NCBI GenBank assembly: GCA_009773415.1 | Contig: WSNO01000023.1 | Location: 1-42,071, forward strand | Reading direction: 5' to 3' | Source of the DNA: Nitrospirota bacterium | GTDB taxonomy: Bacteria > Nitrospirota > Thermodesulfovibrionia > Thermodesulfovibrionales > Dissulfurispiraceae | Length of the DNA stretch: 42,071 bases | Shown: piece after piece, positions 1-42,071 of the stretch | How positions within the stretch are numbered: position 1 is the stretch's first letter | How the letters are laid out: the number at the start of each line of letters is the position of its first letter | Notes under the pieces: generated by a model | Told to the model about the DNA's origin: nothing | Seen by the model: the letters and a program-made list of their open reading frames with translations, nothing else | The model's database searches: none | Position numbers and translations under genes: made by a program

Positions 1-451
1 AAGCCTGACAAATTCATTGGGTGTCAGGTATCCCAGAGCGCTATGCGGTCGCTCCTCATTGTAATCAAGCCGCCACTCTTCAACGACTCTGCGAGCATGT
101 TCCATGCTCATAAACCAGTTCTGATTCAAGCATTCATCTCTAAGCCGTCCGTTGGAGCTTTCAATATACGCATTATCGACCGGCTTGCCAGGGCGAATGA
201 AGTGCAGCTTCACTCCTCTGGCATAGGCCCATTCGTCCAGAGCATTACTTATGAACTCCGGACCATGATCAATGACTATCCGATCCGGCAGCCCTCTGAA
301 TGCTGATACTTGCCCCAGATACCATCACAACTCTTTTGCCGCCGATTGATGTGTCTACTTGGATGCGAAGACACTCCTTCGTGAAGGTATCAATCAGTGT
401 CAGCATCCTCAGCCTTCTACCATTACTGAGTGAGTCAGCAACAAAGTCCAT
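1..451 (-). pseudogene. IS3-family transposase (OrfB), broken C-terminal part
   Basis: The reverse strand encodes the catalytic half of an IS3-type DDE integrase. It starts with MDFVADSLSNGRRLR, continues through RGLPDRIVIDHGPEFISNA (second Asp) and AYIESSNGRLRDECLN (the Glu), and runs off the window edge at HSALGYLTPNEFVRL. The reading frame is broken by one extra base near position 319: shifting frame there restores a GQVSAFRGLPD-type join. A TAA lies four codons before MDF, and the N-terminal part is absent. Deletion plus frameshift make this a dead copy. The downstream end lies outside the window, so the full element cannot be judged. Confidence 0.85.
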
Positions 452-498
452 TGCCCACTGCTCTTACACCACTCCCTTGGACTCTAACCAAAAGAGAC

Positions 499-528
499 AA
501 AAAAAAGGGAGCTAAGTGCTTAGCTCCC
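499..528 (-). terminator. Rho-independent terminator after the tRNA pair
   Basis: A near-perfect hairpin (GGGAGCTAAG paired with CTTAGCTCCC, 507-528) is followed on the minus strand by eight T residues (499-506). It lies 34 bases beyond the 3' end of tRNA-Glu and would end the nrdR/tRNA transcript before the transposase remnant. Confidence 0.85.
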
Positions 529-561
529 CTGATTTCTCTGTATGTTTCAATTCATTTTCTT

Positions 562-637
562 TGGTAGTCCCAACGGGAGTCGAACCCGTGTTTTAGCCTT
601 GAGAGGGCCACGTCCTGGGCCACTAGACGATGGGACC
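562..637 (-). tRNA. tRNA-Glu (anticodon CTC)
   Basis: The reverse strand folds into a full cloverleaf. The acceptor stem is GGTCCCA with TGGGACT (one G-T pair at the end). The anticodon stem TGGCC/GGCTA encloses loop CTCTCAA with anticodon CTC, the T-arm is ACGGG-TTCGACT-CCCGT, and the CCA end is encoded. Length is 76 nt. It lies 3 bases after tRNA-Gln, so the two are surely cotranscribed. Confidence 0.95.
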
Positions 638-640
638 GAG

Positions 641-714
641 TGGCTGGGGAGAGAGGATTTGAACCCCTATAAGCAAATCCAGAGTCTGCTGTCCTGCCGT
701 TGAACGACTCCCCA
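641..714 (-). tRNA. tRNA-Gln (anticodon CTG)
   Basis: The cloverleaf has acceptor stem TGGGGAG/CTCCCCA. The anticodon stem GCAGA/TTTGC encloses loop CTCTGGA with anticodon CTG. The T-loop is TTCAAAT and CCA is encoded; length is 74 nt. It is the first tRNA of the pair and follows a good promoter at 733-762 on the minus strand. Confidence 0.95.
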
Positions 715-732
715 ATCCTTAACAGAACTGAT

Positions 733-762
733 AGATTACTGAATAAAAGAAGCGAAAGTCAA
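733..762 (-). promoter_or_regulatory. Sigma-70 promoter for tRNA-Gln/tRNA-Glu
   Basis: On the minus strand, TTGACT (757-762) and TAATCT (733-738) are separated by 18 bases. This puts transcription start about a dozen bases before tRNA-Gln. The -35 box overlaps the last codons of nrdR. The same TAATCT hexamer occurs upstream of tRNA-Ala at 39744-39749. Confidence 0.55.
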
Positions 763-1229
763 TCTTTTCTGCCCTCTTTCGCGTCGAACAGAGTCTTCAC
801 TTCATCGATAAGATCGTTGATATCCTTGAATTGACGGTAGACGGAGGCAAAACGGACATAAGCAACCTTGTCGACCTCTTTCAGAGAAGCCATAATCTCT
901 TCGCCGACCCATGAACTCTGGATTTCCTTGACGCCGAGAGCTATCGCCCTCTGGCTGATTGCGTTCTCTATCGCCTCGAGCGTTTCGATCGGGATCGGAC
1001 GTTTCTCGCACGATTTTTTCAGTCCGGTCAGAATTTTATGCCGCTCAAACGCCTCCCGGCGGCCGTCCTTCTTGATTACCATGGGAAGCGGGTCTTCAAC
1101 CCGCTCGTATGACGTAAAACGCTGCTCGCACTTCAGGCACTCGCGTCGGCGGCGAATAACGTCTCCGTCTCTGCTGGAACGCGAGTCTATGACCTTGTCT
1201 TCAATGCTGCCGCAAAAGGGGCATTTCAT
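759..1229 (-). CDS. nrdR: Transcriptional repressor NrdR
   Basis: This 156-residue protein matches NrdR, the ATP/dATP-sensing repressor of ribonucleotide reductase operons. A zinc ribbon at the N terminus (MKCPFCGS, then CLKC) supplies four cysteines at residues 3, 6, 31 and 34. An ATP-cone domain follows from about residue 49 (PLPMVIKKDGRREAFERHK) to about 139. Length is typical. It is the last protein gene of the minus-strand group, three bases after the glyA stop, so it is probably cotranscribed with glyA. No ribonucleotide reductase gene is in the window, so its targets must lie elsewhere. Confidence 0.96.
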   Translation of the reverse strand: MKCPFCGSIEDKVIDSRSSRDGDVIRRRRECLKCEQRFTSYERVEDPLPMVIKKDGRREAFERHKILTGLKKSCEKRPIPIETLEAIENAISQRAIALGVKEIQSSWVGEEIMASLKEVDKVAYVRFASVYRQFKDINDLIDEVKTLFDAKEGRKD

Positions 1230-1232
1230 AGG

Positions 1233-2471
1233 CTAATGAATCGGAAATCTGTCACAAAGAACCCTCACGCGGGCATTCATCGCCTGCTCCGTCGCGCTGT
1301 CATTGATATTCCTGACAACGGTTGTGATGATCTCCGCAATTTCGTCCATTTCCGCAACCCCCATGCCGCGGGTGGTTACGCAGGGAGTGCCGAGACGGAT
1401 GCCGCTGGTCACCATGGGCGAAAGCTTGTCGAACGGAATCGAATTTTTGTTGCAGGTAATGCCGGCACGGTCAAGCGACGCTTCGGCATCCTTGCCGGTA
1501 ACCCCAAAGCTGGTAAGGTCCACGAGCATGAGATGGGTGTCCGTGCCGCCGGAGAAGATCGAGAAACCGCGCTTCACCAGGCCGGCCGCAAGGCTTCGCG
1601 CATTGGCGACCACGGTTTTCTGATAGGTCCTGAATTCCGGCGTCAGCGCCTCTTTCAGCGCGACCGCCTTGGCGGCGATGACATGCACCAGAGGACCTCC
1701 CTGGATGCCGGGGAATATCATTTTATCGACCGCTTTTGCATGGTCGGCCCTGCACATAATCATGCCGCCGCGCGGACCGCGAAGCGTCTTGTGCGTGGTT
1801 GTCGTTATGAAGTCGGCATGCGGCACCGGCGACGGGTGCTCACCGGCGGCTACGAGCCCTGCAATATGGGCGATGTCCGCAAGCAGATACGCGTCGACCT
1901 CCTGTGCTATATCGGCAAAGGCCTTGAAATCGATGGTGCGCGAATAGGCGCTCGCGCCGACCACGATCATCTTCGGGTTCAGCTCCAGCGCCAGCCTTCT
2001 TGTTTCGTCATAGTCGATGCATCCGGTATCCTGCCGGACGCCGTAGGAAACAGACTTGAAAAACTTGCCGGTGAAGTTGACCGATGCGCCATGGGAAAGG
2101 TGCCCGCCATGGCTGAGGCTCATGCCGAGAATTGTGTCCCCCGGGCTGAGCACCGAGAAGTAGACCGCCATGTTCGCCTGGCTCCCCGAATGCGGCTGCA
2201 CATTGACATGATCCGCGCCGAACAGTTCTTTGGCGCGGGAGATGGCAAGGGATTCAACGACATCGGCATACTCGCAGCCGCCATAATAGCGCCTGCCCGG
2301 ATAGCCTTCGGCGTACTTGTTGGTAAAAACCGAGCCCTGCGCTTCCATAACAGCGCGGCTCGCGTAGTTTTCGGACGCTATCAGGAGCAGTTTATTCTTT
2401 TCACGCTCCTCTTCACGCGCAATCGCATCGAATACCTCGATGTCGGTGTTCTTCAGATTATCCATGTTCAT
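1233..2471 (-). CDS. glyA: Serine hydroxymethyltransferase
   Basis: PLP enzyme converting serine and THF to glycine and 5,10-methylene-THF, the main cytosolic C1 source. The 412-residue reading frame shows the family PLP-lysine motif [15 protein letters not shown] with Lys228, HGGHLSHGA near 121, and [15 protein letters not shown] with the cofactor aspartate. The frame stays open 19 codons further upstream to 2528. I chose the ATG at 2471 because AAAAGGG precedes it at good distance, the protein then has the usual length, and the overlap with rpiB disappears. The C1 unit made here feeds the folD-metV-metF genes encoded on the other strand. Confidence 0.96.
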
Positions 2472-2508
2472 GTTCAGGCCCTTTTCGTATGCAGACCGCG
2501 CGGACAGC

Positions 2509-2982
2509 TCAGCTGCAGGTTTTTTCAATTTTGGTTTTTGCTACCTTCTGCTCTATCAGGCAGATCTTGCGGAGGCGGGAAAGGTGGCGTCCGCTCTCAA
2601 ACGGCGTCGTAAACCAGATTCGGACAATCTCCTTGGCAAGATCTTTTCCGATGATGCGCCCGCCGAGCACAAGAATGTTCGCATCGTTGTGCATGCGGCA
2701 CATCTTCGCGGAGAAAAGCTCATTGCAGAGCGCCGCACGAACCCCCGGAAACTTGTTTGCCACAATCGACATGCCGATGCCCGTGCCGCAGATGAGCACG
2801 CCGCGTTCCACCTTGCCGCACGACACCGCTGCGGAAACCTTTTCGCCGAAGTCCGGGTAGTCCACGGACTGCGGCGCGTCCGTGCCGTAATCGATGTACT
2901 CGTGACCGAGTTCGTCCAGTATTGCGATTACATCGATCTTCATCTCAAATCCGGCATGATCCGAACCGATTGCGACCAGCAT
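2509..2982 (-). CDS. rpiB: Ribose-5-phosphate isomerase B
   Basis: Interconverts ribose 5-phosphate and ribulose 5-phosphate in the non-oxidative pentose phosphate pathway. The 157-residue protein has SDHAGFEMK at residues 7-15, the catalytic Cys65 in [11 protein letters not shown], and His99 in [10 protein letters not shown], matching RpiB/LacAB enzymes. An SD-like GGAGGG lies just before the ATG at 2982. The last about 10 residues (KTKIEKTCS) are a family-atypical tail. It is followed after 37 bases by glyA, an arrangement common in many bacteria. Confidence 0.95.
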
Positions 2983-3088
2983 AAGCCCTCCATGATCTTT
3001 CTGCGGTTCCGGCCCGCTCAGCGGGCTGATGTGACCGGTGCGCGTGAAAAAGTTATCTCACGAACTGCCGTCGCGTCACCAGGGACGC

Positions 3089-3997
3089 TTACCTGACAAG
3101 ATACTCCAGCAGGGCTTTTTCCGTATGCATGCGGTTTTCCGCCTGGTCGAAGACGGCGCTCTGCGGGCCGTCCATCACCTCGTCCGTAATCTCCTGCCCG
3201 CGGATTGCGGGAAGGCAGTGCAGCACGACCGCATCGGATTTCGCGAGGCGCAGCAGTTCCGCATTAATCTGGTATGACCGGAACTTCTTCGCTTTTTCTT
3301 CGGCCTCGCCCTCCTGGCCCATGCTGACCCACACATCGGTATACAGCACATCCGCATTCTCGGCGGCTTCGCGCGGATCGTCAACCAGTGTTATATTGCC
3401 CGTGCCTGCGGCGCGGGATTTTTCGAGCAGCGCTGCATCAGGGCCGTACCCCGACGGCGAAGCAATCACAAAATCAATGCCTGTCCGGGCTGCTATCTCG
3501 ACAAGGGAATTCGCCACATTGTTTCCATCGCCGATATAGGCAACCCTGACGCCTTCAAGACGTCCCTTGTATTCAAGAACCGTCATCGCGTCCGCCAGCG
3601 CCTGACACGGGTGGTGCAGGTCGGACAACCCGTTGATGACCGGAATCGTAGCGTGCCGGGCAAATTCGACCGCGCTCCGGTGGCTGTACACACGCATAAC
3701 CATGCCGTGCAGGTAGCGAGAAAGCGTTCTGGCGGTATCGCCGATGGTCTCGCCGCGCCCGAGCTGGAGCTCCTTGGGGCTGAGATAGACCGGTTGGGCG
3801 CCGAGCTGATAGATCCCCACCTCAAAAGAGACTCTCGTGCGGGTCGACGGTTTTTCAAAAAAGAGTCCGACGCTCTTGCCGATGAGCGGACACTTCATGG
3901 CGTCGTCGCCCGCCTTGAGCGCAATGGAACGATCCAGCAGGGTCCGGACTTCTTCAGCGGACATATCCCCTATGGTCAAAAAATCTTTTTTCGTCAT
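3089..3997 (-). CDS. argF: Ornithine carbamoyltransferase
   Basis: Makes citrulline from ornithine and carbamoyl phosphate in arginine synthesis. In the 302-residue protein the carbamoyl-phosphate loop STRTR is at 51-55, HPCQ at 129-132 and HCLP at 260-263; DVWVSMGQE supplies the ornithine-side SMG loop. The frame extends 43 codons upstream into argD, but MTKKDFLTIGDM is the family start. That ATG (3995-3997) overlaps the argD stop as ATGA, implying translational coupling. About 106 bases without a gene separate it from rpiB; that gap holds a short GC hairpin (3013-3027) without a T-run. Confidence 0.96.
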   Translation of the reverse strand: MTKKDFLTIGDMSAEEVRTLLDRSIALKAGDDAMKCPLIGKSVGLFFEKPSTRTRVSFEVGIYQLGAQPVYLSPKELQLGRGETIGDTARTLSRYLHGMVMRVYSHRSAVEFARHATIPVINGLSDLHHPCQALADAMTVLEYKGRLEGVRVAYIGDGNNVANSLVEIAARTGIDFVIASPSGYGPDAALLEKSRAAGTGNITLVDDPREAAENADVLYTDVWVSMGQEGEAEEKAKKFRSYQINAELLRLAKSDAVVLHCLPAIRGQEITDEVMDGPQSAVFDQAENRMHTEKALLEYLVR

Positions 3998-5190
3998 TTC
4001 TCCAGCACATCCTCCAGTGTAGTAATGAGCACATCTATATCCTTTTCCTCGACGATCAGCGGCGGGGTAAGCCGGAGCACGTTGCCGCTTCCTGCGGTGC
4101 CGACAAGAATACCCCGCTCCATGCACGCATTGACGACAGGCAGGGCATCCCGCACCAGTTCAACTCCAATCAGCAGTCCCATGCCGCGCACCGCGACCAC
4201 CTTGTCGGAAAAGACATTCTTGAGCTGTTCAAGACGGCCCATAAAGTACCGGGAAATCCGGTTCACATGATCGAGCACGAATCCGTCTTCGAGGATAACT
4301 TCAAGCGTCGTTATCGCAGCCGCGCAGACGAGCGGATTTCCGCCGAAGGTGGACGCATGCGTCTTTGGCTGAAACGACGCCGCAACCTTGTCCGTCGCCA
4401 GCATGGCCCCGATGGGAACGCCGGCGCCGAGTCCCTTGGCGAGCGTCATGACATCCGGCACAATACCGAACTGCTCATGCGCGAAGAGTGTGCCGGTCCG
4501 CCCCATGCCGGTCTGCACCTCGTCAAGAATCAGCAGAATGCCGTTGTCGTCGCAGATTTTCCGCACTCCCTTCAGGTACTCGGGAGAGGGAACCTGGACA
4601 CCGCCTTCTGCCTGAACCGGCTCAAGAATGATTGCGCATGTTTCCGGAGAAACTGCCGCCTTCATCGAATCAAGGTCGTCGAAGGGAACATAGGTGAACC
4701 CGGGCACAAGCGGCCCGAACCCTTTATGAAACTTCTCCTGCCCTGTTGCGGTCAGAGCGCCGAGCGTTCTGCCGTGGAATGAATTGAGCGTTGAAATAAT
4801 GCCGCTGCGGCCGGCGCCGAGTTGCTCGGACGCGTATTTCCGCACAAGCTTTATCGCCGCCTCGTTCGCCTCCGCTCCTGAGTTGCAGAAGAAAACCTTG
4901 TCGGCAAACGAATGGGTGCAGAGCAGTTTTGCCAGCCTGACCTGCGGTTCAATGTGGTAGAGATTGGAAACATGAATGAGCCTCTGCGCCTGCTTCTGGA
5001 TAGTAACGACGACTTTGGGATGGCAGTGGCCGAGAACGTTGACCGCAATGCCGCCGAGGAAATCAAGGTACTCTTTGCCTGAAGTGCTCCATACCCGCAT
5101 GCCCCTCCCTTTGCGGAGCGCGACCGGAAACCGGCCATAGGTATGCATCACGTATTTATCTGCTTCTTCAAGAAGCTTTTTGGTTTCCAT
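3994..5190 (-). CDS. argD: Acetylornithine aminotransferase
   Basis: Class III PLP aminotransferase of arginine synthesis (N-acetylglutamate semialdehyde to N-acetylornithine). The 398 residues include NSGAEANEAAIK at 103-114, the cofactor aspartate in LILDEVQTGMGRTG (Asp223), and the Schiff-base lysine in LAKGLGAGVPIG (Lys252). The start MET-KKLLEEADKYVMHTYGRFP is family-like. There is no convincing SD, and an extended -10 box ends only five bases before the ATG (see promoter at 5196-5204), so the message may be leaderless. It is coupled to argF by an ATGA overlap. Confidence 0.95.
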   Translation of the reverse strand: METKKLLEEADKYVMHTYGRFPVALRKGRGMRVWSTSGKEYLDFLGGIAVNVLGHCHPKVVVTIQKQAQRLIHVSNLYHIEPQVRLAKLLCTHSFADKVFFCNSGAEANEAAIKLVRKYASEQLGAGRSGIISTLNSFHGRTLGALTATGQEKFHKGFGPLVPGFTYVPFDDLDSMKAAVSPETCAIILEPVQAEGGVQVPSPEYLKGVRKICDDNGILLILDEVQTGMGRTGTLFAHEQFGIVPDVMTLAKGLGAGVPIGAMLATDKVAASFQPKTHASTFGGNPLVCAAAITTLEVILEDGFVLDHVNRISRYFMGRLEQLKNVFSDKVVAVRGMGLLIGVELVRDALPVVNACMERGILVGTAGSGNVLRLTPPLIVEEKDIDVLITTLEDVLEK

Positions 5191-5195
5191 CCGTC

Positions 5196-5204
5196 ATGAT
5201 AGCA
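5196..5204 (-). promoter_or_regulatory. Extended -10 element for argD, within the argD/fthC divergent region
   Basis: On the minus strand TGCTATCAT (TG-n-TATCAT) ends five bases before the argD ATG, which would put the start site at or next to the A of ATG. The -35 region (TTTCCG at 5219-5224) is poor. The 119-base divergent region (5191-5309) also holds TATACT at 5260-5265 facing the folate genes, without a good -35. Confidence 0.4.
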
Positions 5205-5309
5205 TAAATGCCGCTGTGCGGAAAAGCGGTGGTATGTTTCTTGAATGACACTATATATGTATACTAATGAAGAGTGTTTAGGCATCCCGAAAAGACAAAA
5301 AGAGTCTCC

Positions 5310-5927
5310 ATGTCCGTGTCCGATGATTCAGTCGTTTCCGGTGCGCAGGCTGCAAAGCAGCTCATCAGGCTTCGGCACCGGAAGCTTCGCGACGGCATCG
5401 CGACGGCTCTCCGCGAGGAAAGGAACCGCGCGCTGCACCGTTATGCAGCTCTCCTGCCGGCGTATCTGCAATCGCGCACCGTTATGCTGTATGCGTCATT
5501 CGGTTCTGAGGTGAACACCTGGCCGCTGATTGATGATTGCCTCGCCCGGGGCGTCAGGACGGTGCTTCCCCGCGTCGACAAAAAAGAGGGAAAGCTGGTA
5601 CTGTATCAAATTCCGGACAGTGAAGAGTTGCGGCCGGGGCCGTTCGGCATTTTGGAGCCTGACAGCAGAGCTGACATGCTGGTGCTTCCGGCTGAAATAG
5701 ATTTCGTCTTTGTTCCCGGCCTGGCGTTTGATCGGACCGGCGCCAGGGTCGGCTATGGCAGGGGATTCTACGACCGCCTCCTGGCCGGCTGCCACGCCGT
5801 CTCCGCCGGTCTGTGCTATCGGGAGCAGCTGGCACACGGCATCCCATGTGAGCCGCACGACCGGCGGGTGCGGATAATCATAACCGATGAGGGGGTCATT
5901 GACTGCCATGGACATGAAAAAGATTGA
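5310..5927 (+). CDS. 5-formyltetrahydrofolate cyclo-ligase
   Basis: ATP-dependent enzyme (MTHFS/YgfA family) that returns 5-formyl-THF to 5,10-methenyl-THF. The signature [12 protein letters not shown], the preceding [18 protein letters not shown] and the N-terminal [16 protein letters not shown] helix are typical, as is a length of about 205 residues. The frame allows a GTG at 5274 that would add 12 residues; I prefer the ATG at 5310 since family proteins start shortly before the [13 protein letters not shown] helix. The 3' end overlaps folE by 20 bases, making it the first gene of a folate/C1 operon. Confidence 0.92.
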
Positions 5928-6471
5928 AGAAGGCGTCCGGCTTATTCTGGAGGGCGTCGGCGAAGATCCCGGCCGCCCCGGACTGAAAGACACCCCAAAA
6001 CGTGTCGCCAAAATGTACTCCGAAATCTTTTCCGGACTCCGCACTCCGGTTGAAGACATTCTGAATCCGATAGAAGGCGAAAACCATGACGAAATGGTCA
6101 TGCTGAAGGACATACCGTTTTATTCCATCTGCGAGCACCATCTTCTGCCGTTTATCGGGAAGGCTCATATTGCGTACATTCCGTCCGGACAGATCGCCGG
6201 ACTGAGCGACCTGGTGAAAGCCCTCGAACATCTGGCCAACCGGCCCCAGGTGCAGGAGCGCCTCACCACCCAACTTGCCGACGTTCTCATGCAGCGGCTC
6301 AAACCGAAAGGCTGCATGGTCATCATCGACGCGGAACATCTCTGCATGAGCATGCGCGGCATAAAAAAGCCGGGGTCGCGCACCGTGACGTCTGCGGTCA
6401 GGGGAACATTCAGAAGCCGCCAGAGCACCCGCGAAGAGATGCTCGCCCTGCTCAACGACCGGCGTCCGTAA
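5908..6471 (+). CDS. folE: GTP cyclohydrolase I
   Basis: First step of tetrahydrofolate synthesis: GTP to 7,8-dihydroneopterin triphosphate. The zinc ligands are visible as C75 and H78 in [10 protein letters not shown] and C146 in EHLCMSMRG. The C-terminal TSAVRGTF is typical of the homodecamer-forming type I enzyme. With the ATG at 5908 the protein has 187 residues. Upstream in-frame candidates are ATG 5887 and TTG 5899, but [21 protein letters not shown] aligns with family starts. It sits between two folate-interconverting enzymes, which suggests the operon supplies both the cofactor and its C1 traffic. Confidence 0.94.
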
Positions 6472-6491
6472 TAACCACGAGAGGTGCGAAC

Positions 6492-7385
6492 GTGTCAGCA
6501 ACAATCATTGACGGAAAGAAAATTGCACAAGACATCAAAGACAGCCTCGTTGACCGTATTCAGGATCTGAAATCCGCAGGCGTCGAGCCCTGTCTGGCGG
6601 CAGTCCTTGTCGGCGACGACCCAGCCTCGCAGAAATATGTCGCCTCAAAAGGGCGTGTATGCGAGAAGCTCGGCATGCGCAGACTGGTGCATCGCCTTCC
6701 GGCGGCGACGACCCAGCAGGAGCTGCGCGATCTCATCGACAGCCTGAATGCCGACCGGTCGGTGCACGGCATTCTCGTCCAACTGCCGCTGCCGCGCGGT
6801 CTTGATGCAAAAGAGATCATGTCCCGCATATCGCCCGAAAAGGATGTGGACGGGTTCAGCCCCGTTTCGCTCGGCAATCTGGTGCTGGACCGCCCCGGAT
6901 TTCTGCCCTGCACGCCGCACGGCGTCATGAAGATTCTCGAATCGGCCGGCGTCGATCCGTCCGGCAAACATGCGGTGGTCGTCGGCAGAAGCATTATTGT
7001 GGGCAAACCGCTCGCGCTGCTGCTTTTGCGGAAAAACGCCACGGTCACCGTCTGCCACAGCAAGACTGCCGACCTGCCTGCCGTATGCCGCACCGCCGAT
7101 ATTCTCTGCGTCGCAGTCGGCAAGCCCGGTCTGGTCACCGCCGACATGGTGAAAGAAGGCGCCGTCGTGATAGACATCGGCATCAATGTCACTGCTCAGG
7201 GAGAGCTGACCGGCGACGTCGATTTTGCGTCGGTGCGCCGCAAGGCGGTGATGATTACGCCCGTTCCCGGCGGCGTCGGTCCGCTGACCATAGCATTGCT
7301 GATGCACAACACCGTGCAGGCGGCCGGCCAGCAGAGCAGCCGGCGATTCATGACGGCAGACGCATATGCCGGCGACGGCAATTAA
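6492..7385 (+). CDS. folD: Methylene-THF dehydrogenase / methenyl-THF cyclohydrolase
   Basis: Bifunctional enzyme interconverting methylene-, methenyl- and 10-formyl-THF. Visible are the catalytic pair Tyr49 and Lys53 in QKYVASKGRVCEKLG, QLPLPRGLD, the signature PEKDVDGFSP, VVGRSIIVGKPLALLL of the nucleotide-binding domain, and PVPGGVGPLTIALL near the C terminus. The GTG start at 6492 follows GAGAGGTG. The protein runs about 10-15 residues past the usual end (SSRRFMTADAYAGDGN). It is followed after 10 bases by metV. Confidence 0.96.
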   Translation: MSATIIDGKKIAQDIKDSLVDRIQDLKSAGVEPCLAAVLVGDDPASQKYVASKGRVCEKLGMRRLVHRLPAATTQQELRDLIDSLNADRSVHGILVQLPLPRGLDAKEIMSRISPEKDVDGFSPVSLGNLVLDRPGFLPCTPHGVMKILESAGVDPSGKHAVVVGRSIIVGKPLALLLLRKNATVTVCHSKTADLPAVCRTADILCVAVGKPGLVTADMVKEGAVVIDIGINVTAQGELTGDVDFASVRRKAVMITPVPGGVGPLTIALLMHNTVQAAGQQSSRRFMTADAYAGDGN

Positions 7386-7395
7386 GAGGAGCGCC

Positions 7396-8064
7396 ATGAT
7401 AATCACGAAAAAACGCGATACGAAAGCGGTCCTGGAAAACATACGGAACTACCGGCGCATTTTTCTTGTCGGCTGCGGCGAGTGCGCCGCGCTCTGCGCC
7501 ACCGGCGGTCGGCCGCAGCTGGAGCAGATGAAAGAGCTTCTTCATGCTCACGGCAAGGAAGTTACCGGCATGCACCTCGCAAAAACAGGATGCCAGGTGC
7601 TCGGAACCAAACGCGAGCTCAGTCCGCACAAAGAAGCGATCGCTGCTGCAGACTGCATTCTTGCGCTGTCGTGCGGCGCGGGCGCCCAGACCGTCGTTGA
7701 GCTGAATGAGGACAAACCGGTCTGTTCCGCCAACGACAGCATGTATCTGGGCAACATGACCCGCCACCAGGTCTTTGATGAGCGCTGCTCCATGTGCGGC
7801 GAGTGCATACTCGACAAGACGGCCGGCATCTGTCCGGTGACGGCCTGTCCGAAAGGCATTCTCATCGGCCCGTGCGGCGGCGTTGCAGACGGCAAATGCG
7901 AAGTGAGCCCCGACCTGCCGTGCGTCTGGATCAGAATCTACGAACGCATGAAAAAACTGGACCAGCTCGACGAGTTCAGCGCCTCCGTGCCGTCTCCCAA
8001 AGACTGGTCCAGGGGCGCCAGGCCGCACAACGGAAACGCGAAAGAGCCCAAAAACTCACGATGA
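7396..8064 (+). CDS. metV: MetV, zinc/iron-sulfur partner of methylene-THF reductase
   Basis: The 222-residue protein matches the C-terminal-domain family of methylene-THF reductase known as MetV in acetogens, where it forms a complex with MetF. It is rich in cysteine: C27, C30 and C34 in VGCGECAALC, then C131, C134, C137, C146, C151, C160 and C168 in ERCSMCGEC and following. This pattern fits bound metal or Fe-S clusters. The start at 7396 has a strong SD (AGAGGAG), and the stop overlaps the metF ATG (ATGA). Known MetVF enzymes do not depend on NADPH alone; some work with further electron-bifurcating subunits, none of which are seen here. Confidence 0.88.
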   Translation: MIITKKRDTKAVLENIRNYRRIFLVGCGECAALCATGGRPQLEQMKELLHAHGKEVTGMHLAKTGCQVLGTKRELSPHKEAIAAADCILALSCGAGAQTVVELNEDKPVCSANDSMYLGNMTRHQVFDERCSMCGECILDKTAGICPVTACPKGILIGPCGGVADGKCEVSPDLPCVWIRIYERMKKLDQLDEFSASVPSPKDWSRGARPHNGNAKEPKNSR

Positions 8065-8948
8065 GTCTGCACAAGGCATTTGAAAAGGGCAAATTCGTCG
8101 TCACTTCAGAAATAGGCCCGCCCAAGGGAACCGACACAGACGACATCAGGCGACTTGTCGATCTTTACCGGGGGGCCGTCGATGCAATCAACGCCACCGA
8201 CAACCAGTCCGCCGTCATGCGCATGAGCTCGCTCGCCGTCTGCAAAATCATCCTTGAGCGCGGCGCCGAGCCTATTCTTCAGATGACCTGCCGCGACCGC
8301 AACCGCATCGGCCTGCAGTCCGACCTGCTCGGAGCGCACGCCCTCGGCATCAGAAACGTCGTCGTCATGACCGGCGACCACGTGCTCGCCGGCGACCACA
8401 GACAGGCCAAGCCGGTGTACGATGTGGAATCGGTCCAGCTTCTGAACATAATCAACTCCCTCAACAACGGCGCCGACATGGCGGGAAATGCACTGAAGGG
8501 AAACACCTGTTTTTTCGCCGGAGCGGTCGTCACCCCCGAGGCGAATCCGCTGGAACCGCAGCTCATGAAATTTGCCAAAAAAATACAGGCCGGCGCAAAG
8601 TACTTCCAAACTCAGGCGATTTATGATATAACTATGTTCAAAGTTTTCATGGGCCATGCGCGCAGGCATCAGGCAAAAGTGCTTGCCGGCATCGTGGTCC
8701 TGAAAAACGAGCGCATGGCGAAGTACCTGAATGACAACGTTGCGGGCATCCGCGTGCCGCAGGATCTTATAGCGGAACTCGCGGCCGCGCCGAACAGGGA
8801 AGAAAAGCAGAAGGCCGGCATACGCATAGCGGCGCGCCACATACGCCGGCTGCGCGAAGAACGCATCTGCGACGGGGTGCACATCATGGCAATCGGCATG
8901 GAAGGCAGCGTTCCGGCAATTATGCAGCAGGCTGGACTACTCGAATAA
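8061..8948 (+). CDS. metF: Methylenetetrahydrofolate reductase
   Basis: Flavoprotein reducing 5,10-methylene-THF to 5-methyl-THF. The 295-residue TIM barrel begins MSLHKAFEKGKFVVTSEIGP, where Glu17 is the likely catalytic acid. It contains the DAINATDNQSAVMRMSSLA region, NVVVMTGDH of the FAD site, and KYFQTQAIYD near the substrate site. The frame is open far upstream inside metV, but the ATG at 8061 overlaps the metV stop by four bases, the expected coupling for a MetV-MetF complex. The pilC gene follows after 22 bases on the same strand. Confidence 0.94.
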   Translation: MSLHKAFEKGKFVVTSEIGPPKGTDTDDIRRLVDLYRGAVDAINATDNQSAVMRMSSLAVCKIILERGAEPILQMTCRDRNRIGLQSDLLGAHALGIRNVVVMTGDHVLAGDHRQAKPVYDVESVQLLNIINSLNNGADMAGNALKGNTCFFAGAVVTPEANPLEPQLMKFAKKIQAGAKYFQTQAIYDITMFKVFMGHARRHQAKVLAGIVVLKNERMAKYLNDNVAGIRVPQDLIAELAAAPNREEKQKAGIRIAARHIRRLREERICDGVHIMAIGMEGSVPAIMQQAGLLE

Positions 8949-8970
8949 AAATAGAGATCGAGGAGACGCG

Positions 8971-10185
8971 ATGGCTACCAAATTCACCTGGACAGCACGG
9001 GATGGTCAAGGAAACGAACAAAAGGGGGAGCTCACCGCGGAAACCCGCGACGAGGCGTTCAACTCTCTCGCCAGAAAAGGGTATCAGGGCATTGCGCTTA
9101 CCGAAAAGACAACTTTCGGTCTGACGAAGCAGAAACGGCAGAAGATCACCGAAAAAGACATCGTCGTCTTCACCCGCCAGTTCGCAACGCTTTTCAATGC
9201 CGGCATTCCGATAGTGCAGGGGCTCGACATTCTCGCCACGCAGTGCGAGAACAAGTCGCTCGGCAAGATTATCGGCCAGATCAAGACCGACGTCGAAAGC
9301 GGCTCCACCCTCTCCGACGCCATGAAGCGCCACCCCAAACTGTTTGACGATCTCTTCGTGAACCTCGTGGCGGCGGGCGAAACAGGCGGCGTGCTGGACG
9401 ATATCCTTCAGCGCCTTGCAACGTACATCGAAAAGACGATGAAGCTCAAGAAGAAGGTGAAGGGCGCGCTTATTTACCCGTCCATGGTCATAACGGTCGC
9501 GGTGCTGGTCGTCGCGATGATCATGATCTTCGTCATCCCGGTCTTTGCAAACATCTTCGGCGACATGGGCGTCGCCCTGCCGCTGCCGACCAGAATAGTC
9601 ATCGGCCTGAGCAACTTCCTGAGCGGAATCGGCGGCGTCATACTTTTTGCGTCGCTGGCCGTTGTCGGCTATGCCATCGTCCGCTACCGGGCAACCGAGC
9701 AGGGCCGGGTCGTAACCGACCGGATTCTTTTAAAGTCCCCGCTCGTCGGCGACCTGCTCCGGAAGGTGGCGGTTTCGCGCTTTTCCAGAACGCTCGGAAC
9801 GCTCATCCAGAGCGGCGTGCCCATTCTCGACGCGCTCGAAATCTGCGCCAAGTCGTCCGGCAACAGGGTAGTCGAACAGCTCATTTACGGCGTCAGGAGT
9901 GATGTTACCGCGGGCAAGTCCCTGGCGGAGCCGCTTTCTAAGCATCCCTCCATTTTCCCCGCGATGGTCGTGCAGATGGTCAATGTGGGCGAATCGACCG
10001 GCGCGCTCGACCAGATGCTCGTTAAAATCGCGGATTTCTACGATGATGAAGTAGATAACTCGGTCGCCAACCTCATGACGATGCTCGAGCCGATACTCAT
10101 GGTCTTCCTCGGCACTGTCATCGGCTTCATCGTTGTGGCGCTGTACCTGCCGATATTCAGAATGGGAGACGTCATCGGCAAATAG
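8971..10185 (+). CDS. pilC: Type IV pilus inner-membrane platform protein PilC
   Basis: PilC/GspF-family protein of the pilus assembly platform. It has 404 residues in two T2SF repeats: the first around residues 70-195 starts with FTRQFATLFNAGIPIVQGL, the second around 270-395 with FSRTLGTLIQSGVPILDAL. Hydrophobic segments are near 170-192, 212-235 and 375-397. An SD (GAGGAGAC) precedes the ATG. It is the only assembly-machine gene here; pilB, pilT, pilM-Q and pilD are not in the window. Although only 22 bases after metF, the functional break suggests read-through rather than a shared role. Confidence 0.94.
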   Translation: MATKFTWTARDGQGNEQKGELTAETRDEAFNSLARKGYQGIALTEKTTFGLTKQKRQKITEKDIVVFTRQFATLFNAGIPIVQGLDILATQCENKSLGKIIGQIKTDVESGSTLSDAMKRHPKLFDDLFVNLVAAGETGGVLDDILQRLATYIEKTMKLKKKVKGALIYPSMVITVAVLVVAMIMIFVIPVFANIFGDMGVALPLPTRIVIGLSNFLSGIGGVILFASLAVVGYAIVRYRATEQGRVVTDRILLKSPLVGDLLRKVAVSRFSRTLGTLIQSGVPILDALEICAKSSGNRVVEQLIYGVRSDVTAGKSLAEPLSKHPSIFPAMVVQMVNVGESTGALDQMLVKIADFYDDEVDNSVANLMTMLEPILMVFLGTVIGFIVVALYLPIFRMGDVIGK

Positions 10186-10222
10186 CAGCCGGCTCATCGC
10201 GCCGCAGCGCACAGACAGAGGG

Positions 10223-10255
10223 CGCCGGGGGGTCCGCTTACCCCCCGGCGTTTTT
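10223..10255 (+). terminator. Rho-independent terminator after pilC
   Basis: A ten-base-pair GC stem (CGCCGGGGGG with CCCCCCGGCG, 10223-10250) is followed by TTTTT. The last codons of the convergent pilR lie inside the hairpin; there is no T-run on the minus side. Confidence 0.88.
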
Positions 10256-11590
10256 GTATTTTGCGAGGCGGTAGCGGAACTCGCGGAACGTAAGCCCCAG
10301 CAGATCGGCGGCCTTTGTCTTGTTGCCCTGCGTCTTGTGCAGGGCGTGCTCAAGATAGGCGCGCTCCAGACCGGAAAGATGCGCGTCAAGACTGAACCCG
10401 GCGTCCGGCAGGTCCTGCGGGGCGCTCTCCGCGCCCCGCGACGACGATGCTTCTGAAGCGCTCCACCGAAGCACGCCGTTTTCGGCGAGAATAACTTCGC
10501 GCTCGATAATGTTTTTCAGCTCCCGGACATTGCCCCTGAATTCAGACTGCTGCACTGCATCCATAAATGCCGGATCGATTCTCTCGATCCGCCGGTCGAA
10601 TTTTCTCGCAAACAGCTTCACAAAATGTTCGACGAGCATCGGGATGTCGTCCCTCCGCTCCCTGAGCGACGGCAACTGGAGTTCAAACGTAGAGATGCGG
10701 TAGAAAAGATCCTCCCGGAATTCCCCGGCGGCGGCCCGTTCCCTGAGCAGGCTGTTCGTGGCCGCAACTATCCGCACATCCACGTCCACCTCGTGTCCGC
10801 TTCCGAGCGGGCGTATCTTCTTTTCCTCCAGAAAGCGGAGCAGCTTCGCCTGTAGCGACGCCGGCATCTCGCCGATTTCGTCCAGAAAAAGCGTCCCGCG
10901 ATGCGCCTCTTCGATGAGGCCTTTTTTTGCGGCATACGCGCCGGTAAACGCGCCCCTGGAGTATCCGAACAGCTCGCTCTCGAGCAGTTCTCCCGGAAGG
11001 CTCGCGCAATTGACGGCGACGAGCGAATGGTTCAGGCGCCTGCTCTTTTCATGAATCGCCTGTGCAACAAGCTCTTTCCCGGTGCCGCTCTCCCCGACAA
11101 TCAGCACATTTGAATCAAACGGCGCGATCTTTTCGATAATCGAAAAAAGCCTCTGCATCGCCTCGGACTTGCCGACGATGCTCTGGTATTCGTCGGCATA
11201 TCGCTGAAGCGTGCGGACTCTGTCCTGAAGGCCGATTTTATCGAACACATTGCGGATGACCACCCGTATTTCTTCAAGATTGAACGGCTTGGTCAGGTAG
11301 TCATACGCTCCCGCCTTCATCGCCTCGACTGCCGTCTCGGTCGAGGCAAACGCCGTGACAACAAGGACGACGGATGAAGAATTGACTCCTTTTATCGCCT
11401 TCAGCGCCTCGATGCCGGAACCGTCCGGCAGGCGGATATCCACAATTGCCGCGTCGTAGTCCTGCCGCTCAATCATCCGGATTCCCTCCTGCAGGGTCTC
11501 GGCCTCATCGACCTCAACGGGACGCTCCTCAAGAACACGCCGCAGGACTTTTCTGATATTCGCCTCGTCGTCTACAATAAGTGCCCTCAT
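10238..11590 (-). CDS. pilR: Sigma-54 response regulator PilR
   Basis: NtrC-type activator of 450 residues. The receiver domain (1-115) has acidic pocket D7/D8, phospho-acceptor Asp51 in AIVDIRLPDG, and the conserved lysine in YLTKPF. The AAA+ domain (about 135-370) carries Walker A GESGTGKE, the sigma-54 contact loop GAFTGA, Walker B RGTLFLDEIGEMP, and LRERRDDIPMLVEHF. A Fis-like helix-turn-helix ends the protein (NKTKAADLLGLTFREFRYRLAKY). It follows pilS by five bases, and the intergenic region upstream of pilA holds a sigma-54 promoter, so PilR is the expected activator of pilA. Confidence 0.93.
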   Translation of the reverse strand: MRALIVDDEANIRKVLRRVLEERPVEVDEAETLQEGIRMIERQDYDAAIVDIRLPDGSGIEALKAIKGVNSSSVVLVVTAFASTETAVEAMKAGAYDYLTKPFNLEEIRVVIRNVFDKIGLQDRVRTLQRYADEYQSIVGKSEAMQRLFSIIEKIAPFDSNVLIVGESGTGKELVAQAIHEKSRRLNHSLVAVNCASLPGELLESELFGYSRGAFTGAYAAKKGLIEEAHRGTLFLDEIGEMPASLQAKLLRFLEEKKIRPLGSGHEVDVDVRIVAATNSLLRERAAAGEFREDLFYRISTFELQLPSLRERRDDIPMLVEHFVKLFARKFDRRIERIDPAFMDAVQQSEFRGNVRELKNIIEREVILAENGVLRWSASEASSSRGAESAPQDLPDAGFSLDAHLSGLERAYLEHALHKTQGNKTKAADLLGLTFREFRYRLAKYKNAGG

Positions 11591-11595
11591 CGCCG

Positions 11596-12771
11596 TTATC
11601 CTTTCATCGGTACTATCACCGTAAATTTCGCGCCGCCCAGATCAGAGCCGCCGACAAGAATCGAGCCGCCGCAGGAAGTCACAATCCGGTAAGCTATCGT
11701 CAGCCCCAGGCCGGTGCCCTTCTGCTTCGTTGTCATGAACGGCTCGAAAATCTTATCGCGCGCGTCTTCAGGCACCCCGTCGCCGTCGTCTTCAATATGC
11801 AGAAAAGCGAACTGTTTCGCCCCCGGCTTCAAATAGAGCAGATTGCCCGCAGGCTCCAGCGTCACCCGGATCTTCTCCCGTGAAGCTTCAAGGGCATTCA
11901 TCAGGACATTGTTGACGGCAGCCTCCAGAAACGTGCTGTTGGCATGGACAATCACCTTGTCCGCAATGTGAGTCTCAACGTGCCGGTCCGGCTTCGCGTG
12001 ATGAAGCAGCGTCCTGACGGACTGCCCGAGATCGACATCCGAGCACGGGGCTTCGGCCGGCCGGGCATACAGAAGAAAGTCGTTGACCAGCGCCGTCAGC
12101 CGCCTGGTCTCCGCATTTATCATCTCCACAAGCTCCCGGTCGCACTTTCCTTCCTGCAGAAACTGCGCGGCGCCCGATATTGCCGCCAGCGGGTTTCGCA
12201 GCTCGTGCGCCAGGTCGGCGCTCACGCGGTACATGCGCTCGAACCCCTGCATCCTCGCTTTTTCCACCTCAAGCTGCTCTATGTAGCGCTCCTGTTTTTT
12301 CATGCGGTCCCTGACCGCATTGCCCGCAACGGAAATGAGGAAAAAGGCGAAAACATGCAGCGCGATGTTGATGAAGTGCTCCAGCGTCACCTGTGCTTCG
12401 CGCAAGAGCGCGGCGGCGCAGTAAAGCAGGGACACCGCCAGGGGAAACAAAAACGCGTAGCGGGCCGGAACCGAGAGCGAAGCAAGAAATATGGGGAACA
12501 GATACATGAAGGTCAGATACGAATGAACCCCGGTGCTCACATAAACAACCGCTGATACAAAAACCGCGTCGAGCAGAAAATCGAAATAGCTCGCCTGCTC
12601 GCCCCACGCGGACAGCCTGAACAGGGCTATGAACGCGTACACGACCGGCACAATGACCACAAGAGGGTTCGAACCCGAGAACCCCGCCATCTGAAACGAG
12701 AGCGCCAGCGTAAGGGCAAAGATAAATCTGCCTATCTGGTAGTACGCAAATAATTGATTGAGCTGAATCAT
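11596..12771 (-). CDS. pilS: Sensor histidine kinase PilS
   Basis: Membrane histidine kinase of 391 residues. Roughly six hydrophobic segments fill residues 15-150 with little periplasmic sequence, as in PilS. A linker helix follows, then the HisKA site SADLAHELRNPLAAISG with phospho-acceptor His189, and an HATPase domain with N-box NVLMNALEAS, G1 EDDGDGVPED and G2 GTGLGLTIAYR. PilS in other bacteria senses pilin in the inner membrane and phosphorylates PilR. The gene has no SD, and its -10 box lies 12 bases before the ATG, implying a very short leader. Confidence 0.92.
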   Translation of the reverse strand: MIQLNQLFAYYQIGRFIFALTLALSFQMAGFSGSNPLVVIVPVVYAFIALFRLSAWGEQASYFDFLLDAVFVSAVVYVSTGVHSYLTFMYLFPIFLASLSVPARYAFLFPLAVSLLYCAAALLREAQVTLEHFINIALHVFAFFLISVAGNAVRDRMKKQERYIEQLEVEKARMQGFERMYRVSADLAHELRNPLAAISGAAQFLQEGKCDRELVEMINAETRRLTALVNDFLLYARPAEAPCSDVDLGQSVRTLLHHAKPDRHVETHIADKVIVHANSTFLEAAVNNVLMNALEASREKIRVTLEPAGNLLYLKPGAKQFAFLHIEDDGDGVPEDARDKIFEPFMTTKQKGTGLGLTIAYRIVTSCGGSILVGGSDLGGAKFTVIVPMKG

Positions 12772-12783
12772 ACCGCTGTTGTG

Positions 12784-12813
12784 ATTCTACACTACAACCG
12801 CATGCTGTGCCAA
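12784..12813 (-). promoter_or_regulatory. Sigma-70 promoter for pilS
   Basis: Minus strand TTGGCA (12808-12813), 18-base spacer, TAGAAT (12784-12789). The predicted start site is only about six bases before the pilS ATG. Confidence 0.5.
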
Positions 12814-12815
12814 TT

Positions 12816-12845
12816 ATTGTCACGCGCGGCTGCCGAAAATTGTCA
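12816..12845. promoter_or_regulatory. Paired ATTGTCA sites, candidate PilR enhancer
   Basis: ATTGTCA occurs twice, at 12816-12822 and 12839-12845, 23 bases apart (about two helical turns), 75-105 bases upstream of the sigma-54 promoter. The position and spacing suit an NtrC-type activator. The motif resembles the TGTC core of PilR sites in Pseudomonas. This is inference from position; no binding data can be read from sequence. Confidence 0.4.
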
Positions 12846-12918
12846 GTTTCCGGCGCGCACTGCCGCTCAGAGAACGTCTGCACGCTGATTTTAAAGTCTT
12901 TTTTTGGCTCTCCAGCAG

Positions 12919-12934
12919 TGGCATGGCACTTGCA
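12919..12934 (+). promoter_or_regulatory. Sigma-54 promoter of pilA
   Basis: TGGCAT-N5-TTGCA, with the GG (-24) and GC (-12) doublets exactly 12 bases apart. Transcription would begin near 12945, giving pilA a leader of about 170 nt. The 346-base gap between pilS and pilA (12772-13117) is fully regulatory: pilS promoter, paired ATTGTCA sites, this promoter, and the leader. Confidence 0.85.
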
Positions 12935-13117
12935 TCTCTTTCTTCATACAAGCAGTTCACCAGTACTAAAAACGCGATCGGTTTAAAAAAACCTCAGGAG
13001 GTGAGAGACAAAAACGCTTCACGAAAATGGCGGAAGAGGCAGGACAGCACAAACCTGCAATGTGCGCTTTACTAATCAAGGACTCATTCAGAGCACAGAA
13101 AAAGAAAGGACCAGAGA

Positions 13118-13525
13118 ATGTTCAGAACAATCCACGCCATGCAGAACCGCGACCAGCGCGGCTTCACCCTTGTAGAACTGCTCATCGTCGTCGCAATCAT
13201 CGCAATACTCGCCGCAATCGCGATACCGCAGTTCGCGCAGTACAGAAAAAGAGGCTGGGCGGCAACGCTGAACTCCGACGCGAAGAACGCATTCAACGCC
13301 TGCGCGGCACATTTTGCGAGCAATCCGGCTGACGCTGAATGCATCATAGCTGAAGCACAAGCGGCCGGCTATACCACCTCTGCCGTTGCTAACCCGACCG
13401 GCAGCGTGTTTGCAAACGGCACCGGCGCTATTACTATAGGTCCGGCAGGCGCAGCTATTGGTGGTGTTAACAGTGCAGTTATAAGCGGAAACGGCGTATT
13501 GAACGCATCGGTAGTAGTACCTTAA
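13118..13525 (+). CDS. pilA: Type IV pilin, major pilin candidate
   Basis: The 135-residue prepilin has a 15-residue basic leader ending in Gly15, cut by prepilin peptidase before Phe16. The mature protein begins FTLVELLIVVAIIAILAAIA and includes the invariant Glu5. The remaining globular part is short (mature length about 120) and rich in Gly, Ala, Ser and Asn. It has two cysteines (in NACAAHF and DAEC) that could form a small disulfide loop. Many small-residue and Asn/Ser/Thr stretches in the C-terminal half could accept sugars. An AAGGA motif precedes the ATG. Sigma-54 control and an own terminator support a highly expressed single-gene unit. Confidence 0.93.
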   Translation: MFRTIHAMQNRDQRGFTLVELLIVVAIIAILAAIAIPQFAQYRKRGWAATLNSDAKNAFNACAAHFASNPADAECIIAEAQAAGYTTSAVANPTGSVFANGTGAITIGPAGAAIGGVNSAVISGNGVLNASVVVP

Positions 13526-13561
13526 ATTTTTCGAACAAGACGGCTTCGCATTCACACCGGG

Positions 13562-13584
13562 GGGGGCGAAAGCCCCCTTTTTTT
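13562..13584 (+). terminator. Rho-independent terminator after pilA
   Basis: Stem GGGGGC/GCCCCC with GAAA tetraloop, followed by seven T residues. It starts 37 bases after the pilA stop. Confidence 0.92.
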
Positions 13585-13693
13585 GCGCTTCATTGCTGTA
13601 TACTACAGTCCTGTGCGGAGCGGCATGAATGATTGTTCACGAGTCTGTTGTGTCCGATAGCTTTTTGCGCTATTGTCCGGGGAGGAAACGGCG

Positions 13694-15445
13694 TTGAGGG
13701 AGCATGCCCTGAAATATTTCTGTCTGGTGTTTCTTGCCGTGGTGGCGGTGCTGTCGTTCAGGACATCGCTTGAGGATTATGATATCTGGTTTCACCTGAA
13801 GTACGGCGAACACTATGTCCGCAACCTCACCTGGCATATTGACCATTCCGTCTACTCCTGGACGCCGACGGTGCCCGACTGGAAATACGTTACTTGGCTC
13901 GGCAGCTCCGTGTTGTATCTTGCCTATCTGGCGGGGGCGTTCCCCGGCCTGGCCGCCCTGCAGTGGTCCATTTTCATCGCTCTCTTTGCCCTGTATTGCT
14001 CCTATATAAAATCCTCGGGCGACGCCCTGGACGTCACGCACATAACCGCCCTGCTCCTTGCGGCGATTGCGTTTTCGGTCATACTGCCGTACATCAAGCC
14101 CGAGATGTTTACCGCCCTGTTTTTTGCGATTACCGTCTTTGTGTATTTCCGCGCAAAGAGTTCCGGCAAAAATCTGTTTTACGCATACCCCGTTTTACTG
14201 CTCCTCTGGGTCAACACGCACGGGGGCTTTTTGTTCGGTCTTTTTTTTATCAGCGCCGTCCTCATTCTTGAACTCGCCAACACCCTGTTCATCAGGAAAT
14301 CGAGCCTGTCCGGAAAGCTGGTGCGCAGTCTCGCGCTCTCTGTTTTTCTTTCGTACATAGCCGTTCTGGTGAACCCGTACGGAATTCATTATCATCTGAA
14401 GCTCTTGCAGGATCTGTTTTTCTCCTCCTATATGGAGCATTCCTCAAAGATTCTGGCATACCAGGGCATCTGGCAGTTTTTTTTCCCGAAAGCATTCAAT
14501 TACGTATTCATGTACGGCGCGCTGTCGCTGTTTGTCATGGCGGTCTCGCTGGCGGCGCTCGCGCTGCATGCCTACGCGAGATACCGGTTTTTCGACCCGG
14601 TGGTGCTTCTCCTGAACCTCCTGTTTTTCCTGCTGATCATCAAGTATCCGCGCAGCATATTCTTTTTTCCGATCGTATGGCTCTTTTCCGTCGCCTTTTA
14701 TTTGAGCAAAACCGATTCGGGCCGCATCAGAAAAAAACTGCTCCCCGTGGCTCTGGCGGTCTTTCTCATATTCGGCGGCGGCTTCCTGTATGACACATAC
14801 AGCTTCATGGCGTACAAATCATTTTTCGGGTCGGGCATTGACGACTGGGTGCCTGAAAAAGAGGTCGCTTTTATCAAAGAGAAGAAACTCCCCGGACCCA
14901 TTTTCAATGATTACCTTGTCGGCGGATACATGATCTGGGCTCTGTATCCGGAATACAAGGTGTTCATCGACCCGCGCTACGGCCCGTACGTTCATCAGGT
15001 GCTCGGCGACTGGTTCGGCCTGCATAACAATCTGACCCCCGAACATCTCGCGAAATTCACCGGGAAGTACCGTTTCAACACGGTGCTGATGCATCTGCGG
15101 GAGCCGAACATCATCCGGTGGCTTCTCGGTTCCGGGCAATGGAAACTGATCTATTTCGACAAGTCCGCCGCCGTTCTCGTGCGCCTGTCCGTCTTTGAGA
15201 CACTGGACAATGAAACCCGCTCGACCGACCTCGGCCCCGCCAGATTCCGGGACGTCAGCAGCCCCACGATACTCACGAGAGTTTTTGATACGTACGCGGG
15301 CATGGGCAGGCTGGACGACATGCAGGAAATATACGAAACCTATGTGCGAAACGTGAGCGACGCCAACCACACCAAAGAGTGGAGCGTCGAGATGATGAAG
15401 CTGAATCTGGAGTTTGCGCGGAAAAGGGCGCCGCAAGCCCGGTAG
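13694..15445 (+). CDS. Polytopic membrane protein, GT-C glycosyltransferase-like
   Basis: About 583 residues with roughly ten hydrophobic helices up to about residue 370 and a soluble C-terminal part. The first extracytoplasmic loop has SLEDYDIWFHLKYGEHY followed by DHSVYSWTPTVPDWKYVTW. That pattern of acidic residues plus aromatic and Trp residues after the first helix is typical of lipid-phosphate-sugar-using GT-C enzymes. I do not recognise a specific characterised member. The TTG at 13694 is preferred, since GGAGG stands eight bases before it; an upstream TTG at 13673 would add seven residues. Between pilA and a sugar-nucleotide cluster, a role in pilin or surface glycan transfer is plausible inference. 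Confidence 0.7.
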   Translation: MREHALKYFCLVFLAVVAVLSFRTSLEDYDIWFHLKYGEHYVRNLTWHIDHSVYSWTPTVPDWKYVTWLGSSVLYLAYLAGAFPGLAALQWSIFIALFALYCSYIKSSGDALDVTHITALLLAAIAFSVILPYIKPEMFTALFFAITVFVYFRAKSSGKNLFYAYPVLLLLWVNTHGGFLFGLFFISAVLILELANTLFIRKSSLSGKLVRSLALSVFLSYIAVLVNPYGIHYHLKLLQDLFFSSYMEHSSKILAYQGIWQFFFPKAFNYVFMYGALSLFVMAVSLAALALHAYARYRFFDPVVLLLNLLFFLLIIKYPRSIFFFPIVWLFSVAFYLSKTDSGRIRKKLLPVALAVFLIFGGGFLYDTYSFMAYKSFFGSGIDDWVPEKEVAFIKEKKLPGPIFNDYLVGGYMIWALYPEYKVFIDPRYGPYVHQVLGDWFGLHNNLTPEHLAKFTGKYRFNTVLMHLREPNIIRWLLGSGQWKLIYFDKSAAVLVRLSVFETLDNETRSTDLGPARFRDVSSPTILTRVFDTYAGMGRLDDMQEIYETYVRNVSDANHTKEWSVEMMKLNLEFARKRAPQAR

Positions 15446-15524
15446 TTTTTCGCTGAATCTGCGATAATGTACCGGAGTCATCCGTCAGGGTGATCTGGAA
15501 ACGGAGAAGCTGAAAAGATGCGTC

Positions 15525-16541
15525 ATGATTAATGCTGCGATTATAGGCTACGGCTACTGGGGACCCAATCTCGTCCGCAACTTCAGCGAACATGCGGCCG
15601 CCTCCGTAGCCGCCATATGCGACAGTGACGCTTCGCGCCTGAAAGCGGCAAAAGCCCGGCACCCTGCCGTCAGAGTTGCCGCCGATGCCGGCGATGTCCT
15701 TCATGATGACGCGATTGAACTGGTAGCGATTGCCACGCCGGTGCAGACGCACTACCGCCTTGCCCGTGAAGCGCTGCTGGCGGGAAAGCATGTGCTGCTC
15801 GAAAAACCGATGACCGCATCAGTCGCCCAGGCGGAGAAGCTCGTGAATCTTGCCGAAAAAACGGGGCGTCTTCTGTTTGTCGATCACACCTATGTCTTTA
15901 CCGGCGCGGTGAAGCACATGAAAGAGATGGTCGCTTCGGGAGCCATCGGGGATATGTACTACTTCGATTCGGTGCGCGTGAATCTCGGCCTGTTTCAGCG
16001 CGATGTGAACGTTCTGTGGGATCTTGCGCCGCATGACTTTTCCATACTGGATCACTTGATCGGGGAACAGCCGGCAGCCGTGTCGGCAATCGGAGCGGCA
16101 CGGGTGCATCCGGAGCTCGAAGAGGTTGCGTACATAACCGTCAGGTTCCGGAGCGGCCTGATCGCCCATTTTCATGTCAACTGGATGTCGCCGGTAAAAA
16201 TCAGAAGAACCATCCTGGGCGGCAGCAGGAAAATGGTCGTGTTCGACGAGCTGAGTCCTGATGAAAAGATCAAGGTGTACGACAAAGGCGTCTCGCTGTC
16301 GCTGCAGAAAGCGTCGCGCGACAGGGTTCATCACTGCATTGTCCAGTACCGCATCGGTGACATGTATTCTCCGCGGATTGATTCGTCGGAAGCTCTGAAG
16401 ACCGAAGTCGATCACATTGTCGCGTGCATTGAGGGGCGCGGCAAGCCGCTTGCCTCCGGCGCAGCCGGTCTTCGTGTTGTCCGCCTGCTTGAAGCGGCGG
16501 CAAAATCACTGAAAAAGGGCGGGCGCTTCGTAACCCTATGA
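15525..16541 (+). CDS. Gfo/Idh/MocA-family NAD-dependent sugar oxidoreductase
   Basis: The 338-residue protein has an N-terminal Rossmann fold (IIGYGYWGPNLVRNF) and the EKPMT motif with its conserved lysine near residue 93. A C-terminal substrate domain includes NVLWDLAPHDFSILDHL with a likely catalytic His. It resembles WbpB/WlbA, which oxidise C3 of UDP-GlcNAc-uronate before amination. The next two genes are an acetyltransferase and an aminotransferase, the same trio as in the 2,3-diacetamido-uronate pathway. A UDP-GlcNAc 6-dehydrogenase, needed first in that pathway, is not in the window. The stop overlaps the next start by four bases. Confidence 0.85.
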   Translation: MINAAIIGYGYWGPNLVRNFSEHAAASVAAICDSDASRLKAAKARHPAVRVAADAGDVLHDDAIELVAIATPVQTHYRLAREALLAGKHVLLEKPMTASVAQAEKLVNLAEKTGRLLFVDHTYVFTGAVKHMKEMVASGAIGDMYYFDSVRVNLGLFQRDVNVLWDLAPHDFSILDHLIGEQPAAVSAIGAARVHPELEEVAYITVRFRSGLIAHFHVNWMSPVKIRRTILGGSRKMVVFDELSPDEKIKVYDKGVSLSLQKASRDRVHHCIVQYRIGDMYSPRIDSSEALKTEVDHIVACIEGRGKPLASGAAGLRVVRLLEAAAKSLKKGGRFVTL

Positions 16542-17188
16542 CAAACATGATTTATGAGAATGTGTCCATCGGCGGCTCCACCCTTATCGAACCGCCCTGC
16601 ATAATCGGCAAGCCGCCGCGCGGCGCTGAACCGGGCGAACGAGAACTGCGGCTGGGAACCGGCTGCCGTATCCGGCCGTTCTCGACCGTGTATGCCGGCT
16701 CTCTGATAGGCGACCATGTCCAGACAGGACAGGGCGTTTCGATCAGAGAGGACAACTCTATCGGGAATAACGTCAGCATCGGCACGCACGCTGTTCTGGA
16801 GGCCGGCAATACCATCGGGGAGCACAGCAGGATTCATACCGGATGCTTTCTTGAACTGACCACCATCGGCAGGCATGTGTTTGTCGGGCCGCATGTCGTC
16901 TTTACCGACGACCCGCATCCGATGGGCTGCCCGCGGTACAGGGAATGCAAGGGAGGTCCCGTTGTCGGAGACTATGCGCGCATCGGCGCAAACTGCACCA
17001 TACTTCCGGGCGTCAGGATAGGCAGCAACGCGCTTATCGGAGCCGGCTCCGTTGTTGTGCACGACATTCCCGACAATGCTGTTGCGGTCGGCAATCCTGC
17101 CCGTGTCATCAAATATGTGCACGAACTGACGTGCGCCGCCGGCTTCTATGAAAAACCCTATCAGTGGCCTCCGTACGACGCGCTGTGA
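16538..17188 (+). CDS. Sugar N-acetyltransferase, left-handed beta-helix (WbpD-like)
   Basis: The 216-residue protein is made of hexapeptide repeats (IGKPPRG, IGDHVQTGQGVSI, IGNNVSIGTHAVLEAGNTIG, IGRHVFVGPHVVFTDDPHP, IGANCTILPGVRIG, IGAGSVVVHDIP). The loop with FTDDPHPMGCPRY lies where the acetyl-acceptor site forms in trimeric WbpD/WlbB-like enzymes. It probably acetylates the 3-amino group of a UDP-sugar. It starts inside the stop of the oxidoreductase (ATGA), and its own stop overlaps the aminotransferase start by one base, so the three are translationally coupled. Confidence 0.85.
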   Translation: MTNMIYENVSIGGSTLIEPPCIIGKPPRGAEPGERELRLGTGCRIRPFSTVYAGSLIGDHVQTGQGVSIREDNSIGNNVSIGTHAVLEAGNTIGEHSRIHTGCFLELTTIGRHVFVGPHVVFTDDPHPMGCPRYRECKGGPVVGDYARIGANCTILPGVRIGSNALIGAGSVVVHDIPDNAVAVGNPARVIKYVHELTCAAGFYEKPYQWPPYDAL

Positions 17189-18291
17189 TGAATATTCCGT
17201 TTGTTGACCTGAAAGCCGGTTATCTGCCCCTCAGGGAAGAGATTCTCCGCTCGGTGAGCGGCGTGCTGGACACGATGCATCTCTATCTGGGCGACAATGT
17301 GCAGGCGCTTGAGCGCGAATTCGCGGACTATATCGGCGTCAGGTTCGCGGTCGGGGTCGGCTCCGGAACGGATGCGCTCTTTATTGCGCTCAAGGCGGCG
17401 GGGGTTCAGCCCGGTGACGAGGTGATTACATCGCCTCATACTTTTTTTGCGACTGCGGAAGCGATTGTTCATGCGGGCGCAAAGCCGGTCTTTGCGGATA
17501 TTAACGCTGAGGACTTCGCGCTTGCGCCTGATTGCATAGAACGCGCGGTAACGAAAAAAACCAAAGCTGTTGTTCCGGTTCATATGTACGGGCAGGCGGC
17601 GGACATGGATGCGATTCTTGCGGTGGCGCAGCGTTACGGGCTTGCGGTTGTTGAAGATGCCTGCCAGGCTCACGGAGCGCTGTATCATGATAAAAAATGC
17701 GGCGCTCTCGGCGACGCCGGCTGCTTCAGCTTCTATTGCACGAAGAATCTCGGCGCCTACGGAGAAGCAGGCATCATTACGACCGACAATCCTGAAATTG
17801 CCGGGCAGGCAAGGGCGCTGAGGAATCACGGGCATATCTCGAAGTTCGAGCATGCGTCCTTTGGCTACAACAGCAGGCTTGATGAAATGCAGGCGGCGAT
17901 TCTGCGCGTCCGCCTGAAGCGTCTCGATGAGTATAACGCTGCGCGCCGCTCCCGGGCCTCGCTTTATACGTCTCTGCTGAAACAGGCTGCTGTTCAGACG
18001 CCGGCGGAAAAACCCGGACGCAGGCATGTTTACCATCTCTATGTAATCCGGAGCGCGGAGCGGGACAGGCTGATGGGCTTTCTGAACGAACAGGGGATAG
18101 CCACAGGCATCCATTACAGAAATCCGGTGCATCTTCAGCCGGCATGCAGCCCGCTCGGGTATGCACGGGGCAGCATGCCTGTTACGGAATCGGCCTGCGC
18201 GGAGATACTGTCGCTCCCCATCTATCCTGAACTGACAGACGAGCACGTGACATACGTGGCAGCAACTCTGAACTCTTTTTATTCTTCATGA
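17188..18291 (+). CDS. DegT/DnrJ/EryC1-family sugar aminotransferase (first copy)
   Basis: PLP-dependent aminotransferase of 367 residues for a keto-sugar nucleotide. Visible are GSGTDALFIALKA (59-70), VHMYGQAADMD, the cofactor aspartate in VVEDACQAHGA, and the PLP lysine Lys186 in FSFYCTKNLGAYGEAG. The start MNIPFVDLKAGY is family-typical. The frame remains open eight codons upstream, but the ATG at 17188 overlaps the previous stop as TGATG. Its neighbours point to a WbpE/WlbC-like 3-amination of an oxidised UDP-sugar. Its stop overlaps the epimerase start by four bases. Confidence 0.9.
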   Translation: MNIPFVDLKAGYLPLREEILRSVSGVLDTMHLYLGDNVQALEREFADYIGVRFAVGVGSGTDALFIALKAAGVQPGDEVITSPHTFFATAEAIVHAGAKPVFADINAEDFALAPDCIERAVTKKTKAVVPVHMYGQAADMDAILAVAQRYGLAVVEDACQAHGALYHDKKCGALGDAGCFSFYCTKNLGAYGEAGIITTDNPEIAGQARALRNHGHISKFEHASFGYNSRLDEMQAAILRVRLKRLDEYNAARRSRASLYTSLLKQAAVQTPAEKPGRRHVYHLYVIRSAERDRLMGFLNEQGIATGIHYRNPVHLQPACSPLGYARGSMPVTESACAEILSLPIYPELTDEHVTYVAATLNSFYSS

Positions 18292-19289
18292 ATATCCGTG
18301 ACAAGAAAGTCGTCGTCACCGGAGGCGCCGGATTTATCGGCAGCCATCTGGCAGATGTGTTGCTCAATGCCGGAAACCACGTTACCGTCATCGACAATTT
18401 CAGTTCCGGCAGCCGGACGAATCTTGCACACCTTGCGGAGAATCCTCTCGTTACCGTCATAGAAGGCGATGTCAGAGACCGTTCTCTGCTGGCGGACGCG
18501 CTGCGCGGCGTTGATGTCGTCTATCATCTTGCCGTGCAATGCCTTCGGTTGTCGTTTAAAAATCCGGAGCTTGTGCATGATGTCAATGCAACCGGCACGT
18601 TGTCGGTCTGCATGGAAAGCGTTGCAAACAGCGTCCGGCGCTTCATCTATGTCTCGTCGTCAGAAGTGTACGGGTCCGCCGTCTCTGCTCCCATGCCGGA
18701 AGAGCATCCGCTTGAACCGACAACGGTCTATGGAGCCAGCAAGGCCGCGGGCGAACTGTACGCCCTTTCCTGCTTCAGAACGTACGGCCTCCAGAGCATG
18801 GTGGTCCGGCCGTTCAACACATACGGCCCCCGTTCCCATTTCGAGGGGGCATCCGGAGAAGTCATTCCCAAGTTTGTGCTGCGCATGCTGAATGATGTGC
18901 CGCCGGTTATTTTCGGCGACGGGGAGCAGACGCGCGATTTCACGTATGTGACGGATACTGCGCGGGGCATTTACGCGGCGTCGGCATGTGATGAACTCGT
19001 CGGACAGGCTGTGAATATTGCACGCGGCGAGGAAGTCAGCATTAACCGGCTTGCCGCTCTTGTCGCGCAGGCGCTCGCAAAGGAGTCTCTGCGGCCGCGG
19101 CATATGGATGCGCGCCCTGCCGACGTTCTCCGCCATTTTGCTGATACTGCAAAAGCGCGGGACCTCGCCGGCTTCAGCGCGGAGATCGACATTCAGCATG
19201 GTGTCAGTCTGTATTGCGACTGGTTCAGATCGCAGGGCTACGACCTGAAAGCACTGCTTGCGCAGGATGCTGTTATCAACTGGCAATGA
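18288..19289 (+). CDS. NAD-dependent sugar epimerase/dehydratase (extended SDR)
   Basis: The 333-residue extended short-chain dehydrogenase has the nucleotide motif GGAGFIGSH (12-20), Asp36 in VIDNFSSG, catalytic Ser in YVSSSEVYG, and the Tyr148-x3-Lys152 pair in VYGASKAAGE. VRPFNTYGPR and FGDGEQTRDFTYV are typical of UDP-sugar 4-epimerases and 4,6-dehydratases. The pattern does not settle which reaction it performs. It lies between two aminotransferases, so it may supply a 4-keto sugar to the second one. It is coupled on both sides by four-base overlaps. Confidence 0.88.
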   Translation: MNIRDKKVVVTGGAGFIGSHLADVLLNAGNHVTVIDNFSSGSRTNLAHLAENPLVTVIEGDVRDRSLLADALRGVDVVYHLAVQCLRLSFKNPELVHDVNATGTLSVCMESVANSVRRFIYVSSSEVYGSAVSAPMPEEHPLEPTTVYGASKAAGELYALSCFRTYGLQSMVVRPFNTYGPRSHFEGASGEVIPKFVLRMLNDVPPVIFGDGEQTRDFTYVTDTARGIYAASACDELVGQAVNIARGEEVSINRLAALVAQALAKESLRPRHMDARPADVLRHFADTAKARDLAGFSAEIDIQHGVSLYCDWFRSQGYDLKALLAQDAVINWQ

Positions 19290-20419
19290 ACGAACGAATC
19301 GAAATCGCACAACCCCTTTTTGATGACCGCGAAGAGCAGGCGGTTCTTGCTGTTCTCAGAAGCGGGTGGGTCTCGCAGGGGCCAAAAGTGGCCGAGTTCG
19401 AGCAGGTATTTGCCGGCTACGTCGGAGCGCAGCACGCCGTGGCGACAACGTCATGCACGACCGCCCTTCATATGTGCCTGCTGGCCGCCGGAGTGGGAAG
19501 CGGCGACGAGGTGATCGTCCCTTCCCTTTCGTTCATCGCCACCGCAAATGTTGTCGCTCATTGCGGGGCAACGCCTGTTTTCGTCGACGTCGATCCTCTT
19601 ACCTGCACTATCGATCCCTCGTGCATTGCTGCGGCAATTACGGATAGAACAAAAGCCGTCATTCCGGTTCATCAGATGGGGCTGCCGGCAGATTTGGACC
19701 AGATAGCCGCTCTTGCCCGAGGACACGGCCTGGCATTGATTGAGGACGCGGCATGCGCAATCGGCTCCGCATATAAAGGCAGGAGAATCGGAGGCCACGG
19801 CAACCCGGCGTGTTTCAGCTTTCATCCCCGCAAAATAATCACGACCGGAGAAGGAGGCATGATAACCACAAACGATCCTGAGCTTGCGGCAAAACTCCGG
19901 CGCATGCGGCAGCACGGCATGTCCGTCTCCGATCTCCAGAGGCACGGGGCCGGCAAAGTCATCATCGAACGTTATCCGGAAATCGGGTACAATTATCGCA
20001 TGACGGATCTGCAGGCCGCTGTCGGAATAGTACAAATGCAAAAACTCCCGTTCATCCTGAGCAGGCGCGCCGGAATTGCAGCCGCTTATACAAAGGCATT
20101 TGAAAGAGTGCCGTCCGTGCGCGCCCCCTTTGTACCGTCGTATGCTTCACACAGTTTTCAGTCATACTGCCTGGAACTTCTGCCCGATGCGCCCGTTTCC
20201 CGCGACACTCTGCTCCAGGTGCTCCTTGATAACGGCATCTCGTCGCGCCGCGGCATCATGGCAATCCATGCAGAGGCATGCTATCAGGCATCCGGCGCCT
20301 CTTCCCTGCCGGTTACCGAAAGACTGTCGCGCAATTCTCTTCTGCTGCCGATTCATCCTTCCTTGTCTGATGCCGGCATCAGCCGGATTGTTGATGTGAT
20401 GCAAGGGTGCTTATGCTGA
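19286..20419 (+). CDS. DegT/DnrJ/EryC1-family sugar aminotransferase (second copy)
   Basis: A second PLP sugar aminotransferase, 377 residues, with SCTTALHMCLLAAGVGSGDE, LIEDAACAIGSAYKG and PLP lysine Lys183 in FSFHPRKIITTGEGG. It differs clearly from the first copy (for example FHPRK versus FYCTK), so the two probably act at different carbons. The HPRK..TTGEGG form is common in enzymes aminating 4-keto sugars such as perosamine or bacillosamine precursors. The start at 19286 overlaps the epimerase stop as ATGA; the open frame extends 24 codons further but without family similarity. Confidence 0.9.
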   Translation: MNERIEIAQPLFDDREEQAVLAVLRSGWVSQGPKVAEFEQVFAGYVGAQHAVATTSCTTALHMCLLAAGVGSGDEVIVPSLSFIATANVVAHCGATPVFVDVDPLTCTIDPSCIAAAITDRTKAVIPVHQMGLPADLDQIAALARGHGLALIEDAACAIGSAYKGRRIGGHGNPACFSFHPRKIITTGEGGMITTNDPELAAKLRRMRQHGMSVSDLQRHGAGKVIIERYPEIGYNYRMTDLQAAVGIVQMQKLPFILSRRAGIAAAYTKAFERVPSVRAPFVPSYASHSFQSYCLELLPDAPVSRDTLLQVLLDNGISSRRGIMAIHAEACYQASGASSLPVTERLSRNSLLLPIHPSLSDAGISRIVDVMQGCLC

Positions 20420-21021
20420 GCGCTTTTCATAAGCTTCTGGATAATCCCCGTTTTTTTTCCTTTGTGCAGACAGCTCTCGGCGCTCAGCGCATTTACTCCG
20501 CTGTGAAAAGCTATCATCGGCACGGTTTGCAGGCGACCACTCACAAGACCGTGCTGGATGTCGGATGCGGCACCGGCGCATTGCATGAAATGTTTTCCGG
20601 ATACTACGCGGGAATCGACATCAATTTCGAATACCTGAAACACGCACGACGCGAAGTCTCCCGTGATTTCGTCAGGGGAGATGCGCTTGCGTTACCCGTG
20701 CGCTCCGGCATAATATCTTTGGTATTCACGTTTGGTCTGGTGCATCATCTCTCTCGGAAAGAAAGGGGCATTCTTTTTCAGGAATTGTGGCGGGTATGTG
20801 CTGCCGACGGATCTATACTTGTCATGGACGGCATTATTCCTTCAGACCGCCTCAATGTCATCGGATATGCCCTGGCTAAACTGGACCGCGGGCGATACAA
20901 GGTGAGAAAGAATGAATTCATCGACATGATTTCTGAAGCATTTCCTTATGCCCGGCAACGCCAGATTGAATTCATGAGGCTGTATCCGTATGAACTCGCA
21001 TTCGCGTTGATCGGGAAATAG
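20413..21021 (+). CDS. Class I SAM-dependent methyltransferase
   Basis: A 202-residue methyltransferase with motif I VLDVGCGTG at 48-56, the acidic end of strand beta-2 in AGIDINFEYL, RGDALALPV and a post-motif FGLVHHL. This resembles the Methyltransf_11 group, and the target is not evident. Inside the sugar cluster, O- or N-methylation of the sugar is likely. I chose the ATG at 20413, which follows AAGGG and overlaps the aminotransferase stop; a GTG at 20407 is the alternative. Confidence 0.82.
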   Translation: MLSAFHKLLDNPRFFSFVQTALGAQRIYSAVKSYHRHGLQATTHKTVLDVGCGTGALHEMFSGYYAGIDINFEYLKHARREVSRDFVRGDALALPVRSGIISLVFTFGLVHHLSRKERGILFQELWRVCAADGSILVMDGIIPSDRLNVIGYALAKLDRGRYKVRKNEFIDMISEAFPYARQRQIEFMRLYPYELAFALIGK

Positions 21022-21023
21022 AC

Positions 21024-21680
21024 ATGGAAAAAATCGTCAGGGCTTTTTTCGGCAATACTCCGACTCAGCCGGACCCGCTCCATGAACCGGCATTCGCCGA
21101 ATATCTTTGCCGGGAGTTTTCTTTCGAAGAACGAACCGGCATCTTTGACCGGTTTCGCTTCGGAGAGAGCAGATTCGACTATCTTATGCGCCGCATTCTT
21201 GCGAAAACCCTTCTGAAAAAAGTTGGCTGCAACCTTGTTCTTTCACCCGGAGTTGCCTTCCCCCACCCGGAAACACTCGAAATCGGCAACGACGTCTTTA
21301 TCGGCGCCCACGCAATCCTTCAGGGCCGCAGGGATGGATCGTGCCGTATCGGGAATAAAGTCTGGATTGGCGCACACTGTTTTTTTGACACCCGAGACCT
21401 CATTGTTGGCGACTTTGTCGGATGGGGACCCGGCTCCAAGGTGCTGGGCTCCGAGCATACCGCAGATGCTCCCGGCAAACCCATCATCGCGACGGATCTC
21501 CGGATACGGCCGGTTCGGGTTCACAACAATTGCGACATCGGAGTCAATGCGGTCATCATGCCCGGCGTCACTATCGGCGAGGGGTGCATTATCGGTGCCG
21601 GAGCGGTGGTGACGAAGTCAATCGAAGCCTTTCATATTGCCGCCGGAGTTCCTGCAAAAACAGTAAGGAAACGGGCCTGA
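21024..21680 (+). CDS. Acyltransferase, left-handed beta-helix (maltose/galactoside O-acetyltransferase-like)
   Basis: The 218-residue protein has a helical N-terminal part (1-70) and hexapeptide repeats: IGNDVFIGAHAILQ, IGNKVWIGAHCFF, then IGVNAVIMPGVTIGEGCIIGAGAVVTKSI, ending VPAKTVRKRA. The LGSEHTADAPGKPI loop carries the likely catalytic His, as in the MaaT/NodL/WcaF-type acetyltransferases. It is a second, distinct acyltransferase of this cluster, perhaps for O-acetylation. It begins three bases after the methyltransferase and overlaps the glycosyltransferase by one base. Confidence 0.83.
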   Translation: MEKIVRAFFGNTPTQPDPLHEPAFAEYLCREFSFEERTGIFDRFRFGESRFDYLMRRILAKTLLKKVGCNLVLSPGVAFPHPETLEIGNDVFIGAHAILQGRRDGSCRIGNKVWIGAHCFFDTRDLIVGDFVGWGPGSKVLGSEHTADAPGKPIIATDLRIRPVRVHNNCDIGVNAVIMPGVTIGEGCIIGAGAVVTKSIEAFHIAAGVPAKTVRKRA

Positions 21681-22606
21681 TGGCGGTAATATCCATCATC
21701 ATTCCCGCCTTCAATGAAGAGGATAACATCATTCCTTTGCATGCGCGGTTCTCGGCCATATCGGCACCTTCGCACACGTTCGAATTTATCCTTGTTGATG
21801 ACGGCTCATCTGACAATACATTCGGGACGATAGAGAATCTCTCCCGGCAGGATCCGCGAGTCAAGGCGATACGCTTTTCCAGAAACTTCGGCAGTCATGC
21901 CGCCTGTCTTGCCGGACTCGCGCATTCGTCCGGAGATGCGTGCATCTTTATTTCGGCGGACATGCAGGAGCCTCCGGAACTTATACTCGATCTGATCAGA
22001 AAGTGGCAGGAGGGGTTCGATACGGTGATCGGCATACGGGAAGGCGGCCAGAGTCCGGCAACCATGTTTTCACGGTTTTATTATTATCTCGTCCGGAAAT
22101 TCGCCCTTCCAAATATGCCGAAACGCGGAACCGATGTTTTTCTCGTTGACCGCAAAGTGGTAAACACCGTGGTGAGTATGCAGGAGCGGAATACTTCAAT
22201 TTTCGGGCTGATCCTATGGAGCGGCTTCCGTCAGGCGTTCGTATCGTATCATCGGGGACAGAGAGATCGCGGCGTTTCCAAATGGACACTGCCCAAGAAA
22301 ATAAAACTTTTTGTTGATACCTTTGTTTCTTTTTCGTTCTTTCCCATACGCCTCATATCTCTTTTTGGATTCTTCGTGGCGCTCGCCGGTTTTTTCTACG
22401 CCCTGTACATTATCTATCATCGCATTATTTCGGGCGCTCCGGTTGAAGGATGGGCATCTCTCATGGTTGTTCTGCTTCTCGTGTCCGGCATTCAGTTGCT
22501 CATGCTCGGCGTTATCGGAGAGTATCTCTGGAGGAGCTTCGATGAAACGCGACGCCGTCCGCCCTTTATCGTGGCTGAACTGCTCGGTTTGCAGCCGCCC
22601 GAATAA
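21680..22606 (+). CDS. GT2 glycosyltransferase with two C-terminal membrane helices (polyprenyl-phosphate sugar synthase-like)
   Basis: The 308-residue protein has a GT-A domain: SIIIPAFNEEDNI (5-17), VDDGSSDNTFG with the nucleotide-binding Asp residues, RNFGSHAACLAGLAHSSGD, and ISADMQEPPE as the metal motif. SKWTLPKKIKL leads into two hydrophobic helices (about 230-260 and 268-293). This architecture is that of GtrB/ArnC/DPM1-like enzymes, which load one sugar on undecaprenyl phosphate. A GT-C protein usually uses such a donor, and one stands at 13694-15445. It is the last gene of the cluster. The ATG at 21680 overlaps the previous stop (TGATG). Confidence 0.88.
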   Translation: MAVISIIIPAFNEEDNIIPLHARFSAISAPSHTFEFILVDDGSSDNTFGTIENLSRQDPRVKAIRFSRNFGSHAACLAGLAHSSGDACIFISADMQEPPELILDLIRKWQEGFDTVIGIREGGQSPATMFSRFYYYLVRKFALPNMPKRGTDVFLVDRKVVNTVVSMQERNTSIFGLILWSGFRQAFVSYHRGQRDRGVSKWTLPKKIKLFVDTFVSFSFFPIRLISLFGFFVALAGFFYALYIIYHRIISGAPVEGWASLMVVLLLVSGIQLLMLGVIGEYLWRSFDETRRRPPFIVAELLGLQPPE

Positions 22607-22955
22607 GGCATCTTCACGTCCGTGCATAGGTGGGTCAGACTTGAGAATTGAGATGCAGCCGTTTTTTTCCGGTGCCGAAGGCTGGAGTGACAGAACTACT
22701 GCAAAGGCTCATGACAAGTGCGGGATACTGCGGGTCATGGGTACGGAATGCTCCGGGTGGCTTGATACACTGAGTAGAGCGGCAGGAATGTTATCTTCTG
22801 ATCCGGCAGTCCTCTGTAGGGGCGTGACGAGAAAACCGGTCCGTTGCCGCAGTTCCGGCAGGTCGAAAGAAACAGATGCGGGCTCTTCAGGTTGCCTGAT
22901 GCCCAGCTTTTTATCTCCACCGGGTGTATTCTCCCCGCACGCACCGGCAGGGGGC
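22607..22955 (-). other. Gene-free stretch with a possible degraded coding remnant
   Basis: No intact gene is seen in these 349 bases. On the minus strand a frame from about 22944 to 22735 reads RAGRIHPVEIKS near its start, which resembles the nuclease-like C-terminal part of DUF4143-type ATPases. The rest of that frame does not resemble anything I recognise, so this is a weak suggestion. The stretch lies directly next to the broken HEPN/MNT genes and is probably debris of the same exchanged patch. Confidence 0.25.
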
Positions 22956-23066
22956 TTATTCATTGCCGAGAACAGATTCGATTCCCTCGATTGCGGTTTC
23001 AGCATGTTTAAGCCATTCGCGCACTTTCGGCTCTTCGAATAGTGCGAAATCTCCATAGTCGCTCAA
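22956..23066 (-). pseudogene. HEPN-domain protein, C-terminal remnant
   Basis: A 36-codon frame begins at a TTG overlapping the stop of the nucleotidyltransferase gene, with AAGGGG six bases before it. It contains SDYGDFALFEEPKVREW and then KHAETAIEGIESVL. The DYGDF segment followed by an amphipathic helix looks like the C-terminal end of UPF0332-type HEPN proteins. Those normally have about 100 more residues before it, holding the active R-x4-6-H motif. Here they are missing, so the toxin half of an MNT/HEPN pair seems to have been deleted. Confidence 0.5.
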
Positions 23067-23393
23067 ACCGTAACCCCTTCACGTGCAATGTTCTGGAACA
23101 ACGGAGTAACGCTCAGCTTTCGAGAACGCCAGACGTTTTGTTCGTAGACGATCACCCAGAAAACAACGCCAAACAGCAGTTCCACATCGTAGGCTACCGA
23201 GAAGGCTTCTTCTTCAAGCGAGTTGTTCACGGCAAACGGCACCAGCACGAGGACATCAATATCTGACTCGTCAGATGACGCCCCCCCTCGCAACCGAGCC
23301 GAAGAGTATTACCTCGATACCCGACCCGAAGCGCTCCGCGAGGCGACGTTTCAGTTCCTGAATAGCAGTGTTCTGTGTGGTTGTGAGATTCAT
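23063..23393 (-). pseudogene. MNT-type minimal nucleotidyltransferase, frameshifted
   Basis: The reverse strand starts MNLTTTQNTAIQELKRRLAE and reaches VILFGSVARGG, then stops. One base fewer in the seven-C run at 23281-23287 (G7 on the coding strand) restores GASSDESDIDVLVLVP and continues to SVTPLFQNIAREGVTV. Together they form a complete minimal nucleotidyltransferase with the GS...DID active site, about 110 residues, the antitoxin-like partner of HEPN proteins. The frameshift is in the catalytic loop. A homopolymer sequencing error or slippage-based switching cannot be excluded. Confidence 0.75.
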
Positions 23394-23510
23394 GCTCTTC
23401 GGAGACATGCGAATTCACCGAAGCTCCGTCTTTGTGGTAACCTAATTCACTGAGCATTGCTCTGCTTTGTGCGCTCTGCCGCATCCGACAGATTATTCCA
23501 GGGGGATTGC

Positions 23511-26500
23511 ATGCACCGTATCGGCCTTGATGTCGGGTCCGTCGCCGTAAAGGCGGTGGTTTTCGACGGCGACACCAAAAATATTCTGAAGCGGGTTTAC
23601 CAGCGCCATCTCGGGCATCCTATCGAGGTCTGCGGCGCGGTGCTGCGCGATCTGCTTGCCGCATACCCTGCAGCCGCCCTTTCGGTGACCGGCTCGGCGG
23701 GCAAGTTTATCGCGGGCGCGCTGAACATCAGGCATGTCAACGAGGTCGCGGCACAAGCGTATGCCGTGCGGAAACTCTATCCGCAGATTCAGACGATTAT
23801 CGAGCTGGGCGGCGAGGATGCGAAGCTCATTATTCTGGAAGACGGCAAGATCCGGGACTTCTCGCTGAATTCGGTCTGCGCGGCGGGCACCGGGTCTTTC
23901 CTTGAACAGCAGGCCGAGCGGCTGAAGCTCGGCATTGAGGAGTTCAGCGCCGTCGCCGAACGGTCGGAGCGGCCGTCGAAGATTGCGGGGCGCTGCAGCG
24001 TCTTTGCAAAGTCCGACATGATTCATCTGCAGCAGATCGCCACGCCGATGGAGGACATTGTGGCGGGGCTCTGTTTTGCGGTCGCCAGAAACTTCAAGGG
24101 CAGCATTGCCAAGGGCATAGAGCTGCGCCCGCCGGTGGCGTTTCAGGGCGGCGTTGCGGCAAACGCCGGCATGCGCCGCGCGTTTCAGGAAATTTTTCAT
24201 CTCGAAAAGCTGATCGTTCCGCCTGACTACGCTCTGATGGGCGCAATCGGCGCCGCGCTCAAAGACGCGGACGCGGGACGTTCGGCGCATATCGACATCT
24301 CGATGCTTGACGCTCTGCTGGCGGGCCGCCGTGTCGAGGAAGGCCAGGCGCGGCTGCTTGTTGACGGAGACGGCTTTACCGACCGCCACCTGAAACAGCA
24401 GGATTCGGGGGTCGGTGTTGCGGCAGCTAAAGACGGACGCGGTGCGGCCACCGGACGGGAAACGCTGATAACCGCCTATCTGGGGATAGACATCGGCTCC
24501 ATCAGCACGAATGTCGCGGTTATAGACGAACAGGGCAATCTCCTCGCCAAGCAGTACCTGATGACTGCCGGTCGGCCGCTGGAGGCGGTGAAAACGGGAC
24601 TGGCGGACGTAGCCGCCGAGGTTGCCGGGCTGGTCGACATCGCGGGCGTCGGGACGACCGGTTCGGGCCGCTACATGATTGCCGACTTTGTGGGCGCCGA
24701 CGTGGTGAAAAACGAGATTACCGCGCAGGCGACGGCGGCGATTTCGATAGACCCTGCGGTGGACACCATTTTTGAGATCGGCGGCCAGGACTCCAAATTT
24801 ATTTCCCTCCGGGACGGCATCATCGTTGACTTCGAGATGAACAAGGCGTGCGCCGCCGGCACCGGTTCGTTCATCGAGGAGCAGGCGGACAAGCTCGGCA
24901 TTTCGGTGAAAGATGAGTTTGCCGGACAGGCTCTGCACGCCTGCTCGCCGTGCCATCTCGGAGAGCGCTGCACCGTCTTTATGGAAAATTCGCTCATGGC
25001 GAACCTGCAGCGCGGCGCGCAGAAGGACAACCTGCTCGCCGGGCTCGCATACTCGATTGTGCAGAACTACATCAACCGCGTCGTGGCGGGCCGGTCGGTC
25101 GGCTCGCATGTCTTTTTCCAGGGGGGCGTGGCGTTCAACAAGGCGGTTGTCGCGGCGTTCGAAAAGTATCTCGGCACGCCCGTCACCGTGCCGCCGAACC
25201 ACGACGTGACGGGGGCCATCGGCATGGCGCTGATAGCGCGGCAGACCATGAAGGAACGGCCGGGCGCGAAAACGCAGTTCAAGGGATTTACAGCGTCCCA
25301 GCGGCCGTATGACATCAAGTCGTTCGAGTGCAGGAGCTGCGACAACGTCTGCGAGATAAACCGCGTGCGCATCGAAGGCGATGAAGGGTTTCTCTTTTAC
25401 GGCGGCAGATGCGAAAAATACGATGTCCGCCGCTCGCAGAAAGCAACCCTGCCGGACAACTTCCTCTTTCGCGAGCAGGCGCTCTGGAAAGCCCATGACG
25501 AGGGTGCCGATCCGGAAAAAGCCGTACCGTCCCGGCGGCCGAAGATCGGCATTCCCTATATCTTCACGTTTCACGATTTTCTGCCCTACTGGTCGACGTT
25601 TCTCCGGGAGATCGGTTTTGAGGTCGTCGTCTCTCCCAAAACGAACCGGCAGATTGTGAATGCCGGCGTCGAGAACGTGCTGTCGGAGGCGTGCTTTCCG
25701 GTAAAGGTTGCCCACGGACACAAGACGTGGCTGAAAAAGGCGGGAGTGGACGCGCTCTTCAGCCCGAGCTTCATCAACCTGAACACCAAAAAAGACGAGT
25801 ACCCGAACGGGCTGGTCTGCCCGTATGTGCAGACGATTCCCTACGTTACGAAGCTTGCCGTCGGCGGCATCAAAAATATCGCCCCGTCCATCAACCTCTC
25901 CTTGGGAGTCAGGACGCTGGCGAAAGAGCTCCAGAAGAGCTTTGCCGATTACGGCATTTCGCGCTCGCGGATTGAGAAGGCTCTCATAAAGGCGCAGGAA
26001 GCTCAGGATGCTTTCCGTGAGTCGATCAAGAGCCGCGGCGCCGCGTTTCTGAAGGAACTCTCTCTCGTGCGATCGGGGAACCGTTCCGCAATCTCCGACG
26101 AGCATCTGCGCGCCCTTCCGGCGGACCAGCCGGTGGTGGTGATTGTCGGGCGCGGGTACAACTCATTTGACATGGGCATGAACCTCGAGATTCCGAAGAA
26201 GCTCGCGCAGATAGGCGTGCTGTCGCTGCCGATGGACATGCTGCCGCTCCAGGACGTTTCGATCCGTGGAACATGGCCGCAGATGTACTGGCGCTCTGGG
26301 CAGAGAATTCTGAAAGCAGCCCGCTACATCCGCGAGACACCGGGACTGTACGCCATTTATATCGGCAATTTTTCGTGCGGCCCGGATTCGTTCATTCTCA
26401 AGTATTTCAAGGAGGAGATGGGCGACAAGCCCTTCCTGCATCTGGAGATTGACGAGCACAGCGCCGACGCCGGGGCCATTACGCGCTGCGAAGCCTTCAT

Positions 26501-27776
26501 TGACAGCGTTCAGCAGCAGCTCCGCGCGGCGGCAGGCCGGGACGACCATGCCCGCGTTGCGCTTTCGCACGCGCCTGCGGCTGTGCGGCAGAGCGGCATC
26601 AGGCAGCGGACATTCTACATTCCGCAGATGTCGGATCATGCGTTCGGCGTCGCCGCCGCTCTTGAGTCGTGCGGAGTGCCGGCGGAGATGCTGCCGCCTT
26701 CGGACCGCGCTTCGGTGGATCTCGGTCGCAAGTATGTTTCGGGAAAAGAGTGCTATCCATATCTGGTGACCGCGGGCGACATGCTCAAACGGGCGCTCGC
26801 GGCCGACTTCGTGCCGGAGCGTTCGGCGTTTTTCATGCCGTCGGGCTCCGGGCCGTGCCGCTTCGGCCAGTACAGTATTTCGCACCGGCTCATCCTCGAC
26901 AAGCTCGGGTTTGAGGACGTTCCCATCTTTGCGCCGAATCAGGATGTGGCCTTCTACGAGCATCTCGGCTCGATCGGGAAGGATTTCGCGCTGAAAGCGT
27001 GGAAGGGCGTCGTCGCGTATGAGCTGCTTACGAAATGCCTCCATGAGACGCGCCCCTATGAAGTGCACGAAGGCGATTCGGATGAGCTTTCACGTCGCTA
27101 TCATGAGAAAATTTATGCCGGCGTAGCGGCGAAAAACGGCAGCGTGGAGCCGGTTCTCGAGCAGATGCAGCGGGACTTTGCCGCAATCCCCCGCACCGGA
27201 GAGGAGCGTCCGCTCATCGGCCTTGTCGGAGAGATATTCGTGCGCTCGCACCGCTTCTCCAATGAGGAGCTGGTCCGGAAGATCGAGAGGCTGGGAGGCG
27301 AGGTCTGGCTCGCACCGATGGGGGAATGGATTTCGTACATAAACGCGATGGCATTCAGGAAAGCTTTGATTAAAAAAGATTTATCTGCTATTCTACAACT
27401 CTTTACGCAGCGGTTTTTCCAGCGGCGGATTGAGCACCGGTACACGCGCCATTTCGGCAAACTGCTGAAAACGGCGCATGAGCCGGAGCCGGAGGCGCTC
27501 TTCACCAAGGCGGCTCCGTATATCCACCACTCCTTCGAGGGGGAAACCATCCTGAGCGTCGGCAAGGCGGTCGATCTGATCGAAAAAGGCGCCGCGGGCA
27601 TCATCAACGCCATGCCGTTCGGCTGTATGCCCGGAACGATTGTTACGGCGATCATGAAAGGAATTGTGCGCGATTACGGGATACCGAGCATCAGCATCCC
27701 GTATGACGGGACTGAATCGCCCACGACCGACCTCCAGATAGAGGCGTTCATGGAGGCGGTGCAGAGCAAGAAGTAA
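23511..27776 (+). CDS. Giant CoA-enzyme activase fusion: two BadF/BcrA-type ATPase domains plus dehydratase-like domains
   Basis: 1421 residues. Two ASKHA ATPase domains of the 2-hydroxyacyl-CoA dehydratase activase family occupy about 1-260 (IGLDVGSVAVKAVV, CAAGTGSFLEQQAERL) and 320-590 (LGIDIGSISTNVAVID, CAAGTGSFIEEQADKL). A cysteine-rich linker near 606 (FECRSCDNVCEI, then GGRCEKYD) follows, then a DUF2229-like region from about 677 (PYIFTFHDFLPYWSTF) and an HgdB-like C-terminal region to 1421. Single-domain relatives are Fe4S4 ATPases that push one electron at low potential to a dehydratase. Such large fusions are widespread in anaerobes, but their substrate is unknown to me. The ATG at 23511 follows AGGGGG; no partner gene is adjacent. 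Confidence 0.9.
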   Translation: MHRIGLDVGSVAVKAVVFDGDTKNILKRVYQRHLGHPIEVCGAVLRDLLAAYPAAALSVTGSAGKFIAGALNIRHVNEVAAQAYAVRKLYPQIQTIIELGGEDAKLIILEDGKIRDFSLNSVCAAGTGSFLEQQAERLKLGIEEFSAVAERSERPSKIAGRCSVFAKSDMIHLQQIATPMEDIVAGLCFAVARNFKGSIAKGIELRPPVAFQGGVAANAGMRRAFQEIFHLEKLIVPPDYALMGAIGAALKDADAGRSAHIDISMLDALLAGRRVEEGQARLLVDGDGFTDRHLKQQDSGVGVAAAKDGRGAATGRETLITAYLGIDIGSISTNVAVIDEQGNLLAKQYLMTAGRPLEAVKTGLADVAAEVAGLVDIAGVGTTGSGRYMIADFVGADVVKNEITAQATAAISIDPAVDTIFEIGGQDSKFISLRDGIIVDFEMNKACAAGTGSFIEEQADKLGISVKDEFAGQALHACSPCHLGERCTVFMENSLMANLQRGAQKDNLLAGLAYSIVQNYINRVVAGRSVGSHVFFQGGVAFNKAVVAAFEKYLGTPVTVPPNHDVTGAIGMALIARQTMKERPGAKTQFKGFTASQRPYDIKSFECRSCDNVCEINRVRIEGDEGFLFYGGRCEKYDVRRSQKATLPDNFLFREQALWKAHDEGADPEKAVPSRRPKIGIPYIFTFHDFLPYWSTFLREIGFEVVVSPKTNRQIVNAGVENVLSEACFPVKVAHGHKTWLKKAGVDALFSPSFINLNTKKDEYPNGLVCPYVQTIPYVTKLAVGGIKNIAPSINLSLGVRTLAKELQKSFADYGISRSRIEKALIKAQEAQDAFRESIKSRGAAFLKELSLVRSGNRSAISDEHLRALPADQPVVVIVGRGYNSFDMGMNLEIPKKLAQIGVLSLPMDMLPLQDVSIRGTWPQMYWRSGQRILKAARYIRETPGLYAIYIGNFSCGPDSFILKYFKEEMGDKPFLHLEIDEHSADAGAITRCEAFIDSVQQQLRAAAGRDDHARVALSHAPAAVRQSGIRQRTFYIPQMSDHAFGVAAALESCGVPAEMLPPSDRASVDLGRKYVSGKECYPYLVTAGDMLKRALAADFVPERSAFFMPSGSGPCRFGQYSISHRLILDKLGFEDVPIFAPNQDVAFYEHLGSIGKDFALKAWKGVVAYELLTKCLHETRPYEVHEGDSDELSRRYHEKIYAGVAAKNGSVEPVLEQMQRDFAAIPRTGEERPLIGLVGEIFVRSHRFSNEELVRKIERLGGEVWLAPMGEWISYINAMAFRKALIKKDLSAILQLFTQRFFQRRIEHRYTRHFGKLLKTAHEPEPEALFTKAAPYIHHSFEGETILSVGKAVDLIEKGAAGIINAMPFGCMPGTIVTAIMKGIVRDYGIPSISIPYDGTESPTTDLQIEAFMEAVQSKK

Positions 27777-27880
27777 GAAGTTGGAAGCAAGAAGTAAAGA
27801 GATGAATAGGCAATGAGGCATGCGGCATGGTGACAGGTTCGCCCTTCCCCGCGTTGGTCGCTTCTTGCTTTTTGCTTCTC
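27777..27880. repeat. Low-complexity repeat and inverted repeat after the activase gene
   Basis: AGCAAGAAGTAA occurs twice in tandem, once including the stop codon at 27774-27776 and once at about 27787-27798. GAAGCAAGAAG (27784-27794) is matched as an inverted copy by CTTCTTGCTT at 27861-27870, followed by TTTTGCTTC. The pair could form a long, weak stem with a T-rich tail and end transcription. Similar AGAAGT-rich text follows holB at 31505. Confidence 0.35.
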
Positions 27881-27905
27881 ACGTAATCCGATGGGAGGTG
27901 ATGGT

Positions 27906-28001
27906 GTGGGCAGTGTCGTCAAGTGGCGGAAAAAGAAGATGCGCAAGCATAAGCATTCCAAGCTGCGCAGAAGCACCCGGGCGCAGAGAAGAAGAAGCTA
28001 A
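27906..28001 (+). CDS. Small basic AURKAIP1/COX24-domain protein
   Basis: A 31-residue frame with GTG start reads MGSVVKWRKKKMRKHKHSKL and continues RRSTRAQRRRS, over half Lys, Arg or His. GGGAGGTGAT, an almost perfect SD, stands five bases before the GTG. The pattern K-W-R-K-K-K-M-x-K-H-K matches the AURKAIP1/COX24 domain of tiny ribosome-associated basic proteins found in many bacteria. Function here is inferred as ribosome binding. It is easily missed by gene finders because of its length. Confidence 0.75.
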   Translation: MGSVVKWRKKKMRKHKHSKLRRSTRAQRRRS

Positions 28002-28035
28002 AACATTTCCGGGAAGGGTGTGATAGTGCAGCGCA

Positions 28036-28821
28036 TCATTCAAATCGTGTGATCATGAAGCCGGCAAACGGCATGCTCGCACGATAGGTTTTCAGCAGGA
28101 CTTTTCTGACTGCGCCACCCTTCCCTTTCAGTCCTCCGGCGTGAATGAGCTGCACGCCGCCTGACTGTTCATCGATGCTGATGATTCCCGCATGCCCCAC
28201 AATTTCATCGCGCGTGCGTTTATGGACAGGGTGGACGAAAAAGATGAGATCGCCCGGTCTTAATTTTTCATACACGACCGCGCCGCGCTTCGGTATATAC
28301 TCAATGTGCGGGATTCCCCGGCTTCCCTTCATGCGGGAAACCGGTCCGATGTCGGCCGATATGAGATCCCCCCATTTTCCGCTGAAGACCATGTCTTCGC
28401 CGTAGGCAAACCGGTCTTCATAATTCACTACAAATCCGTCTTTCAGCACTCCCCTGCCGTGAAACCGCTTCTCCAGCGCAACCTGCACCGCCTCAGCCGG
28501 ATTGGCGCTGAACGCAAGTTCCACGCTCCGGAACAGATGGTACATGCAGTCGACGCGATCATCAGCGACAATCAGCGAGCGGCGGACGTATTCGCCAACC
28601 GGGTCGGGGTCGTACGGAGTGGCGACGAACCGGTCCGCCCAGAAGGCGATTCTCTCGCCGGCAGGCAGCGCGGCCGCCGCGCCCTGCAGCGAAGCCACTT
28701 CCGCATCTGACATGACAAGCGCCGACGCCGATGAACCCGGCAACGCGAAAGTGGCCGCGACGGCTGACAAAAAAAGCGCCCTGAGCAGGCGGCGGCAGAA
28801 CAAACCCAATACAGATCGCAT
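28036..28821 (-). CDS. Exported NlpC/P60-like (DUF1460-type) peptidase or amidase
   Basis: The 261-residue protein has an N-terminal signal peptide (basic, then a hydrophobic run at about 13-35 ending SSASA). The mature part has WADRFVATPYDPDP, Cys92 in DDRVDCMYHLF, and KLRPGDLIFFV with EIVGHAGIIS carrying His. These are the positions of Cys and His in NlpC/P60-like papain-fold hydrolases that cleave cell-wall peptides; the spacing recalls DUF1460. The substrate is unknown. The ATG has no SD and stands five bases after a -10 box, which suggests a leaderless message. It is divergent from the core methionine synthase gene. Confidence 0.75.
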   Translation of the reverse strand: MRSVLGLFCRRLLRALFLSAVAATFALPGSSASALVMSDAEVASLQGAAAALPAGERIAFWADRFVATPYDPDPVGEYVRRSLIVADDRVDCMYHLFRSVELAFSANPAEAVQVALEKRFHGRGVLKDGFVVNYEDRFAYGEDMVFSGKWGDLISADIGPVSRMKGSRGIPHIEYIPKRGAVVYEKLRPGDLIFFVHPVHKRTRDEIVGHAGIISIDEQSGGVQLIHAGGLKGKGGAVRKVLLKTYRASMPFAGFMITRFE

Positions 28822-28826
28822 ATGCT

Positions 28827-28856
28827 ATAATATAGGCTAGATTTAATATAAGTCAA
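28827..28856 (-). promoter_or_regulatory. Sigma-70 promoter for the NlpC/P60-like gene
   Basis: On the minus strand, TTGACT (28851-28856) is followed by TATATT (28829-28834) after 16 bases, or TATTAT (28827-28832) after 18. With the latter, transcription starts at about the A of the ATG (28821). Confidence 0.6.
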
Positions 28857-28880
28857 TGATTTTATTCGATAAATTCGGCT

Positions 28881-28899
28881 CTTGCCGAATACCGGCAAG
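28881..28899 (+). promoter_or_regulatory. Hairpin in the leader of the core methionine synthase gene
   Basis: CTTGCCG and CGGCAAG form a seven-base-pair stem with a five-base loop, directly before the AAGGAG ribosome site of the gene at 28917. There is no T-run. It could modulate or protect the mRNA 5' end; no known riboswitch is recognised. Confidence 0.35.
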
Positions 28900-28916
28900 A
28901 AGGAGTTCAATCAGAT

Positions 28917-29933
28917 ATGTCTTTGAATTTGCCTCCGTTTTCCACAACAGGCATCGGCAGCGTCCCGTTTGCCGACCCTGCTGACGCGTGCCGCCTGATA
29001 GCGGAGACGTTCGACATTGCGTTCTGGCCGCAGATGGCGCGGCGCTCGCACCGTGAGGGAATGATTGCCCAGTGGGCGGAAGGGATGCCGTACATACGCT
29101 TTGATGACGCGGCGGAGCGCGTCTGGGTGGAGCGCGACGGCACGGATCAACTCACCCCGTTTTACGAATTCTGCACGGATGACGCACGCATGGCCGTTAC
29201 CGAGTCCGCTGCCGCCGGTCTGCACGCCTTTACCCGCTTGATGGGGGCGGAGCGCCGTCCGGCGGTGAAAGGACATGTCACCGGTCCCCTCACCTTCGCG
29301 CTCGGCCTGAAGGACGAGCAGGGCAAGCCCGTCTACTTCGACGAGGAGCTTCGCGAGATAACCTCGATGCTTCTTCAGGCGAAGATTCGCTGGCAGGTGG
29401 ACCGGCTCAGGCAGTCTGCCGACCGGGTGATTATCTTTCTGGATGAGCCGATTTTTTCGGCAATCGGCAGTTCTTCGTACCTTGGGGTGGAAGACGCTGA
29501 AGTTGAGCGCCTGCTGGCTGATTCGGTCGCCGCTGTACAGCGGGCGGGAGCAATCGCGGGAGTGCATTGCTGCGGCAAGTCGGACTGGGCGCTGGTCATG
29601 CGCGCAGGAACAGACATCCTCAGCTTCGACGCCTTTGAGTATTTTGAAACTCTCGCGCTGTATACCGACGACCTCCGGGCGTTTTACGAGCGCGGAGGAC
29701 TCCTTGCGTGGGGCATCGTGCCGACATCGGACCTGATCGGCGACGCCGACGAGAAAGCGGTAGCGGACTCCATGCGCCGTAAGGTTGACCATCTCTGCCG
29801 GCACCTGCCGGAAGAGGCGGTGCGGCGGCAGAGCCTTATTACGCCGTCATGCGGCACCGGCTCGCGCACTGCCGCAGAAACCGAAAAAATCTTCCGCATC
29901 ATTCGCTCTGTCAAAGCGGCGATGGGGCAATAG
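28917..29933 (+). CDS. Core methionine synthase (MetE C-terminal domain type, folate-independent)
   Basis: 338 residues forming only the catalytic barrel of cobalamin-independent methionine synthase. Zinc ligands are evident: His217 and Cys219 in AGVHCCGKSDW, Glu241 in FDAFEYF, and Cys312 in TPSCGTGS. The N-terminal part (GIGSVPF, then FDIAFWPQMARRSHREGMI) matches stand-alone core-MetE proteins, which take the methyl group from a methylated corrinoid protein rather than methyl-THF. The N-terminal half of classical MetE, which helps bind folate, is absent. With MetV-MetF in the same window, methyl-corrinoid chemistry is likely. UROD-like enzymes share the fold but lack this zinc set. Confidence 0.8.
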   Translation: MSLNLPPFSTTGIGSVPFADPADACRLIAETFDIAFWPQMARRSHREGMIAQWAEGMPYIRFDDAAERVWVERDGTDQLTPFYEFCTDDARMAVTESAAAGLHAFTRLMGAERRPAVKGHVTGPLTFALGLKDEQGKPVYFDEELREITSMLLQAKIRWQVDRLRQSADRVIIFLDEPIFSAIGSSSYLGVEDAEVERLLADSVAAVQRAGAIAGVHCCGKSDWALVMRAGTDILSFDAFEYFETLALYTDDLRAFYERGGLLAWGIVPTSDLIGDADEKAVADSMRRKVDHLCRHLPEEAVRRQSLITPSCGTGSRTAAETEKIFRIIRSVKAAMGQ

Positions 29934-29957
29934 TCCGTGGGCGGCAGACGTTTGACA

Positions 29958-30587
29958 ATGGGACTCTTCCTCTCGTTTGAGGGAATCGAAGGCAGCGGCA
30001 AATCCACGCAGGCGCGGCTGCTTGCGGAATCGCTCGCGTCGGAGGGGTATGATGTCGTGCTGACGCAGGAACCCGGCGGGACAGCCATAGGCGAACGGAT
30101 TCGGGCGCTCCTGCTCGACCCCGCGCATACCGAGATGTGCCCTGCCGCCGAACTGCTCCTCTACGCCGCCGCCCGCGCGCAGCACCTTGAGCAGAAGATA
30201 CGTCCGGCGCTTGCGAGGAATGCCGTCGTCATTACCGATCGGTTCAGCGACTCGACCGTCGCCTATCAGGGCTATGCCCGCGGCATCGACCGCGGACTGC
30301 TCGACTCGGTCGATGCTGTTGCAACCGGGCGTCTCCGGCCGGATGTGACGATTCTCTGCGATCTGCCAGCAGAGGCCGGACTGCAGAGAAATCGGGAAAT
30401 CAACAAGCGCGACCGCCTTGAGCTCGAGGCGGTCGCGTTTCACCGGAAAGTCCGGGAGGGCTTCCTGCAGCTTGCTGCTGCGGAGCCGGAGCGGGTTCGT
30501 ATTATCGACGCCGGTCAGCCGGTGGACGCGGTTGCGGCGGACGTTGCCAGGATTGTGACGGAACGGCTATGGGCTTTGACAAAATAA
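29958..30587 (+). CDS. tmk: Thymidylate kinase
   Basis: Phosphorylates dTMP to dTDP. The 209-residue protein starts MGLFLSFEGIEGSGKSTQAR with the P-loop at about 8-16. It has TQEPGGT, the DRFSDSTVAYQGYARG segment, and a REINKRDRLE lid. The frame is also open from GTG 29937, but the family begins just before LFLSFEG. It overlaps holB by 19 bases, the classic tmk-holB arrangement. Confidence 0.94.
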   Translation: MGLFLSFEGIEGSGKSTQARLLAESLASEGYDVVLTQEPGGTAIGERIRALLLDPAHTEMCPAAELLLYAAARAQHLEQKIRPALARNAVVITDRFSDSTVAYQGYARGIDRGLLDSVDAVATGRLRPDVTILCDLPAEAGLQRNREINKRDRLELEAVAFHRKVREGFLQLAAAEPERVRIIDAGQPVDAVAADVARIVTERLWALTK

Positions 30588-31504
30588 GAGGGCATGATCG
30601 CCCGATCCGCATTCTGCAGGGCACCGTCAGGAAGCAGCGTGTCCCCTCGGCCATGCTTTTCTCGGGAGCCGCCGGCATCGGAAAATGCACGACTGCCCGC
30701 GCCTATATTCAGGCGCTCATGTGCCCTTCTGCGCATGATGCCGAAGGGTGCGGCGCCTGCAGCTGCTGCAGGCGCATTCTGAGCGCTTCGCATCCGGACC
30801 TGCTTTGGATCCGGGAGGAAGGCGGGGAAATCAAGGTTGAAGCAATCCGCTCCATCGAAGAGTTTCTGTCGAGGAAGCCGCTGGAAAGTCCGGTCAAGGC
30901 GGTGCTGGTTGATGGGGCTGAGTGCATGAATATAAGCGCCGCCAATGCGTTTCTCAAAACACTCGAAGAGCCGCCGTCCGCAAGCCTGATTATTCTGGTT
31001 ACGCCGAACCCTGAATCGCTGCCCGATACGATTCGTTCGCGCTGCTTTCAGGTCAGGTTTTCTCCGCTTTCGGCTGACCAGTGCAGGGAGATTCTTGCTG
31101 CTGTCCGGCCTGAGGCTCTCACCGACCAGACCATCAGTCTGGTTATGGGCAGGCCCGGGTTTGCGATTGCCGGAAACCCGGCGGCCGACGCGCAGCGCTG
31201 CATGGACCTCTGCGAGGCGATGCTGCGCGGCGACACAACAGAAGCATGGGAAGACCGGGAAGCAATGGAAGCGTGGCTCGATCAGGTGCCGCTGATTTTC
31301 CGTGACCTCGTTGTGGCGCATACCGGCGGAGCCGGTTCTATTCTGCCGCGCCACCGGCTTTCTGCTCCTGACGTTGAGACAGTGCTGCAGACATGGCAGG
31401 AGGTGCAGCGCGTGACGGCACGGACCGGTTTTCATCTGAACAGGTCTATTACCTGGCATTATGTGGCTGAATTGATGAGAAGCTCTATCAGGCGCACCGA
31501 GTAA
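30569..31504 (+). CDS. holB: DNA polymerase III, delta-prime subunit
   Basis: Clamp-loader subunit of 311 residues. A Walker-A-like GAAGIGKCT, a cysteine cluster (CPS near 52, then CGACSCCRRI) as in the zinc module of the delta-prime/gamma family, LEEPP after NAFLKTLEE, and the SRC motif in RSRCFQV are all visible. The C-terminal third is weakly conserved, as usual. It lies between tmk and ricT in an order seen in many bacteria. Confidence 0.92.
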   Translation: MGFDKIRGHDRPIRILQGTVRKQRVPSAMLFSGAAGIGKCTTARAYIQALMCPSAHDAEGCGACSCCRRILSASHPDLLWIREEGGEIKVEAIRSIEEFLSRKPLESPVKAVLVDGAECMNISAANAFLKTLEEPPSASLIILVTPNPESLPDTIRSRCFQVRFSPLSADQCREILAAVRPEALTDQTISLVMGRPGFAIAGNPAADAQRCMDLCEAMLRGDTTEAWEDREAMEAWLDQVPLIFRDLVVAHTGGAGSILPRHRLSAPDVETVLQTWQEVQRVTARTGFHLNRSITWHYVAELMRSSIRRTE

Positions 31505-31540
31505 GAAGTCAATATACAGGAGTCAGAAGTCAAGCAGGAG
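31505..31540 (+). repeat. Short AGAAGTCA-type intergenic repeat
   Basis: After the holB stop the sequence contains AGAAGTCA, AGGAGTCA and AGAAGTCA in close succession before the ricT SD. Similar AGAAGT-rich text follows the activase gene at 27777, suggesting a recurrent intergenic micro-repeat of this genome. Confidence 0.4.
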
Positions 31541-31546
31541 GTTTTC

Positions 31547-32488
31547 ATGTCCGATATTGTCAGCATCAGGTTCAAGACATGCGGCAAAATATATGACTTT
31601 GCCTCGGAAGGCATTGAAATAGCGGAAGGCGATCTCGTTGTGGTGGAGTCGGACTTCGGTCTGAACATTGCCAAGGTAATGCGCGTGCTTCCGTCCGGAG
31701 CCTCGGCAGACCGCGAGCTGAAGCATGTTCTCCGGCGCGCAACGGCGGAAGATCTGCAGCAGAGGGAACAGAACAAGGCTCTTGGGCAGGAAGCGAAGCT
31801 CTATTGCAATGAGCGCGTGATGGCCCGCGGCCTCCCCATGAAGCTTATTGCCACGGAATCCACGCTCGACAGAAAGCGGGTTGTCTTCTATTTCACGGCC
31901 GAAGGGCGCATAGACTTTCGCGAGCTGGTCAAGGACCTGGCGGCGAAGTTCAAAACACGCATTGAGATGCGCCAGATTGGCGTGCGCGATGAGGCGAAAC
32001 TTGTCGGCGGACTCGGGGCATGCGGCAGAGAGCTCTGCTGCAAGACGTTTCTCACCTCGTTTGAGCCGATTTCGATCCGCATGGCAAAAAAGCAGGAGAT
32101 GGTGCTGAACGTCGGAAAGCTCTCCGGCCTCTGCAGCAGGCTCATGTGCTGCCTTCGCTATGAATTCGACACCAAGGGGCAGCCTGCGGGAATTTCCGGG
32201 ATTGAAGTTGAGGCTGAACATGAGTCGCCTGCCCCGGTCATGGGAACAGTCGAAGCGCTCCGGCCGCCTCCTGAAAAGCGTGATCGGCGTAAAGAGAAGC
32301 AGATGCCGGCGAAGGCGTCAGAACCGGTTCCGGAAGAGCCGGCGGATATCGACCCGGAGCCGGTGGAGGATGTTGCCGGAGAAGAGAGCCCGGGGATCGT
32401 TGACCCCCTGGCAGCGGCGCAACAGTCTGACGAGAACAAGCAGCGCGGCAGACGCCGCCCGCGAAGAAGGAGACGCAATAAAAAATGA
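31547..32488 (+). CDS. ricT: PSP1-domain protein RicT
   Basis: 313 residues. The PSP1 domain lies at about 1-200: VSIRFKTCGKIYDF at the start and KTRIEMRQIGVRDEAKLVGG in the middle. The cysteine pattern GACGRELCC then LSGLCSRLMCCLRYE matches Fe-S binding in the Ric (YaaT) complex that tunes RNase Y in Bacillus; its role in other phyla is less known. The last about 100 residues are Pro/Glu-rich and end in a basic run (RRRPRRRRRNKK), which may bind RNA or membranes. Start is supported by AGGAGG. The stop overlaps metG (ATGA). Confidence 0.88.
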   Translation: MSDIVSIRFKTCGKIYDFASEGIEIAEGDLVVVESDFGLNIAKVMRVLPSGASADRELKHVLRRATAEDLQQREQNKALGQEAKLYCNERVMARGLPMKLIATESTLDRKRVVFYFTAEGRIDFRELVKDLAAKFKTRIEMRQIGVRDEAKLVGGLGACGRELCCKTFLTSFEPISIRMAKKQEMVLNVGKLSGLCSRLMCCLRYEFDTKGQPAGISGIEVEAEHESPAPVMGTVEALRPPPEKRDRRKEKQMPAKASEPVPEEPADIDPEPVEDVAGEESPGIVDPLAAAQQSDENKQRGRRRPRRRRRNKK

Positions 32489-34446
32489 ATACCTCTGAAC
32501 ACTTCTACATAACGACGCCGATTTATTATGTCAACGATGTCCCGCACATCGGCCATGCGTACACAACAATTGCGTGCGACATCATGGCCCGCTACAACCG
32601 GCTGCTTGGCCGTAAGGTGTTCTTCCTGACCGGAACGGATGAGCACGGCCAGAAGGTCGAAAAAGCCGCGCTGGAGCGCGGTCGCTCTCCGAAGGAGCAC
32701 GCCGATCTGCTGGTCGGCAATTTTCAGGATCTCTGGAAACAGCTCGATATCAGCAATGACGCGTTTATCCGCACCACCGACGCGCAGCATGTTGCCGTCG
32801 TCCAGCGTCTTTTGCAGCAGCTTTTCGATGCCGGCGAGATTGAGAAACGCTCTTACTGCGGCATGTACTGCACTCCGTGCGAGCGCTTCTGGACAGAGAA
32901 AGACCTTGTTGAGGGAAGCTGCCCCGACTGCGCGAGACCGGTCGACCGCATAGAAGAGGAAAACTATTTCTTCCTGATGTCGAAGTATCAGGAGCCGCTC
33001 GTCAGGCATATCGAGCAGACTAACCCTGACTACATTCTGCCGGAGTCCAGAAAAAATGAAGTGCTCGGCTTCCTGAAGTCGCAGCCGCTCGGCGACCTCT
33101 GCATTTCAAGACCGAAGGCCCGCCTTGCCTGGGGGATTCCGCTGCCGTTTGACGACCGGTACACCACCTATGTCTGGTTTGATGCGCTGGTTAATTATTA
33201 TGCCGCTGACACCTATCTTTCGCCCACCGGCAGGCCCGAGTGGTGGCCGGCAACACACCACCTCATCGGCAAGGACATCCTGACGACGCATGCCGTCTAC
33301 TGGTCGACCATGCTGATGGGGCTCGGGCTTGAGCTGCCGAGGAACATTTTTGCCCATGGCTGGTGGACTGTTGAAGGGAAAAAAATGTCGAAGTCCGTCG
33401 GCAATGTTGTTGATCCGGCGGCAACCGCAAAAAAATATGGGGTCGACGCGTTCCGCTACTTCCTGTTCCGCGAAGTGACCTTCGGGCTTGACGGCGATTT
33501 TTCGGAAGATGCGCTGACCCGCAGAATCAATACCGATCTCGCAAACGATCTGGGGAATCTGCTGAGCCGCTTCACCGCCATGGCTGAAAAGTATTTTGAT
33601 GGAGTCATCGGATTGCCGGGAGCATACGCCGCTTCGCCCGATGAACTGGTTGTGCGGTCGTACCGGAACGGTTTCGTCGTGGCGAGAAACCACGCGCACT
33701 GGGCGCGCCTGCGCTTCAATGACATTCTCGGCGGAATATGGGAAATCATCGCCGCGGGGAACAACTATATCGCGCAGACCGAGCCCTGGAAGCTCGCGAA
33801 AACAGATCCGGCGCATTTGAAAAACGTCCTGTTCAATCTCTGGAACGGCCTGCGGATTGCGTCAATGCTGCTCTATCCGTTCATGCCGGCGACGGCGGAA
33901 AAGATCTGGCGACAGATCGGCTTGCAAGAACTTTTGCCGGAAACGGCGTCGGCCGGAGACTCAATATGGACTGCCGGTTCCTGGATGCCTGAATACACCG
34001 TCCGCACAAGAAAAGGCGACCAGCTCTTTCCGCGGATAGAAAAACCGGCGGGAGAGATGAAAATTAAACAGAAGCGGGAGGCAAAGGAGAGCGAGGCGAT
34101 GCCGGAAGCGCCAGCACCGGGTCTGATCAGGATGGATGATTTTGCAAAAGTCGTGCTGAAGGTCGGCAAAATCGTGCAGGCTGAGCGGGTTGAGAAATCA
34201 AACAAACTTATCAAACTTCAGGTTGATACCGGAGAAGAGCGCCAGATTGTCGCCGGCATCGGCAAGGCATATGCTCCCGAGGACTTGGTCGGAAAAAAGA
34301 TAGTCGTCGTCGCGAACCTGGAGCCCGCTAAGCTCATGGGCGTGGAGTCAAACGGCATGCTTCTCGCTGCCACCGATGAAGAAGGCAGGCTCTCGGTTCT
34401 GATCCTCGATCGTGACGAAATCACCCAGGGCGCGCGGGTAAAATAA
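32485..34446 (+). CDS. metG: Methionyl-tRNA synthetase
   Basis: 653 residues of a class I synthetase. HIGH is at 21-24 (NDVPHIGHAYTTI), the zinc knuckle includes CGMYCTPCERFW and CPDCARP, and KMSKS is near 301 (EGKKMSKSVGN). A C-terminal tRNA-binding OB-fold (about 545-653) is fused, as shown by FAKVVLKVGKIVQAERVEKS and GIGKAYAPEDLVGKKI. That domain promotes dimerisation and tRNA binding. It is coupled to ricT by a four-base overlap and followed by radC after 11 bases. Confidence 0.96.
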   Translation: MNTSEHFYITTPIYYVNDVPHIGHAYTTIACDIMARYNRLLGRKVFFLTGTDEHGQKVEKAALERGRSPKEHADLLVGNFQDLWKQLDISNDAFIRTTDAQHVAVVQRLLQQLFDAGEIEKRSYCGMYCTPCERFWTEKDLVEGSCPDCARPVDRIEEENYFFLMSKYQEPLVRHIEQTNPDYILPESRKNEVLGFLKSQPLGDLCISRPKARLAWGIPLPFDDRYTTYVWFDALVNYYAADTYLSPTGRPEWWPATHHLIGKDILTTHAVYWSTMLMGLGLELPRNIFAHGWWTVEGKKMSKSVGNVVDPAATAKKYGVDAFRYFLFREVTFGLDGDFSEDALTRRINTDLANDLGNLLSRFTAMAEKYFDGVIGLPGAYAASPDELVVRSYRNGFVVARNHAHWARLRFNDILGGIWEIIAAGNNYIAQTEPWKLAKTDPAHLKNVLFNLWNGLRIASMLLYPFMPATAEKIWRQIGLQELLPETASAGDSIWTAGSWMPEYTVRTRKGDQLFPRIEKPAGEMKIKQKREAKESEAMPEAPAPGLIRMDDFAKVVLKVGKIVQAERVEKSNKLIKLQVDTGEERQIVAGIGKAYAPEDLVGKKIVVVANLEPAKLMGVESNGMLLAATDEEGRLSVLILDRDEITQGARVK

Positions 34447-34457
34447 CTGCCGGAGCG

Positions 34458-35153
34458 ATGGCGAATCATCAGAGCATAAAGGAGTGGCCCGAGGCGGAGC
34501 GGCCGCGTGAGCGGCTGCTGAAGCACGGCGCTGAAAACCTGTCGGACGCGCAGTTGCTCGCTATCCTTCTGCGCACCGGCAACAAGGATGCGAGCGCAGT
34601 GCAGCTCGGCCTCTCCCTGCTGGATGTGTATAAGACGCTCAGCAGCATCGAGAGCGCTTCATTGCGGGACATGCAGAAGCACACGGAACTGAAAGGCATC
34701 GGCTCCGCAAAGCTGTCACAGATAAAGGCGGCATTTGAGCTCGGCCGCCGGCTTCTGCGCGAAGAGAGCGGCTCTCAGTCGCACTTCTCCTCAAGCCAGG
34801 CGGTACATTCGTACTTTGCTTCCCGCTTGAGGCATCTGAAAAAAGAGCTTTTCGTCGCGCTCTTTCTTGATGCCAAAAACAAGCTCATCCGTGAGTACAG
34901 GGTATCGGAGGGGACACTGACAAACTCTCTGATTCATCCGCGGGAAGCGTTCAAGCAGGCTGTCAAGGAGTCCGCGGCAGCGGTAATTTTTGTGCATAAC
35001 CACCCAAGCGGCGACCCGACGCCGAGCCATGACGATCTTGCCGTGACCCGACGTCTCAGGGATGTCGGCGAACTCCTCGGCATTCCGGTGCTGGACCACA
35101 TAATTATCGGCGACGAAACATATGTGAGTCTTAAGGAGAAGGGCGTTTTATGA
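34458..35153 (+). CDS. radC: RadC-family protein (JAMM/MPN+ domain)
   Basis: 231 residues. A helix-hairpin-helix part (ELKGIGSAKLSQIKAAFELG) precedes an MPN+ domain with the metal motif HNHPSGDPTPSHDD. DHIIIGDETYVSLKEKG at the C terminus is typical. The catalytic pattern is intact, yet the cellular function of RadC remains uncertain; a DNA-repair role was long assumed. It directly follows metG. Confidence 0.93.
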   Translation: MANHQSIKEWPEAERPRERLLKHGAENLSDAQLLAILLRTGNKDASAVQLGLSLLDVYKTLSSIESASLRDMQKHTELKGIGSAKLSQIKAAFELGRRLLREESGSQSHFSSSQAVHSYFASRLRHLKKELFVALFLDAKNKLIREYRVSEGTLTNSLIHPREAFKQAVKESAAAVIFVHNHPSGDPTPSHDDLAVTRRLRDVGELLGIPVLDHIIIGDETYVSLKEKGVL

Positions 35154-35159
35154 TACAAT
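35151..35159 (+). promoter_or_regulatory. Extended -10 promoter ahead of purH
   Basis: TG-A-TACAAT overlaps the end of radC; the -35 (TTAAGG, 35131-35136) is weak. It would give purH a leader of about 75 nt, with GATAAAGGAG as ribosome site. Confidence 0.4.
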
Positions 35160-35240
35160 CACTGCATCCAGCCCCTTCCGGAAGCACAAGCAGCATTGCA
35201 GGGTAATTGCCGATAGTTCGAGATAAAGGAGTCATCAGCC

Positions 35241-35840
35241 ATGATCACACGTGCAGTCATCAGCGTATCGGACAAGACCGGAGTCGTTGAGTTCGCCCGG
35301 GAACTGGCGGCGCTCGGGGTCGAAATCCTCTCCACCGGCGGCACCGCAAAAGCGCTGCGCGAAGGAGGAGTCCCCGTCATTGAGGTGTCAAGCTATACCG
35401 GATTCCCCGAAATGATGGACGGTCGGGTAAAGACACTGCACCCGATGATTCACGGCGGGCTGCTCTACCGCAGAAAAAACGCAAGAGATGTTGAGGACTG
35501 CGCGCGGCAGGGAATCAAGCCGATCGACATGGTCGTCATCAATCTCTACCCGTTTGAGGCGACCATCGCGAAGCCGGATGTGACGTTTGACGACGCCGTC
35601 GAGAATATCGACATCGGCGGTCCGGCGATGCTGCGCGCGGCGTCCAAGAATTTTCAGGACGTCACGGTGCTCATCGACCCTGCGGACTATCGTCCGGTGC
35701 TGGACGAGATGAAGGCGAATGCCAATAGTGTCGGTGCTGCAACCAACCTCAGGCTTGCGCAAAAGGTGTTCGCGCATACGGGACGGTACGATTCGCTGAT
35801 TGCCGCGTATCTTGCCAAAACCATGGAACAAAGAGGATAG
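35241..35840 (+). CDS. purH: Stand-alone IMP cyclohydrolase (N-terminal half of PurH)
   Basis: 199 residues, all of the MGS-like IMP cyclohydrolase domain: [65 protein letters not shown]. It ends at [11 protein letters not shown], just where the AICAR formyltransferase domain starts in the usual 510-530-residue bifunctional PurH. The stop is followed by the next gene, with no leftover formyltransferase sequence, so this is a genuine split form rather than a recent truncation. The missing step (AICAR to FAICAR) must be encoded elsewhere, as a separate PurH C-terminal domain or PurP. Confidence 0.92.
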
Positions 35841-35849
35841 TCGGCGGAT

Positions 35850-36746
35850 ATGCGCTCCTTCAAGGAGATAAAGTCTCACTATTATTTCACCGATGAAGAT
35901 GTCCGCGCTCTGGTTTCGGTGCGTCAACTCATGATCGAGCAGGCAGGCCGCGCGATGGGCCGGGTTGACCAGTGGATTCAGAATCTGCCGGAAGCGGCTA
36001 AGCTGTTCAAGGGCGAAGAGCAGAAAAAGCATGTTGCCGCAATGCGCCAGCAGTGGTTTATCGGCCTGTTTTCCGGTGTCTATGACTCCAAGTATTTCGA
36101 AAAGCTCATCCGCATCGGGCAGGCGCACGTCAAATTCGGCATCGAAGCACACTTCATGAACCGCACCATCAGCATGGTGCGCACGCTCTGCATCGAAATT
36201 CTGCACCACAACGTTGAGGACGACGAAGAACGCACCCGCGTCTTCATCTCGGTCGAGAAGATCCTTGACATCAGCCTTGACGTCATTACCTCAAGCTACA
36301 TTGAAGAGGAGATGCGGAACTATTCGCCCGCCTACCGCGTAAAAAACCTGCTCGTGACATACACCGAAAAATTCGCTCAGGCGATGAACCTTGTGCTCGT
36401 TTTCGCACTCATCGGACTTACGATCGGGGTGGTCTGGCTCTTTGTGACCGATCTCATAAACATCACGAGCGACCCCAACTTTTCGCACGGGATCATCACC
36501 GCCCTCGGCTCCCTGCTGATACTCTGGGTCATGATTGAGCTGATGAACACCGAGATCAAGCACCTCAAGGGCGGCAAGTTCCGCATCAGCGTCTTTGTGG
36601 GCGTGGCGCTCGTCGCCTTTATTCGCGACACGATGATTAAGGCCTTGCGCCATGACAGCATGCACGAAATGTACTATCTCATCCCCCTTATTCTGACGCT
36701 GGGGGTCGTTTTCTGGCTCGTGACAAAATCGGAAGAGAGGAACTGA
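35850..36746 (+). CDS. Protoglobin-domain sensor fused to a PsiE-like membrane domain
   Basis: 298 residues in two parts. Residues 1-165 form an all-helical globin-coupled-sensor domain. The key segment is KLIRIGQAHVKFGIEAHF, where His93 in the pattern IGxxHxxxGI is the expected proximal haem ligand, and QWFIGLFSG precedes it. Residues 170-298 hold four hydrophobic helices with ILWVMIELMNTEIKHLKGG and VALVAFIRDTMIKAL, resembling the phosphate-starvation PsiE family. The product may be a membrane protein responding to O2, CO or NO. It sits nine bases after purH and five before purD, so it is cotranscribed with purine genes. Function is unknown. Confidence 0.8.
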   Translation: MRSFKEIKSHYYFTDEDVRALVSVRQLMIEQAGRAMGRVDQWIQNLPEAAKLFKGEEQKKHVAAMRQQWFIGLFSGVYDSKYFEKLIRIGQAHVKFGIEAHFMNRTISMVRTLCIEILHHNVEDDEERTRVFISVEKILDISLDVITSSYIEEEMRNYSPAYRVKNLLVTYTEKFAQAMNLVLVFALIGLTIGVVWLFVTDLINITSDPNFSHGIITALGSLLILWVMIELMNTEIKHLKGGKFRISVFVGVALVAFIRDTMIKALRHDSMHEMYYLIPLILTLGVVFWLVTKSEERN

Positions 36747-36751
36747 CACCC

Positions 36752-38026
36752 ATGAAAGTGCTGGTCATCGGCGGAGGCGGCCGCGAGCATGCCATTGTCT
36801 GGAAGCTCGCGCAGTCCCGCCATGTCGACAAAATATACTGCACCCCCGGCAATGCCGGCATTGCCGAAATTGCCGAATGCATCGAGGTCGGGCCGGACGT
36901 TGAAGCGCTGATCGACTTCGTCAAGTACAACTGGATTGACATCACCATAGTCGGACCGGAAGAGCCGCTTTCCCGCGGCATCGTGGATGCGTTTGAAAAG
37001 GAAGGCCGCAAGATACTCGGCCCCACAAAGGCGGCGGCTCAGCTGGAATGGAGCAAGGCTTTCTCAAAGGATTTCATGCGCCGCCACCGCATTCCGACCG
37101 CGGATTACAAGGTATTTACCTCGTATATTCACGCGCAGGAGTATGTGCGCATGATGGGCGCGCCGCGCGTCATCAAGGCGGACGGGCTTGCGGCGGGAAA
37201 AGGCGTCGTGGTCGCCTCGACCGTTGATGAGGCGATGCAGGCGATTGATCTCATCATGAAAGACCGCGCCTTCGGCGCGGCCGGCGACAGGGTCATTGTC
37301 GAAGACTGCCTTGTCGGTGAAGAAGCCTCGTTCATGGTCTTTACGGACGGCAAGACTATCGCGCCGATGGCGAGCGCGCAGGATCACAAGCGCATTTTCG
37401 ACAATGACCGCGGCCCGAACACCGGCGGCATGGGAGCATACAGCCCCGCGCCCGTCATCACGCCGGAAATGCAGGAGATTATCATGGCGACCGTCATGCG
37501 GCCTACAATTGACGGGCTGCAGGCGGACGGCATCAAATACAAAGGCATTCTCTACGCCGGACTGATGATAGCGGACAACAAGCCCTATGTCCTTGAGTAT
37601 AACTGCCGCCTCGGAGACCCCGAAACCCAGCCGGTGCTCTTCCGCCTTGAGACCGATCTTGTCGACATAGCGCTCGCCGTCGCTGATGAGCGGCTTGGCG
37701 ACATTGATATTGCGTGGAAGCCGGAACATGCCATCTGTGTTGTTATCGCCTCAAAGGGGTACCCCGGCGCGTACGAAAAAGGCGCGGTGATTTCCGGTAT
37801 CCGTGACGCGAACAAACATGAGAAGGTTGTTGTTTTTCATGCGGGCACGGCATTCGGCGAGGACGACGCGTGCGTTACCAGCGGCGGCCGCGTGCTTGGC
37901 GTAACAGCAAGCGGAGCCGACATCGTTGCCGCCCGCGACGCCGCCTACCGGGCGATACAGGATATTTCGTTCGACGGCATGCAGTTCCGGAAGGATATCG
38001 CGATGAAGGCAATTCGCACGGCATAA
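36752..38026 (+). CDS. purD: Phosphoribosylamine-glycine ligase
   Basis: Second enzyme of purine synthesis, joining glycine to phosphoribosylamine. 424 residues: MKVLVIGGGGREHAIVWKLAQS at the start, then the ATP-grasp signature RVIKADGLAAGKGVVVA. NTGGMGAYSPAP and EYNCRLGDPETQPVLFRLETDL are the other ATP-grasp and metal-binding motifs. Length and motifs are complete. It lies five bases after the globin-PsiE gene. Confidence 0.96.
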   Translation: MKVLVIGGGGREHAIVWKLAQSRHVDKIYCTPGNAGIAEIAECIEVGPDVEALIDFVKYNWIDITIVGPEEPLSRGIVDAFEKEGRKILGPTKAAAQLEWSKAFSKDFMRRHRIPTADYKVFTSYIHAQEYVRMMGAPRVIKADGLAAGKGVVVASTVDEAMQAIDLIMKDRAFGAAGDRVIVEDCLVGEEASFMVFTDGKTIAPMASAQDHKRIFDNDRGPNTGGMGAYSPAPVITPEMQEIIMATVMRPTIDGLQADGIKYKGILYAGLMIADNKPYVLEYNCRLGDPETQPVLFRLETDLVDIALAVADERLGDIDIAWKPEHAICVVIASKGYPGAYEKGAVISGIRDANKHEKVVVFHAGTAFGEDDACVTSGGRVLGVTASGADIVAARDAAYRAIQDISFDGMQFRKDIAMKAIRTA

Positions 38027-38059
38027 GGTAAATATAATACGTCTATAAAATATTTAAAA

Positions 38060-38088
38060 TTGACTCCCCCGCATGCTTGCCTTAAAAT
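38060..38088 (+). promoter_or_regulatory. Sigma-70 promoter of atpB-atpE
   Basis: TTGACT (38060-38065), 17-base spacer, TAAAAT (38083-38088). Start is expected near 38095, about 48 bases before the atpB GTG. Confidence 0.75.
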
Positions 38089-38102
38089 TATAGGGAGTTT
38101 TT
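38063..38102 (+). terminator. Possible purD terminator overlapping the atp promoter
   Basis: ACTCCC (38063-38068) pairs with GGGAGT (38093-38098) around a 24-base loop containing GCATGC, followed by T residues to 38102. Only transcripts reading in from purD contain the whole stem, so it could end purD without affecting transcripts from the overlapping promoter. Confidence 0.4.
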
Positions 38103-38142
38103 CCGCGACTACCATAATTATTTTTCATAGAGGAGGCTTCCT

Positions 38143-38820
38143 GTGGAATCACCGAGCATCTTAGGCGCAATCTTACCGAAAGTCCCGACATATGTTTCGT
38201 ACTCCTGGCTCGCCATGGGCGTGCTTATAGGCACTGCGGTTGCGGTAAAAGGCAAGCTGAGCCTCGTTCCGTCCGGTGCCCAGAATGTGATGGAGGTCTT
38301 TGCCGACTTCTTCAAAAGCACATCGGAAAGCAATATCGGCCATCATTACGGCGAAAAGTTTTATCCGTTGCTCGGCACGATTTTTCTGTACATTCTGACC
38401 TGCAACCTCTTCGGACTCATCCCCGGCTTTGAATCGCCGACCGGCAACATCAACACCACGGCCTCCATGGCTATTCCTATATTTCTCCTCTATAACTTTT
38501 ACGGGTTCAAGGTTCACGGCATCAAGTACCTGAAGCACTTCATGGGTCCGATTCAGTCGCCGGCAGCGATTCCCTTCATGATCTTCATGTTCTTTCTTGA
38601 AGTCATCAGCCATCTCGTCCGGCCGATTACTCTCTCCGTCCGACTTTTCGGCAACATGATGGCAAAACATCTGCTGCTGATTATTCTCGGTCTGCTCGCT
38701 CCGATACTTATTCCGACCATCATTCTCGGCCTCGGCACCCTGATCAGCTTCATTCAGGCATATGTGTTCATGCTCCTGACGACACTGTACCTCGCCGGTG
38801 CGGTGGAAGAAGGTCACTAA
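38143..38820 (+). CDS. atpB: F1Fo ATP synthase subunit a
   Basis: 225-residue membrane protein of the proton channel. Five to six hydrophobic segments are present. The essential arginine is in ITLSVRLFGNMMAKHLLL, and EVISHLVRPITL is typical of helix 4. The GTG start follows AGAGGAGG by seven bases. It is followed by atpE only, separate from the F1 genes. Confidence 0.95.
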   Translation: MESPSILGAILPKVPTYVSYSWLAMGVLIGTAVAVKGKLSLVPSGAQNVMEVFADFFKSTSESNIGHHYGEKFYPLLGTIFLYILTCNLFGLIPGFESPTGNINTTASMAIPIFLLYNFYGFKVHGIKYLKHFMGPIQSPAAIPFMIFMFFLEVISHLVRPITLSVRLFGNMMAKHLLLIILGLLAPILIPTIILGLGTLISFIQAYVFMLLTTLYLAGAVEEGH

Positions 38821-38848
38821 ACTATTTTTCGGGAAAGGAGGATATGAA

Positions 38849-39172
38849 ATGAAGAAGATTATTGCAATCACCCTGCTTCTGTTGGCATTCTCTGCATCCT
38901 TTGCGTTTGCGGCAGAAGGAGATGCCAAGCTCGCGTACTACGGCATGGCAACGATCGGCTGCGCAGTCGGCATCGGTCTTGCAGCGCTCGGCTGCGGTAT
39001 CGGCATGGGCCATGGTCTCCGCGGCGCAACTGAAGGCACCGCCCGCAACCCCGGCGTATCCGGCAAGATCATGACGACCCTCATCATCGGCCTCGCGATG
39101 ATCGAGTCGCTCGCGATTTATGCACTCGTCGTTGTTCTTATCACGTTCTATGCAAATCCTTTCGTGAAGTAA
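38849..39172 (+). CDS. atpE: F1Fo ATP synthase subunit c
   Basis: 107-residue proteolipid with an extra N-terminal signal-like segment (MKKIIAITLLLLAFSASFAFA) that is probably cleaved, leaving about 85 residues. Helix 1 carries GCGIGMGHGLRGATEG; helix 2 holds the ion-carrying Glu in LAMIESLAIYALV. At the positions where Na+-type rings have Pro28, Gln32 and Thr67, this protein has Cys, Met and Leu, so proton coupling is likely. The ATG at 38849 follows AAAGGAGG. The RNPG loop motif is ARNPG. Confidence 0.93.
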   Translation: MKKIIAITLLLLAFSASFAFAAEGDAKLAYYGMATIGCAVGIGLAALGCGIGMGHGLRGATEGTARNPGVSGKIMTTLIIGLAMIESLAIYALVVVLITFYANPFVK

Positions 39173-39184
39173 TACGTCTGCACG

Positions 39185-39220
39185 AAAAAGGGGCCGGCTC
39201 CAGAGAGCCGGCCCCTTTTT
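39185..39220. terminator. Bidirectional terminator between atpE and the RibL-like gene
   Basis: An 11-base-pair perfect stem (GGGGCCGGCTC/GAGCCGGCCCC, 39190-39215) with CAGA loop is flanked by A5 and T5, serving both convergent units. Confidence 0.95.
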
Positions 39221-39284
39221 CATTTAATGTCGCACCTGCCTTCAGACACCTTCCCGTACCCTGCCGCTCTGCATGCATTCCGCG

Positions 39285-39692
39285 CTACGGAGGCGTCCGT
39301 TTCCGGTAAATGGAGGATTTGAACTTATCCGGATGGAAGGGATGCAGCCGCACGACGCTGCACCATGGACAACGCGCCTTCACCTTCTCTTCACTGACGC
39401 GCTGGTCATATCCGAGCGCAAGGACGTGCGGCGTCAGCTCGTCAAGAATCGCAAACATATCCTCGCCATGGCGCCCCATAACCACGCTGTCGGCGATGCC
39501 GCTCTCAAGGACATGACGGTAGCGCAGTTCTGTGGAATCGGTCGGACAAAAGCCTTTTATCCGCAAAACCGTCTCGTCGCGGGCTATAATTACCGTCAGT
39601 TCGTCCCCGAGACTTTTTGCCTGGCGCAGAAAATCGAGATGCCCGGGATGAAAGTGATCGAACGTGCCGGCGCAGACAACTTTTTTCTTCAT
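39285..39692 (-). CDS. Cytidylyltransferase-fold nucleotidyltransferase, RibL-type FAD synthase-like
   Basis: 135 residues. The nucleotidyltransferase motif GTFDHFHPGHLDFL (HxGH form) stands at the start, followed by DELTVIIARDETVLRIKG and DMFAILDELTPHVLALGYDQ. The combination ARDETV...KG and LGYDQ resembles archaeal RibL FAD synthases rather than PPAT (CoaD) or glycerol-3-phosphate cytidylyltransferase. Three Cys near the middle and end (KGFCPTD, RCPWCSV) fit RibL-like proteins, where cysteines matter. Substrate assignment is uncertain. It is a single-gene unit, convergent with atpE. Confidence 0.7.
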   Translation of the reverse strand: MKKKVVCAGTFDHFHPGHLDFLRQAKSLGDELTVIIARDETVLRIKGFCPTDSTELRYRHVLESGIADSVVMGRHGEDMFAILDELTPHVLALGYDQRVSEEKVKARCPWCSVVRLHPFHPDKFKSSIYRKRTPP

Positions 39693-39719
39693 GCTTACAT
39701 CCTAACACACCGCGCAGGC

Positions 39720-39747
39720 TTGACATTACTCGATTCGGAATGATAAT
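39720..39747 (+). promoter_or_regulatory. Sigma-70 promoter of tRNA-Ala
   Basis: Consensus TTGACA (39720-39725), 16 bases, GATAAT (39742-39747); the start is near 39754, about ten bases before the tRNA. Confidence 0.75.
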
Positions 39748-39764
39748 CTGATAACTCTTGAGTC

Positions 39765-39840
<76 letters not shown>

Positions 39841-39850
39841 CCGCAAACAC

Positions 39851-39886
39851 AAGACAGGTAAGGCCTTCATGCTTTGCCTGTCTTTT
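39851..39886 (+). terminator. Terminator after tRNA-Ala
   Basis: AAGACAGGTAA pairs with TTTGCCTGTCTT (one G-T pair) and runs into TTTT. It begins ten bases after the tRNA CCA end. Confidence 0.75.
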
Positions 39887-39967
39887 CGTTTCTGCTGAAT
39901 AATACCAAGTGTAGCAAAAACGCAGCACGGAGCTACAGGGTAATGCCTTGAGAGTCTCTTGTAGTGT

Positions 39968-40378
39968 TCAGTTTATAGGCACCTCCCTGCGCTTGCCGCT
40001 TTTCGTCTTGTCCATAAGAATAAAGCCATGTTTGAGGTCCGCCCTATCCCAAGCAAGTCCTAGGTTTTCTCCACGGCGCATGCCAGTCTTAAGCGCCGTA
40101 ATAACAATCGGTCTCACCACTTCATTACAGGCACCCGCAAGTTTTCGGGCCAGTTCAACAGAGAGGTAATTTAGGCGGTTATTTTCCTCATTCAACATCT
40201 TTATCTTTGGGACATCAGGCCTGTTCAGCATCTTCCAATCAACTGCCTTTTGCAGCATGTCTGATAGCACAGCACTGAATCGGTTCACAGTAGCAGGTTT
40301 ATTCGGTATAGGCACGGTTGTATATTTGCCATCCGTCCCTTTGACCTGCCGCGTCTTTTTCCCCGCTTTTAGCCGCAT
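39968..40378 (-). pseudogene. Tyrosine recombinase (phage/island integrase), truncated
   Basis: The frame encodes 136 residues: part of the core-binding domain (NKPATVNRFSAVLSDMLQKA) and the start of the catalytic domain with the first active arginine in LKTGMRRGE. It stops after DKTKSGKRREVPIN, before the H-x-x-R and Tyr motifs. The N-terminal arm-binding domain is also absent. Both ends are therefore lost and it cannot recombine. Position next to tRNA-Ala and the drop in GC indicate a decayed integrated element. An inverted repeat, TGTAGC-N16-GCTACA, lies between it and the tRNA (39910-39937). Confidence 0.8.
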
Positions 40379-40414
40379 TGATTGAAAGAGCTTGCCTTTT
40401 ACAAATAATGCCTG

Positions 40415-40443
40415 TTGACATAGACCATAATTATTGGTAATAT
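40415..40443 (+). promoter_or_regulatory. Sigma-70 promoter of the winged-helix/nucleotidyltransferase pair
   Basis: Consensus TTGACA (40415-40420), 17-base spacer, TAATAT (40438-40443), start near 40450. Confidence 0.75.
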
Positions 40444-40459
40444 GACCATAATAATTGGT
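40424..40459 (+). promoter_or_regulatory. Paired operator ACCATAATnATTGGT
   Basis: ACCATAATTATTGGT (40424-40438) fills the promoter spacer, and ACCATAATAATTGGT (40445-40459) covers the start site. They are 21 bases apart, two helical turns, so dimers would sit on one DNA face. Both are imperfect palindromes (ACCA...TGGT). The likely ligand is the winged-helix protein encoded just downstream. Confidence 0.7.
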
Positions 40460-40470
40460 CAGGAGTAGAT

Positions 40471-40800
40471 ATGCTTGAGGGACTTTTGGGGAACATTACG
40501 GTCGAGAAGATTCTGTTTTTTCTGCTGGTCTATGAGGAAGGCTATCCGCGTGGCATGGCCACAATATTCGACGTTCCGGTCAACAGGATTCAACAACAGC
40601 TCAGACGCCTTGAAGACAATGGCATTGTTGTCAGCAGACTGACCGGCAAGGTGAGGATTTACACGTTCAACCCGCGATACCCCTTTCTCAGAGAGCTAAA
40701 AGCCCTTATAGAGCGAGCTTTTGCATTCGTTCCGGATCAAGAGAAAGACAAGTACTATCGCCTGCGGACACGACCTCGACGAACTGGCAAACCATCATGA
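40471..40800 (+). CDS. Winged helix-turn-helix transcriptional regulator
   Basis: 109 residues with the pattern of a small wHTH: ILFFLLVYEEGYPRGMATIF, then VPVNRIQQQLRRLEDNGIVVSRLTGKVRIYTFNPRYPF, that is recognition helix and wing. A basic C-terminal tail follows (RLRTRPRRTGKPS). AGGAG lies six bases before the ATG. Together with the paired operator over its own promoter, it probably represses its own transcription, as antitoxin-type regulators do. The following gene is a nucleotidyltransferase-like protein, a known pairing in accessory regions. Confidence 0.8.
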   Translation: MLEGLLGNITVEKILFFLLVYEEGYPRGMATIFDVPVNRIQQQLRRLEDNGIVVSRLTGKVRIYTFNPRYPFLRELKALIERAFAFVPDQEKDKYYRLRTRPRRTGKPS

Positions 40801-40844
40801 AGATAAACTGATCGAAGATTGATAGCAAGGATCTTGCCGCTCTT

Positions 40845-41354
40845 GTGACGGAAACTCTGCAGCGCAATGGGATTGATGCTTTGCTCGTCGGAGGCGCTTG
40901 CGTTTCGATCTATACCGCCAATAAATATATTTCCGGCGATCTCGATTTTGTCTCTCATGGCACAATGAAAGAGATTGCAAAGACTCTTGAGCAGATCGGA
41001 TTTCACAAAAAAAGCTCACGCCATTTTGAGCGCAACGATTGCCAGTTTTTTATAGAATTTGTAGCGCCCCCCGCTGCTGTCGGCAGCGAGCCGATAACAA
41101 CGCCTTTTGAACTGACATCCAAATACGGGAAAATTCTCCTGCTCTCTCCAACAGATGCCATTAAAGACCGTCTTGCCGCCTATTATCATTGGAACGACTT
41201 TCAGGCACTCGATCAGGCGGTCATGGTTGCCAAAGATCAGAATGTCAATATCTCTGAAATCGAGCGTTGGTCTATTGCCGAAGGCTTCGGCGAAAAGTAT
41301 CAAAATTTCCTTCTGTCATGTACACCTCGATCACGCAAACGGAAACCCGATTAA
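40845..41354 (+). CDS. Nucleotidyltransferase-like protein (DUF6036/AbiEii-like)
   Basis: 169 residues from the GTG at 40845. LLVGGACVSIYTANKYISGDLDFV is the first part of the nucleotidyltransferase fold (GG with the D-x-D pair), followed by CQFFIEFVAPP as the third acidic strand and LLSPTDAIKDRLAAYYHWND as the conserved C-terminal helix. The start is unclear. The wHTH stop overlaps an ATG at 40797 (ATGA) in this frame, but TGA at 40809-40811 interrupts after MKIN; ATT at 40818 or GTG at 40845 would restart. The pair may be a toxin-antitoxin module; this is inference from context. Confidence 0.7.
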   Translation: MTETLQRNGIDALLVGGACVSIYTANKYISGDLDFVSHGTMKEIAKTLEQIGFHKKSSRHFERNDCQFFIEFVAPPAAVGSEPITTPFELTSKYGKILLLSPTDAIKDRLAAYYHWNDFQALDQAVMVAKDQNVNISEIERWSIAEGFGEKYQNFLLSCTPRSRKRKPD

Positions 41355-41543
41355 CACCGTCTGCTGTCCTATAAAACCCAAACTTTCCGCAAAATATTTC
41401 CAACAGTTCAAATTAATTTTATACGACTTATCCAACATTTCTTTGTCGCCTGTTACTTTTGTTTTCAGATTGGGATCGTATACAGGAAGAAGTGCCCGCT
41501 CCCAAGCCGCCCTACCCCCATAATTGGAGTTTGATTTCATCAA
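41331..41543 (-). CDS. Doubtful small open reading frame
   Basis: A 70-codon minus-strand frame overlaps the end of the nucleotidyltransferase gene. It contains SNYGGRAAWERALLPVYDP and GDKEMLDKSYKINLN. I recognise no family, signal or membrane segment. It may be a fragment or chance. It is the only candidate inside the otherwise gene-free stretch 41355-41745. Confidence 0.15.
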   Translation of the reverse strand: MMKSNSNYGGRAAWERALLPVYDPNLKTKVTGDKEMLDKSYKINLNCWKYFAESLGFIGQQTVLIGFPFA

Positions 41544-41745
41544 AAAGAGTTCGCATCAAATACTCCAAAAATTAGGACTTTTTTTCCTCGATTTAGGACT
41601 CCCAACTCCTTTTCCTCTTCTCATCATAATCACAGTATAAAGACTGTCATCATCCTTTAAAACCGGCAAAGAACTGACTTCCTCAGAAGTGGCTCAGGTT
41701 GTTTGGACAGGCGCAGGCGATTCATAAGTGGGAAGCTGCTCAGCA
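41355..41745. other. AT-rich stretch between the accessory pair and the IS end
   Basis: No convincing gene, apart from the doubtful frame at 41331-41543. TTAGGACT occurs twice (near 41573 and 41593). The sequence GTGGCTCAGGTTGTTTGGACA near 41690-41710 may be the terminal inverted repeat of the IS3 element that follows, judged by position and TG-like end; the other end is outside the window. Confidence 0.3.
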
Positions 41746-42071
41746 TCATGCTGCCCGCTCATGCGGCAGTATAGTCCAGCAAACCTCATCGGGCGTTTTG
41801 TAGTCAAGCGCCTGATGATGACGCCGGCAATTGTACTTCTCCATGTAGTTCGCTATCCCCTGTCTCAGTTCGATCATCGTGCCGTGTGCCTTCGGATGCA
41901 CCTCCTCGTATTTCAATGACCGCCACAGCCGCTCGATAAAGACGTTGTCCATCCACCGACCCTTGCCGTCCTTGCTGATTCTGATGCCATGCTCTTTGAG
42001 CATATCCGTAAAATCCGTGCTCGTAAACTGACTGCCCTGGTCGGTGTTGAATATCTCAGGACGACCATATC
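41746..42071 (-). mobile_element. IS3-family transposase (OrfB), partial at window end
   Basis: The frame runs off the window edge and reads YGRPEIFNTDQGSQFTS (second Asp), HGIRISKDGKGRWMDNVF, IERLWRSLKYEE (catalytic Glu) and ends HHQALDYKTPDEVCW plus a short tail. This is the C-terminal part of an IS3-type DDE transposase, intact as far as seen. It differs from the broken copy at 1-451, so two IS3 lineages are present. Confidence 0.92.

Follow-up and report, generated by a model that had tools for sequence, protein, structure and literature searches.

Single-barrel methionine synthases, in which a MetE-like barrel stands alone with no folate half, are known in several forms, among them MesA, MesB, MesC, and MesD. 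The form closest to the protein described here is the core-MetE of Dehalococcoides mccartyi (Deobald et al. 2020, PMC7005905), which was named MesB by Price et al. (2021, PMC7857596). This enzyme has been modelled with zinc on His215, Cys217, Asp236, and Cys312 (Deobald et al. 2020, PMC7005905), and its aspartate is reported to stand in place of Glu665, with the Glu484 position variable in MesB (Price et al., PMC7857596). Furthermore, His122, part of an HxxG motif, was proposed to touch the cobamide or to replace its lower ligand (Deobald et al., PMC7005905), and the corrinoid protein CoFeSP was predicted to be the methyl donor (Price et al. 2021, PMC7857596). MesD, another member of the group, is described as needing MesX (DUF1852) and oxygen (PMC7857596).

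The protein that we compare with these enzymes is encoded in a 42 071-nucleotide stretch of DNA from a Nitrospirota bacterium (contig WSNO01000023.1), referred to here as the window. Its gene, an open ORF with an ATG start at 28917..29933 on the plus strand, specifies 338 amino acids and is assigned as mesB, a core (single-barrel) methionine synthase, from a structural model and homology. The motif AAGGAG, 11 bases before the ATG (28900..28905, plus strand), is its probable ribosome-binding site. A match to the protein is held by 29 of the 31 genomes in its GTDB family, so the ORF is not a chance observation. Across a wider scan of contigs, 555 relatives were found and the best 80 were kept as named loci (L064-L143). 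Most of these best 80 of 555 carry the titles Nitrospirae, Nitrospirota, or Thermodesulfovibrionia, with Planctomycetota, Omnitrophota, Clostridia, Spirochaetes, Dehalococcoidales, and others also represented.

The gene order in the window is mesB-tmk-holB-ricT-metG. The tmk gene (29937..30587, plus strand; TIGR00041 above its cut-off) begins 3 bases past the mesB stop, and is followed by tightly spaced holB, ricT (PSP1), and metG on the same strand (30569..34446). Among the best 80 of the 555 relatives, tmk follows mesB at a distance of less than 200 bases in 45 loci, and holB, ricT, and metG are present in 39, 35, and 35, respectively; tmk-holB-ricT is a common housekeeping string. Upstream of mesB, the window encodes a 1439-amino-acid CoA-enzyme-activase protein (BcrAD_BadFG, DUF2229, HGD-D; 23457-27776, plus strand), and a match to this gene is present in 17 of the best 80 of 555 loci. 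A functional tie between it and mesB was considered and dropped, because a gene on the opposite strand sits between them in the window. Two other genes on the plus strand are of separate interest. A 199-amino-acid PurH-like protein (35241-35840) comprises the IMP cyclohydrolase (MGS) part and only the first 61 of the 311 positions of the AICARFT_IMPCHas model; the transformylase is apparently absent or encoded elsewhere. The single ORF at 35850-36746 joins a protoglobin domain to a PsiE domain, an unusual-looking pairing of haem sensor and membrane domain.

Analysis of the fold agrees with the claim of the initial annotation that only the zinc-barrel half of MetE is present. An AlphaFold2 model built from 34 homologs (pLDDT 93.7, pTM 0.92) contains one barrel and, unlike two-barrel MetE, no N-terminal folate barrel. 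The C-terminal halves of MetE match the model along its whole length (Z 24-25), and the best fold match is 3RPD, the single-domain methionine synthase MesD (Z 25.3, rmsd 3.1, 279 residues aligned). Chains of UROD and of a Methanosarcina mazei methyltransferase rank below these, at Z about 20, and function cannot be read from a common fold by itself. Since PF01717 does not match the protein, its description as a MetE half is based on the fold and on its relation to MesB; a Pfam search returned no family at E<=0.001. As a probe for the family, PF01717 was useless, with no match in the protein's own genome at E<=10 and matches in just 3 of 34 relatives at E<=0.01. Searching the PDB by sequence gave nothing with the single protein, and with a profile gave two chance-looking matches (E 0.07 and 0.76). 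The NCBIfam search gave 22.2 bits to the methionine synthase model PRK00957, below the cut-off of 258. This archaeal model is taken here to stand for MesA, from which the window protein is thus distinguished. An annotation gap is exposed by these results: a MesB protein can have no Pfam match at E<=0.001 and just a 22-bit match in NCBIfam.

Direct comparison with Dehalococcoides-type sequences is more informative. BLASTP against three MesB proteins of this type gave 35-36% identity and 212-214 bits over 325-337 residues, and phmmer with those proteins as queries gave 214-216 bits. When all four proteins compared from the order Dehalococcoidales are included, the ranges become 35-37% identity, 207-214 bits (BLASTP), and 204-216 bits (phmmer). 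One query, from genome G487, scored 214.2 bits by phmmer; we take this genome to be that of D. mccartyi 195, the source of DET0516. The limits set for MesB relative to DET0516 are at least 130 bits in the results and 173 bits in the methods of the published account (Price et al. 2021, PMC7857596). The window protein lies above both, and is therefore MesB by the sequence criterion of Price et al.; this places it with methionine synthases, and not in a non-methionine clade. It resembles D. mccartyi MesB in length (338 versus 343 amino acids), in the His-Cys-Asp-Cys site, and in the HxxG histidine; the 343-amino-acid protein of genome G449 carries His122, His215, Cys217, Asp236, and Cys312 in the published numbering. 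A tree of 54 hand-chosen rows, made by a quick method with SH-aLRT support only, groups the protein with its own GTDB family (support 97, although the value is starred and the composition of the protein was flagged as unlike the rest) among Thermodesulfovibrionia sequences. Some variation within the wider family was also seen: several matches to Dehalococcoidia paralogs end short of the last zinc cysteine, one f25-family genome (G077; L057, L061) has a tandem pair of mesB-like genes separated by about 270 bases, and genome G108 also has two. The window protein very probably has methionine synthase activity.

The residues predicted to bind zinc could be placed by alignment. In the initial annotation, the ligands were given as His217, Cys219, Glu241, and Cys312. 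Three of these stand: His217 (29565..29567), Cys219 (29571..29573), and Cys312 (29850..29852) are invariant and align with His215, Cys217, and Cys312 of the characterised MesB. Glu241 is rejected because it is not conserved, being glutamate in 23 of 28 close relatives but in only 18 of the best 80 of 555 wider ones. The acidic residue present in all of them is Asp238 (29628..29630), which aligns with Asp236; all of these codons are on the plus strand. The set His217, Cys219, Asp238, and Cys312 is kept in 28/28 family members, 34/34 phylum members, and 80/80 named loci (best 80 of 555). These 80 loci were found by peptide patterns containing the HCCG or DEP motif, so the conservation of Cys219 and Asp176 among them is partly selected for, and that of Asp238 and Cys312 is not. 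Ser15 and Asp176, present in all of the best 80 of 555, were matched by eye to the MetE motifs IGS and DEP, and correspond to residues published as holding the amino acid. The equivalent of His122 is His120 (29274..29276, plus strand), a proposed cobamide contact. At this position, the best 80 of the 555 relatives have His in 53, Gln in 26, and Ala in 1; a role for this histidine as lower ligand of the cobamide cannot hold family-wide, because of the glutamine and alanine variants. The cysteine at position 219, found in 80/80 (best 80 of 555), also separates the protein from MesC, most of which are reported to carry histidine there (PMC7857596).

The source genome (2.46 Mb, 61 contigs, listed as 100% complete) was searched for other enzymes that could make methionine. 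The MetE model TIGR01371, which spans both MetE halves, had no match at E<=10, and PF02574, the zinc-homocysteine domain of MetH and BHMT, had none in the genome. The MetH model TIGR02082 matched one site only, the pterin-type domain of AcsE. Neither metH nor full-length metE was thus found, the check for which the initial annotation had called, and MesB seems to be the sole methionine synthase of this genome. HcyBio (PF01837), a route to homocysteine, also had no match in the genome. Genes for the supply of methyl groups were found. As had been proposed, MetV and MetF are both encoded in the window, as a PF12225 domain match at 7366-8064 and a PF02219 match in the ORF 7794-8948, alongside folD (6492..7385; domain search), which acts at an upstream step of the same one-carbon branch; all three are on the plus strand. 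Contig C15 carries acsB, acsC, acsD, and acsE together with a gene for a cooC-like ATPase. AcsB, AcsC, and AcsD each score above an NCBIfam cut-off, and AcsE gives 250 bits to CODH_ACS_meth, under the model cut-off of 370. The Wood-Ljungdahl pathway of this bacterium suggests that it is an anaerobe.

Like Dehalococcoides, therefore, the window organism has a genome with CoFeSP in which no MetE or MetH was found. The two differ in the origin of the methyl group. Dehalococcoides is described as lacking MetF and AcsE (PMC7857596, PMC7005905), and its methyl group therefore comes from acetyl-CoA. The window genome has MetV/MetF and AcsE, and methyl-THF can therefore feed CoFeSP. In the route that we propose, MetV/MetF would make methyl-THF, and AcsE would move its methyl group to the cobalt of AcsC/AcsD (CoFeSP). 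Zinc held by His217, Cys219, Asp238, and Cys312 would bind homocysteine as a thiolate, by analogy with the chemistry of MetE and MesB, and attack of this thiolate on the methyl-cobalt of AcsC/AcsD would allow MesB to yield methionine. The overall path would run from methyl-THF through AcsE, CoFeSP, and MesB to methionine. Since it has no folate-binding half, MesB is not expected to use methyl-THF directly as MetE does. The net reaction would be that of MetH, with the parts in separate proteins: AcsE as pterin methyltransferase, AcsC/AcsD as corrinoid protein, and MesB as the zinc-homocysteine barrel. Because the genome can draw methyl groups from methyl-THF, AcsE, CoFeSP, and MesB would do in pieces the job that MetH does in one chain. 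The homocysteine barrel of MetH, in contrast, belongs to a different family, and MetH is present instead of MesB in one genome of the same genus (G015).

The distribution of these proteins was surveyed in 395 genomes of the phylum, using the window protein, PF02574, and PF03599 (CdhD) as queries. Matches to the window protein were found in 179 genomes, to PF02574 in 202, and to CdhD in 221 at E<=0.001, 181 of the last being strong (E<=1e-40). MesB and the MetH-type homocysteine domain nearly exclude each other across the phylum: 173 genomes have MesB only, 196 have PF02574 only, 6 have both, and 20 have neither. In two of the overlaps (G166 and G173), the homocysteine-domain matches to the MetH model lie in ORFs of 366 and 347 amino acids, too short for MetH. 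Strong CdhD matches occur in 168 of 178 MesB genomes, compared with 13 of 217 others; one genome, G119, whose MesB match has an E-value of 7e-4, was left out of this count. Ten MesB genomes fall short of a strong CdhD match: in six the match is weak, and in four (G020, G067, G177, and G223) there is none at E<=1e-3. G177, with a listed completeness of 99%, has neither a CdhD nor a PF02574 match. There are also five f24-family genomes with CoFeSP and the PF02574 domain but no MesB, and eight with CoFeSP and neither of the two. Fisher tests gave p about 1e-79 and 1e-81 for the survey associations, values that overstate the evidence as the genomes are related. Separately, three loci (L183 in G385, L184 in G351, and L185 in G397) have matches of about 240 residues to the B12-binding domain of MetH that contain 2-3 internal stop codons; we propose that these MetH fragments are pseudogenes, frameshifts, or recoded genes.

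Because relatedness inflates the survey p-values, more weight is put on genome G015, which belongs to the genus of the window organism. It has no MesB match and a weak CdhD match (2e-11), and encodes an 803-amino-acid MetH with homocysteine, pterin, and B12 domains, adjoining a 231-amino-acid protein resembling the activation domain, an arrangement that amounts to a split MetH. A switch from MesB to MetH may thus be seen inside one genus. The MetH contig is 10 263 bases long, with a G + C content of 0.577 over its first part compared with 0.563 for the window, and it may be misbinned.

Taken together, it is highly likely that the window gene is a mesB whose product, a core methionine synthase, is fed via CoFeSP, with no second methionine synthase found in the genome. 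The supply by a corrinoid protein that the initial annotation had put forward is thus supported, by the assignment to MesB and by the acs genes, with the donor deduced from these. That CoFeSP is the main donor in vivo is likely, although a methyl group from some other corrinoid protein, or from a free methylcobamide, would make CoFeSP incidental. The four MesB genomes with no CdhD match would fit such a donor, as would the location of mesB in Nitrospirota, mostly beside tmk and not beside acs genes, and the characterised enzyme is reported to take free methylcobalamin in vitro (Deobald et al., PMC7005905). The reported KM for methylcobalamin is, however, about 240 uM (PMC7005905), and the co-occurrence of MesB with strong CdhD points to CoFeSP, making a different donor improbable. 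Gene context in other phyla argues in the same direction. In four loci (L102, L104, L115, and L137, titled Clostridia twice, Tritonobacter, and Spirochaetes), mesB is followed by cooC within 200 bases, and in L105 (Latescibacterota) cooC lies 1 kb away; acsB is also present in L105, L115, and L137. In Dehalococcoidales, mtnA and mtnP lie beside mesB in L140. In the genome taken as Dehalococcoides (G487) mesB adjoins mtnP and mtnA, with ahcY and metK near, which also counts in favour of the preferred reading. The four gene names in G487 are ones that we presume from the translations, and they agree with the account of Deobald et al.

Two further readings concern the reaction itself. The protein could instead belong with the MtaA/MtbA-like or UROD-like methyltransferases of this superfamily and act on a thiol other than homocysteine, and the alignment of UROD and M. 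mazei chains and a weak match to mtaA_cmuA in 3 of 34 relatives lend themselves to this idea. It is nevertheless very improbable, in view of the higher rank of MetE and MesD, the identity to MesB together with the residues at homocysteine-binding positions, the lack of any other methionine synthase found in the genome, and the near-exclusion with the MetH-type domain. Least probable of all is that methyl-THF is used after all, by a single-barrel MetE or by a split MetE with a separate folate-binding subunit. The presence of MetV/MetF in the same window would suit this arrangement, but TIGR01371 finds nothing in the genome, the characterised MesB is reported to have used methylcobalamin only (PMC7005905), and an aspartate ligand is what has been described for MesB (PMC7857596). 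A MesB fed via CoFeSP remains the preferred reading.

Enzymes of this kind, and the donor predicted for them, were already published in 2020-2021; what is added here is the phylum-wide near-exclusion and the within-genus switch, neither of which was found in the papers searched. In that literature, no report of activity was met for any Nitrospirota MesB, and the terms Nitrospir-, Thermodesulfovibrio, MetV, and tmk do not occur in the main text of PMC7857596. At the scale of the phylum, the near-exclusion and the switch support the published prediction that links MesB with CoFeSP. If this is true, methionine synthesis is tied to the Wood-Ljungdahl pathway in a large and mostly uncultured group of bacteria. 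A broader proposal, for and against which we are evenly divided, is that in Nitrospirota of the Thermodesulfovibrionia type MetVF, AcsE, CoFeSP, and MesB together constitute a MetH in pieces that is the sole source of methyl groups for methionine and SAM. CoFeSP would hence be essential even where carbon is not fixed, and loss of the pathway would be possible only after a gain of metH, as may have happened in G015.

Follow-up and report, generated by a model that had tools for sequence, protein, structure and literature searches.

A protoglobin-PsiE fusion gene conserved between purH and purD in Nitrospirota, a putative haem-based membrane sensor

Gene content and domain architecture at the purH-purD locus

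The window (the whole stretch of 42,071 nucleotides that was analysed, from a Nitrospirota bacterium of the order Thermodesulfovibrionales) carries an ORF encoding a protoglobin fused to a PsiE-type membrane domain, flanked by purH and purD, with all three genes on the same strand. The whole analysis is based on sequence and prediction, the contigs are MAG-derived and gene starts are approximate. The features of the locus are the following:

34458..35153, + strand: radC-family gene, upstream, separated from purH by an 87-base gap
35241..35840, + strand: purH, IMP cyclohydrolase half only, 199 aa (TIGR00355)
35850-36746, + strand: fusion ORF, 298 aa, ATG start
35850..36314, + strand: Protoglobin domain, residues 1-155 (PF11563, 2w31 by phmmer, Foldseek, His93)
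36126-36128, + strand: codon of the proximal His93, within the Protoglobin domain
36315..36386, + strand: linker, residues 156-179 (predicted helices 125-158 and 160-207)
36387..36734, + strand: PsiE-type membrane domain, residues 180-295, four helices (PF06146)
36752..38026, + strand: purD, phosphoribosylamine-glycine ligase, 424 aa (TIGR00877, 556.7 bits)

The fusion begins 9 bases after purH and ends 5 bases before purD, the spacing given in the first-pass annotation, with which the coordinates of the neighbours (35840 and 36752) agree. Gaps this small are too short to hold a promoter or a terminator, and the fusion is most likely expressed together with purH and purD. Also, AGAGGA and GAGGA occur upstream of the fusion and purD start codons, respectively, as ribosome-binding sites would, and are considered putative sites of this kind. 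No RNA families were found in the neighbourhood of the fusion gene, and atpB lies beyond purD after a longer gap.

The upstream neighbour had been annotated as purH, which holds for the IMP cyclohydrolase half, yet the gene is not a complete purH: the TIGR00355 match of its 199 aa product covers positions 2-192 of 511, and the AICAR-transformylase domain is encoded on a separate contig of the same genome (G000:C60:79788-80597). In this genome purH is split, with IMP cyclohydrolase beside purD and AICAR transformylase elsewhere; the short purH is also found in many relatives of the class, and the full one in others.

Further along the window, two ORFs at 40471-41354 resemble a winged-helix regulator and a nucleotidyltransferase, the second without a Pfam match. 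A tRNA gene (39765-39837, + strand) has an integrase-like ORF fragment nearby (39968-40378, - strand) and a transposase-like ORF follows at 41746-42003, a likely integration site.

Both domain assignments made at first pass were borne out. Residues 3-155 of the fusion match Protoglobin (PF11563) with an E value of 1.5e-23 and 84 bits against a Pfam cut-off of 25, and residues 180-295 match PsiE (PF06146) with an E value of 3.5e-23 and 82.5 bits against a cut-off of 23.9, so that neither match can be attributed to chance. A spurious ORF was rejected on the strength of these scores and of the homologues found in relatives, and a one-off fusion was discarded given its presence at full length in 23 of 60 close relatives. 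The genome holds a single copy, with no further Protoglobin or PsiE match in it.

The structure predicted by AlphaFold2 has a globin part with pLDDT blocks mostly between 82 and 97, followed by four long C-terminal helices (160-207, 211-239, 246-266 and 271-297) with pLDDT of about 66-83; similar helices were obtained when the PsiE-type domain was predicted by itself. In the linker, the last globin helix comes to its end shortly past a run of three glutamates (EEE, 152-154) and leads into the first membrane helix; E152-E154 are conserved at 90% or more among fusion homologues. Positive residues are located in the loop that joins membrane helices 2 and 3, which is consistent with a cytoplasmic N-terminus. 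Within the PsiE-type domain, W226, E230, G241 and R259 occupy invariant columns (42 sequences); the absence of an invariant histidine there led us to reject a b-type cytochrome. Conservation of the PsiE part exceeds that of the globin in every group (63 vs 48% in the purine-linked copies).

To our knowledge, the PsiE family, named for phosphate starvation, has no assigned activity. Membership of the fusion in it is given by the PF06146 match together with the four predicted membrane helices, whereas the NCBIfam PsiE equivalog scores 18.8 bits against the 138 required. E. coli PsiE (b4030) aligns at E230 and R259 of the fusion with a weak overall match (18 bits), and differs from the fusion in that the PsiE-type domain of the latter is joined to a globin. 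Foldseek returned no solved-structure match for the fold of this domain below an E value of 1.2, and VIA-align 2 recovered just BAR-type helix bundles, with Z of 8.6 or less, in the background range for helical models.

Relationship to GsGCS and the haem pocket

The closest structural relative of the fusion is a sensor of Geobacter sulfurreducens, a kinship overlooked at first pass. Its globin domain (GsGCS, PDB 2w31) is the best PDB sequence match (phmmer, E 3e-33) and is also ranked first by Foldseek of the predicted fusion structure (rmsd 1.6, TMt 0.93). This domain has been crystallised and studied spectroscopically, with Pesce et al. 2009 cited for it in PMC4476040 and PMC3680402. The two globins are 38% identical and align without gaps across the pocket, and the model of the fusion globin fits the globins of GsGCS and AfGcHK, which bear haem, with an rmsd of about 1.6. 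GSU0935 was considered as the GsGCS locus and rejected, since it is a periplasmic chemotaxis haem sensor.

When the phylum to which locus L092 belongs was searched with the 2w31 sequence, 45 of 395 genomes gave close matches, nearly all of them in ORFs of about 300 aa. Protoglobin and PsiE were both matched in 42 of the 42 sequences scanned, from Nitrospirota and Desulfobacterota-type genomes. On sequence grounds, GsGCS very probably belongs with them to one old globin-PsiE family, its C-terminus being deduced from homologues that are 65% identical and below; no account of the role of its membrane half was found among open-licence papers.

The fusion shows the hallmarks of globin-coupled sensors, namely an N-terminal protoglobin, a proximal His-F8 and a fused C-terminal transducer, here of the four-helix PsiE type, and by analogy with them it may signal in a ligand-dependent manner through haem. 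AfGcHK, HemAT, DosC and BpeGReg share the protoglobin fold, the proximal His-F8 and the N-terminal placement of the sensor, but carry histidine kinase, chemotaxis or diguanylate cyclase domains as output, whereas the fusion has a membrane domain in this place. The earlier description of a PsiE-like output as unusual for such sensors was wrong in part, given how widespread the architecture is and that GsGCS itself is the closest structural relative. The globin-PsiE architecture was thus already known, and the purHD linkage seems to be the novel part.

The IGQAHVKFGI motif, proposed at first pass to contain the proximal histidine, spans residues 89-98, with His93 at F8. This histidine, Y11, W69 and G90 are invariant across an alignment of 112 sequences, which contains the GsGCS domain and has some species represented twice under different locus ids, and haem would be bound through His93. 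A haem pocket around this residue had been predicted, and invariance of His93 agrees with it; the distal residues, however, differ from those of GsGCS.

Position 40, which we take to be B10 from the alignment and the usual globin numbering, and position 66 (E11) are occupied by Asp and Arg in the window protein and its sister. AfGcHK, HemAT, DosC and BpeGReg have a B10 tyrosine and the window fusion lacks it. Of 48 Desulfobacterota copies, 44 carry Tyr at position 40; at position 66, His occurs in 23 copies and Leu in 16. Other purine-linked members carry His/Gln, Tyr/Val, Glu/His and more at positions 40/66, and they vary at V94 and further proximal-side positions as well; the clade outside the purine operon has Ser or Asn at 40 and Gln at 66. 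The His-E11/Tyr-B10 trait of GsGCS is absent from the window protein and variable at both positions in the family; judging from these sequences, it is not family-defining and its absence marks a variant. In GsGCS the distal iron ligand is His66-E11, which together with His-F8 gives a bis-histidyl state (PMC4476040), in contrast to the Arg66 and Asp40 of the window protein. Since Arg66 replaces His-E11, such a state is not expected in the window protein, and with its distal pocket changed in this way its ligand chemistry may be different from that of the Geobacter protein.

Distribution and genomic context of the fusion

In order to assess the conservation of the purine linkage, which the first-pass annotation expected in relatives, fusion loci were compared across genomes. 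Adjoining purH and/or purD genes are found at 34 of 80 database loci, usually in the order purH-fusion-purD and mostly with gaps from -1 to a few tens of bases. Exceptions are L022 (fusion-purH-purD), L063 and L080 (fusion-purD only) and L079 (without purD). A class survey drawn as 200 genomes was scored for linkage in the 37 that list both fusion and purD, and the two genes are at most 60 bases apart in 29 of them. Counted by lineage, the fusion lies between purH and purD in about 30-35. The first-pass reading had been staked on a protoglobin match and on persistence of the fusion and its linkage in close relatives, and all of these were found.

Genomes without an intact linked copy have purH and purD contiguous, with no space for the fusion, in 79 of 84 cases, indicating that the fusion is an insertion that has since been retained. 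In a tree from a short search, of which the starred forks are the trustworthy ones, the deepest Nitrospirota split has purine-linked copies on either side, and unlinked ones belong mostly to one nested clade. This is most simply read as a single ancient insertion into a pre-existing purHD pair, which was retained over a long time before a later departure. The outer flanks differ by branch, with radC and metG, a long CarB-length gene, or T2SSF on the other strand, so that the triple has been kept while its surroundings changed; in Thermodesulfovibrio, radC is not retained as a neighbour, and the gene upstream of purH is the long CarB-length one. This linkage seems unreported: among open-licence papers, PsiE combined with globin-coupled sensor or protoglobin gave no literature match, and the fusion combined with purine biosynthesis gave a single irrelevant one.

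One relative, G030, carries a reduced form of the gene (L162, region G030:C83:5221-5655), in which the first 23 residues are joined directly to the whole PsiE domain. About 155 globin residues are missing in frame, inside the contig, and the gene is still located between purH and purD. Either a natural PsiE-only protein or an error of assembly could explain it; were the assembly correct, the PsiE part would be of use without its sensor, and the globin dispensable in this relative.

Elsewhere the fusion has other neighbours. In the nested Nitrospirota clade (L029, L032, L036, L037, L047 and L054) it is followed by a gene for a CBS-pair protein and mostly then by one for an HPP membrane protein, which possibly form a separate operon with it. 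At five Desulfobacterota loci (L147, L149, L150, L151 and L154) it lies 3-21 bases past ndk and is followed by rlmN (4 of the 5 loci), a PNP-family phosphorylase and a PfkB kinase. At L084, L085, L088, L091 and L094, also in Desulfobacterota, it follows a RidA-type gene; a PNP-family phosphorylase is encoded farther upstream, and a convergent histidine kinase downstream. The recurrence of nucleotide genes beside the fusion across lineages is striking, as a pattern noticed after the fact. Further Desulfobacterota copies are found after hypF-hypD. In a Geobacter-like genome (L163:9277-10236) the fusion is convergent with a ferrochelatase gene, and no purine linkage was seen at that locus.

Candidate function and alternatives

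On balance, we lean modestly towards the view that the fusion acts as a haem-based sensor of a gas or of redox state, modulates a PsiE module in the membrane, is co-expressed with purHD and is tied to nucleotide or phosphate metabolism. The cytoplasmic protoglobin would bind haem via His93 and respond to a diatomic gas or to the haem redox state. This change would travel through the long last globin helix and the conserved EEE into the first membrane helix and cause the four-helix PsiE-type domain to shift state, with E230/R259 and the GGKF loop as its likely working part. With the gene inserted between purH and purD, the product would be made together with the purine enzymes, and the membrane response would scale with, or adjust, nucleotide and phosphate metabolism. 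In this scheme the domains, His93, the pattern of membrane topology and the conserved place in the operon are observed, whereas we infer haem binding, the ligand, the direction of the signal, the action of the PsiE-type domain and any causal tie to purines. Against it stand the distal ligands, unlike those of GsGCS and widely varying among purine-linked members, a globin largely missing from G030, the departure of a derived clade from the purine operon altogether and the lack of a solved relative revealing how PsiE acts.

The locus and its distant relatives offer a handle on a widespread sensor family that is without a functional explanation, and the PsiE family would gain a partner context from them. 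Placement among nucleotide genes also raises a specific question, namely whether haem ligation affects nucleotide or phosphate metabolism.

The main rival, which we consider rather unlikely, is that the fusion is a genuine haem sensor for a PsiE module and that purHD merely provides a convenient, strongly expressed site, with no purine function involved. The move of the nested clade from purHD to the CBS-pair/HPP membrane genes would fit this, as would the Desulfobacterota copies that neighbour hypF-hypD, have a histidine kinase close by or converge with ferrochelatase, and the fact that purHD functions without the fusion in most relatives. However, the position has been kept across wide divergence while the CarB-length gene, radC and T2SSF changed around it, and the fusion is cleanly absent from many relatives and is therefore not stuck in purHD. 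Also, three unrelated nucleotide-gene contexts recur, with the caveat that this was seen after the fact. A bolder form of the preferred sensor reading, in which the purine-linked branch is a dedicated gas/redox membrane regulator and the purHD, ndk and PNP placements express one function, the tuning of nucleotide or phosphate pools to respiratory gas state, appears unlikely.

Two further alternatives are less likely than the main rival. The globin could be a membrane-tethered haem enzyme, for example for NO or peroxide scavenging, with PsiE as its anchor, which we judge very improbable. Variable, often polar or charged distal residues would suit a reactive pocket, and PMC4020757 reports nitrite-reductase and peroxynitrite-isomerization activities in vitro for the protoglobin of Methanosarcina acetivorans. 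Yet the PsiE part is better conserved than the globin, the opposite of what an inert anchor predicts, G030 retained this part alone, and no reductase domain or partner was seen.

Sensing without haem is exemplified by the stressosome protein RsbR. It is highly unlikely that the Nitrospirota globin likewise senses something else, without usual haem binding and with the conserved PsiE part carrying the function: loss or variation of Tyr-B10 and His-E11, drift at V94 and other proximal-side positions and the globin deletion of G030 would agree with this, but haem loss should free His93, and all 35 purine-linked copies and all 28 others in Nitrospirota have kept this residue, together with Y11, W69 and G90.
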